Shown: one piece after another, positions 1 to 46,473 of the stretch
How the letters are laid out: every line of letters starts with the position of its first letter
How positions within the stretch are numbered: position 1 is the first letter of the stretch
NCBI RefSeq assembly: GCF_019683595.1
Contig: NZ_JADGHZ010000008.1
Coordinates: 1-46,473 of the forward strand
Length of the DNA: 46,473 bases
Reading direction: 5' to 3'
From: Sphaerobacter sp.
Lineage (GTDB): Bacteria > Chloroflexota > Chloroflexia > Thermomicrobiales > Thermomicrobiaceae
Notes under the pieces: model-generated
The model's input: the letters and a program-made list of their open reading frames with translations, nothing else
Told to the model about the DNA's origin: nothing
Database searches by the model: none
Position numbers and translations under genes: made by a program

Positions 1-182
1 CACCTACCACGGCGTCGCACCCTCCCACTACCCACCCCACACCCAGCTAGCGTGGAGCGGTCAACCCCATCGCACCCGGCCCTTCCGGTTCTCGGGGCAA
101 CTTGCTACCATTATGTATACCCACATCCCTGCACGCATCGTCCACGTGGCATCATGTCGAGTGGATGAAGGGGACGCGGATC

Positions 183-3100
183 GTGGCGAATCAGGACAGG
201 TCGGCCGCGGCACCGGCACCGGCTGCGCCGCCGGGACCGGACGGCAGGCGGCTCATCGCGCCGACCGACCTGGCGCAGTTCATCCGGCTGGACCAGTGCC
301 GGCGCTACCTGCGGCTGCGGCTGCATGAGCGCGTGGCTGGGTCCCGCTTCCTCCGCGACTACGACGTTGTCCCCCAGTCGCTCCCGCCGCTGCTGACCCG
401 TTCCGGCCGCGCCTTCGAGCAGCGTGTGGAGGCGGCGATCGAGGCGACTACCCGCACGGTCCGCTTCGCGGCGCCGGATGGGGCTAGCGACCGTGAGCCG
501 GACAACGCCGCCGTGCTCGACATCATCCGTGATCTGTCGCCGGGCGAGGCTGTGGTGCTGTTCCAGCCCCGACTGGCGGCGACCATCGGCGACTGGCACC
601 TGCGCGGCGACGTCGACATCCTGCGGCTGGCTCGCGACGACGACGGCGCCCTCACCGCGCTGATCGCCGACATCAAGAGTTCCACCGCCGCGCGGCTGGA
701 GCACCGGCTGCAGGTGGCCTGCTACGGGGAGATGCTGGCGGCAATCTTGGACGAGGCCGGCATCGCCTGCGCGCGCTGCGACCTCGCCGTCCTCTACCGT
801 GGCTCGCCCCACACCGAACGGGAGCTGCGGGCAGAAGAAGCCGAAGAGCGCGCCCGCCAGCGCGAAGCAGCCCGGAGCATCTTCGGCATCGACGACGCCT
901 TTCTCGACATCATCCCCGATCCGGACAGCTTCCGCGAGGCGGTGCACGACCTGGTAACCGGGCCGGAGTCGCTGGCCCGGCGGGTCGCCGAAGCCGACTT
1001 CGCGGACCTCCCCTTCCACCTGACCTACCGCTGCGACGGCTGCCTCTACAACGAGTTCTGCATGAAGTGGAGCGCCGAGCAGGACGACCTCTCGCTGCTG
1101 CCCCACCTGACGCCGTTCGACAAGACGGCCCTGCGCCGCGCCGGCATTAACCGCGTGCGCGACCTGGCGCTGCTCAAACAGCCGGCGAACGGCGCCAACG
1201 GCGACCTCATCCCGGCTGCGGGGCGGGAGGAGTTGATCCGCCAGCTCGGCACCACCTGGCCGGTCGGCCCACGGCTGGACGAGCTGGTCCACCGGGCGCG
1301 TCGCTATCGTCACTGGAAGGGCGAGCACATGCCGGCGCCCTCGGTCATCCCGAGTAAGGGCTACGGCTCGCTGCCCTACCGCGACGCCCAGCACAACCCG
1401 AACCTCGTCTGCGTCTACATCGACGCCCAACACGACTACCTGCACGACCGCATCTACCTGCTCGGCGCGCGGGTCGTGGCACATGAGCGCGGCGTCCCGG
1501 TGCGGACGAAGAACATCGTCCACATCAGCGACGGACCGCCCGACAGCCCGGCCAAGGAGGAAGCGGTCTTCCTCCGCTGGATCCGCGACACCGTGCGCGC
1601 CATCGTCGCCCTCGCCGCGCCGGACGAGAGGGGCGAGCGCGAGGCGCCAATCCACCTGATCTTCTACGACCGGCACGAGCAGCGGCTGCTCCTCGAGGGC
1701 CTGGCGCGTCACTTCGAGGCGATCCTCGGAGCGACCCCGCTCTACGACTTCGTGACGCAGCTCGCCGCCTTCGACTCGCCCCTGGTCACCTTCCTGGACC
1801 AGGAGATCCGCGAGCTGAAGAACTACCCGATGGTGTGCCAGTCGCTCCACGCCGTCGCCGCCTACCTGAAGTTCGACTGGAACACGCCCGAGCCGTACCG
1901 CGAGATCTTCCGCGCCCGGCTCTTCGACTTCTGGGGCAAGCTGGAGCGCGACGACGCCGACCCCGAGGGGCCGAACCGCTGGTACTTCCGGCGCGCTCGC
2001 TTCGGCAGCCACATCCCGCTGGAGTACGCCTACGCCGCCTGGGGTGAGCTGCCCGAGCCGCCGGAGAAGGGCCATGACGACTACGCGCCCTATCGCCGGG
2101 CCACGCGGGATCTCCTGCTCGGCTTCCAGGCCAGGCGCCTGGAGGCGATAGAGCACATCGCCGCCGACTTCCCCGGCAACAGGCAGACGACCAAGACCAG
2201 CTTCCGCCTCCCCGACCTTGCGACGTTCGAGGAGAAAGCCCGCACCCTGGGCCAGGCGATGGAGGAGTTCGTCATCATCGAGCGGCACGTCCAGCTCGGG
2301 GCCTGGAAGGGTGCGCGGCTCGCCCCGCCCGAGCGCCGGGTGCTGGCCGGCGAGACGCTGCTGGTGCGCTACCGCGCCGATGACCAGTCGCCGGAGGTCC
2401 GCCGTGCGATGCGCGAGGCCGGGCACCGGGCGCGCCTGCGGGCAGAGTACGAGCAGGCGTACCGCGCCCGACACCCGGACGCCAAACGGGTGAGCCTGCC
2501 CCGGGAACAGCGCGAGGCGAGCGACTGGTGGGGGTTGATCGTCGGGCAGACGGTCCGGTTGCGCTGCGAGATGGAGGGCGTTGACGGCGACCTGGATGAG
2601 GTCCTGGCGCTCTCAACCCTGAAACCCGGAGACTCGGTCATCATCTGCCCGCGCTGGGATGTGGACTCCCGGCTGCCGGAGACGGAGCAGACGCCGTTCA
2701 CCCCGACGCCGAAGCAGATGCTCTACCAGTTGCGCGGCTGGATTCGGCGGATCACGGTCGAGCGGGACGACGAGGGCCGCGCCGTGGATGCCGTCGTCGA
2801 GGTCGAGATCGCCGGGTCACGCGGCGGGTCATGGTCGAACGGCTTCGTCTTCTCCTCATTCCTCGCCCAGCCACTGCGGGACGACGAGGTGTACACCCTC
2901 GACCCCGATCCGAACGACTGGAACGGGTACTACGCCCTCAAGGTCTCCGAGGGACTGGCGCGCGGTGAACCGAACACGCTCTACGAGCGGCTGGTGGACC
3001 TCGACGGCGCGACAGTGGATTGGCCGGAGGCCGCGGCCGAGGGCCAGCGCCGCTTCCTGGCCGGGCTCGATGCCTTCCACAGAGCGGAACACCTCCACGG

Positions 3101-4526
3101 CTTCGAGGAAAGCAAGCGCTCCTACATCGGCGAACACGGCGCCGACCCGGTCCTGCTGGTGCAGGGTCCACCGGGCACCGGCAAGAGCTACACTACTGGG
3201 TTTGCCGTGCTCGCCCGGATCCAGGGAGCGCTCGCGGCCGGGCGCGAGTGCCGTGTGCTCGTCTCCTGCAAGACGCACGCGGCGACCAAGGTCGCGCTGC
3301 AGCAGATCGCCGAGGCGCAGCGACGCCTGGACCGTCTGGCCGGTCGCGACCGAGCCCTCTTCATGCGCTACTTCGACCCGCGGCTACTCGACGTGCCGCT
3401 CTTCCAGATCCGGCTCCGTGAAGATGTCCCTGGGGCGATCCGTCTTGACGCCGAGAGAGGGAGTTGGGACCGACTGGCGGGCGAGCGCTGGTGCGTTGCG
3501 GCCGCGACACCCGGAGCAGTCTACCGTTTGGTGAGCAAGCGGTGGGGCAGCCAGAGCCTCTTCGGCCACGACCTCTTCACCTGCCTGGTGCTCGACGAGG
3601 CCTCGCAGATGAGCCTGCCCGAGGCGGCTATGGCCGCGCTGCCGCTCACGCCCGACGGCCAGCTCATCGTCGTCGGCGACCACCGTCAACTCCCGCCGAT
3701 CGTGCATCACGCCTGGGACACCGAGCCGCGCCGCACCTTCCAGGAGTTCCGCACCTACCAGTCGCTCTTCCTGGCGCTGCGTGAGCTCAATCCGCCGATG
3801 ATCAAGTTCAGCCAGAGCTTCCGGCTCCACGCCGACATGGCCGCGTTCCTCCGTCGCGAGGTCTACGAGCAGGACGGCATCCCCTACTTCTCGGAGAAGC
3901 GTGACCTGCTGGAGCCGCACCCGCACCCGGACCCGTTCGTCGCCGCGGTCCTGTCGCCCGAGCACCCGATGGTCGTGGTCGTCCACGACGAGGACAGCAG
4001 TCAGGTGCGCAACCCGTTCGAGCAGGCGCTGATTACGCCGATTCTCCAAGCGCTCGCCGACCCGGCGGTGTACAACCTCGACCCGGAGCGTGGGCTGGGC
4101 GTCGTCGTGCCGCACCGCGCCCAGCGGGCGGCGCTTCAGGACGCACTCCCGAGGCTGAGCCGCATCGACCCCAACACCGGCGCGATTGCTCTCAGCGCCA
4201 TCGACACCGTGGAGCGCTTCCAGGGCGGAGAGCGCACGGCCATCGTCGTCTCCGCCACCGAGAGTGACCGCGACTACCTCCTGTCCGCCGGGGAGTTTCT
4301 GCTGGACCCACGCCGCCTCACCGTGGCGCTCAGCCGGGCACAGCGGAAGATCATCCTCGTGGCGTCCCGCTCCGTCTTCGACCTCTTCAGCGCCGACGAG
4401 ACGATCTTCGCTAACGCGCTCCTCTGGAAGCACCTCCTCCGCCGCACCTGCACCGTGCCACTCTGGTCCGGCGAGCGCGCCGGCCACCGCGTCGAGGTAT
4501 GGGGCAACGCCCCCCAAGCGCGCTGA
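183..4526 (+). CDS. Dna2-like fusion: Fe-S RecB-family nuclease, RNase H-like domain and SF1 helicase
   Basis: Predicted ATP-driven DNA helicase-nuclease of about 1447 residues, resembling the TM0106-type RecB-like nuclease joined to a Dna2/Upf1-like helicase. The N-terminal nuclease shows D145 and D163-I-K165 of the PD-(D/E)XK core. C39 and the later C284-x2-C287-x5-C293 match the cysteine layout of Cas4/AddB-type iron-sulfur nucleases. A central region around residues 405-540 looks like an RNase H-fold exonuclease, but the expected DxE reads D414-A-Q416. The helicase carries Walker A GPPGTGKS at 995-1002, DEAS at 1138-1141, then a GDHRQLPP motif and a C-terminal ALSRAQ motif VI. I chose GTG 183 because AAGGGGA sits 8 nt upstream; ATG 165 in the same frame has no such site. 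It stands alone on the plus strand. A role in DNA repair or recombination is inferred; phage defence is possible but unsupported by neighbours. Confidence 0.85.
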   Translation: MANQDRSAAAPAPAAPPGPDGRRLIAPTDLAQFIRLDQCRRYLRLRLHERVAGSRFLRDYDVVPQSLPPLLTRSGRAFEQRVEAAIEATTRTVRFAAPDGASDREPDNAAVLDIIRDLSPGEAVVLFQPRLAATIGDWHLRGDVDILRLARDDDGALTALIADIKSSTAARLEHRLQVACYGEMLAAILDEAGIACARCDLAVLYRGSPHTERELRAEEAEERARQREAARSIFGIDDAFLDIIPDPDSFREAVHDLVTGPESLARRVAEADFADLPFHLTYRCDGCLYNEFCMKWSAEQDDLSLLPHLTPFDKTALRRAGINRVRDLALLKQPANGANGDLIPAAGREELIRQLGTTWPVGPRLDELVHRARRYRHWKGEHMPAPSVIPSKGYGSLPYRDAQHNPNLVCVYIDAQHDYLHDRIYLLGARVVAHERGVPVRTKNIVHISDGPPDSPAKEEAVFLRWIRDTVRAIVALAAPDERGEREAPIHLIFYDRHEQRLLLEGLARHFEAILGATPLYDFVTQLAAFDSPLVTFLDQEIRELKNYPMVCQSLHAVAAYLKFDWNTPEPYREIFRARLFDFWGKLERDDADPEGPNRWYFRRARFGSHIPLEYAYAAWGELPEPPEKGHDDYAPYRRATRDLLLGFQARRLEAIEHIAADFPGNRQTTKTSFRLPDLATFEEKARTLGQAMEEFVIIERHVQLGAWKGARLAPPERRVLAGETLLVRYRADDQSPEVRRAMREAGHRARLRAEYEQAYRARHPDAKRVSLPREQREASDWWGLIVGQTVRLRCEMEGVDGDLDEVLALSTLKPGDSVIICPRWDVDSRLPETEQTPFTPTPKQMLYQLRGWIRRITVERDDEGRAVDAVVEVEIAGSRGGSWSNGFVFSSFLAQPLRDDEVYTLDPDPNDWNGYYALKVSEGLARGEPNTLYERLVDLDGATVDWPEAAAEGQRRFLAGLDAFHRAEHLHGFEESKRSYIGEHGADPVLLVQGPPGTGKSYTTGFAVLARIQGALAAGRECRVLVSCKTHAATKVALQQIAEAQRRLDRLAGRDRALFMRYFDPRLLDVPLFQIRLREDVPGAIRLDAERGSWDRLAGERWCVAAATPGAVYRLVSKRWGSQSLFGHDLFTCLVLDEASQMSLPEAAMAALPLTPDGQLIVVGDHRQLPPIVHHAWDTEPRRTFQEFRTYQSLFLALRELNPPMIKFSQSFRLHADMAAFLRREVYEQDGIPYFSEKRDLLEPHPHPDPFVAAVLSPEHPMVVVVHDEDSSQVRNPFEQALITPILQALADPAVYNLDPERGLGVVVPHRAQRAALQDALPRLSRIDPNTGAIALSAIDTVERFQGGERTAIVVSATESDRDYLLSAGEFLLDPRRLTVALSRAQRKIILVASRSVFDLFSADETIFANALLWKHLLRRTCTVPLWSGERAGHRVEVWGNAPQAR

Positions 4527-4606
4527 CAGGAAGTGCGGCAGCCTCACCCCCGGCACAGGCCGGGCGGAGGGCACCGTGTCATCTGAGGGTGAGCACAATG
4601 CAACCC

Positions 4607-4629
4607 AGCCGGCTCTAACGGGCTTTTTT
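4607..4629 (+). terminator. Possible intrinsic terminator after the helicase-nuclease gene
   Basis: A short GC stem (AGCC paired with GGCT, plus one more pair across a bulge) is followed directly by six T residues at 4624-4629, about 80 bp after the stop codon. The stem is weak, so this is a candidate only. Confidence 0.4.
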
Positions 4630-4640
4630 CGGCACGGAGA

Positions 4641-4710
4641 TTATGGAGTTTGACAACTTACATGGGTGTACGCGCTCGGCGTGTGCCCGGGGCTAGGGCC
4701 GCCGGGCACG
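4641..4710 (-). repeat. REP-like intergenic repeat, copy with 5' module
   Basis: A conserved module of about 35 bp (TATGGAGTTTGAC, then GGTGTACGC and CGGC) leads into the palindromic core GTGCCCGGGGCTAGGGCCGCC. The same module and core occur at 18253-18325, and a diverged module occurs at 18200-18250. Orientation is given relative to the copies at 18513-18768, which read the other way. Confidence 0.7.
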
Positions 4711-4756
4711 AACCGAGCGGCGGGGTCCATCATGCCGACGCGCGAACCCTGTGTCA

Positions 4757-4822
4757 CCCCAGCCGGCTTGAGCCGGCTTTCCTTGTCAGCCCGGGGCTTG
4801 AGCCCCGGGCACATGCCGGGCG
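4757..4822 (+). repeat. REP-like intergenic repeat, two-hairpin unit
   Basis: The unit holds a first stem-loop (AGCCGGCT-TG-AGCCGGCT), the linker TTCCTTGTC, and a second stem-loop (GCCCGGGGCTTGAGCCCCGGGC), followed by ACATGCCGGGCGG. The same arrangement recurs at 18513-18566, 18615-18667 and 18716-18768. It lies opposite in orientation to the copy at 4641-4710. It also lies between two convergent genes, where it could act as a transcription barrier. Confidence 0.75.
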
Positions 4823-4914
4823 GCGGCCCCTGACGCCGGGATGTGAGACCTGTCTGATCCCAGCCGGCTGACGCCCCCGGGCGGGCCTTGGGAGCGATAC
4901 AGTCAGCGCCTGGG

Positions 4915-5361
4915 TTATTGCTGCAGGATCGCTCGGCACTCGTCGGCGAGGACGCCGGTGATGATGGTGATGCGATCCTGGTAGCCGAGCCACTCCACCA
5001 GCCGGTCGACCGAGTAGGTCGGCCAGCGGGTTTGTGCCGGGCCGTCCGGCACCGCACCGATGACCACCGTGCTGATCCCGCTGACCAGGATCGACCCGCA
5101 ACACATCGGGCACGGCTGGAAGGTCGCGTAGAGGGTGCAGCCCGACAGGTCGAGCGTGCCAAGGGCGATGCCGGCATTGCGCACGGCGATGGTTTCGGCG
5201 TGCGCGGTGGGATCGCTCGTGGTGGTCGCTTCATTACGCCCGGTGGCGATCACCTGCCCATCGCGGACGACGACCGCGCCGTAGGCGCCGTTGCCGTCCG
5301 CCTTCGCCTTGGCCGCTTCTTCCAAAGCCAGGCGCATATAGCGCTCGTGCGTGTCACTCAT
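4915..5361 (-). CDS. Nucleoside deaminase (guanine/cytosine deaminase-like, CDA fold)
   Basis: Zinc-dependent deaminase of about 148 residues, predicted to hydrolyse the amino group of a purine or pyrimidine base in the cytosol. The zinc-binding signature is intact: TAHAE supplies the histidine ligand and the proton-shuttling glutamate, and QPCPMC supplies the two cysteines. The TTTSDPTAHAE region resembles GuaD-type guanine deaminases more than TadA. It is encoded next to tRNA- or base-salvage genes in many genomes, but here it follows an XRE regulator on the same strand, 144 bp away. The start is ATG 5361 (protein begins MSDTHERY), with AGGA about 10 nt upstream. The reading frame stays open further upstream but has no homology-like sequence. 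Substrate is uncertain. Confidence 0.85.
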   Translation of the reverse strand: MSDTHERYMRLALEEAAKAKADGNGAYGAVVVRDGQVIATGRNEATTTSDPTAHAETIAVRNAGIALGTLDLSGCTLYATFQPCPMCCGSILVSGISTVVIGAVPDGPAQTRWPTYSVDRLVEWLGYQDRITIITGVLADECRAILQQ

Positions 5362-5409
5362 GGGGTTGACATCCTGACGATCACGCGTGGCGACGCAGGC
5401 GCACACCAA

Positions 5410-5439
5410 CGCACCGACGCGCCTGGCGCGTTCGGTGCG
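5410..5439 (-). promoter_or_regulatory. Strong hairpin between the XRE gene and the deaminase gene
   Basis: CGCACCGA-CGCGCC pairs with GGCGCG-T-TCGGTGCG: 14 base pairs, one bulged T and a minimal loop. There is no T-run. It lies in the 144-bp gap between two minus-strand genes and could attenuate or process their joint transcript. The role is inferred from position only. Confidence 0.45.
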
Positions 5440-5505
5440 ATCGTGTGCGTTGGGGAGTCGACCGGGCCGTGCCTGCGGGCACACCCCGGTCGAGACACGT
5501 TGTAC

Positions 5506-5904
5506 CTATCGCCCCCCGGCGCGGGCGTGGGCTTCGAAGTAGTCGAGGAGCGCCTTCCGGGCTTCGATGCTCAGCGAGAAGATCTCGGGCCAGACGTCCT
5601 CTGGGATGGAGGTCTTGCTGAGCTCCTCCTCGAGGGCGCGGTCCACGTCCTGGGCTTCCCGCTCGGTCTCGACGAAGAAGCCGATGTCGACGCCGAGCTC
5701 GTTGCCGAGCCGGGATAGCAGCGTGAACGACGGGACGCTGCGGCCCTTCTCGAGTCTGGACAGGTACGACACTGATATACCGGTGCGCTCAGCAAGGTCG
5801 GAAAGTGACAGCCCTTGTTGCTGGCGTAGCCGGCGAATGGCCGGGCCGATGCGTTGCCGCACTTCCGTCGACGTTGGTCTGCGCTCGCTGCGTTCGTTTT
5901 CCAC
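5506..5904 (-). CDS. XRE-family helix-turn-helix transcriptional regulator
   Basis: DNA-binding regulator of about 132 residues. Residues about 16-75 form a Cro/CI-type helix-turn-helix (IRRLRQQQGLSLSDLAERTG then ISVSYLSRLEKG), the best-conserved part of this family. The C-terminal part is acidic and helical with no recognised ligand domain, so the effector cannot be named. The start is GTG 5904 (protein begins MENERSER) with GGGAGGA 8 nt upstream, an excellent site. The gene heads a minus-strand pair with the deaminase at 4915-5361. A candidate promoter at 6642-6670 points toward it across more than 700 bp of non-coding DNA. Targets are unknown; autoregulation is plausible but not shown. Confidence 0.9.
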   Translation of the reverse strand: MENERSERRPTSTEVRQRIGPAIRRLRQQQGLSLSDLAERTGISVSYLSRLEKGRSVPSFTLLSRLGNELGVDIGFFVETEREAQDVDRALEEELSKTSIPEDVWPEIFSLSIEARKALLDYFEAHARAGGR

Positions 5905-6641
5905 GGTTTCGGTCCTCCCTGCAGTTCTCGTTCAGGCATGCGTTGTGCCGAGCCCGTCGCAGCCTCATGGTCGTGGCTACCTCGTTCGAGGCGACCCAAG
6001 GCGTGGGACGATGCCGTACACCACGCTTCGGCGAGGTTGCCGGGCGACTGCCTCCACCCGCCGACTCCGGTGGTGTCGCCACACGCTGCTAGCCGGGGCG
6101 CGGCGGACGCTGCCTCGATCGGAGCAGCCGCACGCGTCCTCCCTCCTCGCCGTACTGCGGCGTTGTGTGGCGCCGGAACTGGGGCCTTGGTGCTGCGCCG
6201 GCGCCCGCTACGAGGCTCCGCACCAGCCGGCGCGATGGCCGTATCGGATGTCCATCGAGCCGATCGGGGCGGCTCCTCGTTCGTTCCGCGACCCCCCCAA
6301 TACTGGCCTGCCGGCCCGCACCGCCTGCGCGTCCGTCGCGCCCGGTGCACCGGCGAAAGACTTCCGGGCGGATCGCGTGACGAGGATGATGGTGCCGCGG
6401 TGCCCTGTGGGAGCCCAGCGTTGCCCGGGGCCCACTGGCGCTCGCCGGGGAACGTGGCGGCGACGGGTCGCGGCCACGCACCGGGCGCATCCGCGGCGCC
6501 CAACGGGCATGGACCACAAGGCCGGGTCCGTGGGCACCCTGTGGGAACCTCGTCGTTCCCGGCCCCGCAGGCCACCGTTCGATCAAATGGGTCGTCCAGG
6601 GGGCACCCGTATGCACCCCACCCCACAAACAACCCAGAAAG
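5905..6641 (-). other. Long non-coding stretch; possible long leader or non-coding RNA
   Basis: No frame here gives a protein-like translation: candidate frames are rich in Arg, Pro, Gly and Ala, with no family resemblance and no convincing ribosome binding site. A good leftward promoter sits at its right end (6642-6670). If used, it would give about 730 nt of untranslated RNA before the XRE gene. The region contains an imperfect 35-bp direct repeat at 6399-6433 and 6533-6567 and many GC-rich inverted segments. I found no RNase P RNA, tmRNA, SRP RNA or 6S RNA core sequences. Function unknown. Confidence 0.4.
6399..6567. repeat. Imperfect direct repeat pair (6399-6433 and 6533-6567)
   Basis: Both copies share the pattern GG..CCCTGTGGGA.CC, then CGTT.CCCGG, then CC. 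They are 134 bp apart in otherwise non-coding DNA, and each can fold on itself. They may be two related hairpin domains of one RNA or two protein-binding sites. Confidence 0.4.
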
Positions 6642-6670
6642 ACGATAGCATCTGTTTGCCCGTTTGTCTA
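6642..6670 (-). promoter_or_regulatory. Candidate sigma-70 promoter with extended -10, reading left
   Basis: On the minus strand, TAGACA (6670-6665), a 17-nt spacer, then TATCGT (6647-6642) preceded by TGC, an extended -10 element. The surrounding DNA is locally A/T-richer than the rest of the region. The next minus-strand gene is the XRE regulator, whose start is 738 bp away. Confidence 0.5.
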
Positions 6671-6853
6671 CTCGACCCAGCCTGACAAACGTTCCATGCA
6701 GTCGTGCCCGCCGGACCCAGTTACGCGAATTGGACAAGACGCGCGTACCGCGCAGTACCCGTCCATCTCCCCTGCCCGTCTCCGCACATAGCACGAGAGA
6801 CCCGCCCCGGCGCGGATTTCCGCCGGTTGAAGCTGTCCCGACGGCGCGTGCCG

Positions 6854-6886
6854 GACCTCGCGCGACGCTGCGCAGCGTCGCAGGTC
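6854..6886. repeat. 20-bp perfect palindrome with flanking pairing arms
   Basis: GCGACGCTGC followed by GCAGCGTCGC at 6862-6881 is a perfect 20-bp palindrome. Flanking GACCT (6854-6858) and AGGTC (6882-6886) can extend the pairing. It lies 160 bp before the polysaccharide deacetylase gene. It could be an operator for a dimeric regulator, such as the nearby XRE protein, or a terminator-like hairpin; the sequence cannot decide. Confidence 0.5.
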
Positions 6887-7043
6887 GGTGTGCGGTACGC
6901 AGTGCGCATCCGCCCCCAAATGGGCTATGCATGTCAAACATGTCAGCTACGATAGGGACTCGACGGCTCGCGGCTGGCGACGGTAGGATTCTGGCGGATC
7001 GTTCGCGCACTGCGCATTGCTTGCTCGGGAGGGGAAGAAAGTT

Positions 7044-8012
7044 ATGCGCGAGCCAGTGTGGCCCCGACTGGTGCTGGGCCTGCTGGTGCTCGCCGTGGCG
7101 CTCTCAAATCTCTCGTTACTCACGTCACCCACGTCGACCTTCCTCCTGCCCGTGATCGCCGCGGGGCCGGTCACGCCGGAGAGCTCAACGCCCGCGCCCC
7201 CCGGGCGCCCGATCGCAACGCCCGTGCCCGCTACCCCGACGACGACCCCACGGCCGACGCCAACGCCCACACCGGCACCGACGGCAACACCGACGCCGGC
7301 GCCCACACCGACACCGACGCCGGAGCCGCAGGGGCAGGTCGTCCCCGTCCCGATCCTGATGTACCACTACGTCCGCCCCGACCCGGGGCCGGGTGACCCG
7401 ATCGGCCGCGATCTCTCGGTCAGTCCGGAGCGTTTCGCCGAGCAGATGGCCTGGCTGGCGCAGGAGGGCTACACCCCGATCACGCTCGGGGAACTGGCCG
7501 ATGTCCGGGCGCGGCGCCGCGCCCTGCCGCCCAAGCCCATCGTGCTTACGTTCGATGACGGCTACCGGGACTTCTACACCACCGCGTTCCCGGTGCTGCG
7601 TCAGTACGGGTTCAAGGCCACGCTCTTCGTCATCACCGGCGTGGTGGGTCAGGAGCCCTACGTCACCTGGGACATGATCGCGGAAATAGATCGATCGGGG
7701 CTTGTCGAGATCGGCTCGCATACGGTATCGCACAACCAGCTCCCGTCGCTCGGTGAGGCGCAGGTGCGGGCCGAAGCGGTGGACAGCAAGCAGGTGCTCG
7801 AGGCCCACCTGGGTCACCCGGTGCGCGCCTTCTGCTACCCGGTCGGCCGCGTCGACGCGCGGAGCGTGGCTGCGGTACGGGACGCCGGCTACGAGATCGC
7901 GGTGACCACCCAAGGCGGCCGTGCGACGGCCGAGCAGGACTCGCTGCTCCTCCCTCGGGTTCGTATCCACGGGGGAGCCAGCATGGAGCAGTTCATGGAA
8001 CTGCTGTCGTGA
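7044..8012 (+). CDS. Secreted or anchored polysaccharide deacetylase (NodB homology domain)
   Basis: Metal-dependent deacetylase of about 322 residues, predicted to act outside the membrane on N-acetylated cell-wall or exopolysaccharide sugars. A hydrophobic segment near residues 5-45 is a signal anchor. It is followed by a Thr-Pro-Ala-rich linker (about residues 60-95), typical of a spacer through the envelope. The NodB domain shows TFDDG at 169-173 (metal-binding D172), H226 and H230 in SHTVSH, and a later FCYPVG segment near the substrate site. I use ATG 7044 because GGGAGGGG lies 9 nt upstream; an in-frame TTG at 7017 is less likely. It heads a plus-strand envelope group with the flippase-like protein and UppP. 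TACGAT at 6948-6953 is a possible -10, but no good -35 accompanies it. Confidence 0.88.
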   Translation: MREPVWPRLVLGLLVLAVALSNLSLLTSPTSTFLLPVIAAGPVTPESSTPAPPGRPIATPVPATPTTTPRPTPTPTPAPTATPTPAPTPTPTPEPQGQVVPVPILMYHYVRPDPGPGDPIGRDLSVSPERFAEQMAWLAQEGYTPITLGELADVRARRRALPPKPIVLTFDDGYRDFYTTAFPVLRQYGFKATLFVITGVVGQEPYVTWDMIAEIDRSGLVEIGSHTVSHNQLPSLGEAQVRAEAVDSKQVLEAHLGHPVRAFCYPVGRVDARSVAAVRDAGYEIAVTTQGGRATAEQDSLLLPRVRIHGGASMEQFMELLS

Positions 8013-8025
8013 GGCGTAGGGACGG

Positions 8026-8031
8026 TATACT
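8026..8031 (+). promoter_or_regulatory. Candidate -10 box for the flippase-uppP pair
   Basis: TATACT at 8026-8031 lies 14 bp after the deacetylase stop codon and 69 bp before GTG 8100. No convincing -35 is visible at the usual distance (CTGTCG is the best). This would let the next two genes be transcribed separately. Confidence 0.35.
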
Positions 8032-8099
8032 CTGGAGGCCCGTCACGGACTAGACCGGGGCGCGGCATCGACGACACGCTACACGGCTGGAGATGCTGG

Positions 8100-9089
8100 G
8101 TGGGTAAGCCGCGCGTCTGGCTCGGGTGCGCCGTGAGCCTCATCTTCTTGGTGATCGCCTTCCACGGTCAGGATCTGGGCCAAATCGGGGCGTCGCTGGC
8201 GCGCGCCAACTACTGGCTGCTGCTGCCGGCCGTCCTCCTCTACTTCGCCGGGTTGTGGGTGCGAACGATCCGCTGGTCGTCCCTGCTGCGGGCGGTGCAC
8301 CGCTGCGCCCCGCGCGACCTCTTCCCGGTGGTGACCGTCGGCTTTATGGCGAACAACGTGTTGCCGCTCCGCGCCGGCGAGCTGGTGCGGGCGTATATGC
8401 TCGCGAACCGCCGTGGCGTGCGGGCGTCGTCGGTGCTGGCGACTATCGCGGTCGAGAAGGTCTTCGACGGGCTGACGATGCTGAGCTTCATGCTGGTCGC
8501 CTCGCTGTCGGTGGCGCTGACGGCGCAGGTGCGTCATGTCGCGGTGGTTGCCGGGCTGCTCTTCGGCGGGCTGCTGGTCGGGCTCATCGTGCTGACGGCC
8601 GAGTGGCCGCGCCGGTGGTTGCTGGATCGGGGGCTGGGCCGGCTCCCGGCGCGGGTCGCCGAGCCGGTCGGGCAGGCGGCGCACACCTTCCTCGACGGGC
8701 TGGCGATTCTGCGGCGTCGGGAAGACCTGATCGCGGTGGCCGTCGCGTCGCTCGGTGCTTGGCTGCTGGAAGCCTCCATGTACTGGGTGATCGCCGAGGG
8801 CTTCGGGCTGGGGCTCGGTCCGGGAACGGTGCTCCTGGTCACCGCCGTGGCGAACCTGGCGACCCTGATCCCGGCTTCCCCGGGCTACATCGGGCCCTTC
8901 GAGGCCGGTATCCTTCTGGCGCTGGCCGGGGCGGTCGGTATCGAGCGAGGGACTGCCCTCTCGTACGCCATCGCCGTCCACGCTGCGCTCTACTTCCCGG
9001 TGACGCTTGTCGGCCTCTACCACTGGTGGCGCGAGAGCCTCTCCTGGCGCGCCGTGCGAGGTCTGTCGGCCGAAGAGGTGGGGGACTGA
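8100..9089 (+). CDS. Flippase-like integral membrane protein (UPF0104 / LPG synthase TM-type)
   Basis: Polytopic membrane protein of about 329 residues with roughly eight hydrophobic segments. It matches the lysylphosphatidylglycerol synthase transmembrane/flippase-like family by overall pattern: an early RTIRWSSLLRA segment, a NNVLPLRAGELVRAYML segment typical of this family, and a C-terminal ATLIPASPGYIGPFE motif. Family members are linked to lipid or glycolipid translocation, but the substrate here is unknown. The start is GTG 8100 with GGAG about 10 nt upstream. The gene ends one base before the uppP start, so the two are almost certainly translated from one mRNA, fitting a shared job in envelope lipid handling. 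No synthase (GNAT-like) domain is fused. Confidence 0.8.
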   Translation: MGKPRVWLGCAVSLIFLVIAFHGQDLGQIGASLARANYWLLLPAVLLYFAGLWVRTIRWSSLLRAVHRCAPRDLFPVVTVGFMANNVLPLRAGELVRAYMLANRRGVRASSVLATIAVEKVFDGLTMLSFMLVASLSVALTAQVRHVAVVAGLLFGGLLVGLIVLTAEWPRRWLLDRGLGRLPARVAEPVGQAAHTFLDGLAILRRREDLIAVAVASLGAWLLEASMYWVIAEGFGLGLGPGTVLLVTAVANLATLIPASPGYIGPFEAGILLALAGAVGIERGTALSYAIAVHAALYFPVTLVGLYHWWRESLSWRAVRGLSAEEVGD

Positions 9090-9090
9090 A

Positions 9091-9930
9091 GTGGACGTCC
9101 TGCGCGCGATCGTCCTGGGCGCCGTCCAGGGGCTGACCGAGTTCCTGCCGATCAGCAGTTCGGCCCACCTGATCATCGTCCCCTGGCTGTTCGGCTGGGA
9201 GGAGTCGGGCCTGACGTTCGACGTCGCCCTGCACCTCGGGACGCTGGTTGCCGTGCTGGTGTATTTCTGGCGGGAGATCGCTCAGATTGCCGTGGCCGTG
9301 CCGCGCGGGCTGATCGAGCGCCGTCCGTTGGCCGACCCGATGGCGCGGCTGGGCTGGATCATCCTCCTCGGCTCGATCCCGGCTGCTATTGCCGGGTTCA
9401 TCGCGGCCGACGCGATCGACTCCTTCTTCCACGGTGGCGACGGGGGAAACACCGCGATCGTCCTCGTCGCGCTCCTCATGATCGCGCTGGCCGTGCTCCT
9501 TGCGCTGGCCGAGCGGATTGCCAAGCACGAGCGGTCGTTCGAGTGCGTCACCGGGCGCGACGGGCTGGTGGTCGGCCTGGCCCAGGCGCTGGCGCTGCTG
9601 CCGGGGGTGTCGCGCTCGGGCAGCACCATCACCGCGGCGCTCTTCCGCGGGCTACAGCGGGACGCGGCGGCGCGCTTCTCCTTCCTGCTGGGTATACCGG
9701 CCATCGTCGGCGCGGGCGTGTTCGAGACACGCTCGCTCCTGGAGACCGGGCTGGCCCCGGGGGAGGAACAGGTCTTCCTCGCCGGGATGGCCACCGCGGC
9801 CATCGTCGGCTACCTGGCCATTGCGTTCCTGCTGCGCTACCTGCGGACACGCTCGACGATGATCTTCGTCGTCTACCGGCTCGGGTTGGGCGTGCTGCTC
9901 CTCGCCCTGGTTGCGACCGGGGTGCGCTAG
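9091..9930 (+). CDS. uppP: Undecaprenyl-diphosphatase (UppP/BacA)
   Basis: Membrane phosphatase of about 279 residues that converts undecaprenyl diphosphate to the monophosphate carrier for peptidoglycan and other wall polymers. It also confers bacitracin tolerance in related bacteria. The first BacA motif is present as VQGLTEFLPISSSAH, with E17 and H26 as expected catalytic residues. The second is PGVSRSGS, with R175. About eight hydrophobic segments follow the family pattern and the length is normal. The start is GTG 9091, one base after the preceding stop, with a GAGGTGGGGG purine tract inside the upstream gene's end. Frame-compatible upstream codons lie within that gene and are rejected. 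The stop codon sits in the loop of a perfect hairpin. Confidence 0.95.
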   Translation: MDVLRAIVLGAVQGLTEFLPISSSAHLIIVPWLFGWEESGLTFDVALHLGTLVAVLVYFWREIAQIAVAVPRGLIERRPLADPMARLGWIILLGSIPAAIAGFIAADAIDSFFHGGDGGNTAIVLVALLMIALAVLLALAERIAKHERSFECVTGRDGLVVGLAQALALLPGVSRSGSTITAALFRGLQRDAAARFSFLLGIPAIVGAGVFETRSLLETGLAPGEEQVFLAGMATAAIVGYLAIAFLLRYLRTRSTMIFVVYRLGLGVLLLALVATGVR

Positions 9931-9941
9931 GCACCCCGGTC
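9915..9941. terminator. Perfect hairpin over the uppP stop codon, between convergent genes
   Basis: GACCGGGGTGC (9915-9925) pairs perfectly with GCACCCCGGTC (9931-9941), and the loop GCTAG contains the uppP stop. csaA ends convergently at 9956. There is no T-run, so termination would rest on the 11-bp GC stem, or the hairpin protects the mRNA end. Confidence 0.5.
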
Positions 9942-9955
9942 GGTGGGATGCTCGA

Positions 9956-10285
9956 TCAGGCGATTGGGGCGGCCAGTTCCGACTCGCGGTCCGGCTGGAG
10001 CAAGACCACCCGGCCGTCCGCCTGCATCGCCCCCAGTACCAGGACCTCCGACGGGAAGCCCGCCACGCGGCGTGGCGGGAAGTTGACCACGCAGACCACC
10101 TGGCGCCCGATCAGCTCCTCCGGCTGGTAGTACGGCTTCAACCCGGCCGACGAGCGGCGGATGCCGAGCGGACCGAAGTCGATGGTCAGCTTGTAGGACG
10201 GCTTGCGGGCCTCCGGGAACTCCTCGACCTCGATGATCCGGCCGACCCGCATGTCGATCTTCTCGAAGTCCTCGATAGTTGCCAC
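9956..10285 (-). CDS. csaA: CsaA-type tRNA-binding (EMAP-like) protein
   Basis: Small protein of about 109 residues, the usual CsaA length. It consists of a single OB-fold tRNA-binding domain like those of methionyl-tRNA synthetase C-termini and Arc1p. Family proteins bind tRNA as dimers and have been described as secretion chaperones in Bacillus. Visible hallmarks are DFEKIDMRVGRI at the start, EEFPEARKPSYKL, and VVNFPPRRVAGFPSEVLVLG, almost word-for-word the family consensus. The start is GTG 10285 with GGGGAGGAG 6 nt upstream; the frame is open upstream but unlike the family. It lies 102 bp downstream of the DJ-1 gene on the same strand and ends convergently with uppP at a shared hairpin. 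Confidence 0.92.
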   Translation of the reverse strand: MATIEDFEKIDMRVGRIIEVEEFPEARKPSYKLTIDFGPLGIRRSSAGLKPYYQPEELIGRQVVCVVNFPPRRVAGFPSEVLVLGAMQADGRVVLLQPDRESELAAPIA

Positions 10286-10387
10286 GCGATGCTCCTCCCC
10301 TTCCGTGGATCGCCGGAACGGGGCCGGCTCCCCCTCATGCCCCCGATCGTGTCCCATTGGCGGCCTCTCGGATGGCGCCCTCCCCGG

Positions 10388-10951
10388 CTATGCGCCGTAC
10401 GGATAGTCCATCTGCGCCTTGATACGGGACTTGACCTCCGGGCCCGCGATGCGTTCCACCAGATAGAGCCCCAGGTCGATGGAGCTGGAGACGCCCCGGC
10501 CGGTGACGAGGTCCCCTTCGTCCACCACGCGCTCATCCACGACCTGGGGCGTGTAGGCGCGCAGTTCGTCGTAGGCGGATGGGTGGCTGGTCGCCCGGCG
10601 TCCGGCGAGCAGTCCCGCCGCCCCCAGCAGCAACGACCCGGTGCAGACCGAGGCCAGGCAGCGGCTGTCGCGGGCGGTCGCCAGCCAGGCCAGGAACCCT
10701 GGGTCCTGGACCAGCGTGCGGGTGCCGAAGCCACCCGGCACGTAGACCAGATCGTACCCCGCCAGCGGCTCACCGACGCGGGTGGGGGTGAACTGCAACC
10801 CGGCGCCGTCCCGCACCTCCGCGGTGTAGGCGCAGATATCCCAGGAGACTTCGGGCATGAACCCCATCGTCTTGAGGCGCGTGAGCGGGTCGTAGGCGCC
10901 GATGAAGTCGAGGGCTGTCATCCCGTCGTAAATCACGAAGGCAATCTTCAT
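10388..10951 (-). CDS. DJ-1/PfpI family protein
   Basis: Cytosolic protein of about 187 residues with a class I glutamine amidotransferase-like fold of the DJ-1/PfpI/isonitrile hydratase-like group. The nucleophile elbow is visible as ASVCTGSLLLGAAG, with C103. An acidic residue lies near the N-terminus, as in this family, and SHPSAYDELRAY follows in the usual place of a second active-site segment. Members include proteases, glyoxalases/deglycases and isonitrile hydratases; the sequence does not decide which. The start is ATG 10951 with GAGGAGGAACG immediately upstream, a very strong site. csaA follows on the same strand. No transcription-factor domain (as in AraC-type fusions) is attached. 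Confidence 0.88.
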   Translation of the reverse strand: MKIAFVIYDGMTALDFIGAYDPLTRLKTMGFMPEVSWDICAYTAEVRDGAGLQFTPTRVGEPLAGYDLVYVPGGFGTRTLVQDPGFLAWLATARDSRCLASVCTGSLLLGAAGLLAGRRATSHPSAYDELRAYTPQVVDERVVDEGDLVTGRGVSSSIDLGLYLVERIAGPEVKSRIKAQMDYPYGA

Positions 10952-11151
10952 CGTTCCTCCTCGATGCGGATCACGGCGTTTCGCCCGGCGACCTATTGTC
11001 GTGCCGCGCACCGGCGTTGTCATCCCGTCGTGCTCCGCCGCGCATCGGGAGCATCGGAGGCGCCGGCCTCATCAAGTTTGACGACATGACCAAGTGGCGT
11101 GGTGCACGCAAGGGACTCCTGCCGGCGCTTCTGTTCGGGCCCGCTATCCGT

Positions 11152-11181
11152 TTGTGGCCCGAAGAGGGCCTATGATACGAT
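11152..11181 (+). promoter_or_regulatory. Candidate promoter of the mreD-mrdA-min cluster
   Basis: TTGTGG (11152-11157), an 18-nt spacer and TACGAT (11176-11181), or the overlapping TATGAT (11171-11176), precede mreD by about 55 bp. This is the only good candidate in the 285-bp gap after the divergent DJ-1 gene. Confidence 0.4.
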
Positions 11182-11236
11182 TCGCCGGGATGGGTGGCAG
11201 TCCGTTTCCGACAACGAGCAGGGCGACGCGGCGAGG

Positions 11237-11734
11237 GTGACACGCCTCTTCTTTGCGCTGATCCTCATTATCACGGCGTTTGTGCAGATCACGGTGTTCC
11301 CGATTGTCAATGTGCTCGGGATCGGTCCGAACCTCATCCTCGTCCTCGTGCTCGTCTGGAGCGGGCTGCGGGGCACGCCCGAGGGGCTCCTCTGGGTCTT
11401 CCCGCTCGGGCTGCTGCTCGATGTCCTGACGCTCGACCCGCTCGGGTCCAACGGGCTGGCACTGGTGCCGGTCGCCTTGATCGGGGGGCTCGCGCGGCGA
11501 CGGCTCTTCCACAGCGGCGTGATCATCCCGCTGGTGGCGGTGGTCGCGGCCACGCTGGCCCACCACATCGTGACGCTGCTGGTATCGCTCCTTGCCGGGA
11601 CGAGCTACCCGCTCCTGGCGAGCGTGCGACTGGGCATCCTGACGGCGCTGCTCAACGTGTTGGTGGTGCCACCGATGTACCTGTTCGTGCTGCTGATGGA
11701 GCGCATGGGGGTGGGGCGTGCGGCGCGGGCATAA
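11237..11734 (+). CDS. mreD: Rod shape-determining protein MreD
   Basis: Integral membrane protein of about 165 residues with five or so hydrophobic segments, the size and pattern of MreD, a component of the lateral-wall elongation machinery with MreC, RodA and PBP2. The assignment rests on hydropathy, the family-like segment GIGPNLILVLVLVW near the front, and the gene directly downstream being a PBP2. The start is taken as GTG 11237. The frame is open back to 11099, but that extension is charged and not membrane-like. Only a poor purine-rich site precedes GTG 11237, so the start is less certain. The gene overlaps the mrdA start by 17 bp. mreB and mreC, normally upstream, are absent here. Confidence 0.82.
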   Translation: MTRLFFALILIITAFVQITVFPIVNVLGIGPNLILVLVLVWSGLRGTPEGLLWVFPLGLLLDVLTLDPLGSNGLALVPVALIGGLARRRLFHSGVIIPLVAVVAATLAHHIVTLLVSLLAGTSYPLLASVRLGILTALLNVLVVPPMYLFVLLMERMGVGRAARA

Positions 11735-13973
11735 GCGGATGGAGCTGGTCCGCCCGGCGGATCGGAGACGGCGGCACGCCGACAACCGGCCGGACGACGC
11801 CGTGTTCCTCACGCGGCGCGCCTTCTTGCTCAAGGGGCTGTTCCTCAGTGGCTTCGGCGCCCTGGTGGCCAAGCTGTTCAAGATGCAGGTGATCGACGCC
11901 GCCGAATACGAACTGGTGGCCGCCGGCAACCAATTCCGCGACGAGCCGATCCGCGCCCCGCGCGGGTTGATCGTCGATCGGAACGGCAACATCCTGGCCG
12001 AAAACCGCATCAGCTGGACGGTCTCGATCGTCCCTGCCCTCTTCCCCGACGAGCCCGAGGAGGCTGACGCCATCGCCCAGCAGCTCATCCGGCTGCTCGA
12101 CCTGCGCGACCTGCTCGTCGTCCGTCGATCGGCGCTGCCCGAGGGGTCCGAAGAGTATGTGCTCCGCGAACTGGCGGCGCTGGTCGGGATCGAGCCGGCC
12201 CGCCTCCTGGGGACTGTGCTGCGCAGCGGGAGCGACGACGATCTGTACGTCATCCGCGAGGATCTCGCGCCGGACGAGGCGGCACGGCTCCGCGAGGAGG
12301 TCAAGCGGTTCCCGGGCGTGCACGTCATGGACCGCGTCCGCTACACCCTGGAGGCCAACCCGGGTGCGCCGCGGCCGGTCCTGCTCAAGAAGGACGTGGA
12401 CCGGGAAGTGGCCCTCGCCATCGAAGGCAACCGACTGTATCTGAAGGGCGTGGAGGTCAGCGACGAGACGCTGGTGCGTCAGTACCCCGCCGGGCCGGAG
12501 TTCTCCCACATCCTCGGCTATGTCGGCCCGATCACCAAAGAGGAGTACGAGGCGGCAGGCGGGCCGGACGGGAACTACCTCTTCGACGACTGGGTCGGCC
12601 GGGGTGGCATCGAGGAGCACATGGAAGACGTGCTGCGCGGGCAGCACGGGCTGCGCTGGGTGCAGGTCGACGCCCATGGAGTGAAGGTCAACGAGCTCGA
12701 GTCCCTGCGCCAGGAGCCCCAGCCCGGCAAGACCGTCGTCCTGACGATCGACCGCGACTTTCAGTTGAAGGCGACGGAGGCGCTGCGCGAGGGGATCGCC
12801 AGGGCCCACGAGGCTGCCATGAAGGATGGGCGGGAGCCGGTCGGCAACGGCGTGGTCATCGCGCTCGATCCCCGCACCGGCGCGATCCTGGCGCTGGTGA
12901 GCTGGCCGACGTTCGACAACCAGCTCTTCGTCGACGGCATCTCCCAGGAGCAGTACGACGCCTATCTCAACGACCCGTTCAAGCCGCTGACCAACTTCGC
13001 CATCAGCGGTGAGTTCCCGCCCGGCTCCACCATCAAGCCGCTCCTGGCCTGCCTGGGGCTCCAGGCCGGTGTCGTCGGGCCGAACGACTACGTCTACTGC
13101 GCCGGGCAGATCCGGGTGCCGGTAGTGGGGGACGAAAACGGCGGCCAGTACTACTACTGCTGGGTGCGGAGCGGCCACGGCGCGGTGGCGATGGAGGAAG
13201 CCATCGCCGTCTCGTGCGACGTCTACTTCTACAACGTGGGCGCGCCGAACCAGCAGGCGGAGGGGGCCGACCTCCCACTGCACTACTACAATCCCGGCGA
13301 CCCGCAGCCCCACTTCTTCCACGGCCTCGGGATCGATCGCATCTATGAGGGGCTGACCAAGGAGTTCCGCCTGGGAGCGCCGACCGGGATCGAGCTGGCT
13401 GCCGAGTCCTCGGGCGTCGTGCCGAATCCCAAGTGGTTGTTCCAATCCCCTTTGCGCGAATACTGGTCCGTCGGCGATACTATTAACGTCTCCATCGGCC
13501 AGGGGCACTTGTCGTGCACGCCGCTGCAGTTGACATGCGGAATCGCGGCAATTGCCAACGGGGGAACCTACTACCGGCCGCGGCTGGTTGAGGCACTGGC
13601 CGATGGAGCGGGTAACATTATCCGGCGCTTCGAGCCGGAGGTCGTGCACCGGCTGAACGTGGCGCCCGAGCACATTGAGACGGTGCGGCGCGGGATGCGG
13701 CGCACCATAACGGACCGCATCGGTACGGCCTACGGCAAGTTTCCCCGGACGGGCGACGACATTCCGATCGCCGGGAAGACCGGGACGGCCGAGTATGGCG
13801 TCGCTGTCGACGGGAGGTACCGGCAGTCGCATGCCTGGTTTACCGCCTTTGCCCCGTACGATGATCCTGAGATCGTGGTGACCGTACTCATTCCGGCGGG
13901 CGGGGAAGGGGCGGTCGTGTCGACCCCGGTGGCGGACGCGGTCCTCGCCGCCTACTTCGGGAAGACGCCGTAG
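11718..13973 (+). CDS. mrdA: Penicillin-binding protein 2 (elongasome transpeptidase)
   Basis: Class B penicillin-binding protein of about 751 residues that cross-links peptidoglycan during cell elongation. It has a short cytoplasmic arginine-rich N-terminus, one membrane segment around residues 28-50 and a dimerisation/pedestal region with the typical RAPRGLIVDRNG motif. The transpeptidase domain has S437-T-I-K440 (nucleophile motif), S499-C-D501 in place of SxN, as common in PBP2, and K687-T-G689. The start is GTG 11718, preceded by GGGGTGGGG inside mreD; ATG 11739 is an in-frame alternative just after the mreD stop. Compared with E. coli PBP2 it is longer, mainly from insertions around residues 120-210 (pedestal) and 480-540. 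It is co-transcribed with mreD and probably the min genes. Confidence 0.95.
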   Translation: MRRGHKRMELVRPADRRRRHADNRPDDAVFLTRRAFLLKGLFLSGFGALVAKLFKMQVIDAAEYELVAAGNQFRDEPIRAPRGLIVDRNGNILAENRISWTVSIVPALFPDEPEEADAIAQQLIRLLDLRDLLVVRRSALPEGSEEYVLRELAALVGIEPARLLGTVLRSGSDDDLYVIREDLAPDEAARLREEVKRFPGVHVMDRVRYTLEANPGAPRPVLLKKDVDREVALAIEGNRLYLKGVEVSDETLVRQYPAGPEFSHILGYVGPITKEEYEAAGGPDGNYLFDDWVGRGGIEEHMEDVLRGQHGLRWVQVDAHGVKVNELESLRQEPQPGKTVVLTIDRDFQLKATEALREGIARAHEAAMKDGREPVGNGVVIALDPRTGAILALVSWPTFDNQLFVDGISQEQYDAYLNDPFKPLTNFAISGEFPPGSTIKPLLACLGLQAGVVGPNDYVYCAGQIRVPVVGDENGGQYYYCWVRSGHGAVAMEEAIAVSCDVYFYNVGAPNQQAEGADLPLHYYNPGDPQPHFFHGLGIDRIYEGLTKEFRLGAPTGIELAAESSGVVPNPKWLFQSPLREYWSVGDTINVSIGQGHLSCTPLQLTCGIAAIANGGTYYRPRLVEALADGAGNIIRRFEPEVVHRLNVAPEHIETVRRGMRRTITDRIGTAYGKFPRTGDDIPIAGKTGTAEYGVAVDGRYRQSHAWFTAFAPYDDPEIVVTVLIPAGGEGAVVSTPVADAVLAAYFGKTP

Positions 13974-13985
13974 GCGGTATGAGAC

Positions 13986-14002
13986 GCGCGCCCAGGGCGC
14001 GC
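13986..14002. promoter_or_regulatory. GC hairpin between mrdA and minC
   Basis: GCGCGCCC and GGGCGCGC flank a single A and form a tight stem just after the mrdA stop. A second GC-rich inverted segment follows at about 14005-14030. No T-run is present. It may partly uncouple min expression from mreD-mrdA. Confidence 0.35.
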
Positions 14003-14056
14003 GGGGCGCCGGCCGGACCCGGCGTCCAGTTCGGTGTTAGGAAGGAGCGGGGTCCG

Positions 14057-14773
14057 ATGGCGGAGCCGCACCGCAGCGAGTCGGGACAGGTCCGGGTGCG
14101 CGGCACCCAGGACGGCCTCGTCATTCAGTTGCCACCCGAAGTGCCGCTGCCGGTCCTGCTCAGCCAGGTGCGCAGCCACATCGACAGCGGGGGCGACTTC
14201 TTCCGGCAGGCGGAGATCGTGCTGGACTACGGCACCCGGGTCCCCAACGTGGAAGAGATCGTCGCGCTGCGGGCGCTGCTGGCCGAGCGCGGAATCACCC
14301 TGCGCACCGTCACCGCCAGCGTGCCCGCGCACCGGGAGTTGCTCCACACTTGGGGCTATCACCCGCTGCGCCTCGTCAGCCGCGACGAGGGGGGTGACCG
14401 CGATGCCCCGGCAGCCGCGGAGGGGGAGCGGGTCGCACTCTACGTGCGCCGAACCCTGCGCTCAGGAGCGTCAGTGCAGAGTGACGGCGACGTGGTGATC
14501 CTGGGCGATGTCAACGCCGGCGCCGAGGTCTATGCCGCCGGGGACGTCGTCGTCTGGGGGGCAATCCGCGGGACGGTCCACGCCGGGATCGATGGCGATC
14601 CTGGTGCCATCATCTGCGCCCTCCGATTGATGCCGACGCAGTTGCGCATCGGTCGCATCTTTGCTCGCCCTCCCGACGAGCAGGGCGCACGGGCCGAGGG
14701 GCCGATGCTCGCTCGGATCCAGGACGGTGAGATCGTCGTCGAGTCGTGGCGGGCGGACCGGTTGAGCCGCTGA
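14057..14773 (+). CDS. minC: Septum site-determining protein MinC
   Basis: Division inhibitor of about 238 residues that blocks FtsZ ring formation at the poles when recruited by MinD. The N-terminal domain (about 1-110) includes the VIQLPPEVPLPVLLSQV region. The C-terminal half is the right-handed beta-helix of MinC, with GDVVILGDVNAGAEVYAAGD and VVWGAIRGTVHAG, the most recognisable part of the family. The segment near residues 100-120 is a variable linker. The start is ATG 14057, with GGAAGGAG about 10 nt upstream; the in-frame extension to 13979 is low-complexity and rejected. It lies 83 bp after mrdA and is followed by minD and minE, so cell elongation and division placement genes sit in one transcription unit. 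Confidence 0.92.
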   Translation: MAEPHRSESGQVRVRGTQDGLVIQLPPEVPLPVLLSQVRSHIDSGGDFFRQAEIVLDYGTRVPNVEEIVALRALLAERGITLRTVTASVPAHRELLHTWGYHPLRLVSRDEGGDRDAPAAAEGERVALYVRRTLRSGASVQSDGDVVILGDVNAGAEVYAAGDVVVWGAIRGTVHAGIDGDPGAIICALRLMPTQLRIGRIFARPPDEQGARAEGPMLARIQDGEIVVESWRADRLSR

Positions 14774-14779
14774 GGCGGG

Positions 14780-14813
14780 GGTACCGGGCGCAGGCAGCCG
14801 CGCCCGGCGTACC
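14780..14813. promoter_or_regulatory. Long hairpin between minC and minD
   Basis: GGTACCGGGCGC (14780-14791) pairs with GCGCCCGG-C-GTACC (14800-14813), with one bulged C. It occupies most of the 72-bp gap and ends about 20 bp before the minD ribosome binding site. It may set the ratio of MinC to MinD by pausing, processing or protecting the mRNA. Confidence 0.45.
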
Positions 14814-14845
14814 GGGACCGGACCGCCTGATACAAGGTGGGGACT

Positions 14846-15709
14846 ATGGGAGAGGAACAGCAGCAGACCACCCTCGGACGCGTCATCACATTCACGTCGG
14901 GGAAGGGCGGGGTCGGCAAGACCACCACGACGGCCAACGTCGGTGCCGCGCTGGCGGCCCTCGGCAAGTCGGTCGTCCTGATCGACGCCGACATCGGCCT
15001 GCGCAACCTCGACATCGTGCTTGGCCTGGAGAACCGGATCGTCTACGATCTGGTCGACGTCGTTGAGGGCAACTGCCGGTTACGGCAGGCGATGATCCGC
15101 GATAAGCGGCTCAACAGCCTGCACCTGATCCCGGCAGCACAGACGCGTGAGAAGGAAGCGGTCTCGCCGCAGCAGATGAAGGCGCTGTGCGATGAGCTGC
15201 GGCGGCAATTCGACTTCATCCTGATCGACTCCCCGGCCGGGATCGAGCAGGGCTTCCGCAACTCGATCGCGGGCGCGGACGAGGTCGTGGTGGTGACGAA
15301 CCCGGAGGTGTCGTCGGTACGCGACGCCGATCGGATCATCGGCCTGGTGGAAGCGGCGGAATTGCCGACGCCGCGGCTCATCGTCAACCGCCTGAACCTG
15401 ATGCTGGTGCGGCGGGGCGACATGATGAGCGTCGAGGATGTCACCGACATCCTCTCGATTCCCCTCCTGGGGATCGTGCCGGACGACGAGACGATCGTGA
15501 CCTCCACCAACCGGGGCGAGCCGGCCGCGCTCGATCCCCGCTCGCGTGCTGGGCAGGCATTTCGCAACATCGCCGCGCGGCTGACTGGGCAGGATGTGCC
15601 GCTGATGGTGATGGAAGAGCCGGACGGCGCCTTCCGCCGCTTCCTCCGAGCGATCGGCTTAGGCGGCGGGAACCAGGGTGGCGTCGCGGTTCGGGGAGGA
15701 GGGGGCTGA
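14846..15709 (+). CDS. minD: Septum site-determining ATPase MinD
   Basis: Membrane-associated ParA-type ATPase of about 287 residues that carries MinC to the membrane and oscillates or forms gradients with MinE. The deviant Walker A motif is S-G-K-G-G-V-G-K-T at 18-26 (signature K20, catalytic K25), then IDADIGLRNLD and the Walker B-like FILIDSPAGIE, all diagnostic of MinD. Near the C-terminus FRRFLRAIGL can form the short amphipathic membrane-targeting helix; a glycine-rich tail follows, which is unusual. The start is ATG 14846 with AAGGTGG 6-8 nt upstream; an in-frame GTG 14837 lies inside that site. The stop overlaps the minE start by one base (TGATG), showing translational coupling. Confidence 0.96.
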   Translation: MGEEQQQTTLGRVITFTSGKGGVGKTTTTANVGAALAALGKSVVLIDADIGLRNLDIVLGLENRIVYDLVDVVEGNCRLRQAMIRDKRLNSLHLIPAAQTREKEAVSPQQMKALCDELRRQFDFILIDSPAGIEQGFRNSIAGADEVVVVTNPEVSSVRDADRIIGLVEAAELPTPRLIVNRLNLMLVRRGDMMSVEDVTDILSIPLLGIVPDDETIVTSTNRGEPAALDPRSRAGQAFRNIAARLTGQDVPLMVMEEPDGAFRRFLRAIGLGGGNQGGVAVRGGGG

Positions 15710-15996
15710 TGGGCCTGTTCGACACGTTGTTTGGCCGCCGCCAGGCATCGCGACCGTCCCAACCCGCGAGCGCCAGTGTGGCCAAGCAGCGGCTTGTCGA
15801 GGTCCTGATCCAGGACCACGTCAAGTTGACGCCGGCCGCGATGGAGGCCATCCGCCAGGACATCGTCAAGATCCTCTCGCGCCACCTCGACATCGACGCC
15901 GACGCCCTGCAGATCCACATCACCCGGGGTGAGCGCGGCGAGAGCTTGACGGCGAACGTGCCGGTGCGCCGCTCCGGGGTGCCACAGCGAAGGTAG
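15709..15996 (+). CDS. minE: Cell division topological specificity factor MinE
   Basis: Small protein of about 95 residues that stimulates the MinD ATPase and releases MinCD from midcell. The N-terminal GLFDTLFG is the membrane-binding amphipathic start seen in MinE. AKQRLVEVLIQDH is the MinD-contact helix, and the following KILSRHLDIDADALQIHI is the dimerising topological domain. Residues 11-24 form a Ser/Pro/Gln-rich linker. The ATG at 15709 shares its A with the minD stop. The presence of MinE implies an oscillating Min system rather than the DivIVA-type static one. The epimerase gene starts 6 bp after the minE stop, so it may be on the same mRNA. Confidence 0.93.
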   Translation: MGLFDTLFGRRQASRPSQPASASVAKQRLVEVLIQDHVKLTPAAMEAIRQDIVKILSRHLDIDADALQIHITRGERGESLTANVPVRRSGVPQRR

Positions 15997-16002
15997 GTGG
16001 TC

Positions 16003-16419
16003 ATGATCCCGGAGGCGCTCGGGCAACCGGCCCTCCACCACGTCGGCATCGTCGTGCACGACCTGGAGGCGGCAGTCGCACGCTACCGAACACTCGGCTT
16101 CGGTGAGCCCGAGGTGTTCGACGTTCCCGATCAAGGCGTGCGGGTCGCCTCCTTCCACGCCGGGCCGGGCCACATCGAATTGCTCACGCCGACCGTCCCC
16201 GACACCGGCGTGGCACGCTTCCTGGCGGCGCGCGGCGAAGGGATGCACCACGTGGCCTTCGGCGTGCGCGATCTGCGCGGGACGCTGCGCCGGCTGGCTG
16301 AGGCCGGGATCGAGCTCATCGACGCCGAGCCCCGGCGGGGCATCCACGACTGGCGCATCGCCTTCCTCCACCCCCGCTCCTGCGGCGGCGTGCTGGTGGA
16401 GTTGGTGGAGGTGGAGTAA
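16003..16419 (+). CDS. mce: Methylmalonyl-CoA epimerase
   Basis: Cytosolic metalloenzyme of about 138 residues that interconverts (S)- and (R)-methylmalonyl-CoA in propionyl-CoA breakdown or synthesis. It is built of two betaalphabetabetabeta modules of the glyoxalase/vicinal-oxygen-chelate fold: LHHVGIVVHDLE (H13), GHIELLTP, GMHHVAFGV and CGGVLVELVE (E133) give the repeated metal-binding pattern. Length fits the family. I use ATG 16003, with AGGTAGGTGG just upstream; GTG 15997 is an in-frame alternative directly after minE. The mutase large subunit follows 180 bp later, supporting the function. The unusual position right behind minE may reflect readthrough rather than a shared role. Confidence 0.92.
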   Translation: MIPEALGQPALHHVGIVVHDLEAAVARYRTLGFGEPEVFDVPDQGVRVASFHAGPGHIELLTPTVPDTGVARFLAARGEGMHHVAFGVRDLRGTLRRLAEAGIELIDAEPRRGIHDWRIAFLHPRSCGGVLVELVEVE

Positions 16420-16422
16420 GAC

Positions 16423-16584
16423 GTCACGCGTCACGCGTCACGCGTCACGCGTCAGGCGTCATACGTCATGCGTGGTGCGTGTTCCGTGATGCATTGCCTT
16501 TGCTCCGCAACCGCTGATCGCGCCACCGAATACGCAGCACGCAGTCGGGACCAGTGATGACGCATGACGCGTGACGCATGACGC
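16423..16584. repeat. Inverted arrays of a 7-bp tandem repeat between mce and the mutase gene
   Basis: Eight heptads run from 16423 to 16478: four perfect GTCACGC, then GTCAGGC, GTCATAC, GTCATGC and GTGGTGC. About 78 bp further on, four heptads of the reverse complement (ATGACGC, ATGACGC, GTGACGC, ATGACGC) occupy 16557-16584, ending 15 bp before the mutase start. The two arrays could form a long hairpin around the mutase leader. Confidence 0.85.
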
Positions 16585-16599
16585 ACAGAGGAGCATCCG

Positions 16600-18171
16600 A
16601 TGGCCGAGAAGGGGCGCCGGGAGGTCGTGACCGACTCCGGCATCGTCATCCAACCGGTCTACCGCGCGACGGAACGCCCACCTGAGCCGGATCCGGGCGA
16701 GTACCCGTTCACGCGCGGCATCTACCCGACGATGTACCGGGGACGCCGCTGGACGATGCGCCAGTACGCCGGCTTCTCCTCGGCCGAGGAGACCAACCGC
16801 CGCTTCCGGCTCCTCCTGGAACGCGGGCAGACCGGGCTGAGCGTCGCCTTCGACCTGCCGACGCAGCTCGGCTACGACTCCGACCACCCGGCGGCGCGGG
16901 CCGAAGTCGGTCGCGTCGGGGTCGCCATCAGCACGCTCGACGACATGCGGCGGCTGTTCGACGGGATCGACCTGTCCTCAGTCACCACCTCCATGACGAT
17001 CAACGCCCCCGCCTCGCTCTTGCTGCTCCTGTACCAGATCGTCGCCGAGGAGCAGGGGGTGGACCCGGCGAAGCTGGGCGGCACGATCCAGAACGACATC
17101 CTCAAGGAGTACGCCGCCCGTGGGACGTACATCTTCCCGCCCCGGCCATCGATGCGCCTGGTCACCGACACCTTCGCCTACTGCCGTGAGCACCTGCCCA
17201 ACTGGAACACGATCAGCATCAGCGGCTACCACATCCGCGAGGCGGGTGCGACGGCGGTGCAGGAGATCGCCTTCACCCTCGCCAACGGCATCGCCTACGT
17301 CCAGGCGGCGCTTGACGCGGGGCTGGACCTGGACGACTTCGCGCCGCGCCTCAGCTTCTTCTTCGCGGCCCACAGCACCTTCTTCGAGGAGATCGCCAAG
17401 TTCCGCGCCGCCCGGCGCATGTGGGCGAAAATCATGCGCGAGCGCTTCGGTGCCAAGAACCCCCGCTCCTGGATGCTCCGCTTCCACACCCAGACCGGCG
17501 GCTGCACCCTCACCGCCCAGCAGCCGCTCAACAACGTGGTGCGCGTCGCCTTTCAGGCCCTGGCCGCCGTGCTCGGCGGCACACAGAGCCTCCACACCAA
17601 CGGCTTCGACGAGGCCCTCGCCCTCCCGACCGAGGAGGCGGCCACCCTCGCCCTGCGCACCCAGCAGATCATCAGCGAGGAGACGGGCGTCGCCGACACC
17701 GCCGATCCCTTGGGCGGCAGCTACTTCGTCGAGACCCTGACCGACGAGCTGGAGCAGCGCGCCTGGGCCTTGATCGACGAGGTCGAAGAGCGGGGCGGCG
17801 CGGTCGCGGCCATCGAGTCCGGCTTCATCCAGGACCAGATCGCCGACAGCGCCTACCAGTGGGAGCTGGCCGTCGCATCCGGCGAGCGCACCGTCGTCGG
17901 AGTGAACAAGTACCGTGTCGAGGAAGACATCTCGGTGCCGATCATGCGCATCGACGAGGAGTCGGTGCAGCGGCAGATCAAGCGCGTCATCGCCTACCGC
18001 GAGCGCCAGGACCGAGCGCGCGTCGCCGCCGCGCTCGACGAGGTGGAAGCCGCAGCGCGCGGCACCGACAACCTCCTCCCCCCGATGAAGGCCGCCCTCC
18101 TCGCCGGCGCCACCGTCGGCGAAATCTGCGGCCGCCTCCGCGAAGTCTGGGGCGAGTACCGGCCGACGTAG
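16600..18171 (+). CDS. Methylmalonyl-CoA mutase, large (substrate-binding) subunit
   Basis: Protein of about 523 residues that forms the catalytic TIM-barrel of an adenosylcobalamin-dependent acyl-CoA mutase, converting (R)-methylmalonyl-CoA to succinyl-CoA. Typical segments are [56 protein letters not shown] and [20 protein letters not shown]. It ends after the barrel without the B12-binding domain (no DxHxxG in the C-terminus), so a separate small subunit must supply cobalamin; none is in the window. Isobutyryl- or ethylmalonyl-type mutases share this layout, but the neighbouring epimerase favours methylmalonyl-CoA. The start is ATG 16600 with GAGGAG 8 nt upstream, directly behind the inverted heptamer array. 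Confidence 0.93.
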
Positions 18172-18199
18172 AAGAATTCAGGACGGCATGTGCCCGGGG

Positions 18200-18352
18200 G
18201 TGATGGAATTCGACGAATTTCACGGATGTACGCGGTCGGCACGTGCCAGGGGGTAATGGAGTTTGACGAATTAATTTGGGTGTAGGTGGTCGGCACGTGC
18301 CCGGGGCTAAAGCCGCCGGGCTGACAAGGAAAGCCGGCTGAAGCCGGCTGGG
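18200..18352 (-). repeat. REP-like repeats: partial unit and full unit
   Basis: A partial unit at 18200-18250 (5' module only) is followed by a full unit at 18253-18352. The full unit has the module GTAATGGAGTTTGACGAATTA, then the core CGTGCCCGGGGCTAAAGCCG, the linker GACAAGGAAA and the outer hairpin GCCGGCTGAAGCCGGC. The module matches the copy at 4641-4710. Confidence 0.75.
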
Positions 18353-18402
18353 AACGACGACGAAGTCTAGCGGGCTGGTGAGCGGAGCATCATTGCCGGC
18401 CC

Positions 18403-18566
18403 GTGCCCGGAGCTAAAGCCGCCGGGCTGATAGTTTGGTAAGCCCACTGAAGGGGCTGCGATGGCGACATCTCAGCGTATTGGATCCGGCCACCGACCGA
18501 ACCCAGCGTCCCCAGCCCCTTCGGTGGGCTTTTCGTTGTCAGCCCGGCGGCTTTAGCCCCGGGCAC
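18403..18566. repeat. Large inverted pair of REP-like units
   Basis: Left arm 18403-18458 and right arm 18513-18566 are near-perfect reverse complements (differences mainly at the linker), separated by 54 bp. Each arm holds a GCCCGG..GGCTTTAGCC..CCGGGC stem-loop and an AGCCC..GGGCT stem-loop. The right arm ends its first hairpin with GGGCTTTTCG, resembling a terminator. The arrangement parallels paired REP (BIME) elements of enterobacteria. Confidence 0.8.
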
Positions 18567-18614
18567 ATGCCGGGCGGTGGGACCCCATGCCGAGGCGTGA
18601 GGCCTGTCCCACCC

Positions 18615-18667
18615 CAGCCCGCTTGAGCGGGCTTTCCTTGTCAGCCCGGCGGCTTTAGCCCCGGGCA
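18615..18667 (+). repeat. REP-like two-hairpin unit
   Basis: AGCCCGCT-TG-AGCGGGCT, linker TTCCTTGTC and GCCCGGCGGCTTTAGCCCCG in the same order as at 4757-4822, followed by ACACACCGGGCG. Confidence 0.8.
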
Positions 18668-18715
18668 CACACCGGGCGCCGGGATCCTCTCACCACCCGT
18701 CCGGCTCACTGCCTT

Positions 18716-18768
18716 CAGCCCGCTTCAGCGGGCTTTCGTTGTGAGCCCGGCGGCTTTAGCCCCGGGCT
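18716..18768 (+). repeat. REP-like two-hairpin unit
   Basis: AGCCCGCT-TC-AGCGGGCT, linker TTCGTTGTG and GCCCGGCGGCTTTAGCCCCG. The base change at the linker end (GTGAGCCC against GTCAGCCC) is matched by the change at the far end (GGGCTCATG), so pairing is kept. That suggests the structure itself is selected or was copied as a hairpin. Confidence 0.8.
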
Positions 18769-18905
18769 CATGTCACGGCCGGAGATCCTTGCACCAACCA
18801 AGCCCGCGCCACACCGCGGGGACCCTCGCACCACCCGTCCGAATCATCACGCGCAGTGAACGGGCACCGCGCCTCATCCCGGTGCGTCGGCCGCGGCCCC
18901 TACCG

Positions 18906-20093
18906 CTAGTTCCCGGGCACGCTCGCCGGGACGACCGCGGACAGGGCCTCGCGGAGGTCGGCGATCAGGTCGTCAACGTGCTCGATCCCGACCGAAAGCC
19001 GGATCAGGTTCGGCGCCACCTCGAAGCCGGAGCCGGCCAGGCTGGCGTGCGTCATCTGTCCCGGGTGCTCGATGAGCGACTCGACACCCCCCAGGCTCTC
19101 AGCCAGGGTGAAGAGACGCGTGCGACTGACGACGGTTCGCGCCGCTTCGTAGCCTCCCCGCACGGTGAAGGACACCATGCCACCGAAGCCGCGCGGCATC
19201 TGCCGCCGCGCCACCATGTGACCCGGGTGATCCGGCAGGCCGGGGTAGAAGACCTGCTCAACCGCCGGGTGCTCGCGCAGCATCTCGGCGATGGCCTTGC
19301 CGTTGGCGCTGTGCTCGCGCATGCGCACCGACAGCGTCTTGATCCCGCGCAGCACCAGCCAGCAGTCGAACGGGCCGGGCACCGCGCCCGCCGCGTTCTG
19401 GTGGAACTTCAGCGTTTCGTAGATCTCGGGGTCGTTCCCCAACACCGCGCCACCGATCACGTCGCTGTGCCCGCCCAGGTACTTGGTGGTGCTGTGGAGC
19501 ACCAGGTCGGCGCCCAACGTCAGCGGCTGCTGCAGGTACGGCGAGGCGAAGGTGTTGTCGACCACCAGCCAGATGGGCCGGTCACCGATCACCTCCCGAA
19601 TCCCGGCGATGTCGACGATCTTGAGGTACGGGTTGGTCGGCGTCTCGACCCAGATCATGCGCGTGTTCGGCTGGATGGCGCCCGCCACCGCGTCTAGGTC
19701 GGTCAGGTCGACCATCGAGAAGGTGATGCCGTAGCGGGAGGCGACCCTCGCCGCCAGGCGGTAGGTGCCGCCGTAGGCGTCGTCGGACAGGATCAAGTGG
19801 TCGCCGGGGTTGAGCAGGTACCAGGTGTTCTGGGTTGCCGCCAGGCCGGAGGCGTAGCACAGCCCCCAGTCGGCCTGCTCCAGCGCGGCGAGTGCCGTTT
19901 GCAACGCGCTGCGGGTCGGGTTGTCGGTGCGGCCGTACTCGAACCCCTTGTGCTTGCCGACCTCCTCCTGGGCGAAGGTGGAGGTCTGGTAGATCGGCAC
20001 GATCACCGCCCCGGTCGCCGGGTCCGGGTCCTGCCCCGCGTGAATGGCAAGGGTCTCGAATCGCGGCGTCGTCTCATCCGTCGCCATATGCAT
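18906..20093 (-). CDS. Cystathionine gamma-lyase / gamma-synthase (Cys/Met metabolism PLP enzyme)
   Basis: PLP enzyme of about 395 residues from the cystathionine gamma-synthase/gamma-lyase family. Hallmarks are FETLAIHAGQDPD, the phosphate-binding ASGLAATQ, DDAYGGTYRL, VDNTFASPYLQQPL and the PLP lysine K204 in HSTTKYLGGHSD. Synthases and lyases cannot be separated safely by motif. The cystathionine beta-synthase gene directly upstream (141 bp) argues for reverse transsulfuration: homocysteine plus serine to cystathionine, then to cysteine by this enzyme. The start is ATG 20093 with AAAGGA 5-6 nt upstream; a second ATG two codons later is possible. Downstream lies the REP-like cluster, which could end transcription. 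Confidence 0.92.
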   Translation of the reverse strand: MHMATDETTPRFETLAIHAGQDPDPATGAVIVPIYQTSTFAQEEVGKHKGFEYGRTDNPTRSALQTALAALEQADWGLCYASGLAATQNTWYLLNPGDHLILSDDAYGGTYRLAARVASRYGITFSMVDLTDLDAVAGAIQPNTRMIWVETPTNPYLKIVDIAGIREVIGDRPIWLVVDNTFASPYLQQPLTLGADLVLHSTTKYLGGHSDVIGGAVLGNDPEIYETLKFHQNAAGAVPGPFDCWLVLRGIKTLSVRMREHSANGKAIAEMLREHPAVEQVFYPGLPDHPGHMVARRQMPRGFGGMVSFTVRGGYEAARTVVSRTRLFTLAESLGGVESLIEHPGQMTHASLAGSGFEVAPNLIRLSVGIEHVDDLIADLREALSAVVPASVPGN

Positions 20094-20234
20094 TCGTGTC
20101 CTTTCGTGTGGTACGGGGACGCCCCCTCACCCCCTGTTGTGCGTAATGCGTTGCCCCGTATACGTCCCCTCCCGCGAGCCTACCCAGAATGGAGCCAAAG
20201 CGTGGGGGACGGAACGGAGCGAGGGCCGTTCCCC

Positions 20235-21635
20235 TTACCCGCCGTTCTTCTGGTGCGCTACGAAGTCCAGCAGGTCGGCGCGGGTGATGATACCGACCAG
20301 CACCCCCTCCTCCTGCACCAGGACCGCCGGGGAACCGGCCGCCAGGAGCGGGAACACGCGCTCGACCTCTTCCTTGACATCCACCAGCGCGAAGGGCGGG
20401 TCCATCACCGTACTGACCGGCTCGCGGATCGCCTCCGGGCGGCGGAAGACGTGGTCGAGCAGCGTTCGCTCTTGCAAGCTGCCGACCACACTGTGGACCT
20501 CGATCCGGCCGTCCCCGTTGCCGCCGGCCCGCACCACCGGCATCTGCGAGATGCGGTAGCGCCGCAGCAGGTCGATCGCCTCCTCGACGGTCTGATCGAC
20601 CGTCGCCGCGACCACGGCGGGGATCTCCGCGTCCACCTCACGCGCCAGGAGGGCCGCCACCCGCGACCCGTGCGCGAAGCGCGAGAGGAAGCCGTTCTCC
20701 CGCATCCAGTCGTCGTTGTAGATCTTCGATAGATAGCCTCGCCCGCTGTCGGGCAAGAGCACGACCACCAGCGCCGACGGGTCGTTCAGCCGGGCGGCAA
20801 CCTGCAGCGCCGCCCAGACGGCCGTACCCCCCGAGCCGCCGACCAGCAGGCCCTCCTCACGCGTCACCCGGCGGGCGGTGAGGAACGAATTCCGGTCACT
20901 GACCTGGATGAACTCGTCGACGATCCCGCGGTCGAACGTACCCGGCCAGAAGTCCTCCCCGATGCCCTCGACCTTGTAGGGCCGGATGTTGTCCGGGTCG
21001 GTGTAGATCGATCCCTCGGGATCGGCGCCGATAATCTTGATGTCCGGGTTCTGCTCCTTCAGGTAGCGGCCGACGCCGCTGATGGTCCCGCCGGTGCCGA
21101 CACCGGCCACGAAGTGGGTAACCTTGCCCTCGGTCTGCCGCCAGATCTCCGGCCCGGTCGTCTCGTAGTGGGCGCGGGGGTTAATCGGGTTGAAGTACTG
21201 GTTGGGCTGGAACGCGCCGGGGATCTCGCGCGTCAGCCGGTCGGCTACGCTGTAGTAGCTCTCGGGCGATTCGCGCGGCACGGCGGTCGGCGTGGTGACC
21301 ACCTCGGCGCCGTAGGCGCGCAGCAGCGCCACCTTCTCCTGCGACACCTTGTCCGGCATGACGAACACGCAGCGGTAGCCCCGTACAGCCGCCGCCATCG
21401 CCAGGCCCACGCCCGTGTTACCGCTGGTCGGCTCGACGATCGTGCCGCCCGGCTTGAGCCAGCCGCGCCGCTCGGCCTCCTCAATCATGCGGAAGCCGAT
21501 GCGATCCTTGACGCTCCCGCCGGGGTTGACGAACTCGACCTTGGCGACCACGGGCGTGGCAATCCCCTGCGTCACCCGGTTCAACCGGACCAGCGGCGTC
21601 TCCCCGATGAGCGAGAGGACATGTGGGTGAATCAT
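20235..21635 (-). CDS. Cystathionine beta-synthase with C-terminal CBS-domain pair
   Basis: PLP enzyme of about 466 residues that condenses serine with homocysteine to cystathionine; family members can also act as cysteine synthases. The fold II catalytic domain (about 1-330) shows IGETPLVRLNR, the PLP lysine K43 in NPGGSVKDR, EPTSGNTGVGLAMAA and the phosphate-binding GVGTGGTISGVGRYLK. The last 130 residues form two CBS motifs (QTVEEAIDLLRRYRISQMPV and later VLVGIITRADLLDF), expected to bind an adenosyl ligand and regulate activity. The start is ATG 21635 (MIHPHVLSLIGETPL), as in family members. The ribosome binding site is poor (GGGG tract), and the longer upstream frame is not protein-like. 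It precedes the gamma-lyase gene on the same strand. Confidence 0.93.
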   Translation of the reverse strand: MIHPHVLSLIGETPLVRLNRVTQGIATPVVAKVEFVNPGGSVKDRIGFRMIEEAERRGWLKPGGTIVEPTSGNTGVGLAMAAAVRGYRCVFVMPDKVSQEKVALLRAYGAEVVTTPTAVPRESPESYYSVADRLTREIPGAFQPNQYFNPINPRAHYETTGPEIWRQTEGKVTHFVAGVGTGGTISGVGRYLKEQNPDIKIIGADPEGSIYTDPDNIRPYKVEGIGEDFWPGTFDRGIVDEFIQVSDRNSFLTARRVTREEGLLVGGSGGTAVWAALQVAARLNDPSALVVVLLPDSGRGYLSKIYNDDWMRENGFLSRFAHGSRVAALLAREVDAEIPAVVAATVDQTVEEAIDLLRRYRISQMPVVRAGGNGDGRIEVHSVVGSLQERTLLDHVFRRPEAIREPVSTVMDPPFALVDVKEEVERVFPLLAAGSPAVLVQEEGVLVGIITRADLLDFVAHQKNGG

Positions 21636-21936
21636 CGTCGTTCGGCCCCAGCGGGCCACTCCCCCTTTCCGCACGGCGGCTCGCCTACCGGCGTCCTGCC
21701 GCGAGGAAGCATCGCGTAGCGGGACCTCACCCCGCCGCGGCGATTCTAGCACGGGCGAGCCGCCCACCCCGCTCCCCAGGAGCGCGGGCCTCTTGCCCGC
21801 TCCCGGCTCTGATGGTCGCGGGCGTCCTGCTCGGCCCTCGTACGTAGCTCCCCTCTCCCAAGGTTGGGAGAGGGGTCGGGAGTGAGGGCCACTCTCGCGC
21901 AACGGGGTCAGGCGAGACGCCCGCCCCCGATCCGGC
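21636..21936. other. Intergenic region with two hairpin repeats
   Basis: No gene is visible in these 301 bp. GAGCGCGGGC and GCCCGCTC near 21781-21802 form one hairpin. A second at 21850-21875 is listed separately. GGCGAGACGCCCGCC near 21911-21926 is a further small inverted segment. No clear promoter for the cystathionine beta-synthase gene was identified. Confidence 0.5.
21850..21875. repeat. CCCCTCTCCCA hairpin repeat, copy 1
   Basis: CCCCTCTCCCA, AGGT, TGGGAGAGGGG is a perfect 11-bp stem followed by TCGGGAGTGAGGGCC. The same stem with the tail TTGGGGGTGAGGGCC is at 41967-42007. A degraded reverse copy occurs near 46207-46235. This is a dispersed hairpin family of the genome. Confidence 0.8.
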
Positions 21937-23862
21937 TCAGGACGCGCTGCCGTTCCCTTCGCCGCCCTTGATTTCCGCCCGCATCCGACGCCAGGCGGCG
22001 CGAGCTTCCTCGACCGAGGCCTCGTCTTCGATGGTCGAGACGTCGCCGGGGTCCTGGTTCAAAATGACCGCCCGGAAGACACGGCGCATGATCTTCCCGC
22101 TGCGCGTCTTCGGCAGCATGCTGACGAAGTTCAGTTCGCCGATGACCGCCACCGGCCCCAGCTCCTGGCGGACGGTGCCGATCAACTCGCTCTTGAGCAA
22201 CTCCGAGGGCTGCCAGCCCGGCTTGAGCGCGATGAAGGCCGAGATGACTTCGCCGCGGACCGGATCCGGCCGCCCGGTTACCCCCGCCTCAGCGACGGCC
22301 GGGTGGCGCAGGAAGGCGCTCTCCACCTCCGCCGTGCCGATGCGGTGCCCGGCGATCTTGATGATCTCGTCGGCCCGGCCGGAGAACCAGACGTAGCCGT
22401 CCTCGTCGATCGCGCCCGAGTCGCCGGTGTAGTAGACCCCGGGAATGCGCCGCCAGTACTCATTGGCGTAGCGCTCCGGATCGCCCCAGATCGTCGGGGT
22501 CAGCCCCGGGAAGGGCCGCTCGATGACCACGATCCCCTGCTCGCCCGGACCGCACCGTTCCCCGTCCGGCGTCATCACCGCGAGTGCGAATCCGGGCAGC
22601 GGCACGCCGGCCGAGCCGGGCTTGATCGGCAGGATGCCGAGCCCATAGGGGTTGCCGACCACCGGTCCACCGGTCTCGGTCTGCCACCAGTGATCCAGCA
22701 CCGGGACGCGGTCCTGGAAGACCTCCTTCTGCAACCATTCCCAGGCGGGCGGGTTGAGCAGCTCTCCGGCACAGAAAACCCGCTCGACCGACGACAGGTC
22801 GTGCGCCCGCGCCGGTTCGGTACCGTAGCGCATCAGCAGTCGGGCCGCGGTGGGGGAGGTGAAGATCCCGGTGACCCGATTCTCCTCGATGATCCGGTAG
22901 ACGGTCTCCGGGCCGGGGTGGTCCAGCGCGCCCTCGTAGGCGATGGTGGTACAACCCACCAGAAGCGGCGCGTAAACGATGAAGCTGTGACCGACCACCC
23001 AGCCGATGTCGGAGGTCGACCACCACACATCGGTCGGCTTCAACCCAAAGCACCAGTTCGCCGTGCTGTGGATGCCGACCTGATAGGCCCCGTGGCTGTG
23101 CACCGCGAGCTTCGGGCTGGCCGTCGTCCCCGAGGTGGCCAGGATGTACGCCGGCTCGTTCGCCTCCATCACCTCGTGCTCGGCGCTCTGCCCGGCTCCC
23201 AGCGCCAGGAAGTCGTCCCAGTCGAGGTCGCGCCCGGGCTGCATGGCGGAGTCATCCGTCCGCCGCAGCACAACCACCCGCTCGACCTGCCCGTCGAGCG
23301 TGTCGAGCGCGGCGTCCACGATCGGCTTCAACGGGACAGTGCGACCCTTGCGCCAGGTCACATCGGCGGCCAGGAGGACCCGCGCCCCGGCGAGCTGCAG
23401 CCGCTGGGCCAACGCCCCGCTCCCGAACCCGGCGAAGACGACCAGGTGGATCGCGCCGATGCGTGCGGTGGCAAGCATCGCGATGATCGCCTCGGCGCAG
23501 GTGGGCATGTAGATACCGACCCGATCGCCCCGACGCACCCCCAGCCCACGCAGGGCGGCCGCCACACGCTCCACCTCGTGCAGCAACTGCGCGTAGGTCA
23601 GAACGCGCCGCTCGCCGCGCTCGTTCTCGGCCACCAGCGCCGCGTGTCCGCCCCAGCCGCGCCGGACGTGATGGTCGAGCGTGTTGTAGCACAGGTTCGT
23701 CTCTGCACCGATGAACCAGCGGAAGCCGGGCGGATCCCAGGCGAACACCTGGTCCCAGGTGCGGAACCAGGGTATCTGCTCAGCCGCGCGCGCCCAGAAT
23801 CCTTCGTAATCGTCGGCCGCCTCCTGCTGCCAACGGCGGACAATCGGGTTGACGACTTCCAT
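21937..23862 (-). CDS. Acetyl-CoA synthetase-like acyl-CoA ligase
   Basis: AMP-forming ligase of about 641 residues that activates acetate, or a related short acid such as propionate, to its CoA ester. The N-terminal cap (FWARAAEQIPWF, CYNTLDHHV) is that of acetyl-CoA synthetases. The ATP/AMP-binding P-loop reads YILATSGTTASPKLAVHSHG, followed by WWSTSDIGWVVGHS, WWQTETGG and YYTGDSG. The C-terminal catalytic lysine is K590 in PKTRSGKIMRR, which in this family is a target of reversible acetylation. The start is ATG 23862 (MEVVNPIVRRW) with GGGAGG 6-7 nt upstream; the longer open frame has no family resemblance. Presence of methylmalonyl-CoA enzymes in the window makes propionate a reasonable alternative substrate. 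Confidence 0.92.
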   Translation of the reverse strand: MEVVNPIVRRWQQEAADDYEGFWARAAEQIPWFRTWDQVFAWDPPGFRWFIGAETNLCYNTLDHHVRRGWGGHAALVAENERGERRVLTYAQLLHEVERVAAALRGLGVRRGDRVGIYMPTCAEAIIAMLATARIGAIHLVVFAGFGSGALAQRLQLAGARVLLAADVTWRKGRTVPLKPIVDAALDTLDGQVERVVVLRRTDDSAMQPGRDLDWDDFLALGAGQSAEHEVMEANEPAYILATSGTTASPKLAVHSHGAYQVGIHSTANWCFGLKPTDVWWSTSDIGWVVGHSFIVYAPLLVGCTTIAYEGALDHPGPETVYRIIEENRVTGIFTSPTAARLLMRYGTEPARAHDLSSVERVFCAGELLNPPAWEWLQKEVFQDRVPVLDHWWQTETGGPVVGNPYGLGILPIKPGSAGVPLPGFALAVMTPDGERCGPGEQGIVVIERPFPGLTPTIWGDPERYANEYWRRIPGVYYTGDSGAIDEDGYVWFSGRADEIIKIAGHRIGTAEVESAFLRHPAVAEAGVTGRPDPVRGEVISAFIALKPGWQPSELLKSELIGTVRQELGPVAVIGELNFVSMLPKTRSGKIMRRVFRAVILNQDPGDVSTIEDEASVEEARAAWRRMRAEIKGGEGNGSAS

Positions 23863-24111
23863 CGCGCACCTCCCGCGGCCGTCGTTCGGGGATACTCCCG
23901 CCCTCCGGAGACGGACGGGCCGGCGCACCCCGGCAGTTCCTCCAACTGATACCCAGCGTACCGCCAGTATCACCCCAACGGCCCGCACCCGCAACTCCCC
24001 GGCGGAGCGGGCTCACCCAGCAACAGCAAACCAGAGGAAAGGTATGTGTTCCGGGCAAGGCATGACCTCATCCGGCGCGAATGAATCATTTCTTAGCCGT
24101 TTCAGCCGGTA

Positions 24112-24141
24112 TTGACACGACGTCATGCCGGATGGTACTCT
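24112..24141 (+). promoter_or_regulatory. Candidate promoter P1 of the peptide operon
   Basis: Consensus TTGACA (24112-24117), an 18-nt spacer and TACTCT (24136-24141). The -35 is perfect and the -10 is moderate. Confidence 0.5.
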
Positions 24142-24168
24142 CGGCACAGTACCAGATATCATTCATAC

Positions 24169-24177
24169 TGCTATAAT
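24169..24177 (+). promoter_or_regulatory. Candidate promoter P2 of the peptide operon (extended -10)
   Basis: TGCTATAAT is a perfect extended -10 element (TGn plus consensus TATAAT). No good -35 precedes it, which extended -10 promoters tolerate. It lies 344 bp before the first permease gene. Confidence 0.55.
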
Positions 24178-24400
24178 AGTTGTATCGACCCTTGAATACT
24201 GACCGCGGGCGTGAGTGCTCCTGCTACGCGATACGCCGAGTGGACACTTGGTCACTCTTTTCGTAAGTACCGTTCGGCTTAGCCCGCCGGTCCGGCATCG
24301 GATCGGAGGAATTGGGAACCGAGGCGACACCGCCACGTGCCAGCATCCTACGGGATTGCGCGTCCATCCGCACCCCCTGGGTGGCCGACCAGCATGCTGT

Positions 24401-24418
24401 TGCCTGCGCTAGCAGGCA
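24401..24418 (+). promoter_or_regulatory. Stem-loop in the leader of the peptide operon
   Basis: TGCCTGC and GCAGGCA pair perfectly around a GCTA loop, about 100 nt before the first start codon. It is followed by TT, then mixed sequence, so a terminator is doubtful. Confidence 0.35.
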
Positions 24419-24520
24419 TTACCGGTGGTCAGTGCCGCTCCGAGCAGGGGACGGTTACCCGTACGGTCCGTCCGCAGGTATCTCAACCGGCGGCGTGCGA
24501 GGAAAAGGAAAACAGCGGTT

Positions 24521-25474
24521 GTGCAGCAGTATCTGATCAAGCGCCTGCTCCTGGCGATTCCCACCATCCTGGGTGCCGTCACCTTGGTCTTCTTCATGAT
24601 GCGCATCGTACCGGGCGATCCGGTCGCGCTCTTCGTGCCGCCGGACACGCCAGGACCGGCGACCGAGGAGCTCAAGGCGCAGATCCGCGCCCAGTACGGG
24701 CTGGACAAGCCGCTCCACGTGCAATACGTGGCCTTCGTCAAGCAGATGATGACCGGCGACTTCGGTCGCTCGATCCGCCAGAACACGGTGGTGGCCCAGG
24801 ATCTTCTCCTACGCATTCCCAACACGCTGCAGCTTGGGGTTCTGGCGCTCCTTTTTTCAACCGTGCTGGGGATTGGGGTCGGAGTCATATCCGCGGTCCG
24901 GCGCGGCACCTGGATCGACCGGACCGTGATGGTGGGCGCCCTGTTCGGCGTGTCGGTCCCGGACTTCTGGCTCGCGCTGATCCTGATCCTCTTCTTCTCA
25001 TTGAACCTGGGCCTGTTCCCGCCGTCGGGGTGGGGTGGACCGATCTACACCGTGGAGGGGTTCAAGCACATCGTCCTGCCCGCCCTGGTGCTGGGACTCA
25101 GCGGAGCCGGCTCGCTCGCGCGTTACACGCGCTCCAGCATGCTCGAGGTCATCAACAACGACTACGTCCGGACCGCGCGCGCCAAGGGCCTGCGTGAGTC
25201 GGTGGTCATCCTCCAGCACGCACTCCGCACGGCGCTACCGACGATCGTCACGCTGCTTGGGCTCAGCTTCGGCCGCATCTTGAGCGGCACCGTCATCGTC
25301 GAGACGGTGTTCGGCTGGCCGGGGATCGGGCGCTACCTGATCAGCGGTATCAACGGGCGTGATTATCCGGTCGTGCAGGCGACGGTCCTGCTGGTGGCAA
25401 TCTCCTTCGTCCTCGCCAACCTCATCTCCGACCTGATCCTCGTCTATGTGGATCCCCGCATCCGTTACGACTGA
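24521..25474 (+). CDS. Peptide ABC transporter permease, DppB/OppB type
   Basis: Membrane permease of about 317 residues from the binding-protein-dependent di-/oligopeptide transporters. The N-terminus QQYLIKRLLLAIPTILGAVT is nearly the family consensus, followed by RIVPGDPVAL and GLDKPLHVQY. The EAA loop for the ATPase is visible as DYVRTARAKGLRE near residue 210, and a C-terminal VQATVLLVAISFVLANLI completes six or so membrane segments. The start is GTG 24521; AAGGA lies about 11 nt upstream, and the open frame before it is not family-like. It is the first gene of a five-gene plus-strand operon with a second permease, binding protein and two peptidases. Confidence 0.93.
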   Translation: MQQYLIKRLLLAIPTILGAVTLVFFMMRIVPGDPVALFVPPDTPGPATEELKAQIRAQYGLDKPLHVQYVAFVKQMMTGDFGRSIRQNTVVAQDLLLRIPNTLQLGVLALLFSTVLGIGVGVISAVRRGTWIDRTVMVGALFGVSVPDFWLALILILFFSLNLGLFPPSGWGGPIYTVEGFKHIVLPALVLGLSGAGSLARYTRSSMLEVINNDYVRTARAKGLRESVVILQHALRTALPTIVTLLGLSFGRILSGTVIVETVFGWPGIGRYLISGINGRDYPVVQATVLLVAISFVLANLISDLILVYVDPRIRYD

Positions 25475-25533
25475 GGAAGATCAAGGGGGCTGATCCGGCG
25501 CGGAGTTCATCCGCGGTGCAGGAGGAGTGCTCG

Positions 25534-26457
25534 GTGGCAACCCAACCGGTGATGAATCAAGGGCATGAGCAGCGCGGTGCCGTGGCACTGGCGGGGATAG
25601 GCGAGGCCCAACGCACGGTATTGACCGGCCGTCGCCGTCTGTTGCGCGAGATGAAGCGGAACCGCCTGGCGACCGCCAGCGCGATCTACCTGCTGATACT
25701 GATGCTGCTCGCGGCGGCCGCCCCAATCGTTGCCCCCTATCCGCCGAACAAGCAAAGCCTCATGGACCGGCTGGAGGGGCCGTCTGCCGAGCACTGGCTC
25801 GGCACCGACGAGACCGGCCGGGATGAACTGTCGCGCCTGATCTACGGCGCCCGCATCTCACTCTTCATCGGCGTGATTGGAACGATCGGCGGCGTGGTAC
25901 TGGGCACGATCATCGGGCTGTTGTCAGGGTTCTTCGGCGGCTGGTTCGACCAAATCGCCATGCGCATCGTCGACATCATGTACGCCTTCCCCGGCATCCT
26001 GCTCGCCATCTTCATCGTGGCAGTCGTCGGGCCGAGCCTGCTCAACATCATCATCGCCTTGACGGTGTGGGGCACGCCGACGCTGTCGCGGATCGTACGC
26101 GCAAGCGTGCTCTCCCTGCGGGAGCGCGACTTCGTGGACGCCGCGCGCGCCATCGGCGCGACCCGAAGCCGAATCATGTTCCGCCATCTGCTGCCGAACA
26201 CCGCGGCCCCGATCATCGTCTATAGCACGCTCGGCGTCGCGGGATCGCTCCTCACCGCTGCTGCCTTGGGCTTCCTCGGCGTCGGCGTGCAGCCGCCGAC
26301 CCCCGAATGGGGCGCGATGCTGAGCACCGGGCGCAACTACATGCGGAACGCTTCCCACCTCGTGCTCTTCCCGGGTCTGATGATCCTGCTGACAGTCCTG
26401 GCACTCAATATCGTCGGCGACGCGCTGCGCGACGCGCTGGATCCGCACCTCAACTAG
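25534..26457 (+). CDS. Peptide ABC transporter permease, DppC/OppC type
   Basis: Second permease of the peptide transporter, about 307 residues. It shows the family order: an N-terminal cytoplasmic region with REMKRNRLATASAIYL, the periplasmic HWLGTDETGRDELSRLIYGA signature specific to DppC-type subunits, six membrane segments, and the EAA loop at RERDFVDAARAIGATRSRIM. It ends with NIVGDALRDALDP, typical for the family. The start is GTG 25534 with GGAGGAG 6 nt upstream; GTG 25516 in frame overlaps that site. It lies 59 bp after the first permease. The substrate range is inferred to be peptides from the two downstream peptidases; nickel transporters share this family, but nothing else supports nickel. 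Confidence 0.93.
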   Translation: MATQPVMNQGHEQRGAVALAGIGEAQRTVLTGRRRLLREMKRNRLATASAIYLLILMLLAAAAPIVAPYPPNKQSLMDRLEGPSAEHWLGTDETGRDELSRLIYGARISLFIGVIGTIGGVVLGTIIGLLSGFFGGWFDQIAMRIVDIMYAFPGILLAIFIVAVVGPSLLNIIIALTVWGTPTLSRIVRASVLSLRERDFVDAARAIGATRSRIMFRHLLPNTAAPIIVYSTLGVAGSLLTAAALGFLGVGVQPPTPEWGAMLSTGRNYMRNASHLVLFPGLMILLTVLALNIVGDALRDALDPHLN

Positions 26458-26620
26458 GGCCACAGCACGCGACGCTCGCGCTGAGCCTGCGGCCGCGGCC
26501 GGCGGCGGAATGGAGGGGGAAGACATCGGAAGTGGATCGGCGGCCGGAGCGATGGGCTGATGCCGCGCGGGGGTCGGCATTTCCCATCCATGCGTTCAGG
26601 GATTGTGAGGAGGAACAACG

Positions 26621-28372
26621 ATGAGTTCGGCGTCCACGCTCCACGATCGAGGTGAGTCCATCTTGAGTACCCGCAGTAGCCGCCGCATGCTCCTGCGGCA
26701 GGCCGTGATGGCGGGGGCAGCTCTACCCGTGGTGGCAGGACTCCTCGCCGCCTGCGGCGGCGATCCTGACGCCGCGACCACCGCCCCGGATACCGGCGGC
26801 TCCACCGGCGACAGTACCGCAACCACCGCCCCGTCCACCGGCGGGACCCCTGGAACCAGTTCGGGCGAACCGAAGAAGGGCGGCGTCGCGGTCATCCCCG
26901 TCACGGCCAGCCCGACCTCGTGGGACCTGACGAAGTCGGATTGGGTGACGTGGCAGGCCGTGCACTACCTCTACGATCGCCTTATCCAGGCGGACAATGA
27001 GGAAAACCTGCACCCGATGCTGGCGACCGCGTGGGAGGTATCGCCAGATGGCCTGAACTACTCGCTCAAGTTGCGCGACGACGTCAAGTTCCACGACGGC
27101 ACGCCGTTCAACTCGGCTGCCGTGAAGTTCAACTTCGAGCGCTACATCAACAAGCCCGATTCGGCGTTCTATCCCGCGTTCTCGGTGATCGACACCATCG
27201 AGACCCCAGACGACACGACCGTCAACTTCACCCTGAAGAACGTGGACATTGAGATGCTGCTCCACCTCGCGGGCTGGGGCGCCATCCAGATCAGCCCGAC
27301 CGCCTATGAGCGCCTCGGCGACGACTACGCCTCCGAGCCGACGGGCACCGGGCCGTTCAAGTTCAAGTCGTACGTACCGGACAGCCATGCCGAATACGTG
27401 CGCAACGACGACTACTGGGGCGGGGCGCCGCTGCTGGACGGCGTGCAGATCAAGATCATCCCCGAGATGAACGTCCAGCTCGACAACCTCCAGGCCAAGA
27501 CCGTCGATGTCGTCTATGCGGTCAATCCCAAGGACGTCGAGGTTGTCGAGCAACTTGGCGTGATCGTGGAATCACACTTGAGTCCGGGCATCCGCTTGAT
27601 CAGTCTCAACGTCACCCAACCACCGACGTCCGAGCTCGCCGTGCGCAAGGCGATCGCGCGTGCCATCAACCGCGACGAGATCATCGAAAAGGTCATGTAC
27701 GGGTATGCCGTGAAGGCCCGTGGCGGCGCCATGCCGGGCAGCCCCTACGATTTCTCCGACGTGCCGATGATCGAGTACGACCCGGAGGAAGCGGAGCGCA
27801 TCCTCGACGAGGCAGGCTGGGTGCGCGGGTCGGATGGGATCCGCGAGCGCGATGGGCAGAAGCTCCATCTCAACATCATCACCCGCGACTCCGAGGAGTG
27901 GACGCTCTACACCCAAATCTTCCAGGAGCAGCTCAATGAGATCGGTATCTCCTCGACGATCCAATCGTTCGAGTGGGGCACCTACCTCGACAACTGGCGC
28001 GAGAACAAGGGTGAGTGGAATCTCACCTACATGTCGCTCGGCGGCACCTGGAACGCGGTGACGGGTATTCAGGCGGGCTGGAACCCGGATGCCTTCTGGA
28101 CCATCAACCAGATCGGCAAAGCAACCGATCCGGAGATGAAGGCGCTCAGCGACCGGCTCCAGGCTCTCTACGATGAGATGCTGGCGACCGTCGATCTTGA
28201 CAAGCGCTTGGAGCTGGGGAAAGAAGCGCAGATGCTCTACCAGGAGAATCAGTTGGCCGTCTGGCTGTGGCATCCGGAGACGATCAACGCCATTCAGCCA
28301 TACCTCAAGGACTACGATCTCGAATGGCACGGGCGAGTTCTGGGGCTGACCCGCGCCTGGCTCGATAAGTAG
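26621..28372 (+). CDS. Peptide-binding lipoprotein of the ABC transporter (SBP family 5)
   Basis: Extracytoplasmic solute-binding protein of about 583 residues that captures peptides for the two permeases. The N-terminus carries a twin-arginine-type signal (S-R-R-M-L-L-R, R21-R22) followed by a hydrophobic stretch and a lipobox LLAAC with C45, so it is probably folded before export and lipid-anchored. A Thr/Gly/Ser-rich tether (about 46-88) follows. The binding domain shows family features: LRDDVKFHDGTPFNSAAVKF, GTGPFKFKSYVPDSH and QLAVWLWHPETINAIQPY near the end. The start is ATG 26621 with GAGGAGG just upstream; a second Met (residue 23) sits inside the Tat motif. It precedes two S9 peptidase genes. 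Confidence 0.92.
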   Translation: MSSASTLHDRGESILSTRSSRRMLLRQAVMAGAALPVVAGLLAACGGDPDAATTAPDTGGSTGDSTATTAPSTGGTPGTSSGEPKKGGVAVIPVTASPTSWDLTKSDWVTWQAVHYLYDRLIQADNEENLHPMLATAWEVSPDGLNYSLKLRDDVKFHDGTPFNSAAVKFNFERYINKPDSAFYPAFSVIDTIETPDDTTVNFTLKNVDIEMLLHLAGWGAIQISPTAYERLGDDYASEPTGTGPFKFKSYVPDSHAEYVRNDDYWGGAPLLDGVQIKIIPEMNVQLDNLQAKTVDVVYAVNPKDVEVVEQLGVIVESHLSPGIRLISLNVTQPPTSELAVRKAIARAINRDEIIEKVMYGYAVKARGGAMPGSPYDFSDVPMIEYDPEEAERILDEAGWVRGSDGIRERDGQKLHLNIITRDSEEWTLYTQIFQEQLNEIGISSTIQSFEWGTYLDNWRENKGEWNLTYMSLGGTWNAVTGIQAGWNPDAFWTINQIGKATDPEMKALSDRLQALYDEMLATVDLDKRLELGKEAQMLYQENQLAVWLWHPETINAIQPYLKDYDLEWHGRVLGLTRAWLDK

Positions 28373-28420
28373 CGAGACGCGCGTGCGGCCGGTGGGCCCA
28401 GCCCGTTCCGGCTCCCAGCC

Positions 28421-28448
28421 GGGTGGGGCGGCACACAGCGCCCCGCCC
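28421..28448 (+). promoter_or_regulatory. Hairpin after the binding-protein gene
   Basis: GGGTGGGGCG and CGCCCCGCCC pair over 10 bp (one G-T) around GCACACAG, 48 bp after the stop codon. It has no T-run. Such hairpins often protect the mRNA of the abundant binding protein or reduce readthrough into downstream genes, here the peptidases. Confidence 0.45.
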
Positions 28449-28620
28449 GGTCACCCTCACCCCCAGGCTGCACCCCCACTCCGGACGGCCGACTCGTTCC
28501 GCACGACATCGACCCCTCCGGCCGGGATGAGCCGCTGCCGGTGCCGCCCGGGCAGGAGCCAGCGTCGGTCGTCGGTGTGCAGCGGACGCGATCGCGAGTG
28601 AAAGGGAAGGGCAGGCGAGA

Positions 28621-30651
28621 ATGACTGACCGGACGCGGGCGCTGCCGGCGGACGCGCCCGAATTCACCCTCGATGAAGTGCTCTCGATCAAACACCCGGA
28701 CCCAGCCGCGTGGTCACCCGACGGCGCGTGGCTGGCGTGGCGCTGGGACGATGGCGGGTTGGTTCATCTCTGGGCGGCGCGTGTCGACGGTGGCAGGCCG
28801 GTACAGGTCTCGCGCGGCGAGACGAGCGTCAGCAGCTTCCAATGGGGCCCCGATGGGCGCCTCGCCTTCGCCCAGGGCGGCGACATCTGGATTGCGGCAC
28901 CGGGTGACGAGCCCACACAGTTGACGCGGGGCGGCGGTACCGATGCGATGCCCACCTGGTCCCCAAGCGGACAGCAGCTCGCCTTCGCGCGGGATGGCAC
29001 CCTGTGGATCCATGACCTCGGCACCGCGTGCGTCTCGGTGCTCCCCCTGCCGGGTAAGATCGTGTCCGGCTACGGCGACACGACGAGCATCCGCTGGTCA
29101 CCCAGCGGCGCCCGCCTGGCGGTCCGCATCCTCGACGGATCCCAGCGCGACCTGGTAGTGCTCACGGCGGACGGGACGGCACTGTGGCGCACCGAGACGC
29201 CGGACAACGAGGTCGCCTTCGCGTGGGTCGACGACCGCCGACTGCACTACACCGCCATCGACCCCAGCAGCCGCGTCCGGGTCCACCGACTCATCGATGT
29301 CGAGACCGGCGCCGAGGAGGAGTTGGCCCGCGAGGAGAGCGAGCGCGGCCTAAAGGGAGAACTCCCGCCAGTGGTGCATCCTGCCGGCGCAGGGATCGCC
29401 TACGTGCTCACGCCTGGAAACTGGCCGCACCTCTTCTACCGTGATCTGAGCACGGGAGAACTGCGCCAGCTCACCGACGGCGAGTGCGACGACACCGGGC
29501 ACGCGGGAGACTCCTACGCCTTCTCGCCCGACGGTGCCAGGATCGTCTACTCCAGCAACCGGGACACGGACCTGAACCAGCGCCGGCTGTGGCTCGTCGA
29601 CGTGGCGAGCGGTGAGTCGACGCTCCTCACCCCGGGCCCCGGCACCGACTCCTGCGCCGCCTGGTCGCCGGACGGCCGTTTCATCGCCTTTGTGCACTGC
29701 GGACCGTATGAAAGCCCGGACATCTGGGTCGTCGACCCGACAAGCGGCGAGCGACGTCAGATCTCCCACTCAATGCCGGAGACGCTGACCTCGGAGAAGA
29801 TCACGCTGCCGACGCACATCACCTATCCGAGCGAAGACGGCCTCGCGGTCCATGCCGATCTGTTCCTTCCGAAGGGCTTCGACCCCGAGCGGCGGTATCC
29901 GGCCATCGTCTGGGTTCATGGGGGTATGGCGCGGCAGATGCGTTACGGCTGGCACCCCATGCGCTCCTACGCCATGTTCTACTCCTTCCACCAGTACCTG
30001 CTCCATCGGGGTTACGTCATCCTCTCCGTCGACTACCGGGGCAGCATCGGCTACGGGCGCGAGTATGAGCAGGCAACCTACCTCAGCATGTGCCAGGGCG
30101 ACCTGGCCGACGTGGTGGCTGGGGCTCGCTATCTGGCGAGCCTTGGTTACGTCGACCCCGAGTCGATCGCGGTCTACGGCCTGAGCTATGGCGGCTATCT
30201 GACCCTGGGTGCGTTGACCAAGTATCCGGAGGTGTTTGCGCTGGGGATCAACATCGCCGGGATCTGGGACTACGAGCAGTACAACCAGTCGCGCGAGGAG
30301 GTCAGTCCAGGCAGCCGCTGGCACGGTCTTGCCCGCCTGGGTGGCCCCAAGGGCGAGCACAACGCCGAGGCCTGGTATCAGGCGTCGCCCCGCAACTTCG
30401 TCCAGCAGATGACGCGCCCGCTGCTCAACCTTATGGGCACCGCCGACGAAGCAGTTGACTACGCCCAGATCGACGCGATCATCCGCGACTGTGTTGAGCA
30501 CGGCAAGGATTTCGCCGTGGTTCATTACCCCGGCGAGAGCCACATGTTCACCTGGCGCAAGACCTGGGAAGACGCCTTCCCACGCATTGAGCGGGCGTTC
30601 CAGCGGTACCTCACGGTACCGCCGTCCGAGCGGCCCCCGGCGATGATCTGA
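28621..30651 (+). CDS. S9 family peptidase (prolyl oligopeptidase / acylaminoacyl-peptidase-like)
   Basis: Serine peptidase of about 676 residues without a signal peptide, so probably cytosolic and acting on imported peptides. The first 380 residues form a beta-propeller with repeated WSPDG/WSPSG and FSPDGARIVYSSNRD blades (TolB/WD40-like). The C-terminal alpha/beta-hydrolase domain has the nucleophile S522 in YGLSYGGYLTLG, D609 in GTADEAVDY and H641 in PGESHMF, a complete triad in the family order. The start is ATG 28621, with a GGGCAGGCGAG tract just upstream. It lies 248 bp after the binding-protein gene with a hairpin between. The next gene encodes a second, distinct S9 enzyme, suggesting complementary cleavage specificities. 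Confidence 0.92.
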   Translation: MTDRTRALPADAPEFTLDEVLSIKHPDPAAWSPDGAWLAWRWDDGGLVHLWAARVDGGRPVQVSRGETSVSSFQWGPDGRLAFAQGGDIWIAAPGDEPTQLTRGGGTDAMPTWSPSGQQLAFARDGTLWIHDLGTACVSVLPLPGKIVSGYGDTTSIRWSPSGARLAVRILDGSQRDLVVLTADGTALWRTETPDNEVAFAWVDDRRLHYTAIDPSSRVRVHRLIDVETGAEEELAREESERGLKGELPPVVHPAGAGIAYVLTPGNWPHLFYRDLSTGELRQLTDGECDDTGHAGDSYAFSPDGARIVYSSNRDTDLNQRRLWLVDVASGESTLLTPGPGTDSCAAWSPDGRFIAFVHCGPYESPDIWVVDPTSGERRQISHSMPETLTSEKITLPTHITYPSEDGLAVHADLFLPKGFDPERRYPAIVWVHGGMARQMRYGWHPMRSYAMFYSFHQYLLHRGYVILSVDYRGSIGYGREYEQATYLSMCQGDLADVVAGARYLASLGYVDPESIAVYGLSYGGYLTLGALTKYPEVFALGINIAGIWDYEQYNQSREEVSPGSRWHGLARLGGPKGEHNAEAWYQASPRNFVQQMTRPLLNLMGTADEAVDYAQIDAIIRDCVEHGKDFAVVHYPGESHMFTWRKTWEDAFPRIERAFQRYLTVPPSERPPAMI

Positions 30652-30706
30652 CACCGCGCTGGACCACAGCGCACGGGTGCAGCACGTGAAGGCAGCGAGG
30701 AGAACG

Positions 30707-33052
30707 ATGACTACGGAACACGATGACCTGGGCACGAGCCGACGCCTGACGCGCGCGGACTACGCACGCGCGGAGCAGTATCTCCCCTGGAACGTCTCGC
30801 ATCTGCTCCTCAACGTCGAGGTCAAGCCCCACTGGATCGAGGGCAGCGACCGCTTCTGGTATCGCCGAGCCAGCCGCGAGGGGACGGAGTTCATTCTGGT
30901 CGACCCGGAGAACGGCACGCTCGGTCCTGCCTTTGACCACGCCCGGCTCGCCGCTGGACTGTCGGAGGCGACCGGAATTCCTCACGTCCACAACCAACTC
31001 CCGATCGACGACCTGAGCTTCCCCGATGGGAACGTCCTCGAGTTCACCCTGGGAGGCCATCGGTGGACCTGCGACCTCACGACGTACCGCTGCACGCGAG
31101 GCGAGCCCGCCACGGCGGCGCCGAAGGACGAAGTACGCTCGCCGGACGGCGCCTGGGCGGCCTTCCTCCGCGACGGTGACCTCTATGTACGCCGTACCGA
31201 CGACGGCACGGAGATCCGGCTGACTGATGACGCCGAGCCGGATTACGACTACGCGACCCTCCCCGGATCGTCCCTCTCTGCCGTGACCGACAAGCTGGTC
31301 GGGCGCCCGATACCGCCCGCCGTCGCCTGGTCGCCGGACTCGAAGCGCCTGCTGACGTATCGCCTCGACCAGCGACAGGTCCGCACGCTCCATCTCCTGC
31401 AGTCTGTCCCCCCACCGGGATCGTCGCGGCCCGTTGCCCATGAGTATCGCTACCCGCTGCCGGGCGACGAGCACGTACCGGTCGGCGAGCTGATCATCTT
31501 CGACCTGGAGGAGAAAAAGCGTACGCCACTGGCGGTGGAACCGATCAACGTCGGCCCCCGCACCAGCCTCTTCGAACAGCGGGTCGCCTGGTGGAGCGAG
31601 TCGGGCACACATGTCTACGTCGTCCACGCCTCGCGCGACCAGCGAGAGGTCTCCCTCTACGTGGTCGATCCCAACTCGGGCGAAGCACGGGTGCTGGTGC
31701 AGGAGCGTGGATCGACCACCGTCTGGCCGGGGCACCCAGGGCCGACACTCACGACGGTCCGGGACGTGGGCGACGATGAGCGCGTCATCTGGTTCTCGTT
31801 CCGGAGCGGCTGGGGCCACCTCTACCTCTACGACCTGGCAAGCGGTGAGGAGCGGTGCCAGATCACGTCAGGCCCGTGGACCGTGCGGGACATCGTCCGG
31901 ATCGATGCCGAGAACGGGTGGATCTACTTCATGGGCAGCGGCCGCGAGCCAGGGCGGGATCCCTACTACCGCCACCTCTACCGCTGCCGCCTGGATGGAC
32001 GCGACCTGACGCTCCTGACGCCCGAGGACGCCGAGCACGACGTGTGCTTCTCCCCCTCAGGCGCCTATTTCGTCGACACTTATTCGCGCATCGACCAGCC
32101 ACCGATCACAGTGCTCCGCACCTGCGACGGTGAACTGGTCCACACGCTCGCCGAGGCCGATATCACCGGGCTGCTGGAGCGCGGCTGGCGGCTCCCGGAG
32201 CGCTTCTGCGTCAAGGCACGGGACGGGATCACCGACATCTATGGTTCGATCATCCGCCCCTCCCATTTTGACCCGAATCAGCGCTACCCGGTCCTGGACG
32301 CCATCTACCCCGGGCCCCAGATCATCCGCACCCCCAAGGCCTTTCCCACGGCTGCGAACGGGTTCTGGCAGGACCAGGCACTGGCCGAACTCGGCTTCAT
32401 CGTCGTGACGATCGACGGGATGGGCACGCCCTACCGCTCGAAGAAGTTCCTCGATGTCGCCTCCGGCGCGAACTTCGGTGAGGCCGGGGGATTGACCGAC
32501 CACGTCGTCGCGCTCAAGCAACTCGCGGCGCGCGATCCCTCGCTCGATCTCGAGCGGGTCGGCATCTACGGGCACTCAGGCGGCGGATACGCCTCGACGC
32601 GGGCGATGCTCCTGTTCCCCGACTTCTACAAAGTCGCCGTGGCGTCGGCGGGGAACCACGACCAGCTCGGCTACAACGCGAGCTGGGGCGAACGCTGGAT
32701 AGGGCTCGTCGAGGGGGACCGCTATGCCACACAGGACAACATCAAACTCGCGCATCGCCTCCAGGGGAAGCTTCTCCTCATACACGGCGAGATGGATGAC
32801 AACGTCCACCCCTCGCTGACACTCCGGTTGGTCGACGCCCTGATCGCGGCCGAGAAGGACTTTGACCTCCTGATCATCCCGTTTACCAACCACTCCTACT
32901 TCGACGCGCGGCAGGGGCTGGCAGCGCTGGAGACGCACATCTCGCAGAGCCATCCTTATTTCATCCGGAAGCGCTGGGACTACTTCGTTCGCCACCTACT
33001 CGGGATGGAGCCGCCCACGTACGCGATCCGGCCCCCGGCTCCACCGGCGTAG
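30707..33052 (+). CDS. S9 family peptidase (dipeptidyl-peptidase IV-like)
   Basis: Serine peptidase of about 781 residues with no signal peptide. It has a DPP-IV-type N-terminal beta-propeller (about 90-500; PDGAWAAFLRDGDLYVR, AWSPDSKRLLTYRLDQR) and a C-terminal hydrolase domain. The catalytic serine is S624 in IYGHSGGGYAS, where most relatives have GWSYGG; D697 in HGEMDDNVHPS and H729 in FTNHSYFD complete the triad. DPP-IV-type enzymes usually remove N-terminal dipeptides, often after proline. The start is ATG 30707, with GAGGAG 7 nt upstream, and it lies 55 bp after the preceding peptidase. Its last 92 bp overlap the 3' end of the oppositely oriented histidine kinase gene. Confidence 0.9.
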   Translation: MTTEHDDLGTSRRLTRADYARAEQYLPWNVSHLLLNVEVKPHWIEGSDRFWYRRASREGTEFILVDPENGTLGPAFDHARLAAGLSEATGIPHVHNQLPIDDLSFPDGNVLEFTLGGHRWTCDLTTYRCTRGEPATAAPKDEVRSPDGAWAAFLRDGDLYVRRTDDGTEIRLTDDAEPDYDYATLPGSSLSAVTDKLVGRPIPPAVAWSPDSKRLLTYRLDQRQVRTLHLLQSVPPPGSSRPVAHEYRYPLPGDEHVPVGELIIFDLEEKKRTPLAVEPINVGPRTSLFEQRVAWWSESGTHVYVVHASRDQREVSLYVVDPNSGEARVLVQERGSTTVWPGHPGPTLTTVRDVGDDERVIWFSFRSGWGHLYLYDLASGEERCQITSGPWTVRDIVRIDAENGWIYFMGSGREPGRDPYYRHLYRCRLDGRDLTLLTPEDAEHDVCFSPSGAYFVDTYSRIDQPPITVLRTCDGELVHTLAEADITGLLERGWRLPERFCVKARDGITDIYGSIIRPSHFDPNQRYPVLDAIYPGPQIIRTPKAFPTAANGFWQDQALAELGFIVVTIDGMGTPYRSKKFLDVASGANFGEAGGLTDHVVALKQLAARDPSLDLERVGIYGHSGGGYASTRAMLLFPDFYKVAVASAGNHDQLGYNASWGERWIGLVEGDRYATQDNIKLAHRLQGKLLLIHGEMDDNVHPSLTLRLVDALIAAEKDFDLLIIPFTNHSYFDARQGLAALETHISQSHPYFIRKRWDYFVRHLLGMEPPTYAIRPPAPPA

Positions 33053-34547
33053 GTATGTTCCCCCGTGCGGCGGCATCGCGAGATGCTGGATGGGGGCGGC
33101 TGGACTGCGGCTCTGCCGTCCCCGTCGTAGGGGGATCCGCTACCGCAAGCGTGACCCGGACGCAGGTCCCCTTACCCACATCGCTGTCGACGTCGATCGC
33201 TCCGTTGTGGCACTCGACGATCCAGCGGGCGATGGCGAGGCCGAGGCCGGCGCCGGCGGCGCCGTGGGCGCGGGCGGCGTCGCCCCGGTAGAAGCGGTCG
33301 AAGATGCGCTCGCGCTGCTCGGGTGGGATGCCCGGCCCGGTGTCGCGCACGACGATCTCCGCGACGTCGTCGCGGCGGTGGACGCTGAGCTCCACCTCAC
33401 CGCCGGGCGGGGTGTAGGTGAAGGCGTTGTCGAGCAGGATCAGGAGCAACTGTTTGAGCTGGTCGGCGTTCCCGATGACGTCGATCTCGCCGGCGTTACT
33501 GACGCGGAAGGTGTGCTGACCAGCGAGCGGGGCCACCACGCGCGCGGCATCGGCCACGACCTGGTCGAGCTGGATGACGGACAGGTCGGGCCGCCAGCCG
33601 ACGTCGGCACGCGCCAGGGTCAGCAGGTTCTCCACCAGCCGTCCCATGCGCTCCGCCTCGTCGCGGATGTCGGCCAGGCCGTCGCGGAGGTCGGCGGGAT
33701 CCCAGCGCTCGGCGTCGATCTGCCGCAGCAGGATCTCGGCGTTGCCGCGCAGCGCGGTGAGGGGCGTGCGCAGTTCGTGGGAGGCGTCGGAGACGAAGCG
33801 GCGCTCGGCGGCGAACGCTTCTTCCAGGCGGTCGAGCATCTCGTTGAAGGTCTCGGCCAGTTGCCGAACCTCGTCCCGCGTGGGGGGCGGATCGATCCGC
33901 CGGCTCAGGTCGCCCTCGTCACCGATCTGCCGGGCCGTGTGCGTGATGCGCGTCAGCGGGCGCAATGAGCGGCCCGCCAGGACGTAGGCCCCCACGGCGG
34001 TCGCCACCAGCCCCAGCCCGCCGCAGACGGCCAGTAGCAGCCGGAGCTTGCTGAGCGTGTCGTACATCGGCGTGAGCGGCTCGGCCACCTGGAGGGTCAC
34101 GACCGGCTCCTCCGTCGGGTAGGCGACGAGGAGCACGCTGAGGACCCGTACGGGGGCACCATGGAATCGCACCGTGTAGTAGACCGGCTCGCCCCGCAGG
34201 TTACGCTCGAGCACCGACTCGGGCAGCGGGATGTAGTCATCGAGCTGGGGGGAGTTCAAGTAGAAGCGCCCATCGGGGAGGGTCAACTGCGAGTAGAGGC
34301 CGGGGAATGTCACCGGATCGAGGTCGGGCGGCGGGAAGGGGAAACTCGGCCCGTCCGGACCGACCCGGACCGCCCGCGACTGCTCGCGCACCTGGCGCGC
34401 GACCCGCGTCCAGGCTTCCGCCAGCCGGGTGTTGACCTCGCCGCTGAGCGAGCGCTGAAGGGTGAGGTAGACTCCTGCACCAACCGCCACCAGGAGCACG
34501 GCCATCAGCGCGGTCGTCAGGAGCGCGATCCGAAATCGAACCGACAT
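32961..34547 (-). CDS. Membrane sensor histidine kinase of an OmpR-type two-component system
   Basis: Transmembrane kinase of about 528 residues. Membrane segments near 7-30 and 168-192 enclose a sensor region of about 135 residues with no recognised ligand fold. A HAMP linker follows (about 190-245). The phosphoacceptor histidine is H257 in SDASHELRTPLTALRG; the ATPase domain shows LLLILLDNAFTYTPPGGE (N box), VRDTGPGIPPE (G1) and GAGLGLAIARWI (G2). After the kinase core a Pro/Ser/Ala-rich tail of about 65 residues overlaps the peptidase gene antisense for 92 bp. The start is ATG 34547 with TAGGAG 6 nt upstream, 9 bp after the response-regulator stop. The pair forms one transcription unit; the signal is unknown. 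Confidence 0.92.
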   Translation of the reverse strand: MSVRFRIALLTTALMAVLLVAVGAGVYLTLQRSLSGEVNTRLAEAWTRVARQVREQSRAVRVGPDGPSFPFPPPDLDPVTFPGLYSQLTLPDGRFYLNSPQLDDYIPLPESVLERNLRGEPVYYTVRFHGAPVRVLSVLLVAYPTEEPVVTLQVAEPLTPMYDTLSKLRLLLAVCGGLGLVATAVGAYVLAGRSLRPLTRITHTARQIGDEGDLSRRIDPPPTRDEVRQLAETFNEMLDRLEEAFAAERRFVSDASHELRTPLTALRGNAEILLRQIDAERWDPADLRDGLADIRDEAERMGRLVENLLTLARADVGWRPDLSVIQLDQVVADAARVVAPLAGQHTFRVSNAGEIDVIGNADQLKQLLLILLDNAFTYTPPGGEVELSVHRRDDVAEIVVRDTGPGIPPEQRERIFDRFYRGDAARAHGAAGAGLGLAIARWIVECHNGAIDVDSDVGKGTCVRVTLAVADPPTTGTAEPQSSRPHPASRDAAARGNIPTPVEPGAGSRTWAAPSRVGGERSSPSASG

Positions 34548-34556
34548 CGATGGCTC

Positions 34557-35291
34557 CTACGATGAGTGCGACCCGGCGCGCTCCTCCGTCGGCAGGCGCA
34601 GGGCATAGCCGGCGCCGCGGACGGTCTGGAGCAGGCGCGGCTCGCCGCCCGCTTCGAGGTGGCGCCGCAGGTTGCTGACGTAGACCTCCAGGACGTTCGA
34701 TTCGCCGGGGAAATCGTAGCCCCAGACCCGCTCCATGATGACGTCCCGCGTCAGCACCTGGTTCGGGTGCTGCATGAAGAGCAGCAGCAGCTCGTACTCG
34801 CGGGTCGTCAGCTCGATACGGCGGTCGCCCCGGTAGGCGAAACGCGAGGTGGTGTCGAGCGTCAGGTCGGCGAAACGGTACACGCCGTCGTCAGCCGGTT
34901 CCTCGGCGCGGCGCCGCTCCTGACGCCGTAGGAGCGCGCGAACCCGTGCCAGCAGCTCCTCGAACGCGAACGGTTTGATCAGGTAGTCGTCGGCGCCGGC
35001 ATCGAGCCCGGCCACCCGGTCGGCCACTTCATCCCGCGCGGTCAGCATCAGGATCGGCATCCCCTCGCCGGCCGCACGGATCCGGCGGCAGACCTCGAGG
35101 CCGTCGATATCGCCCGGCAGCATGATGTCGAGGATGATGAGGTCCGGCGGGTCGTCGCGCACCGCATCCAGCGCGCGCGCCCCGGTGTCGGCCACCGTGA
35201 CCCGGTAGCCTTCGAAGACCAGACCGCGGCGCAGGAAGGATGCAATCGCGCGCTCGTCCTCAACGACCAGGATGTGCTGCTCCTGCGCCAT
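34557..35291 (-). CDS. Response regulator, OmpR/PhoB family
   Basis: Transcription factor of about 244 residues, partner of the kinase encoded directly downstream. The receiver domain (1-120) has the acidic pocket E11-D12, the phospho-acceptor D55 in [11 protein letters not shown]84 and K106 in DDYLIKPF. The C-terminal winged-helix domain (about 140-235) carries [39 protein letters not shown] and VRGAGYAL, the standard OmpR pattern. The start is ATG 35291 with GGAGGGAGG about 8-10 nt upstream. An M16 protease gene ends 19 bp upstream on the same strand, so protease, regulator and kinase may be co-transcribed. Target genes cannot be read from the sequence. Confidence 0.95.
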
Positions 35292-35310
35292 TCCGTTCCG
35301 CCTCCCTCCA

Positions 35311-36588
35311 TCAGAGGTGCAGCAGCGACCGGAAATGGCTGTCGGCCTCGTACGGCCCCACGATCGCCAGGTTTAGCACGTCGGGCCGGAAGAGTTCGGT
35401 GGCTAGCTCCTGGATCTGCTCCGCCGTGACGGCGTCGATCCGCGCCATGACTTCCTCTGGGGTGAGGATCTCGCCGAAGACGGCCTCCTGGCTTCCGATC
35501 CAGCCGGCGACGGCGCGGCTGTCCTCCAGCCCCATCACGATCCGGCCCCGGCGCAGCTCCTTGGTGCGCTCCAGCTCGTCCGCCGGCACCGGCTCCCGGC
35601 GCAGCTTGTCGAACTCGCGAAGGATCGCCTCGATGGTCTGCTCGACGCGCGCGGGGTCGGTCCCGGCGTAGACGACGCCCTGGCCCACGTCGGCGTACTC
35701 GCGGAAGTACCCATACACCTCGTAGACCAGCCCCAGCCGCTCGCGGATCTCCTGGAACAGGCGCGAGCTCATCCCGGAGCTGAGCACGGCGTCGATCATG
35801 TCCTGGACGTAGCGCCGGTCGTCGGTGTACGGGAGCGCCGGGACGGCGACGCACAGGTGCGCCTGCTCGGTTGGACGGGTCAACAGGCGCACGCGCGGCT
35901 CCTGCTGCCGCACCTCGGCCTGGACGAAGGTATTGACGTCGCTGGCGGGCAGGTCGCCGAAGTACTGCTCGGCCAGCTCCACGACCTGCTCGTGGTGAAT
36001 GTCACCCGCCGCGGCAATGACCAGCCGGTCGGGCCGGTACTGCGTGCGCAGGTAGGTGAAGAGGTCGTCGCGCGTGATGGCGCTCACGGTCTCGACGCTG
36101 CCGATGACCGGCCGGCCGACCGACTGCCCGTCCCAGACCAGCTCGTCGATGACGTCGTGGATCAGGTCGTCGGGCGTGTCGAGGATGCCGCGGATCTCCT
36201 CGATGATGACGAAGCGCTCCTTCTCCAGCTCTTCGGGGTCGAAGGTGGAGTGGCGCAGCATGTCGGCCAGCACGTCGAACGCGCGGGCCAGGTGCGCGCT
36301 CGGAACCTTGACCCAGTAGTTGGTGCTCTCGCGACTGGTGGCGGCGTTGAGGATGCCGCCGACTCCCTCGATCTCCTGGGTCAACATGATCGGATCAGGG
36401 CGGCGCTCGGTCCCCTTGAAGACCATGTGCTCCAGAAAATGCGAGATGCCTGCCTGCTCGTCGGACTCGTAGCGGGAGCCGACACGGAAGTAGAGGATCA
36501 GCGATGCGGAGCGAACATGGTCCATGCGGCTGGTAACGACCCGGACGCCGTTCGGCAGAACCGTCTTCTGGTACAACGTCTCCCTCAT
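35311..36588 (-). CDS. M16 family zinc metalloprotease (mitochondrial processing peptidase-like)
   Basis: Cytosolic zinc peptidase of about 425 residues, one M16B half-molecule. The inverted zinc motif is intact: H50-F-L-E53-H54 in [13 protein letters not shown], with the third ligand in FVIIEEIRG (E130/E131). Thus this is a catalytic rather than an inactive partner subunit. The C-terminal half includes [20 protein letters not shown], another family signature. M16B enzymes often work as pairs, but no second subunit is adjacent, so it may be a homodimer. The start is ATG 36588 ([18 protein letters not shown]). There is no good ribosome binding site, but TATCCT ends 7 nt before the ATG, so a leaderless transcript is possible. 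The response regulator follows 19 bp downstream. Confidence 0.93.
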
Positions 36589-36628
36589 TCTTCTGAGGAT
36601 ACAGATCCGAAGTGTCGCCGAGGCACGC

Positions 36629-37138
36629 TTACGAGGCGGCGCCAGTCCCCGCACTCGGCACGTTGCGCGCCATCTCCACGGCAAGGCGAAGTGCCGCCTC
36701 GGCGCTGCGTGCGATGTTGTCGGCGCGATCGCCGTCCCAGCGATGCTCCTCGCAGACCTCGCCCGCCGGCGTCACGCACGCGATGTAGACCAGACCGACG
36801 GGCTTGGTCGGCGTGGCCCCGCCCGGCCCGGCGATGCCCGTGGTCGAGACGCCGATGTCGGCACCGGTCGTGGCCCGCACGCCGCGAGCCATCGCCAGCG
36901 CGCACTCGCGGCTGACCGCTCCGTACCGCTCGAGCACCTCCCGCGGCACGTGGAGGAGTCGTTCCTTCAGGTCGTTGCTGTAGGACACGATGCCGCCGAC
37001 GAAGTAGGCCGAACTCCCCGGCACCGTGGTGATCCGATGGGCGACCAGGCCGCCGGTGCAGGACTCAGCGGTCGCGATCGTCAGCTCCTGCCGAGTAAGG
37101 ATGTCTGCAAGCTGGTGTTCCAGCGGACGCGCGGCCAC
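36629..37138 (-). CDS. pncC: CinA-family nicotinamide-nucleotide amidohydrolase
   Basis: Protein of about 169 residues corresponding to the stand-alone C-terminal domain of CinA, which deamidates nicotinamide mononucleotide to nicotinate mononucleotide in NAD recycling. Diagnostic segments are LTIATAESCTGGLVAHRIT (catalytic serine region), SSAYFVGGIVSYSNDLKERLL, ALAMARGVRATTGADIGVSTTG and IAGPGGATPTKPVGLVYI. There is no N-terminal MoaB-like domain. I chose GTG 37138 because AAGGGTGG lies about 8 nt upstream; ATG 37159 in frame is also possible and lies about 18 nt after the expected transcription start. An extended -10 promoter at 37184-37192 fits either. The M16 gene starts 41 bp downstream. 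Confidence 0.9.
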   Translation of the reverse strand: MAARPLEHQLADILTRQELTIATAESCTGGLVAHRITTVPGSSAYFVGGIVSYSNDLKERLLHVPREVLERYGAVSRECALAMARGVRATTGADIGVSTTGIAGPGGATPTKPVGLVYIACVTPAGEVCEEHRWDGDRADNIARSAEAALRLAVEMARNVPSAGTGAAS

Positions 37139-37183
37139 TCGGGCCACCCTTCCCCACATCGCGGGACTCGATCACGTCTTTGA

Positions 37184-37192
37184 AGTATAGCA
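37184..37192 (-). promoter_or_regulatory. Extended -10 promoter for the CinA-type gene
   Basis: On the minus strand, TGCTATACT is a good extended -10 element. It lies 24 bp before ATG 37159 and 45 bp before GTG 37138. No -35 is evident. Confidence 0.5.
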
Positions 37193-37281
37193 GGCGGGTC
37201 GAAACGGCCCCGCGGCCGCGGGGCGCCGGCCGCCCGCCCGTCCTCGCGATCGGGCAAGCCGGCACCCCGGATCGAGACATC

Positions 37282-38130
37282 TCAGCCGAGCCAGCCGGCC
37301 GGCTCGTAGAGGGCGTTGCGCAGGGCTGCCCAGAGGGTCTGGTACTGCTGCCACGGGTCATCGCCGGGCACGAGAAGGGTGACCGGGCCGAGGCGCTCGA
37401 CGCCGGCGACGCGCGCGGCGCGGTCGCACTGCTGCATCGTGAGGAAGTCCACCTCCAGCCGCAGCGGCCGCTCCGGCGCGTAGACCCGCGCCCGGCTCAG
37501 GTTGCTCAGCGCCCGGGCGGCAGCCTCCCGGATCTCCGGCCCGGTCGCTGCCGGGGGCCGGCAGATCGCCGCATTGCGCCCACGCGCTTCCTTCACCGCG
37601 ACCGTCTCGATGTCGTCGCCCAGGAACGCGCGCGCCTCGGCCACGGTTGCCGTGTCGCCAGTGACCATGATGACCGGGATGCCGAAGGAGCCAAGGATGG
37701 CGGCGTTCAAGCCGGTTTCGCCGTGCGGGCGGCCGTTGATGCGCAGTTCGGCCACCGCCGCCCCGGCGATGGTGTGCGGGTGAACGGCGCGCGGCGTCTT
37801 GGCCATCGCGTGGTAGCCGATGAACACGGCGGCGTCGAACCGCTCGCTGTCGGCGCCTTCGAGCTGGCAGGCGTCGCGGGCCTCCCCGGCGCCGGTCATC
37901 AGCCGGGCCGCGGGGTGGAGATCTTCGATCAGGATGTTGCGCATCGGGCCGTGCCCGTCGCTGACGAGGATGTCGGTCGCCCCCGCCTGGATCAGGCCCT
38001 CGATCGCCGCGTTCGCGTCACCGGTCATCAGCTTGCGGCCGCGGCCATACTCCCGCTCGGTCGACATCATCATGTCACCATGGACCACGCCGGTGATCCC
38101 CTCGATGTCGACCGACATGTACACCTTCAT
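37282..38130 (-). CDS. D-aminopeptidase, M55 family (DppA-like)
   Basis: Zinc peptidase of about 282 residues resembling the Bacillus subtilis DppA D-aminopeptidase, which removes N-terminal D-amino acids such as D-Ala from short peptides and is thought to recycle wall fragments. Zinc ligands are visible in the expected order: D8 and E10 in SVDIEGITGV, H60 in DGHGPMRN, H107 in GYHAMA and E138 in GETGLNAA. Family members assemble as decameric rings. The start is ATG 38130, with GGGGAGG about 7 nt upstream. It stands between the CinA-type gene and an orphan histidine kinase on the same strand. With the peptide transporter nearby, peptidoglycan peptide salvage is a plausible context, but that is inference. 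Confidence 0.92.
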   Translation of the reverse strand: MKVYMSVDIEGITGVVHGDMMMSTEREYGRGRKLMTGDANAAIEGLIQAGATDILVSDGHGPMRNILIEDLHPAARLMTGAGEARDACQLEGADSERFDAAVFIGYHAMAKTPRAVHPHTIAGAAVAELRINGRPHGETGLNAAILGSFGIPVIMVTGDTATVAEARAFLGDDIETVAVKEARGRNAAICRPPAATGPEIREAAARALSNLSRARVYAPERPLRLEVDFLTMQQCDRAARVAGVERLGPVTLLVPGDDPWQQYQTLWAALRNALYEPAGWLG

Positions 38131-38240
38131 CGCCCAACCTCCCCTATCGGACCGTCATCGGCGAGAACAGCTCTCGCACCGGCCCATCTTCCGACGCCGT
38201 GGTTGGGGTGACAAGTATCCGGCGGGGGAACCGCGGGCGA

Positions 38241-39389
38241 TCACCCGGCGGGCTGGCAATCGGCCGACCGGAGGGGCAGGCGGACGGTGAAGGTCGAGCC
38301 ACGGTTGGGCGCGCTATCCACCCAGATGCGGCCACCATGAGACTCGACGATCCCTTTGGCGATGAAGAGGCCCAGCCCGCTGCCGACCAGGGTCGTCTCG
38401 CCGACGCGGGAGAACGGCTGGAACAGCCGCGTCTGCTGGTCGTCGGACAGGCCGGGGCCCTGATCGCTGATGGTAAGGATCGCCGACTCTCCCACCTGGC
38501 GGAGGGAGGTGCGCACCTCACCGCCGTCGGGGGAATACTTGACGGCGTTGTCGATGAGGTTGGCGACGACCTGCGTGATCCGCTCGCGGTCCCAGCAGCC
38601 GGTCAGTTCCTCCGGGGCATCGAGGTGCAACCGGTGCTGCCCCCCGCTGACGGCCTGGGCCTCGACGACCTCAAGGACGACCGCGACCAGGTCGACCGGG
38701 GCCGGTTGGAGCGTGAACTGGCCGACACCGAGGCGGGCAGCGTCGTGGAGGTCGGTAGAGATCCGTCGCGTGCGCCAGACCGCCTCGATGATGGCGTCCA
38801 GCGCCCGGCGATCCTGCTCCGCCAGCCCCGGTGGGGCGCGGCGTTGCAGCCCCTGGGCGTAGCCGACGATGGTGGTCAGGGGCTGGCGCAGTTCATGGGT
38901 GACCGCGGCGATAAAGAGCTGGAGTTGCTGTTGGGCGTCGGTCAGCCGGCGGTTCACTTCCTCGATCACGCGCGCGTCGTGGAGCAACGCCACACGCTGG
39001 CGGGCGAGGAGCACAGCCGCACCGACAATCGGGAGCAGCCCGAGCACGTCCGTGATCCAGACCGCGACGGGGAGCCCCTGGGCCGCGCCGCTGATGACGG
39101 CCACGCACACCGCGGCGGCGCCGACGGCACCCACCGCTCGGGGAGAGAGCCAGCGTGCCGCCACCAGGACGGGGAGCGCGTAGAGCAGGGAGACGACCCG
39201 CCCCCGAGGCATGACGGTCAGGTCCAGAGCGAGGGCCACCAGGAGGCTGGCGATCGCCAGGACACCGATCAGCCACCGGGAAACGGTCCGGCGCCGCGTC
39301 GGCGCACCGCCCGCAGGCGATGTCTCCCACACCGCCCCGCGCGCTTCTGACCCCGCCGCTCTGGCCCGCTCCCCTGACCCGCTGTCCAT
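38241..39389 (-). CDS. Orphan membrane histidine kinase
   Basis: Kinase of about 382 residues with a short Ser/Gly/Ala-rich N-terminus and four or five membrane segments (about 38-130), so the sensor is the membrane domain itself. It continues through a coiled linker to the phosphoacceptor H165 in AAVTHELRQPLTTIVGYAQG. The ATPase domain has VVANLIDNAVKYSPDGGE, ISDQGPGLSDDQ and GSGLGLFIAKGIVESHGG. No HAMP, PAS or receiver domain is seen and no response regulator is adjacent, so its partner must be encoded elsewhere. ATG 39389 is chosen; an in-frame TTG at 39440 is possible but weaker. A candidate promoter with -10 at 39531-39536 precedes both. Confidence 0.88.
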   Translation of the reverse strand: MDSGSGERARAAGSEARGAVWETSPAGGAPTRRRTVSRWLIGVLAIASLLVALALDLTVMPRGRVVSLLYALPVLVAARWLSPRAVGAVGAAAVCVAVISGAAQGLPVAVWITDVLGLLPIVGAAVLLARQRVALLHDARVIEEVNRRLTDAQQQLQLFIAAVTHELRQPLTTIVGYAQGLQRRAPPGLAEQDRRALDAIIEAVWRTRRISTDLHDAARLGVGQFTLQPAPVDLVAVVLEVVEAQAVSGGQHRLHLDAPEELTGCWDRERITQVVANLIDNAVKYSPDGGEVRTSLRQVGESAILTISDQGPGLSDDQQTRLFQPFSRVGETTLVGSGLGLFIAKGIVESHGGRIWVDSAPNRGSTFTVRLPLRSADCQPAG

Positions 39390-39530
39390 ACTTCGCTGCC
39401 TGCCGGTCGTGCTCAGCGCCGGTGATGCCGTGTTCGGCAACCAAGACGCACCTACGCGCTACCGCTCTCACAGAACTGGCACGGGCGCGTTGCCACAAAC
39501 ACGTATCACAATGGACGCCACATCACGCCG

Positions 39531-39559
39531 AGTATAGCGCAGCCCCGCACTCAGCGAAA
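39531..39559 (-). promoter_or_regulatory. Candidate promoter of the orphan kinase gene
   Basis: On the minus strand, TTTCGC (39559-39554), a 17-nt spacer and TATACT (39536-39531). It lies between the stop of the beta-lactamase-like gene and the kinase start, in the right direction. Confidence 0.4.
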
Positions 39560-39602
39560 GAGGTGCGATGACCGATTCCGCGAGATTCCGGCGGGGTACC
39601 GG

Positions 39603-40421
39603 CTAGGCTGCTCCCGATGGGATAAGGCCCGTCGCGTGGAGTGCCGCGCACGTGATGTCGCCGATCGCCTGCTCGCCGGCGTGGGAGTCGGGCAGATCCT
39701 CCGTGAAGACGCTGACGACCAGCGTGCCGGCAGGGGTGGTGACGAAGCCGACGTCGTTGACCACGCCGGTCAGGCTGCCGGTCTTGGAGCCCCAGCGGAT
39801 GCCCTCGCCCTCGGGCACATAGCGCCCGATCCGGCGGGGGTTCTGCTGCTTCTCCAGCATCGCCACCATCGCCTCACAGGACGCCGGCGACGCGGCACGC
39901 CCCTCCAGCAGCGCCTTCACGGCCAGGGCGTAGTCATCCGGCGTGGCCCAGTTCTCCGGCTCGTCCGGGAGCGCCGGGCGCCCCTTCATCTTCCGGCCCA
40001 GGTTCGAGTCACGCATGCCCAGCGACGCGATGACGTCGTTCACCGCCTCCAGGCCAACCAGGTCGATCAGCAGGTTGGTCGCGGTGTTGTCGCTGATCGA
40101 GATCATGAGGTAGACGAGATCCTCCAGCGTCAACTCCAACCCGTCGTGCAGGTGCAGCAGCACGCCGCTCCCGGGCGACTTGTCGGCGTCGCGCAGGACG
40201 ATCCGATCGGTCAGCGCACGCTCCCCCGCATCCACCGCCCGGTAGACGGCGACCATGAGCGGGATCTTCACCGTGCTCGCGGCGCGGAAACGCCGGTCGC
40301 CGTTGTGGCGAAAGGTTTCACCGCCGGGGGCGACGATGGTCGCCCCAACCGTGCCGCCGGTCGCTTCGGCCGCCGCAACCGCCGCGGCCACGCCCGCCCA
40401 GTCGATCGTCTTCCCGTCCAT
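39603..40421 (-). CDS. Class A beta-lactamase-like serine hydrolase without signal peptide
   Basis: Serine hydrolase of about 272 residues in the class A beta-lactamase/DD-peptidase superfamily. The three superfamily motifs are intact: S49-T-V-K52, S110-D-N112 and K213-T-G215. The omega-loop glutamate motif, normally E-x-E-L-N, appears shortened as E154-P-E-N157. No signal peptide or membrane anchor precedes the domain (start MDGKTIDW), so the protein is predicted to be cytosolic, unlike true beta-lactamases. An upstream in-frame start encoding a signal was not found. The start is ATG 40421 with GGGGGAGG 6 nt upstream. It may be a peptidase or esterase, or act on recycled wall fragments; antibiotic resistance should not be assumed. 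Confidence 0.85.
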   Translation of the reverse strand: MDGKTIDWAGVAAAVAAAEATGGTVGATIVAPGGETFRHNGDRRFRAASTVKIPLMVAVYRAVDAGERALTDRIVLRDADKSPGSGVLLHLHDGLELTLEDLVYLMISISDNTATNLLIDLVGLEAVNDVIASLGMRDSNLGRKMKGRPALPDEPENWATPDDYALAVKALLEGRAASPASCEAMVAMLEKQQNPRRIGRYVPEGEGIRWGSKTGSLTGVVNDVGFVTTPAGTLVVSVFTEDLPDSHAGEQAIGDITCAALHATGLIPSGAA

Positions 40422-40673
40422 GCCACGCCTCCCCCTGCTCAGGTGCGAATCAGCCCGCCCGGCATGATAACCGCTCGTGCCCGCCCGTGCGCGGAAGCAG
40501 CGCCGTAGGCTACAATCCCGCGCGTGCCCGACGCAGGCAGATCACCGGGCGGACCACGCCGACCGCAAGGAGCAGTGCCGTGACAACCGCGACGTTTCTT
40601 CTGACGCAGGTGGCGCAGGGATCGATCTGCACGGCGGCGCACCACGCCCGCCCTGGGGAGGAACGGAGCGCGA

Positions 40674-40697
40674 ATGGCGGTCTGCCATGCGGGATAG
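40674..40697 (+). CDS. Possible 7-codon leader peptide overlapping the MFS start
   Basis: ATG 40674 opens a frame of seven codons (MAVCHAG) ending at a TAG 8 bp inside the MFS gene. It has GGGGAGGA 11 nt upstream, the only strong ribosome binding site in front of the transporter. It may couple translation or be fortuitous. Confidence 0.25.
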   Translation: MAVCHAG

Positions 40698-41940
40698 TGA
40701 GCGACGGAACGCCTACTCCGTCTATCTGATCTTCGCGGCCGCGTCGGCCTTCTTCTACACGCTCGTCTTCACCGTCAGCGCGGTCTACCGGGTCGAGCAG
40801 GCCGGGCTCAACCCGTTCCAACTGGTGCTGGTCGGGACGGTGCTGGAAGCATCGGTCTTCCTGTTCGAGATCCCGACCGGCGTCGTGGCCGACGTCTACA
40901 GCCGCCGCCTGTCGGTCATCATCGGCGTCTTCCTGATCGGCGCCGGGTTCCTGCTGGAGGGGGCACTTCCGATCTTCTGGACGATCCTGCTGGCACAGGC
41001 CCTCTGGGGGATCGGCTACACCTTCACCAGCGGTGCCGTCAACGCCTGGATCAGTGACGAGATCGGTGAGGAGCGCGCCGGGCGAGCCTTCCTCCGCGGC
41101 ACGCAACTGGGTCAGGCCGGCGCACTGCTGGCGACCGGCGTCAGCGTCGCCCTCGCCAGCGTCCGGCTCAACCTGCCGATCCTGGCGGGCGGGGGGTGCT
41201 TCGTCCTCCTCGGCCTCTATCTCATCCTCCGGATGCCCGAACGGCACTTCACCCCCCGGCCGCCGGAGGAACGCTCGTCGTGGCAGTCGATGCGCCGCAC
41301 CCTGCGCGACGGGGCCCGCACGGTCCGGGGAAGGCCGGTGTTGATCACCATCCTCGCGATCGGCGCCATCTACGGCATGGCGAGCGAGGCGTTCGACCGG
41401 CTCTGGCCGGTCCACTTCCTCGACAACTTCACCTTCCCGCAGATCGCCGACTTCCAGCCGGTCGTGTGGTTCGGCGTCATCAACGCGGTGGCGATGGTCC
41501 TGAGCGCGGGGGTGACGGAGATCGCGCGGCGCCGGGTCAACACCGCGAGCCACCGCGGCGTCGCACGGGCGCTGCTGACCATCAACCTCCTGCTGATCGG
41601 CTCGGTCACGCTCTTCGGCCTGGCCCGAGGCTTCGCGGTCGCCCTGGCCGCCTACTGGCTGACCTACCTGCTGCGCACGACGCACGACCCGCTCTACACC
41701 GCCTGGGTCAACCAGCGGCTGGAGCCGCGGGTGCGCGCCACGGTCCTCTCGATCGCAAGCCAGGCCGATGCCCTGGGTCAGATCGCCGGCGGCCCGGTCC
41801 TCGGCGCGGTCGCCACGCTCGCCTCGATCCCGGCCGCGATGATCGGCGTGGCGGTCGCGCTCGTGCCGTCGCTCGGCCTGTACACCCGGGCGCTCCGCCG
41901 CCCCGAGGAGGTGGAAGCCGTCACCCCGGCCGCGGACTGA
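40687..41940 (+). CDS. MFS transporter, drug/metabolite efflux type
   Basis: Membrane transporter of about 417 residues with twelve predicted membrane segments. The loop after segment 2 reads GVVADVYSRRLSVI, corresponding to the MFS motif G-x-x-x-D-R-x-G-R-R in variant form. A positively charged central loop (about 195-225; RPPEERSSWQSMRRTL) divides the two halves. The C-terminal half includes RTTHDPLYTAWVNQRLEPRVRATVLSI, characteristic of this MFS subgroup. Substrate unknown. The start is ATG 40687 (MRDSERRNAYSVYL); a weak site precedes it, and a short frame at 40674 may couple translation. The gap to the divergent hydrolase gene is 265 bp; no clear promoter was found. Confidence 0.85.
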   Translation: MRDSERRNAYSVYLIFAAASAFFYTLVFTVSAVYRVEQAGLNPFQLVLVGTVLEASVFLFEIPTGVVADVYSRRLSVIIGVFLIGAGFLLEGALPIFWTILLAQALWGIGYTFTSGAVNAWISDEIGEERAGRAFLRGTQLGQAGALLATGVSVALASVRLNLPILAGGGCFVLLGLYLILRMPERHFTPRPPEERSSWQSMRRTLRDGARTVRGRPVLITILAIGAIYGMASEAFDRLWPVHFLDNFTFPQIADFQPVVWFGVINAVAMVLSAGVTEIARRRVNTASHRGVARALLTINLLLIGSVTLFGLARGFAVALAAYWLTYLLRTTHDPLYTAWVNQRLEPRVRATVLSIASQADALGQIAGGPVLGAVATLASIPAAMIGVAVALVPSLGLYTRALRRPEEVEAVTPAAD

Positions 41941-41957
41941 TCGCCGCGGTCAAGGAC

Positions 41958-41992
41958 GAAAAAACGCCCCTCTCCCAGCGTTGGGAGAGGGG
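41958..41992 (-). terminator. Intrinsic terminator of the dsbA-VKOR operon
   Basis: On the minus strand, CCCCTCTCCCA and TGGGAGAGGGG form a perfect 11-bp stem (41992-41967), followed by CGTTTTTTCG. It lies 58 bp after the VKOR stop. The stem is the dispersed CCCCTCTCCCA hairpin repeat, here with a T-run, so the repeat seems to serve as terminator. It could also end the convergent MFS transcript, though without a T-run on that side. Confidence 0.75.
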
Positions 41993-42049
41993 TTGGGGGT
42001 GAGGGCCGCTACCACGGGGTCTGGCCACTCCCTGTAACGCGGAAACAGT

Positions 42050-42499
42050 TCACGCGATCTCGCTCTCGCCGGCGCCGAGGAAGCGCCAGAGGAGGACGCC
42101 CTCAGCGACCAGGATGCCGAGTGTCAGCACCGCCGACGTGACGCACCACTGGCAGATGGCCTCGATCACGGCGATCTCGAGGTACGTCAGGTAGGCGGCG
42201 TAGACCGCGCCGGACAGGACCAGCGCGAAAGCGGCCATGGTGGCGGTGCTGGCCCAGGCCGGCCGAGTCCGTCGGAGGAAGCCCAGGCCGATGACCGCGA
42301 GGTACATCCCCATCCCGAGGATCGAGATGGGGATGCCCGCAATCTCCGCATAGGGGCTGTTCTGCACCGTCTTGCAGTCGCCGATAGTGCAAACGAGGGC
42401 GCCGGTGTCGTAGTGGCTGTAGGTCAGGTAGCCGGCGACCAGCAGCCCCGGGATCGCCAGGGCCAGCGAGGCGGTCTGCCAGCCGGTTCCGCGGATCAC
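42050..42499 (-). CDS. Vitamin K epoxide reductase (VKOR) family protein
   Basis: Membrane protein of about 149 residues that re-oxidises periplasmic disulfide oxidases and passes electrons to quinones, replacing DsbB in many bacteria. It has four membrane segments. C37 and C42 in the extracytoplasmic loop (VCTIGDC) are the shuttle pair, and C116-x2-C119 in ICQWCV is the quinone-proximal active site. A conserved Ser/Asn region (QNSPYAEIAGIPIS) follows the first pair, as in the family. The start is GTG 42499, whose GTGA overlaps the dsbA-like stop by four bases, showing translational coupling. No thioredoxin domain is fused; the separate DsbA-like protein upstream is the partner. A terminator follows at 41958-41992. 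Confidence 0.92.
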   Translation of the reverse strand: MIRGTGWQTASLALAIPGLLVAGYLTYSHYDTGALVCTIGDCKTVQNSPYAEIAGIPISILGMGMYLAVIGLGFLRRTRPAWASTATMAAFALVLSGAVYAAYLTYLEIAVIEAICQWCVTSAVLTLGILVAEGVLLWRFLGAGESEIA

Positions 42500-43239
42500 T
42501 GCGCCAGCGCCTGATCGATCGCGGCCTTCAGCGTCTCGTAGCGACCGTTCCAGCCCTGCAGCAGCTGGCCGTTGATCATGAAGCTGGGCGTCCCGGTGAG
42601 CCCGGCTTGCTTGCCCTCGTTGTAGCTGGCCTCGACCTCGTCCTTGAAGGTCTCGTTGTCGTAGCATTGGTTGAACGCTTCCATGTCCAGGCCGACTTGC
42701 CGCGCCATCTCCTTCAGCCGCGTTGCGCTGAAGTCACCCTGGTTCTCCGCGCGCTGGTTCATGAAGAGGGTGTCATGGTACTGCCAGAACTTACCCTGGT
42801 CCTCCGCGCAGAAGGCGGCCTGAGCTGCGCGGATCGAGTCCGGACCCAGGAAGGCCCAATCCCGATACTCGAACGTGATCTTTCCGGTTGCGACGTAGTC
42901 CGCGATGAGCTGCGACTTCATGTTCCGGTTAAAGTACCCGCAGCCCGGGCATTGATAATCGCCCCACTCCACCACGTGGACCGGCGCGCCTTCCTGCCCC
43001 ATGACGCGCCCGTTGGTCGGGATACCCGCGTCCAAAGGCGCCGCCGCCGCGATGTCCGAGATATCCTCGCCGGCTCCCGGACGGTTGATCAGGATCAGTA
43101 CGACGGCCGCGATCAACGCGACAGCGACCAGACCGCCAAAGATCGACATCTGCCGCCGTCGTCGCGCCGCTCGCTCGGCCGCCAGCCGGCGCTCCGCTCT
43201 GCGGGAGCGCCGTGCCTCCCGGCCTGATTGGGAACTCAT
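42496..43239 (-). CDS. Membrane-anchored DsbA-like thiol-disulfide oxidoreductase
   Basis: Thioredoxin-fold oxidase of about 247 residues. An arginine-rich cytoplasmic N-terminus (1-30) leads to a single membrane segment (32-52) and an extracytoplasmic domain. The active site is C97-P-G-C100 in DYQCPGCGYF, and the cis-proline loop reads TGTPSFMING. Insertion helices carry AAFCAEDQGKFWQYHDTLF, typical of DsbA/DsbG-like and BdbD-like proteins, with two further cysteines. The VKOR gene follows with a 4-base overlap, defining an oxidative folding pair. The start is ATG 43239 with GGAGGAG very close upstream (2 nt), so it is somewhat uncertain; ATG 43302 in frame is an alternative. TACGAT on the minus strand at 43298-43293 is a possible -10. 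Confidence 0.93.
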   Translation of the reverse strand: MSSQSGREARRSRRAERRLAAERAARRRRQMSIFGGLVAVALIAAVVLILINRPGAGEDISDIAAAAPLDAGIPTNGRVMGQEGAPVHVVEWGDYQCPGCGYFNRNMKSQLIADYVATGKITFEYRDWAFLGPDSIRAAQAAFCAEDQGKFWQYHDTLFMNQRAENQGDFSATRLKEMARQVGLDMEAFNQCYDNETFKDEVEASYNEGKQAGLTGTPSFMINGQLLQGWNGRYETLKAAIDQALAQ

Positions 43240-43500
43240 CTCCTCCGCATCGCCCTTCCCAACAACACCACCTGCCCAGTTGTCTGGGCGGTATCGTACC
43301 ATGCCCCCGCCCGGCCACGACGAGGCGCGGCACGCCGGAGGCAGCCTTCGTCCGTACTCCTACCACACGTGCCTTAAGAATAGCTGAGCGACCGGGTCTC
43401 CTGTCGAGCCCCATAGCGGGCTGACACCGGCACGACCCGCCAGTCGGCTCAGCCGGCCGGTGAGGGCAGCCGCCGGCGCCGGGCCGGACTCCGCCGCGCT

Positions 43501-44655
43501 CTACCCTTCGTGCTCGCGTGCTGCCGGCGCGGGTACGCGGTCCGAGGCGGGCTCCGCTGCGGGCTCCGGCGCGATCTGAGCGCGCCGCCAGGGGAGAATC
43601 ACCTCCTCGAACATAACCTGCACCATCGCCGCGGCCGGCACGGCCACGAACGCACCCGCGACGCCGAGCAGCGCCGCCCCCACCAGTACGGCTACGAAGA
43701 CGAGCAAGGGGTGGATGTCGAGCTGGTCACCTTCCACCCAGGGGGAGATGGCGTAGCCCTTGGCGTTCTCGATGACGAGCGAGGCACCGAACACCAGGAG
43801 GAAGGTCGTCCATCCCTGGAGCGCCGCGATGATGAGCAGCGGGATGCGCGCCAGCCACGGACCGATGCGCGGCACCGCCTCGCCCAGCCCCACCACGATC
43901 GACAGCAGGACCGCGTACGGCACACCGATGATGATCAGCGCCACGTAGGTGATCACCGCGATGATCGTCATGACGATCAGCTTCGCGCGCACGTAGTAGC
44001 CGATACGCTCCCACATCTCGCGCATCACGCGCTCCGCGGTGTCGCGGTGTTCGTGGCTGATGAGCGACAGGATGAAGCCCAGCAGCCGACCGCGCGTCGT
44101 CACCAGCAGCATCGAGATGACGAAGATGCTCAGGACGTCGAGGAAGAGACTGAACAACTGGCTCGGCAGCTCGGCCAGCCGGCTGCCGACCGAGCTCAGC
44201 AGGCGCGAGCCGGCCGTCGCGACCTGTTCCTCGAACGGTTGCAGTTCCGGGTATTGCTCGCGCAGGCGCTCCCAACTCCCCCGCAGGGCCTGGTAGCGAT
44301 CGACGTAGTTGGGGATTTCATCCACCAGCGTGGCGACCTGCCCGAAAAGGGGCGGCAGCACGAACCAGCCGATGGCCCCTACCACGGCCATCGCCACCAG
44401 GTAGACCAGCAGCACGGCGATGCCGGACGGTATCCGCAGCCGCTCGAGCTGCGACGCCGGACGCGCTGCCGCCGCGGCGAACAGGAGGCTGATAAACAGG
44501 ATCAGCAGCACGCCACTCAGGCGCATCAGCAGGTAGAGCCCGAACGCGGTGAGGATGGCGAACAGGAGTGCGTAGTAGATCGGCATGGCCCGCTGAACGA
44601 CCGATTCGCGCGGCCGGGAGGCGGGCCGATCCCCGTCCAGGTCAACGCCTGCCAT
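43501..44655 (-). CDS. AI-2E family transporter (PerM/TqsA-like)
   Basis: Membrane protein of about 384 residues of the AI-2 exporter/PerM superfamily. Members have been linked to quorum-signal export, Na+/H+ exchange or unknown transport, so the substrate is open. About seven or eight membrane segments are visible. The central cytoplasmic or periplasmic segment has VDEIPNYVDRYQ, and the C-terminal half has GVPYAVLLSIVVGLGEAVPRIGP and AYAISPWVEGDQLDIHPLLV-like sequence, which is the family signature (NAKGYAISPWVEGDQLDIHP). The last 30 residues are Ala/Pro-rich. The start is ATG 44655 with GGGGAGAG 5 nt upstream. It is divergent from chrA, 346 bp away, and stands alone on its strand. Confidence 0.88.
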   Translation of the reverse strand: MAGVDLDGDRPASRPRESVVQRAMPIYYALLFAILTAFGLYLLMRLSGVLLILFISLLFAAAAARPASQLERLRIPSGIAVLLVYLVAMAVVGAIGWFVLPPLFGQVATLVDEIPNYVDRYQALRGSWERLREQYPELQPFEEQVATAGSRLLSSVGSRLAELPSQLFSLFLDVLSIFVISMLLVTTRGRLLGFILSLISHEHRDTAERVMREMWERIGYYVRAKLIVMTIIAVITYVALIIIGVPYAVLLSIVVGLGEAVPRIGPWLARIPLLIIAALQGWTTFLLVFGASLVIENAKGYAISPWVEGDQLDIHPLLVFVAVLVGAALLGVAGAFVAVPAAAMVQVMFEEVILPWRRAQIAPEPAAEPASDRVPAPAAREHEG

Positions 44656-45001
44656 AGGCTCTCCCCTCGATGCCCTCGCCTACTCTCCCACAGCCGGGTC
44701 CGCCGCGCCGGCGCATCACCCCGGACCACGGAAAAGTCCGCAATCCGCTCTCCCCCGCTGTCGCTATGATGAGTGCGTTGCCAGCCGGCGGCCGGTGCGA
44801 TAAGACTACTCGGTCATCGCATGGAGCTTGCCGAACGAATCGAGGGCACGCGGTCGTCCTTGGAGCGGGATGGGTGGTGCGACAAGTCCAGCGCCGTGGC
44901 CCGTGGCCGGGGTGCGGGATCCGTCGCACCACCCGCCTCGACGACGGCCGGCAGGGGCACGAGCCGGCTCAGGGAGGCGGGCGCACCGAAACGGAGGGGC
45001 G
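44656..45001. other. Divergent intergenic region before chrA
   Basis: No gene is visible. TATGAT at 44765-44770 is a possible rightward -10 without a clear -35. A short motif GGTGCGATAAG at about 44797-44807 recurs as GGTGCGACAAG at about 44876-44886, the latter within the long inverted repeat listed separately. A leader of about 220 nt in front of chrA is therefore possible. Confidence 0.35.
44872..44934 (+). promoter_or_regulatory. Long inverted repeat upstream of chrA
   Basis: GGGTGGTGCGAC (44872-44883) and GTCGCACCACCC (44923-44934) are perfect 12-bp reverse complements 39 nt apart. Three more pairs (TCC with GGA) can form beyond a small internal loop. It ends 67 bp before the chrA start. 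As RNA it would be a stable leader structure; as DNA it could bind a dimeric regulator. Confidence 0.5.
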
Positions 45002-46195
45002 GTGACGATCACGACGGACAAGGACGCATCCAAGACCGGCGCACCAGGCGAGCGCGGCCGCGGAGCCCTGCGAGAGGTCGCATGGGTAGCGGTCAAGCTG
45101 GGCTTCACCGCCTTCGGCGGGCCGGCGGCGCATATCGCCATGCTGCGCGACGAGGTGGTCGTCCGCCGGCGCTGGGTGACGGAGCAACACTTCCTCGACC
45201 TGCTCGGCGCGACGAATCTGATCCCTGGGCCGAACTCCACCGAGATGGTGATCCACACCGGCTACATCCGCGCCGGATGGCGAGGGTTGGTCGCCGCCGG
45301 GGTCGGCTTCATCACGCCCGCCGCGCTGATCGTCCTCGCCTTCGCCTGGACCTACGCCCGCGTCGGCACGACGCCGCAGGCCGAGTGGCTGCTCTACGGG
45401 ATCAAGCCGGTAATCATCGCCATCGTGGCGCAGGCCCTCTGGAACCTGGCAAAGACGGCCGTCAAGGGCGTGCTGGCCGCCGTGATCGGCCTGGGGGTGC
45501 TCGCGCTGGCGCTGCTCGGCTTCAACGAGATCGCGCTCCTCTTCGGCGGTGCGGCGTTGATGTTCGTGATTACACTCGCGCGTCGGGCGCGACGCCCGCC
45601 GCCGGTTGCCGCGCTGCTGCCGCTGGTCGGCGCACCGGTCCCGGCGGCGACAGCCGTGGCCGGCGCGGTGCCGTTCAGCCTGCTGACGCTCTTCCTCACC
45701 TTCCTCAAGATCGGCTCGGTCCTCTTCGGCAGCGGCTACGTCCTGCTCGCCTTCCTCCGCAACGACTTCGTGCTGCGCCTCGGCTGGCTGACCGACCAGC
45801 AACTGCTGGACGCCGTCGCGGTCGGCCAGTTCACGCCGGGACCGGTCTTCACCACCGCGACCTTCGTCGGCTACCTCGTCGGCGGGTTCCCCGGCGCGGC
45901 GCTGGCGACCCTGGGCATCTTCCTTCCCTCATTCATCTTCGTCGCGGCGCTCAACCCGCTCGTTCCCCGGCTCCGGCGCTCTCCCTGGACCGGCCCGTTG
46001 CTGGACGGGGTCAACGTCGCGGCCCTGGGGCTGATGGCCGCGGTCACCTGGCAGCTTGCCCGCTCGGCCGTGGTCGACCCGCTCACGGCCGGGCTCGCCC
46101 TCGCCGCGCTGGTCCTGCTCGTCCGCTTCCGGGTCAACTCCGCCTGGCTGGTCCTCGGCGGCGGGTTAGTCGGGCTTGTCACGTGGCTGCTGTGA
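45002..46195 (+). CDS. chrA: Chromate transporter ChrA (two-domain CHR family)
   Basis: Membrane transporter of about 397 residues, the length of bidomain CHR proteins, which export chromate using proton force in characterised bacteria. Both homologous halves are present. The first has LGFTAFGGPAAHIAMLRDEV and LIPGPNSTEM; the second has GSVLFGSGYVLLAFLRND and VGQFTPGPVFTTATFVGYL. These FGG/FGSG and GPxST/GPxFT motifs are the family hallmarks. The start is GTG 45002 with GGAGGGG just upstream; the frame is open back to 44828, but that part is Arg/Pro-rich and not family-like. No chrB regulator is adjacent. Sulfate or another oxyanion may be the natural substrate. The CRISPR leader begins about 60 bp downstream. 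Confidence 0.92.
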   Translation: MTITTDKDASKTGAPGERGRGALREVAWVAVKLGFTAFGGPAAHIAMLRDEVVVRRRWVTEQHFLDLLGATNLIPGPNSTEMVIHTGYIRAGWRGLVAAGVGFITPAALIVLAFAWTYARVGTTPQAEWLLYGIKPVIIAIVAQALWNLAKTAVKGVLAAVIGLGVLALALLGFNEIALLFGGAALMFVITLARRARRPPPVAALLPLVGAPVPAATAVAGAVPFSLLTLFLTFLKIGSVLFGSGYVLLAFLRNDFVLRLGWLTDQQLLDAVAVGQFTPGPVFTTATFVGYLVGGFPGAALATLGIFLPSFIFVAALNPLVPRLRRSPWTGPLLDGVNVAALGLMAAVTWQLARSAVVDPLTAGLALAALVLLVRFRVNSAWLVLGGGLVGLVTWLL

Positions 46196-46206
46196 TGGGA
46201 CGCATC

Positions 46207-46235
46207 CCCCTCACCCCAACCCCTCTTCCACAAGG
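46207..46235 (-). repeat. Degenerate CCCCTCTCCCA hairpin repeat, copy 3
   Basis: CCCCTCACCCCAACCCCTCT reads as the reverse of the repeat tail and stem seen at 21850-21889 and 41967-42007. Its partner arm is degraded (TTCCACAAGGG). It lies 12 bp after the chrA stop. Confidence 0.6.
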
Positions 46236-46254
46236 GAAAGGCTTCGCCAGGGTG

Positions 46255-46283
46255 TTGACAGCCTGCCAGCTTCATCGTAAATT
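46255..46283 (+). promoter_or_regulatory. CRISPR leader promoter
   Basis: TTGACA (46255-46260, consensus -35), a 17-nt spacer and TAAATT (46278-46283). It points toward the array; the expected transcription start is near 46290, about 85 bp before the first repeat. The leader downstream is comparatively A/T-rich and contains a hairpin (GCCGCC-GGTGA-GGCGGC, 46294-46310) and the small palindrome CGTAAAAATACG (46331-46342). Confidence 0.7.
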
Positions 46284-46374
46284 ACCGATAAGAGCCGCCG
46301 GTGAGGCGGCAATCGTTTCGGACGGTTGTTCGTAAAAATACGATGGTCGATGGTCGCAGTGACTCGGCGCCCGG

Positions 46375-46473
46375 ATTCGCCCCACACCCGTGGGGACCGA
46401 CGGTACTCAGCCATGGTCAGCCCGGTCAGGCCGACATTCGCCCCACACCCGTGGGGACCGACGACGGTCCGCT
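46375..46473 (+). CRISPR. Leader-proximal start of a CRISPR array, type I-E-like repeats
   Basis: Two identical 28-nt repeats lie at 46375-46402 and 46436-46463. Each begins ATTCGCCCCACACCCGTGGG and ends GACCGACG. The repeat contains the stem CCCCAC-ACCC-GTGGGG, and the crRNA 5' handle would be ACCGACG plus one base. The complete first spacer is 33 nt (46403-46435), and the next spacer starts at 46464 before the window ends. The 61-nt period and short central palindrome match type I-E systems. The array is read left to right from the promoter at 46255-46283. cas genes are not in the window. Confidence 0.88.

Follow-up and report, generated by a model that had tools for sequence, protein, structure and literature searches.

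The window analysed here, 46,473 nt that make up the whole of contig C164 in the draft genome (G000) of a Sphaerobacter species other than S. thermophilus, ends in a repeat-spacer-repeat unit that is most likely a "neo-CRISPR", left when Cas1-Cas2 integrated a self spacer off target, within the 5′ region of an arsM gene. As the original prediction had described, two 28-nt repeats (ATTCGCCCCACACCCGTGGGGACCGACG) enclose a 33-nt spacer from position 46375 onward (Table 1); the repeats are identical at 28/28 positions and recur with a period of 61. The contig ends at 46473, 10 nt past repeat 2. No further copy of a 22-nt core of the repeat was found in the 3.89-Mb assembly (0 control hits), and the repeat is absent from the other named genomes and viral contigs in the collections scanned. 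The draft comprises 324 contigs with 2.55% contamination, and was compared with the relatives S. thermophilus DSM 20745 (G001), G002, and G025, the last belonging to another family of the same order.

Table 1. Coordinates of features at the repeat-spacer-repeat unit, in its upstream region and of the dispersed intergenic repeat (window positions unless a contig is named).
Feature	Coordinates	Strand	Remarks
chrA-type chromate efflux transporter gene	44828..46195	+	TIGR00937, 330 bits
TTGACA-17-TAAATT promoter of arsM-type transcription unit	46255..46283	+	-35 at 46255-46260, -10 at 46278-46283
Operator 1 (putative), ATCGTAAATTACCGAT	46274..46289	.	imperfect palindrome over the -10; putative ArsR-family site
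Hairpin GCCGCC-GGTGA-GGCGGC	46294..46310	+	5′ untranslated region; read from sequence
Operator 2 (putative), TTCGTAAAAATACGAT	46329..46344	.	putative ArsR-family site
Copy 1 of duplicated 28-bp target (repeat 1)	46375..46402	+	hairpin CCCCAC-ACCC-GTGGGG; homologous to single-copy arsM 5′ DNA of S. thermophilus
Inserted 33-bp spacer	46403..46435	+	34/34 to own atpD through 46436; AAG PAM
Copy 2 of 28-bp target (repeat 2)	46436..46463	+	identical to copy 1
Final 10 bases of contig, ACGGTCCGCT	46464..46473	+	ancestral flank or start of a second spacer
Dispersed intergenic repeat copies	21848-21893; 41964-42013; about 46205-46240; C298:6573-6677

The Upstream Region is a Conserved arsM Promoter

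The elements originally noted upstream of repeat 1, namely a near-consensus promoter followed by a hairpin, a palindrome and a short direct repeat, are all present in the sequence, with TCGTAAAAATACGA at 46330-46343 and CGATGGTCGATGGTCG at 46342-46357. Their interpretation as the intact leader end of an array does not stand, however, since the region is an arsM promoter conserved in S. thermophilus and G025 and unlike the canonical leader, and repeat 1 is single-copy in S. thermophilus. The chrA gene precedes the site in both Sphaerobacter species, where synteny is maintained at 88-90% DNA identity. S. thermophilus is array-free at the orthologous site, which consists of chrA, the promoter with its palindromes, one degenerate "repeat" and, 66 bp after the latter, the start of arsM (arsenite methyltransferase, NF008823). 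Conservation between the two species is complete in the -35 (6/6), the -10 (6/6) and both operators (16/16 and 16/16), and reaches 30/37 positions in the hairpin-bearing region (46290-46326). Repeat 1, in contrast, matches its S. thermophilus counterpart at 22/28 positions plus one gap, similar to the flank (22/30), indicating that it is the promoter function that has been conserved.

The arsM orthologue of G025 (59% identical) is preceded by TTGACA-17-TAAATT with TTCGTAAATTAACGAA over the -10, followed by TTCGTGTTTTTACGAA and the start codon, and a one-mismatch copy of the 14-nt core of operator 2 is found just upstream of the gene. The window shares with the arsM promoters of both relatives the TTGACA-17-TAAATT promoter, an operator that overlaps the -10 and another one downstream, and differs from them in having the repeat-spacer-repeat unit between the promoter and whatever comes next. 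By its conserved palindromes and arsM context, the window promoter may be under ArsR control. When the operator motif was sought ahead of 79 arsM homologues of other phyla, ≥12/16 positions matched in 2 cases as compared with 0.7 in shuffles, which is not significant, so the link to arsenic is drawn from S. thermophilus and G025. A homologue of the window upstream region was not found in G002.

The arsM gene was not found in the G000 assembly and is presumed to lie in the gap between the window contig and contig C298, on which synteny with S. thermophilus picks up again ∼1 kb beyond the site (in S. thermophilus coordinates). C298 was also considered as the carrier of the distal end of an array and was rejected, as it is without a CRISPR repeat. 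It appears to terminate instead in a member of a dispersed palindromic intergenic repeat family of the CCCTCACCCC..CCCTCTCCC type, dozens of copies of which are present in both G000 and S. thermophilus.

Two further features of the window contig may be recorded here. An inverted repeat near the start of chrA (44872-44934) has 30-nt arms that are 77% complementary and lie 3 nt apart, and a beta-lactamase-family gene (PF13354; 39606-40421, minus strand) adjoins an MFS transporter gene.

The Spacer Derives from the Chromosomal atpD Gene

Positions 46403-46436 match contig C185 of the same genome (4473-4506, minus strand) at 34/34 positions, within atpD, the gene for the beta subunit of F1 ATP synthase (TIGR01039, 815 bits). 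The spacer is oriented antisense to atpD mRNA. A 33-nt spacer in a type I-E system begins with the final PAM base, as established for E. coli. The protospacer flank, read in spacer orientation, is ..ccggaa|GTACTC.., and hence the PAM is AAG; in atpD this AAG precedes the 32 further bases, and the PAM base lies at the leader-side end of the insert. Phage, plasmid and virus collections yielded no full-length foreign source for spacer 1, and a foreign origin was rejected: no phage or virus match was found, and the best matches in the phage and plasmid collections are partial, several of them being bacterial atpD. The view that the spacer records a recent encounter, to be traced by a search of phage and plasmid sequences, is thus misleading, since it is a piece of the bacterium's own chromosome.

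The Type I-E System and its Native Array

A type I-E operon is encoded on contig C272 of G000, with cas3, cas8e/cse1, cse2, cas7e and cas5e; the contig ends a few codons into cas6e. Across 7.4 kb the operon shares 94.2% identity with its S. thermophilus counterpart, which continues with cas6e, Cas1e and, by cas1, an array of 38 repeats (G001:C2 1142251-1144537); the genome paper of S. thermophilus DSM 20745 lists one CRISPR (PMC3035262). The cas genes that the original prediction had anticipated are accordingly present from cas3 to the start of cas6e, but cas1 and cas2 were not found in the G000 assembly. The PF01867 profile gave no cas1 match in G000, a result that means little because the same profile scores only 42 bits on the true Cas1e of S. 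thermophilus. Both genes are presumed to lie in an assembly gap.

The native repeat of S. thermophilus (GTTGTCCCCACACGCGTGGGGGTGAACC) is present in 38 copies, and a variant of it occurs 19 times in G002. Neither form is found in the G000 assembly, so the native array of this genome must also fall in a gap. Given the identity between the two I-E operons, the native repeat of G000 should resemble that of S. thermophilus, which the window repeat does not (19/28 identical positions). The S. thermophilus array nevertheless resembles the window unit in its 28+33 geometry, with a period of 61 in 33/37 units, in a CCCCAC-4-GTGGGG hairpin in the same register, and in a spacer that starts with G (35/38 at base 1 in the canonical array); its leader, formed by the end of cas2, is unrelated. 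Within this array, the same spacer pair occurs twice (L054 14618-14741 and 15535-15658), a case of internal segmental duplication.

It is unlikely that the window carries a genuine second type I-E array, in which 46249-46374 would be the leader, more repeats would follow past the contig end and spacer 1 would be an accidental self spacer. Such an array would agree with the perfect repeat identity, the 28+33 geometry, the repeat-like hairpin and the I-E operon in the genome, and the contig does break where an array might. The supposed leader, however, serves S. thermophilus and G025 as their arsM promoter and has no detectable similarity to the canonical S. thermophilus leader, and the repeat departs from the native one despite the near-identity of the cas DNA. 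In addition, the base that follows repeat 2 is A, as against the G that is next in 35/38 canonical repeats, which argues weakly against a second spacer. The 10-nt tail as a whole was uninformative on the presence of a second spacer, with 5/10 matches to the S. thermophilus flank. The assignment to type I-E can be retained on account of the operon, the AAG PAM, the 28+33 geometry and the hairpin register, although not as an array with a leader.

The Unoccupied Site and Signature of the Proposed Integration

The preferred origin, off-target integration by Cas1-Cas2, draws on the comparison with a single relative, S. thermophilus, in which locus L033 (6990-7154) represents the unoccupied, single-copy orthologous site followed by arsM. 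Homology between the two species runs through chrA, the promoter and repeat 1, and stops exactly at 46403, the repeat/spacer junction. The 33-bp insert and the 28-bp duplication together correspond in size to the product of I-E Cas1-Cas2. Window and native repeats share the 5+16+7 hairpin register and 15/16 positions of the hairpin, with similar predicted RNA hairpin energies of -12.3 and -12.9 kcal/mol, respectively. With one mismatch, the native hairpin is found in the whole G000 assembly only at the two window copies, and with two mismatches at three other places; a scan of 144 kb from the genus gave a single instance of 20/29 agreement with the native repeat. Taken together, the hairpin match, the register and the duplication size suggest that the site was the best pseudo-repeat of the genome, picked by the integrase and cut to the length it normally measures off.

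The resemblance of the site to canonical repeats, which extends to 20/29 positions in the window and, by hand comparison, to 17/29 in S. thermophilus with a recognizable hairpin at the same place, could also mean that it is the relic of an old CRISPR repeat. In one such history, a neo-array had already formed 5′ of arsM in the common ancestor of the two species, with S. thermophilus keeping one degenerate repeat after recombination and the window at least two. An older neo-array of this kind is unlikely, as the window copies are identical at a locus that is ∼20% diverged from S. thermophilus, the S. thermophilus counterpart is no more stably folded than shuffled sequences (z +0.84), and an additional loss is required. 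Least probable is an assembly chimera, contamination or chance duplication that does not reflect a real chromosomal arrangement, since, for all the fragmentation and contamination of the draft and the position of the unit at a contig end, synteny with S. thermophilus holds up to the junction and a misassembly would not jointly yield a duplication of 28 bp, an insert of 33 bp and a protospacer flanked by AAG.

Proposed Mechanism and Fate of the Unit

In the proposed integration, a type I-E Cas1-Cas2 integrase, presumably that of the genome's own system, would have taken up a 33-bp fragment of atpD with its AAG PAM and inserted it at a palindrome resembling a repeat, near the 5′ end of an arsenic-regulated unit, the layout of which (chrA, ars promoter and operators, arsM) is taken from the sister species. 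Integration would have duplicated 28 bp of local DNA, leaving a minimal new CRISPR transcribed from the ars promoter and not from a CRISPR leader. Cas6e could cut the hairpin of this transcript, and the resulting crRNA would bear the 5′ handle ACCGACGG where the canonical one is GTGAACCG. Effector assembly may be poor because of this difference, so the crRNA is probably unused or poorly used, which would explain how the cell tolerates a perfect, PAM-flanked self match in atpD although its effector operon appears intact. The same juxtaposition makes tolerance of self-targeting directly testable.

The simplest reading of what the unit does is that it would be an accident that happens to be transcribed. 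It is very improbable that the unit has been kept for a function, in which arsenic would relieve the ars promoter and a Cas6e-processed crRNA or antisense RNA would lower ATP synthase under metal stress; if this were true, a new regulatory CRISPR would have been made in one integration step.

Relation to Known Systems

Non-canonical spacer integration has been described for overexpressed Cas1-Cas2 (Nivala et al., 2018, as cited in PMC11788318 and PMC11687729). Those products reportedly resemble the window unit in being formed by Cas1-Cas2 outside the CRISPR locus, at a repeat-like site, with a 33-bp insert and a ∼28-bp duplication. The window differs from them in coming from a natural Thermomicrobia genome and not from E. 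coli overexpressing Cas1-Cas2, in having an empty site in a sister species, in its position behind a metal-type promoter, and in a spacer that stems from an essential gene of the cell itself and has a perfect PAM. The 2018 abstract of Nivala, Shipman and Church reportedly also claims putative natural cases, one in Yersinia pestis and one in Sulfolobus islandicus. Off-target integration is already known in principle; what the window provides is a natural case with a self spacer and an empty-site relative. To our knowledge, natural off-target integrations in which the empty ancestral site is still visible are scarce. How CRISPR arrays evolve at new genomic sites is still an open question, for which S. 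thermophilus would represent the state before, and the window the state after, the birth of an array outside the real CRISPR locus, with the recognized feature identified as a palindrome that shares its register with the native repeat.

Tolerance of self-targeting spacers has been reviewed (PMC6990116), and the window shares with such cases a perfect match plus PAM to its own chromosome and the presence of effector genes; whereas those spacers are usually located in standing arrays, the one described here is in a non-CRISPR site. A caution follows for annotation, in that what looks like a short array downstream of a good promoter may be something else.

ArsM-Related Sequences in Other Genomes

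A palindrome similar to the operators (TTCGTA.TTT.TCGAG) is located at a near-constant distance, 190-194 bp, upstream of acidobacterial arsM genes (L105, L142, and L149), and may be the same ArsR-type operator. In relatives of Sphaerobacter, ArsM-like methyltransferases were detected whose reading frames contain a TGA codon once or twice (L063, L064, and L065, from G012, G009, and G005, respectively); ArsM-type selenoprotein families are included in NCBIfam, so these proteins may be selenoproteins.
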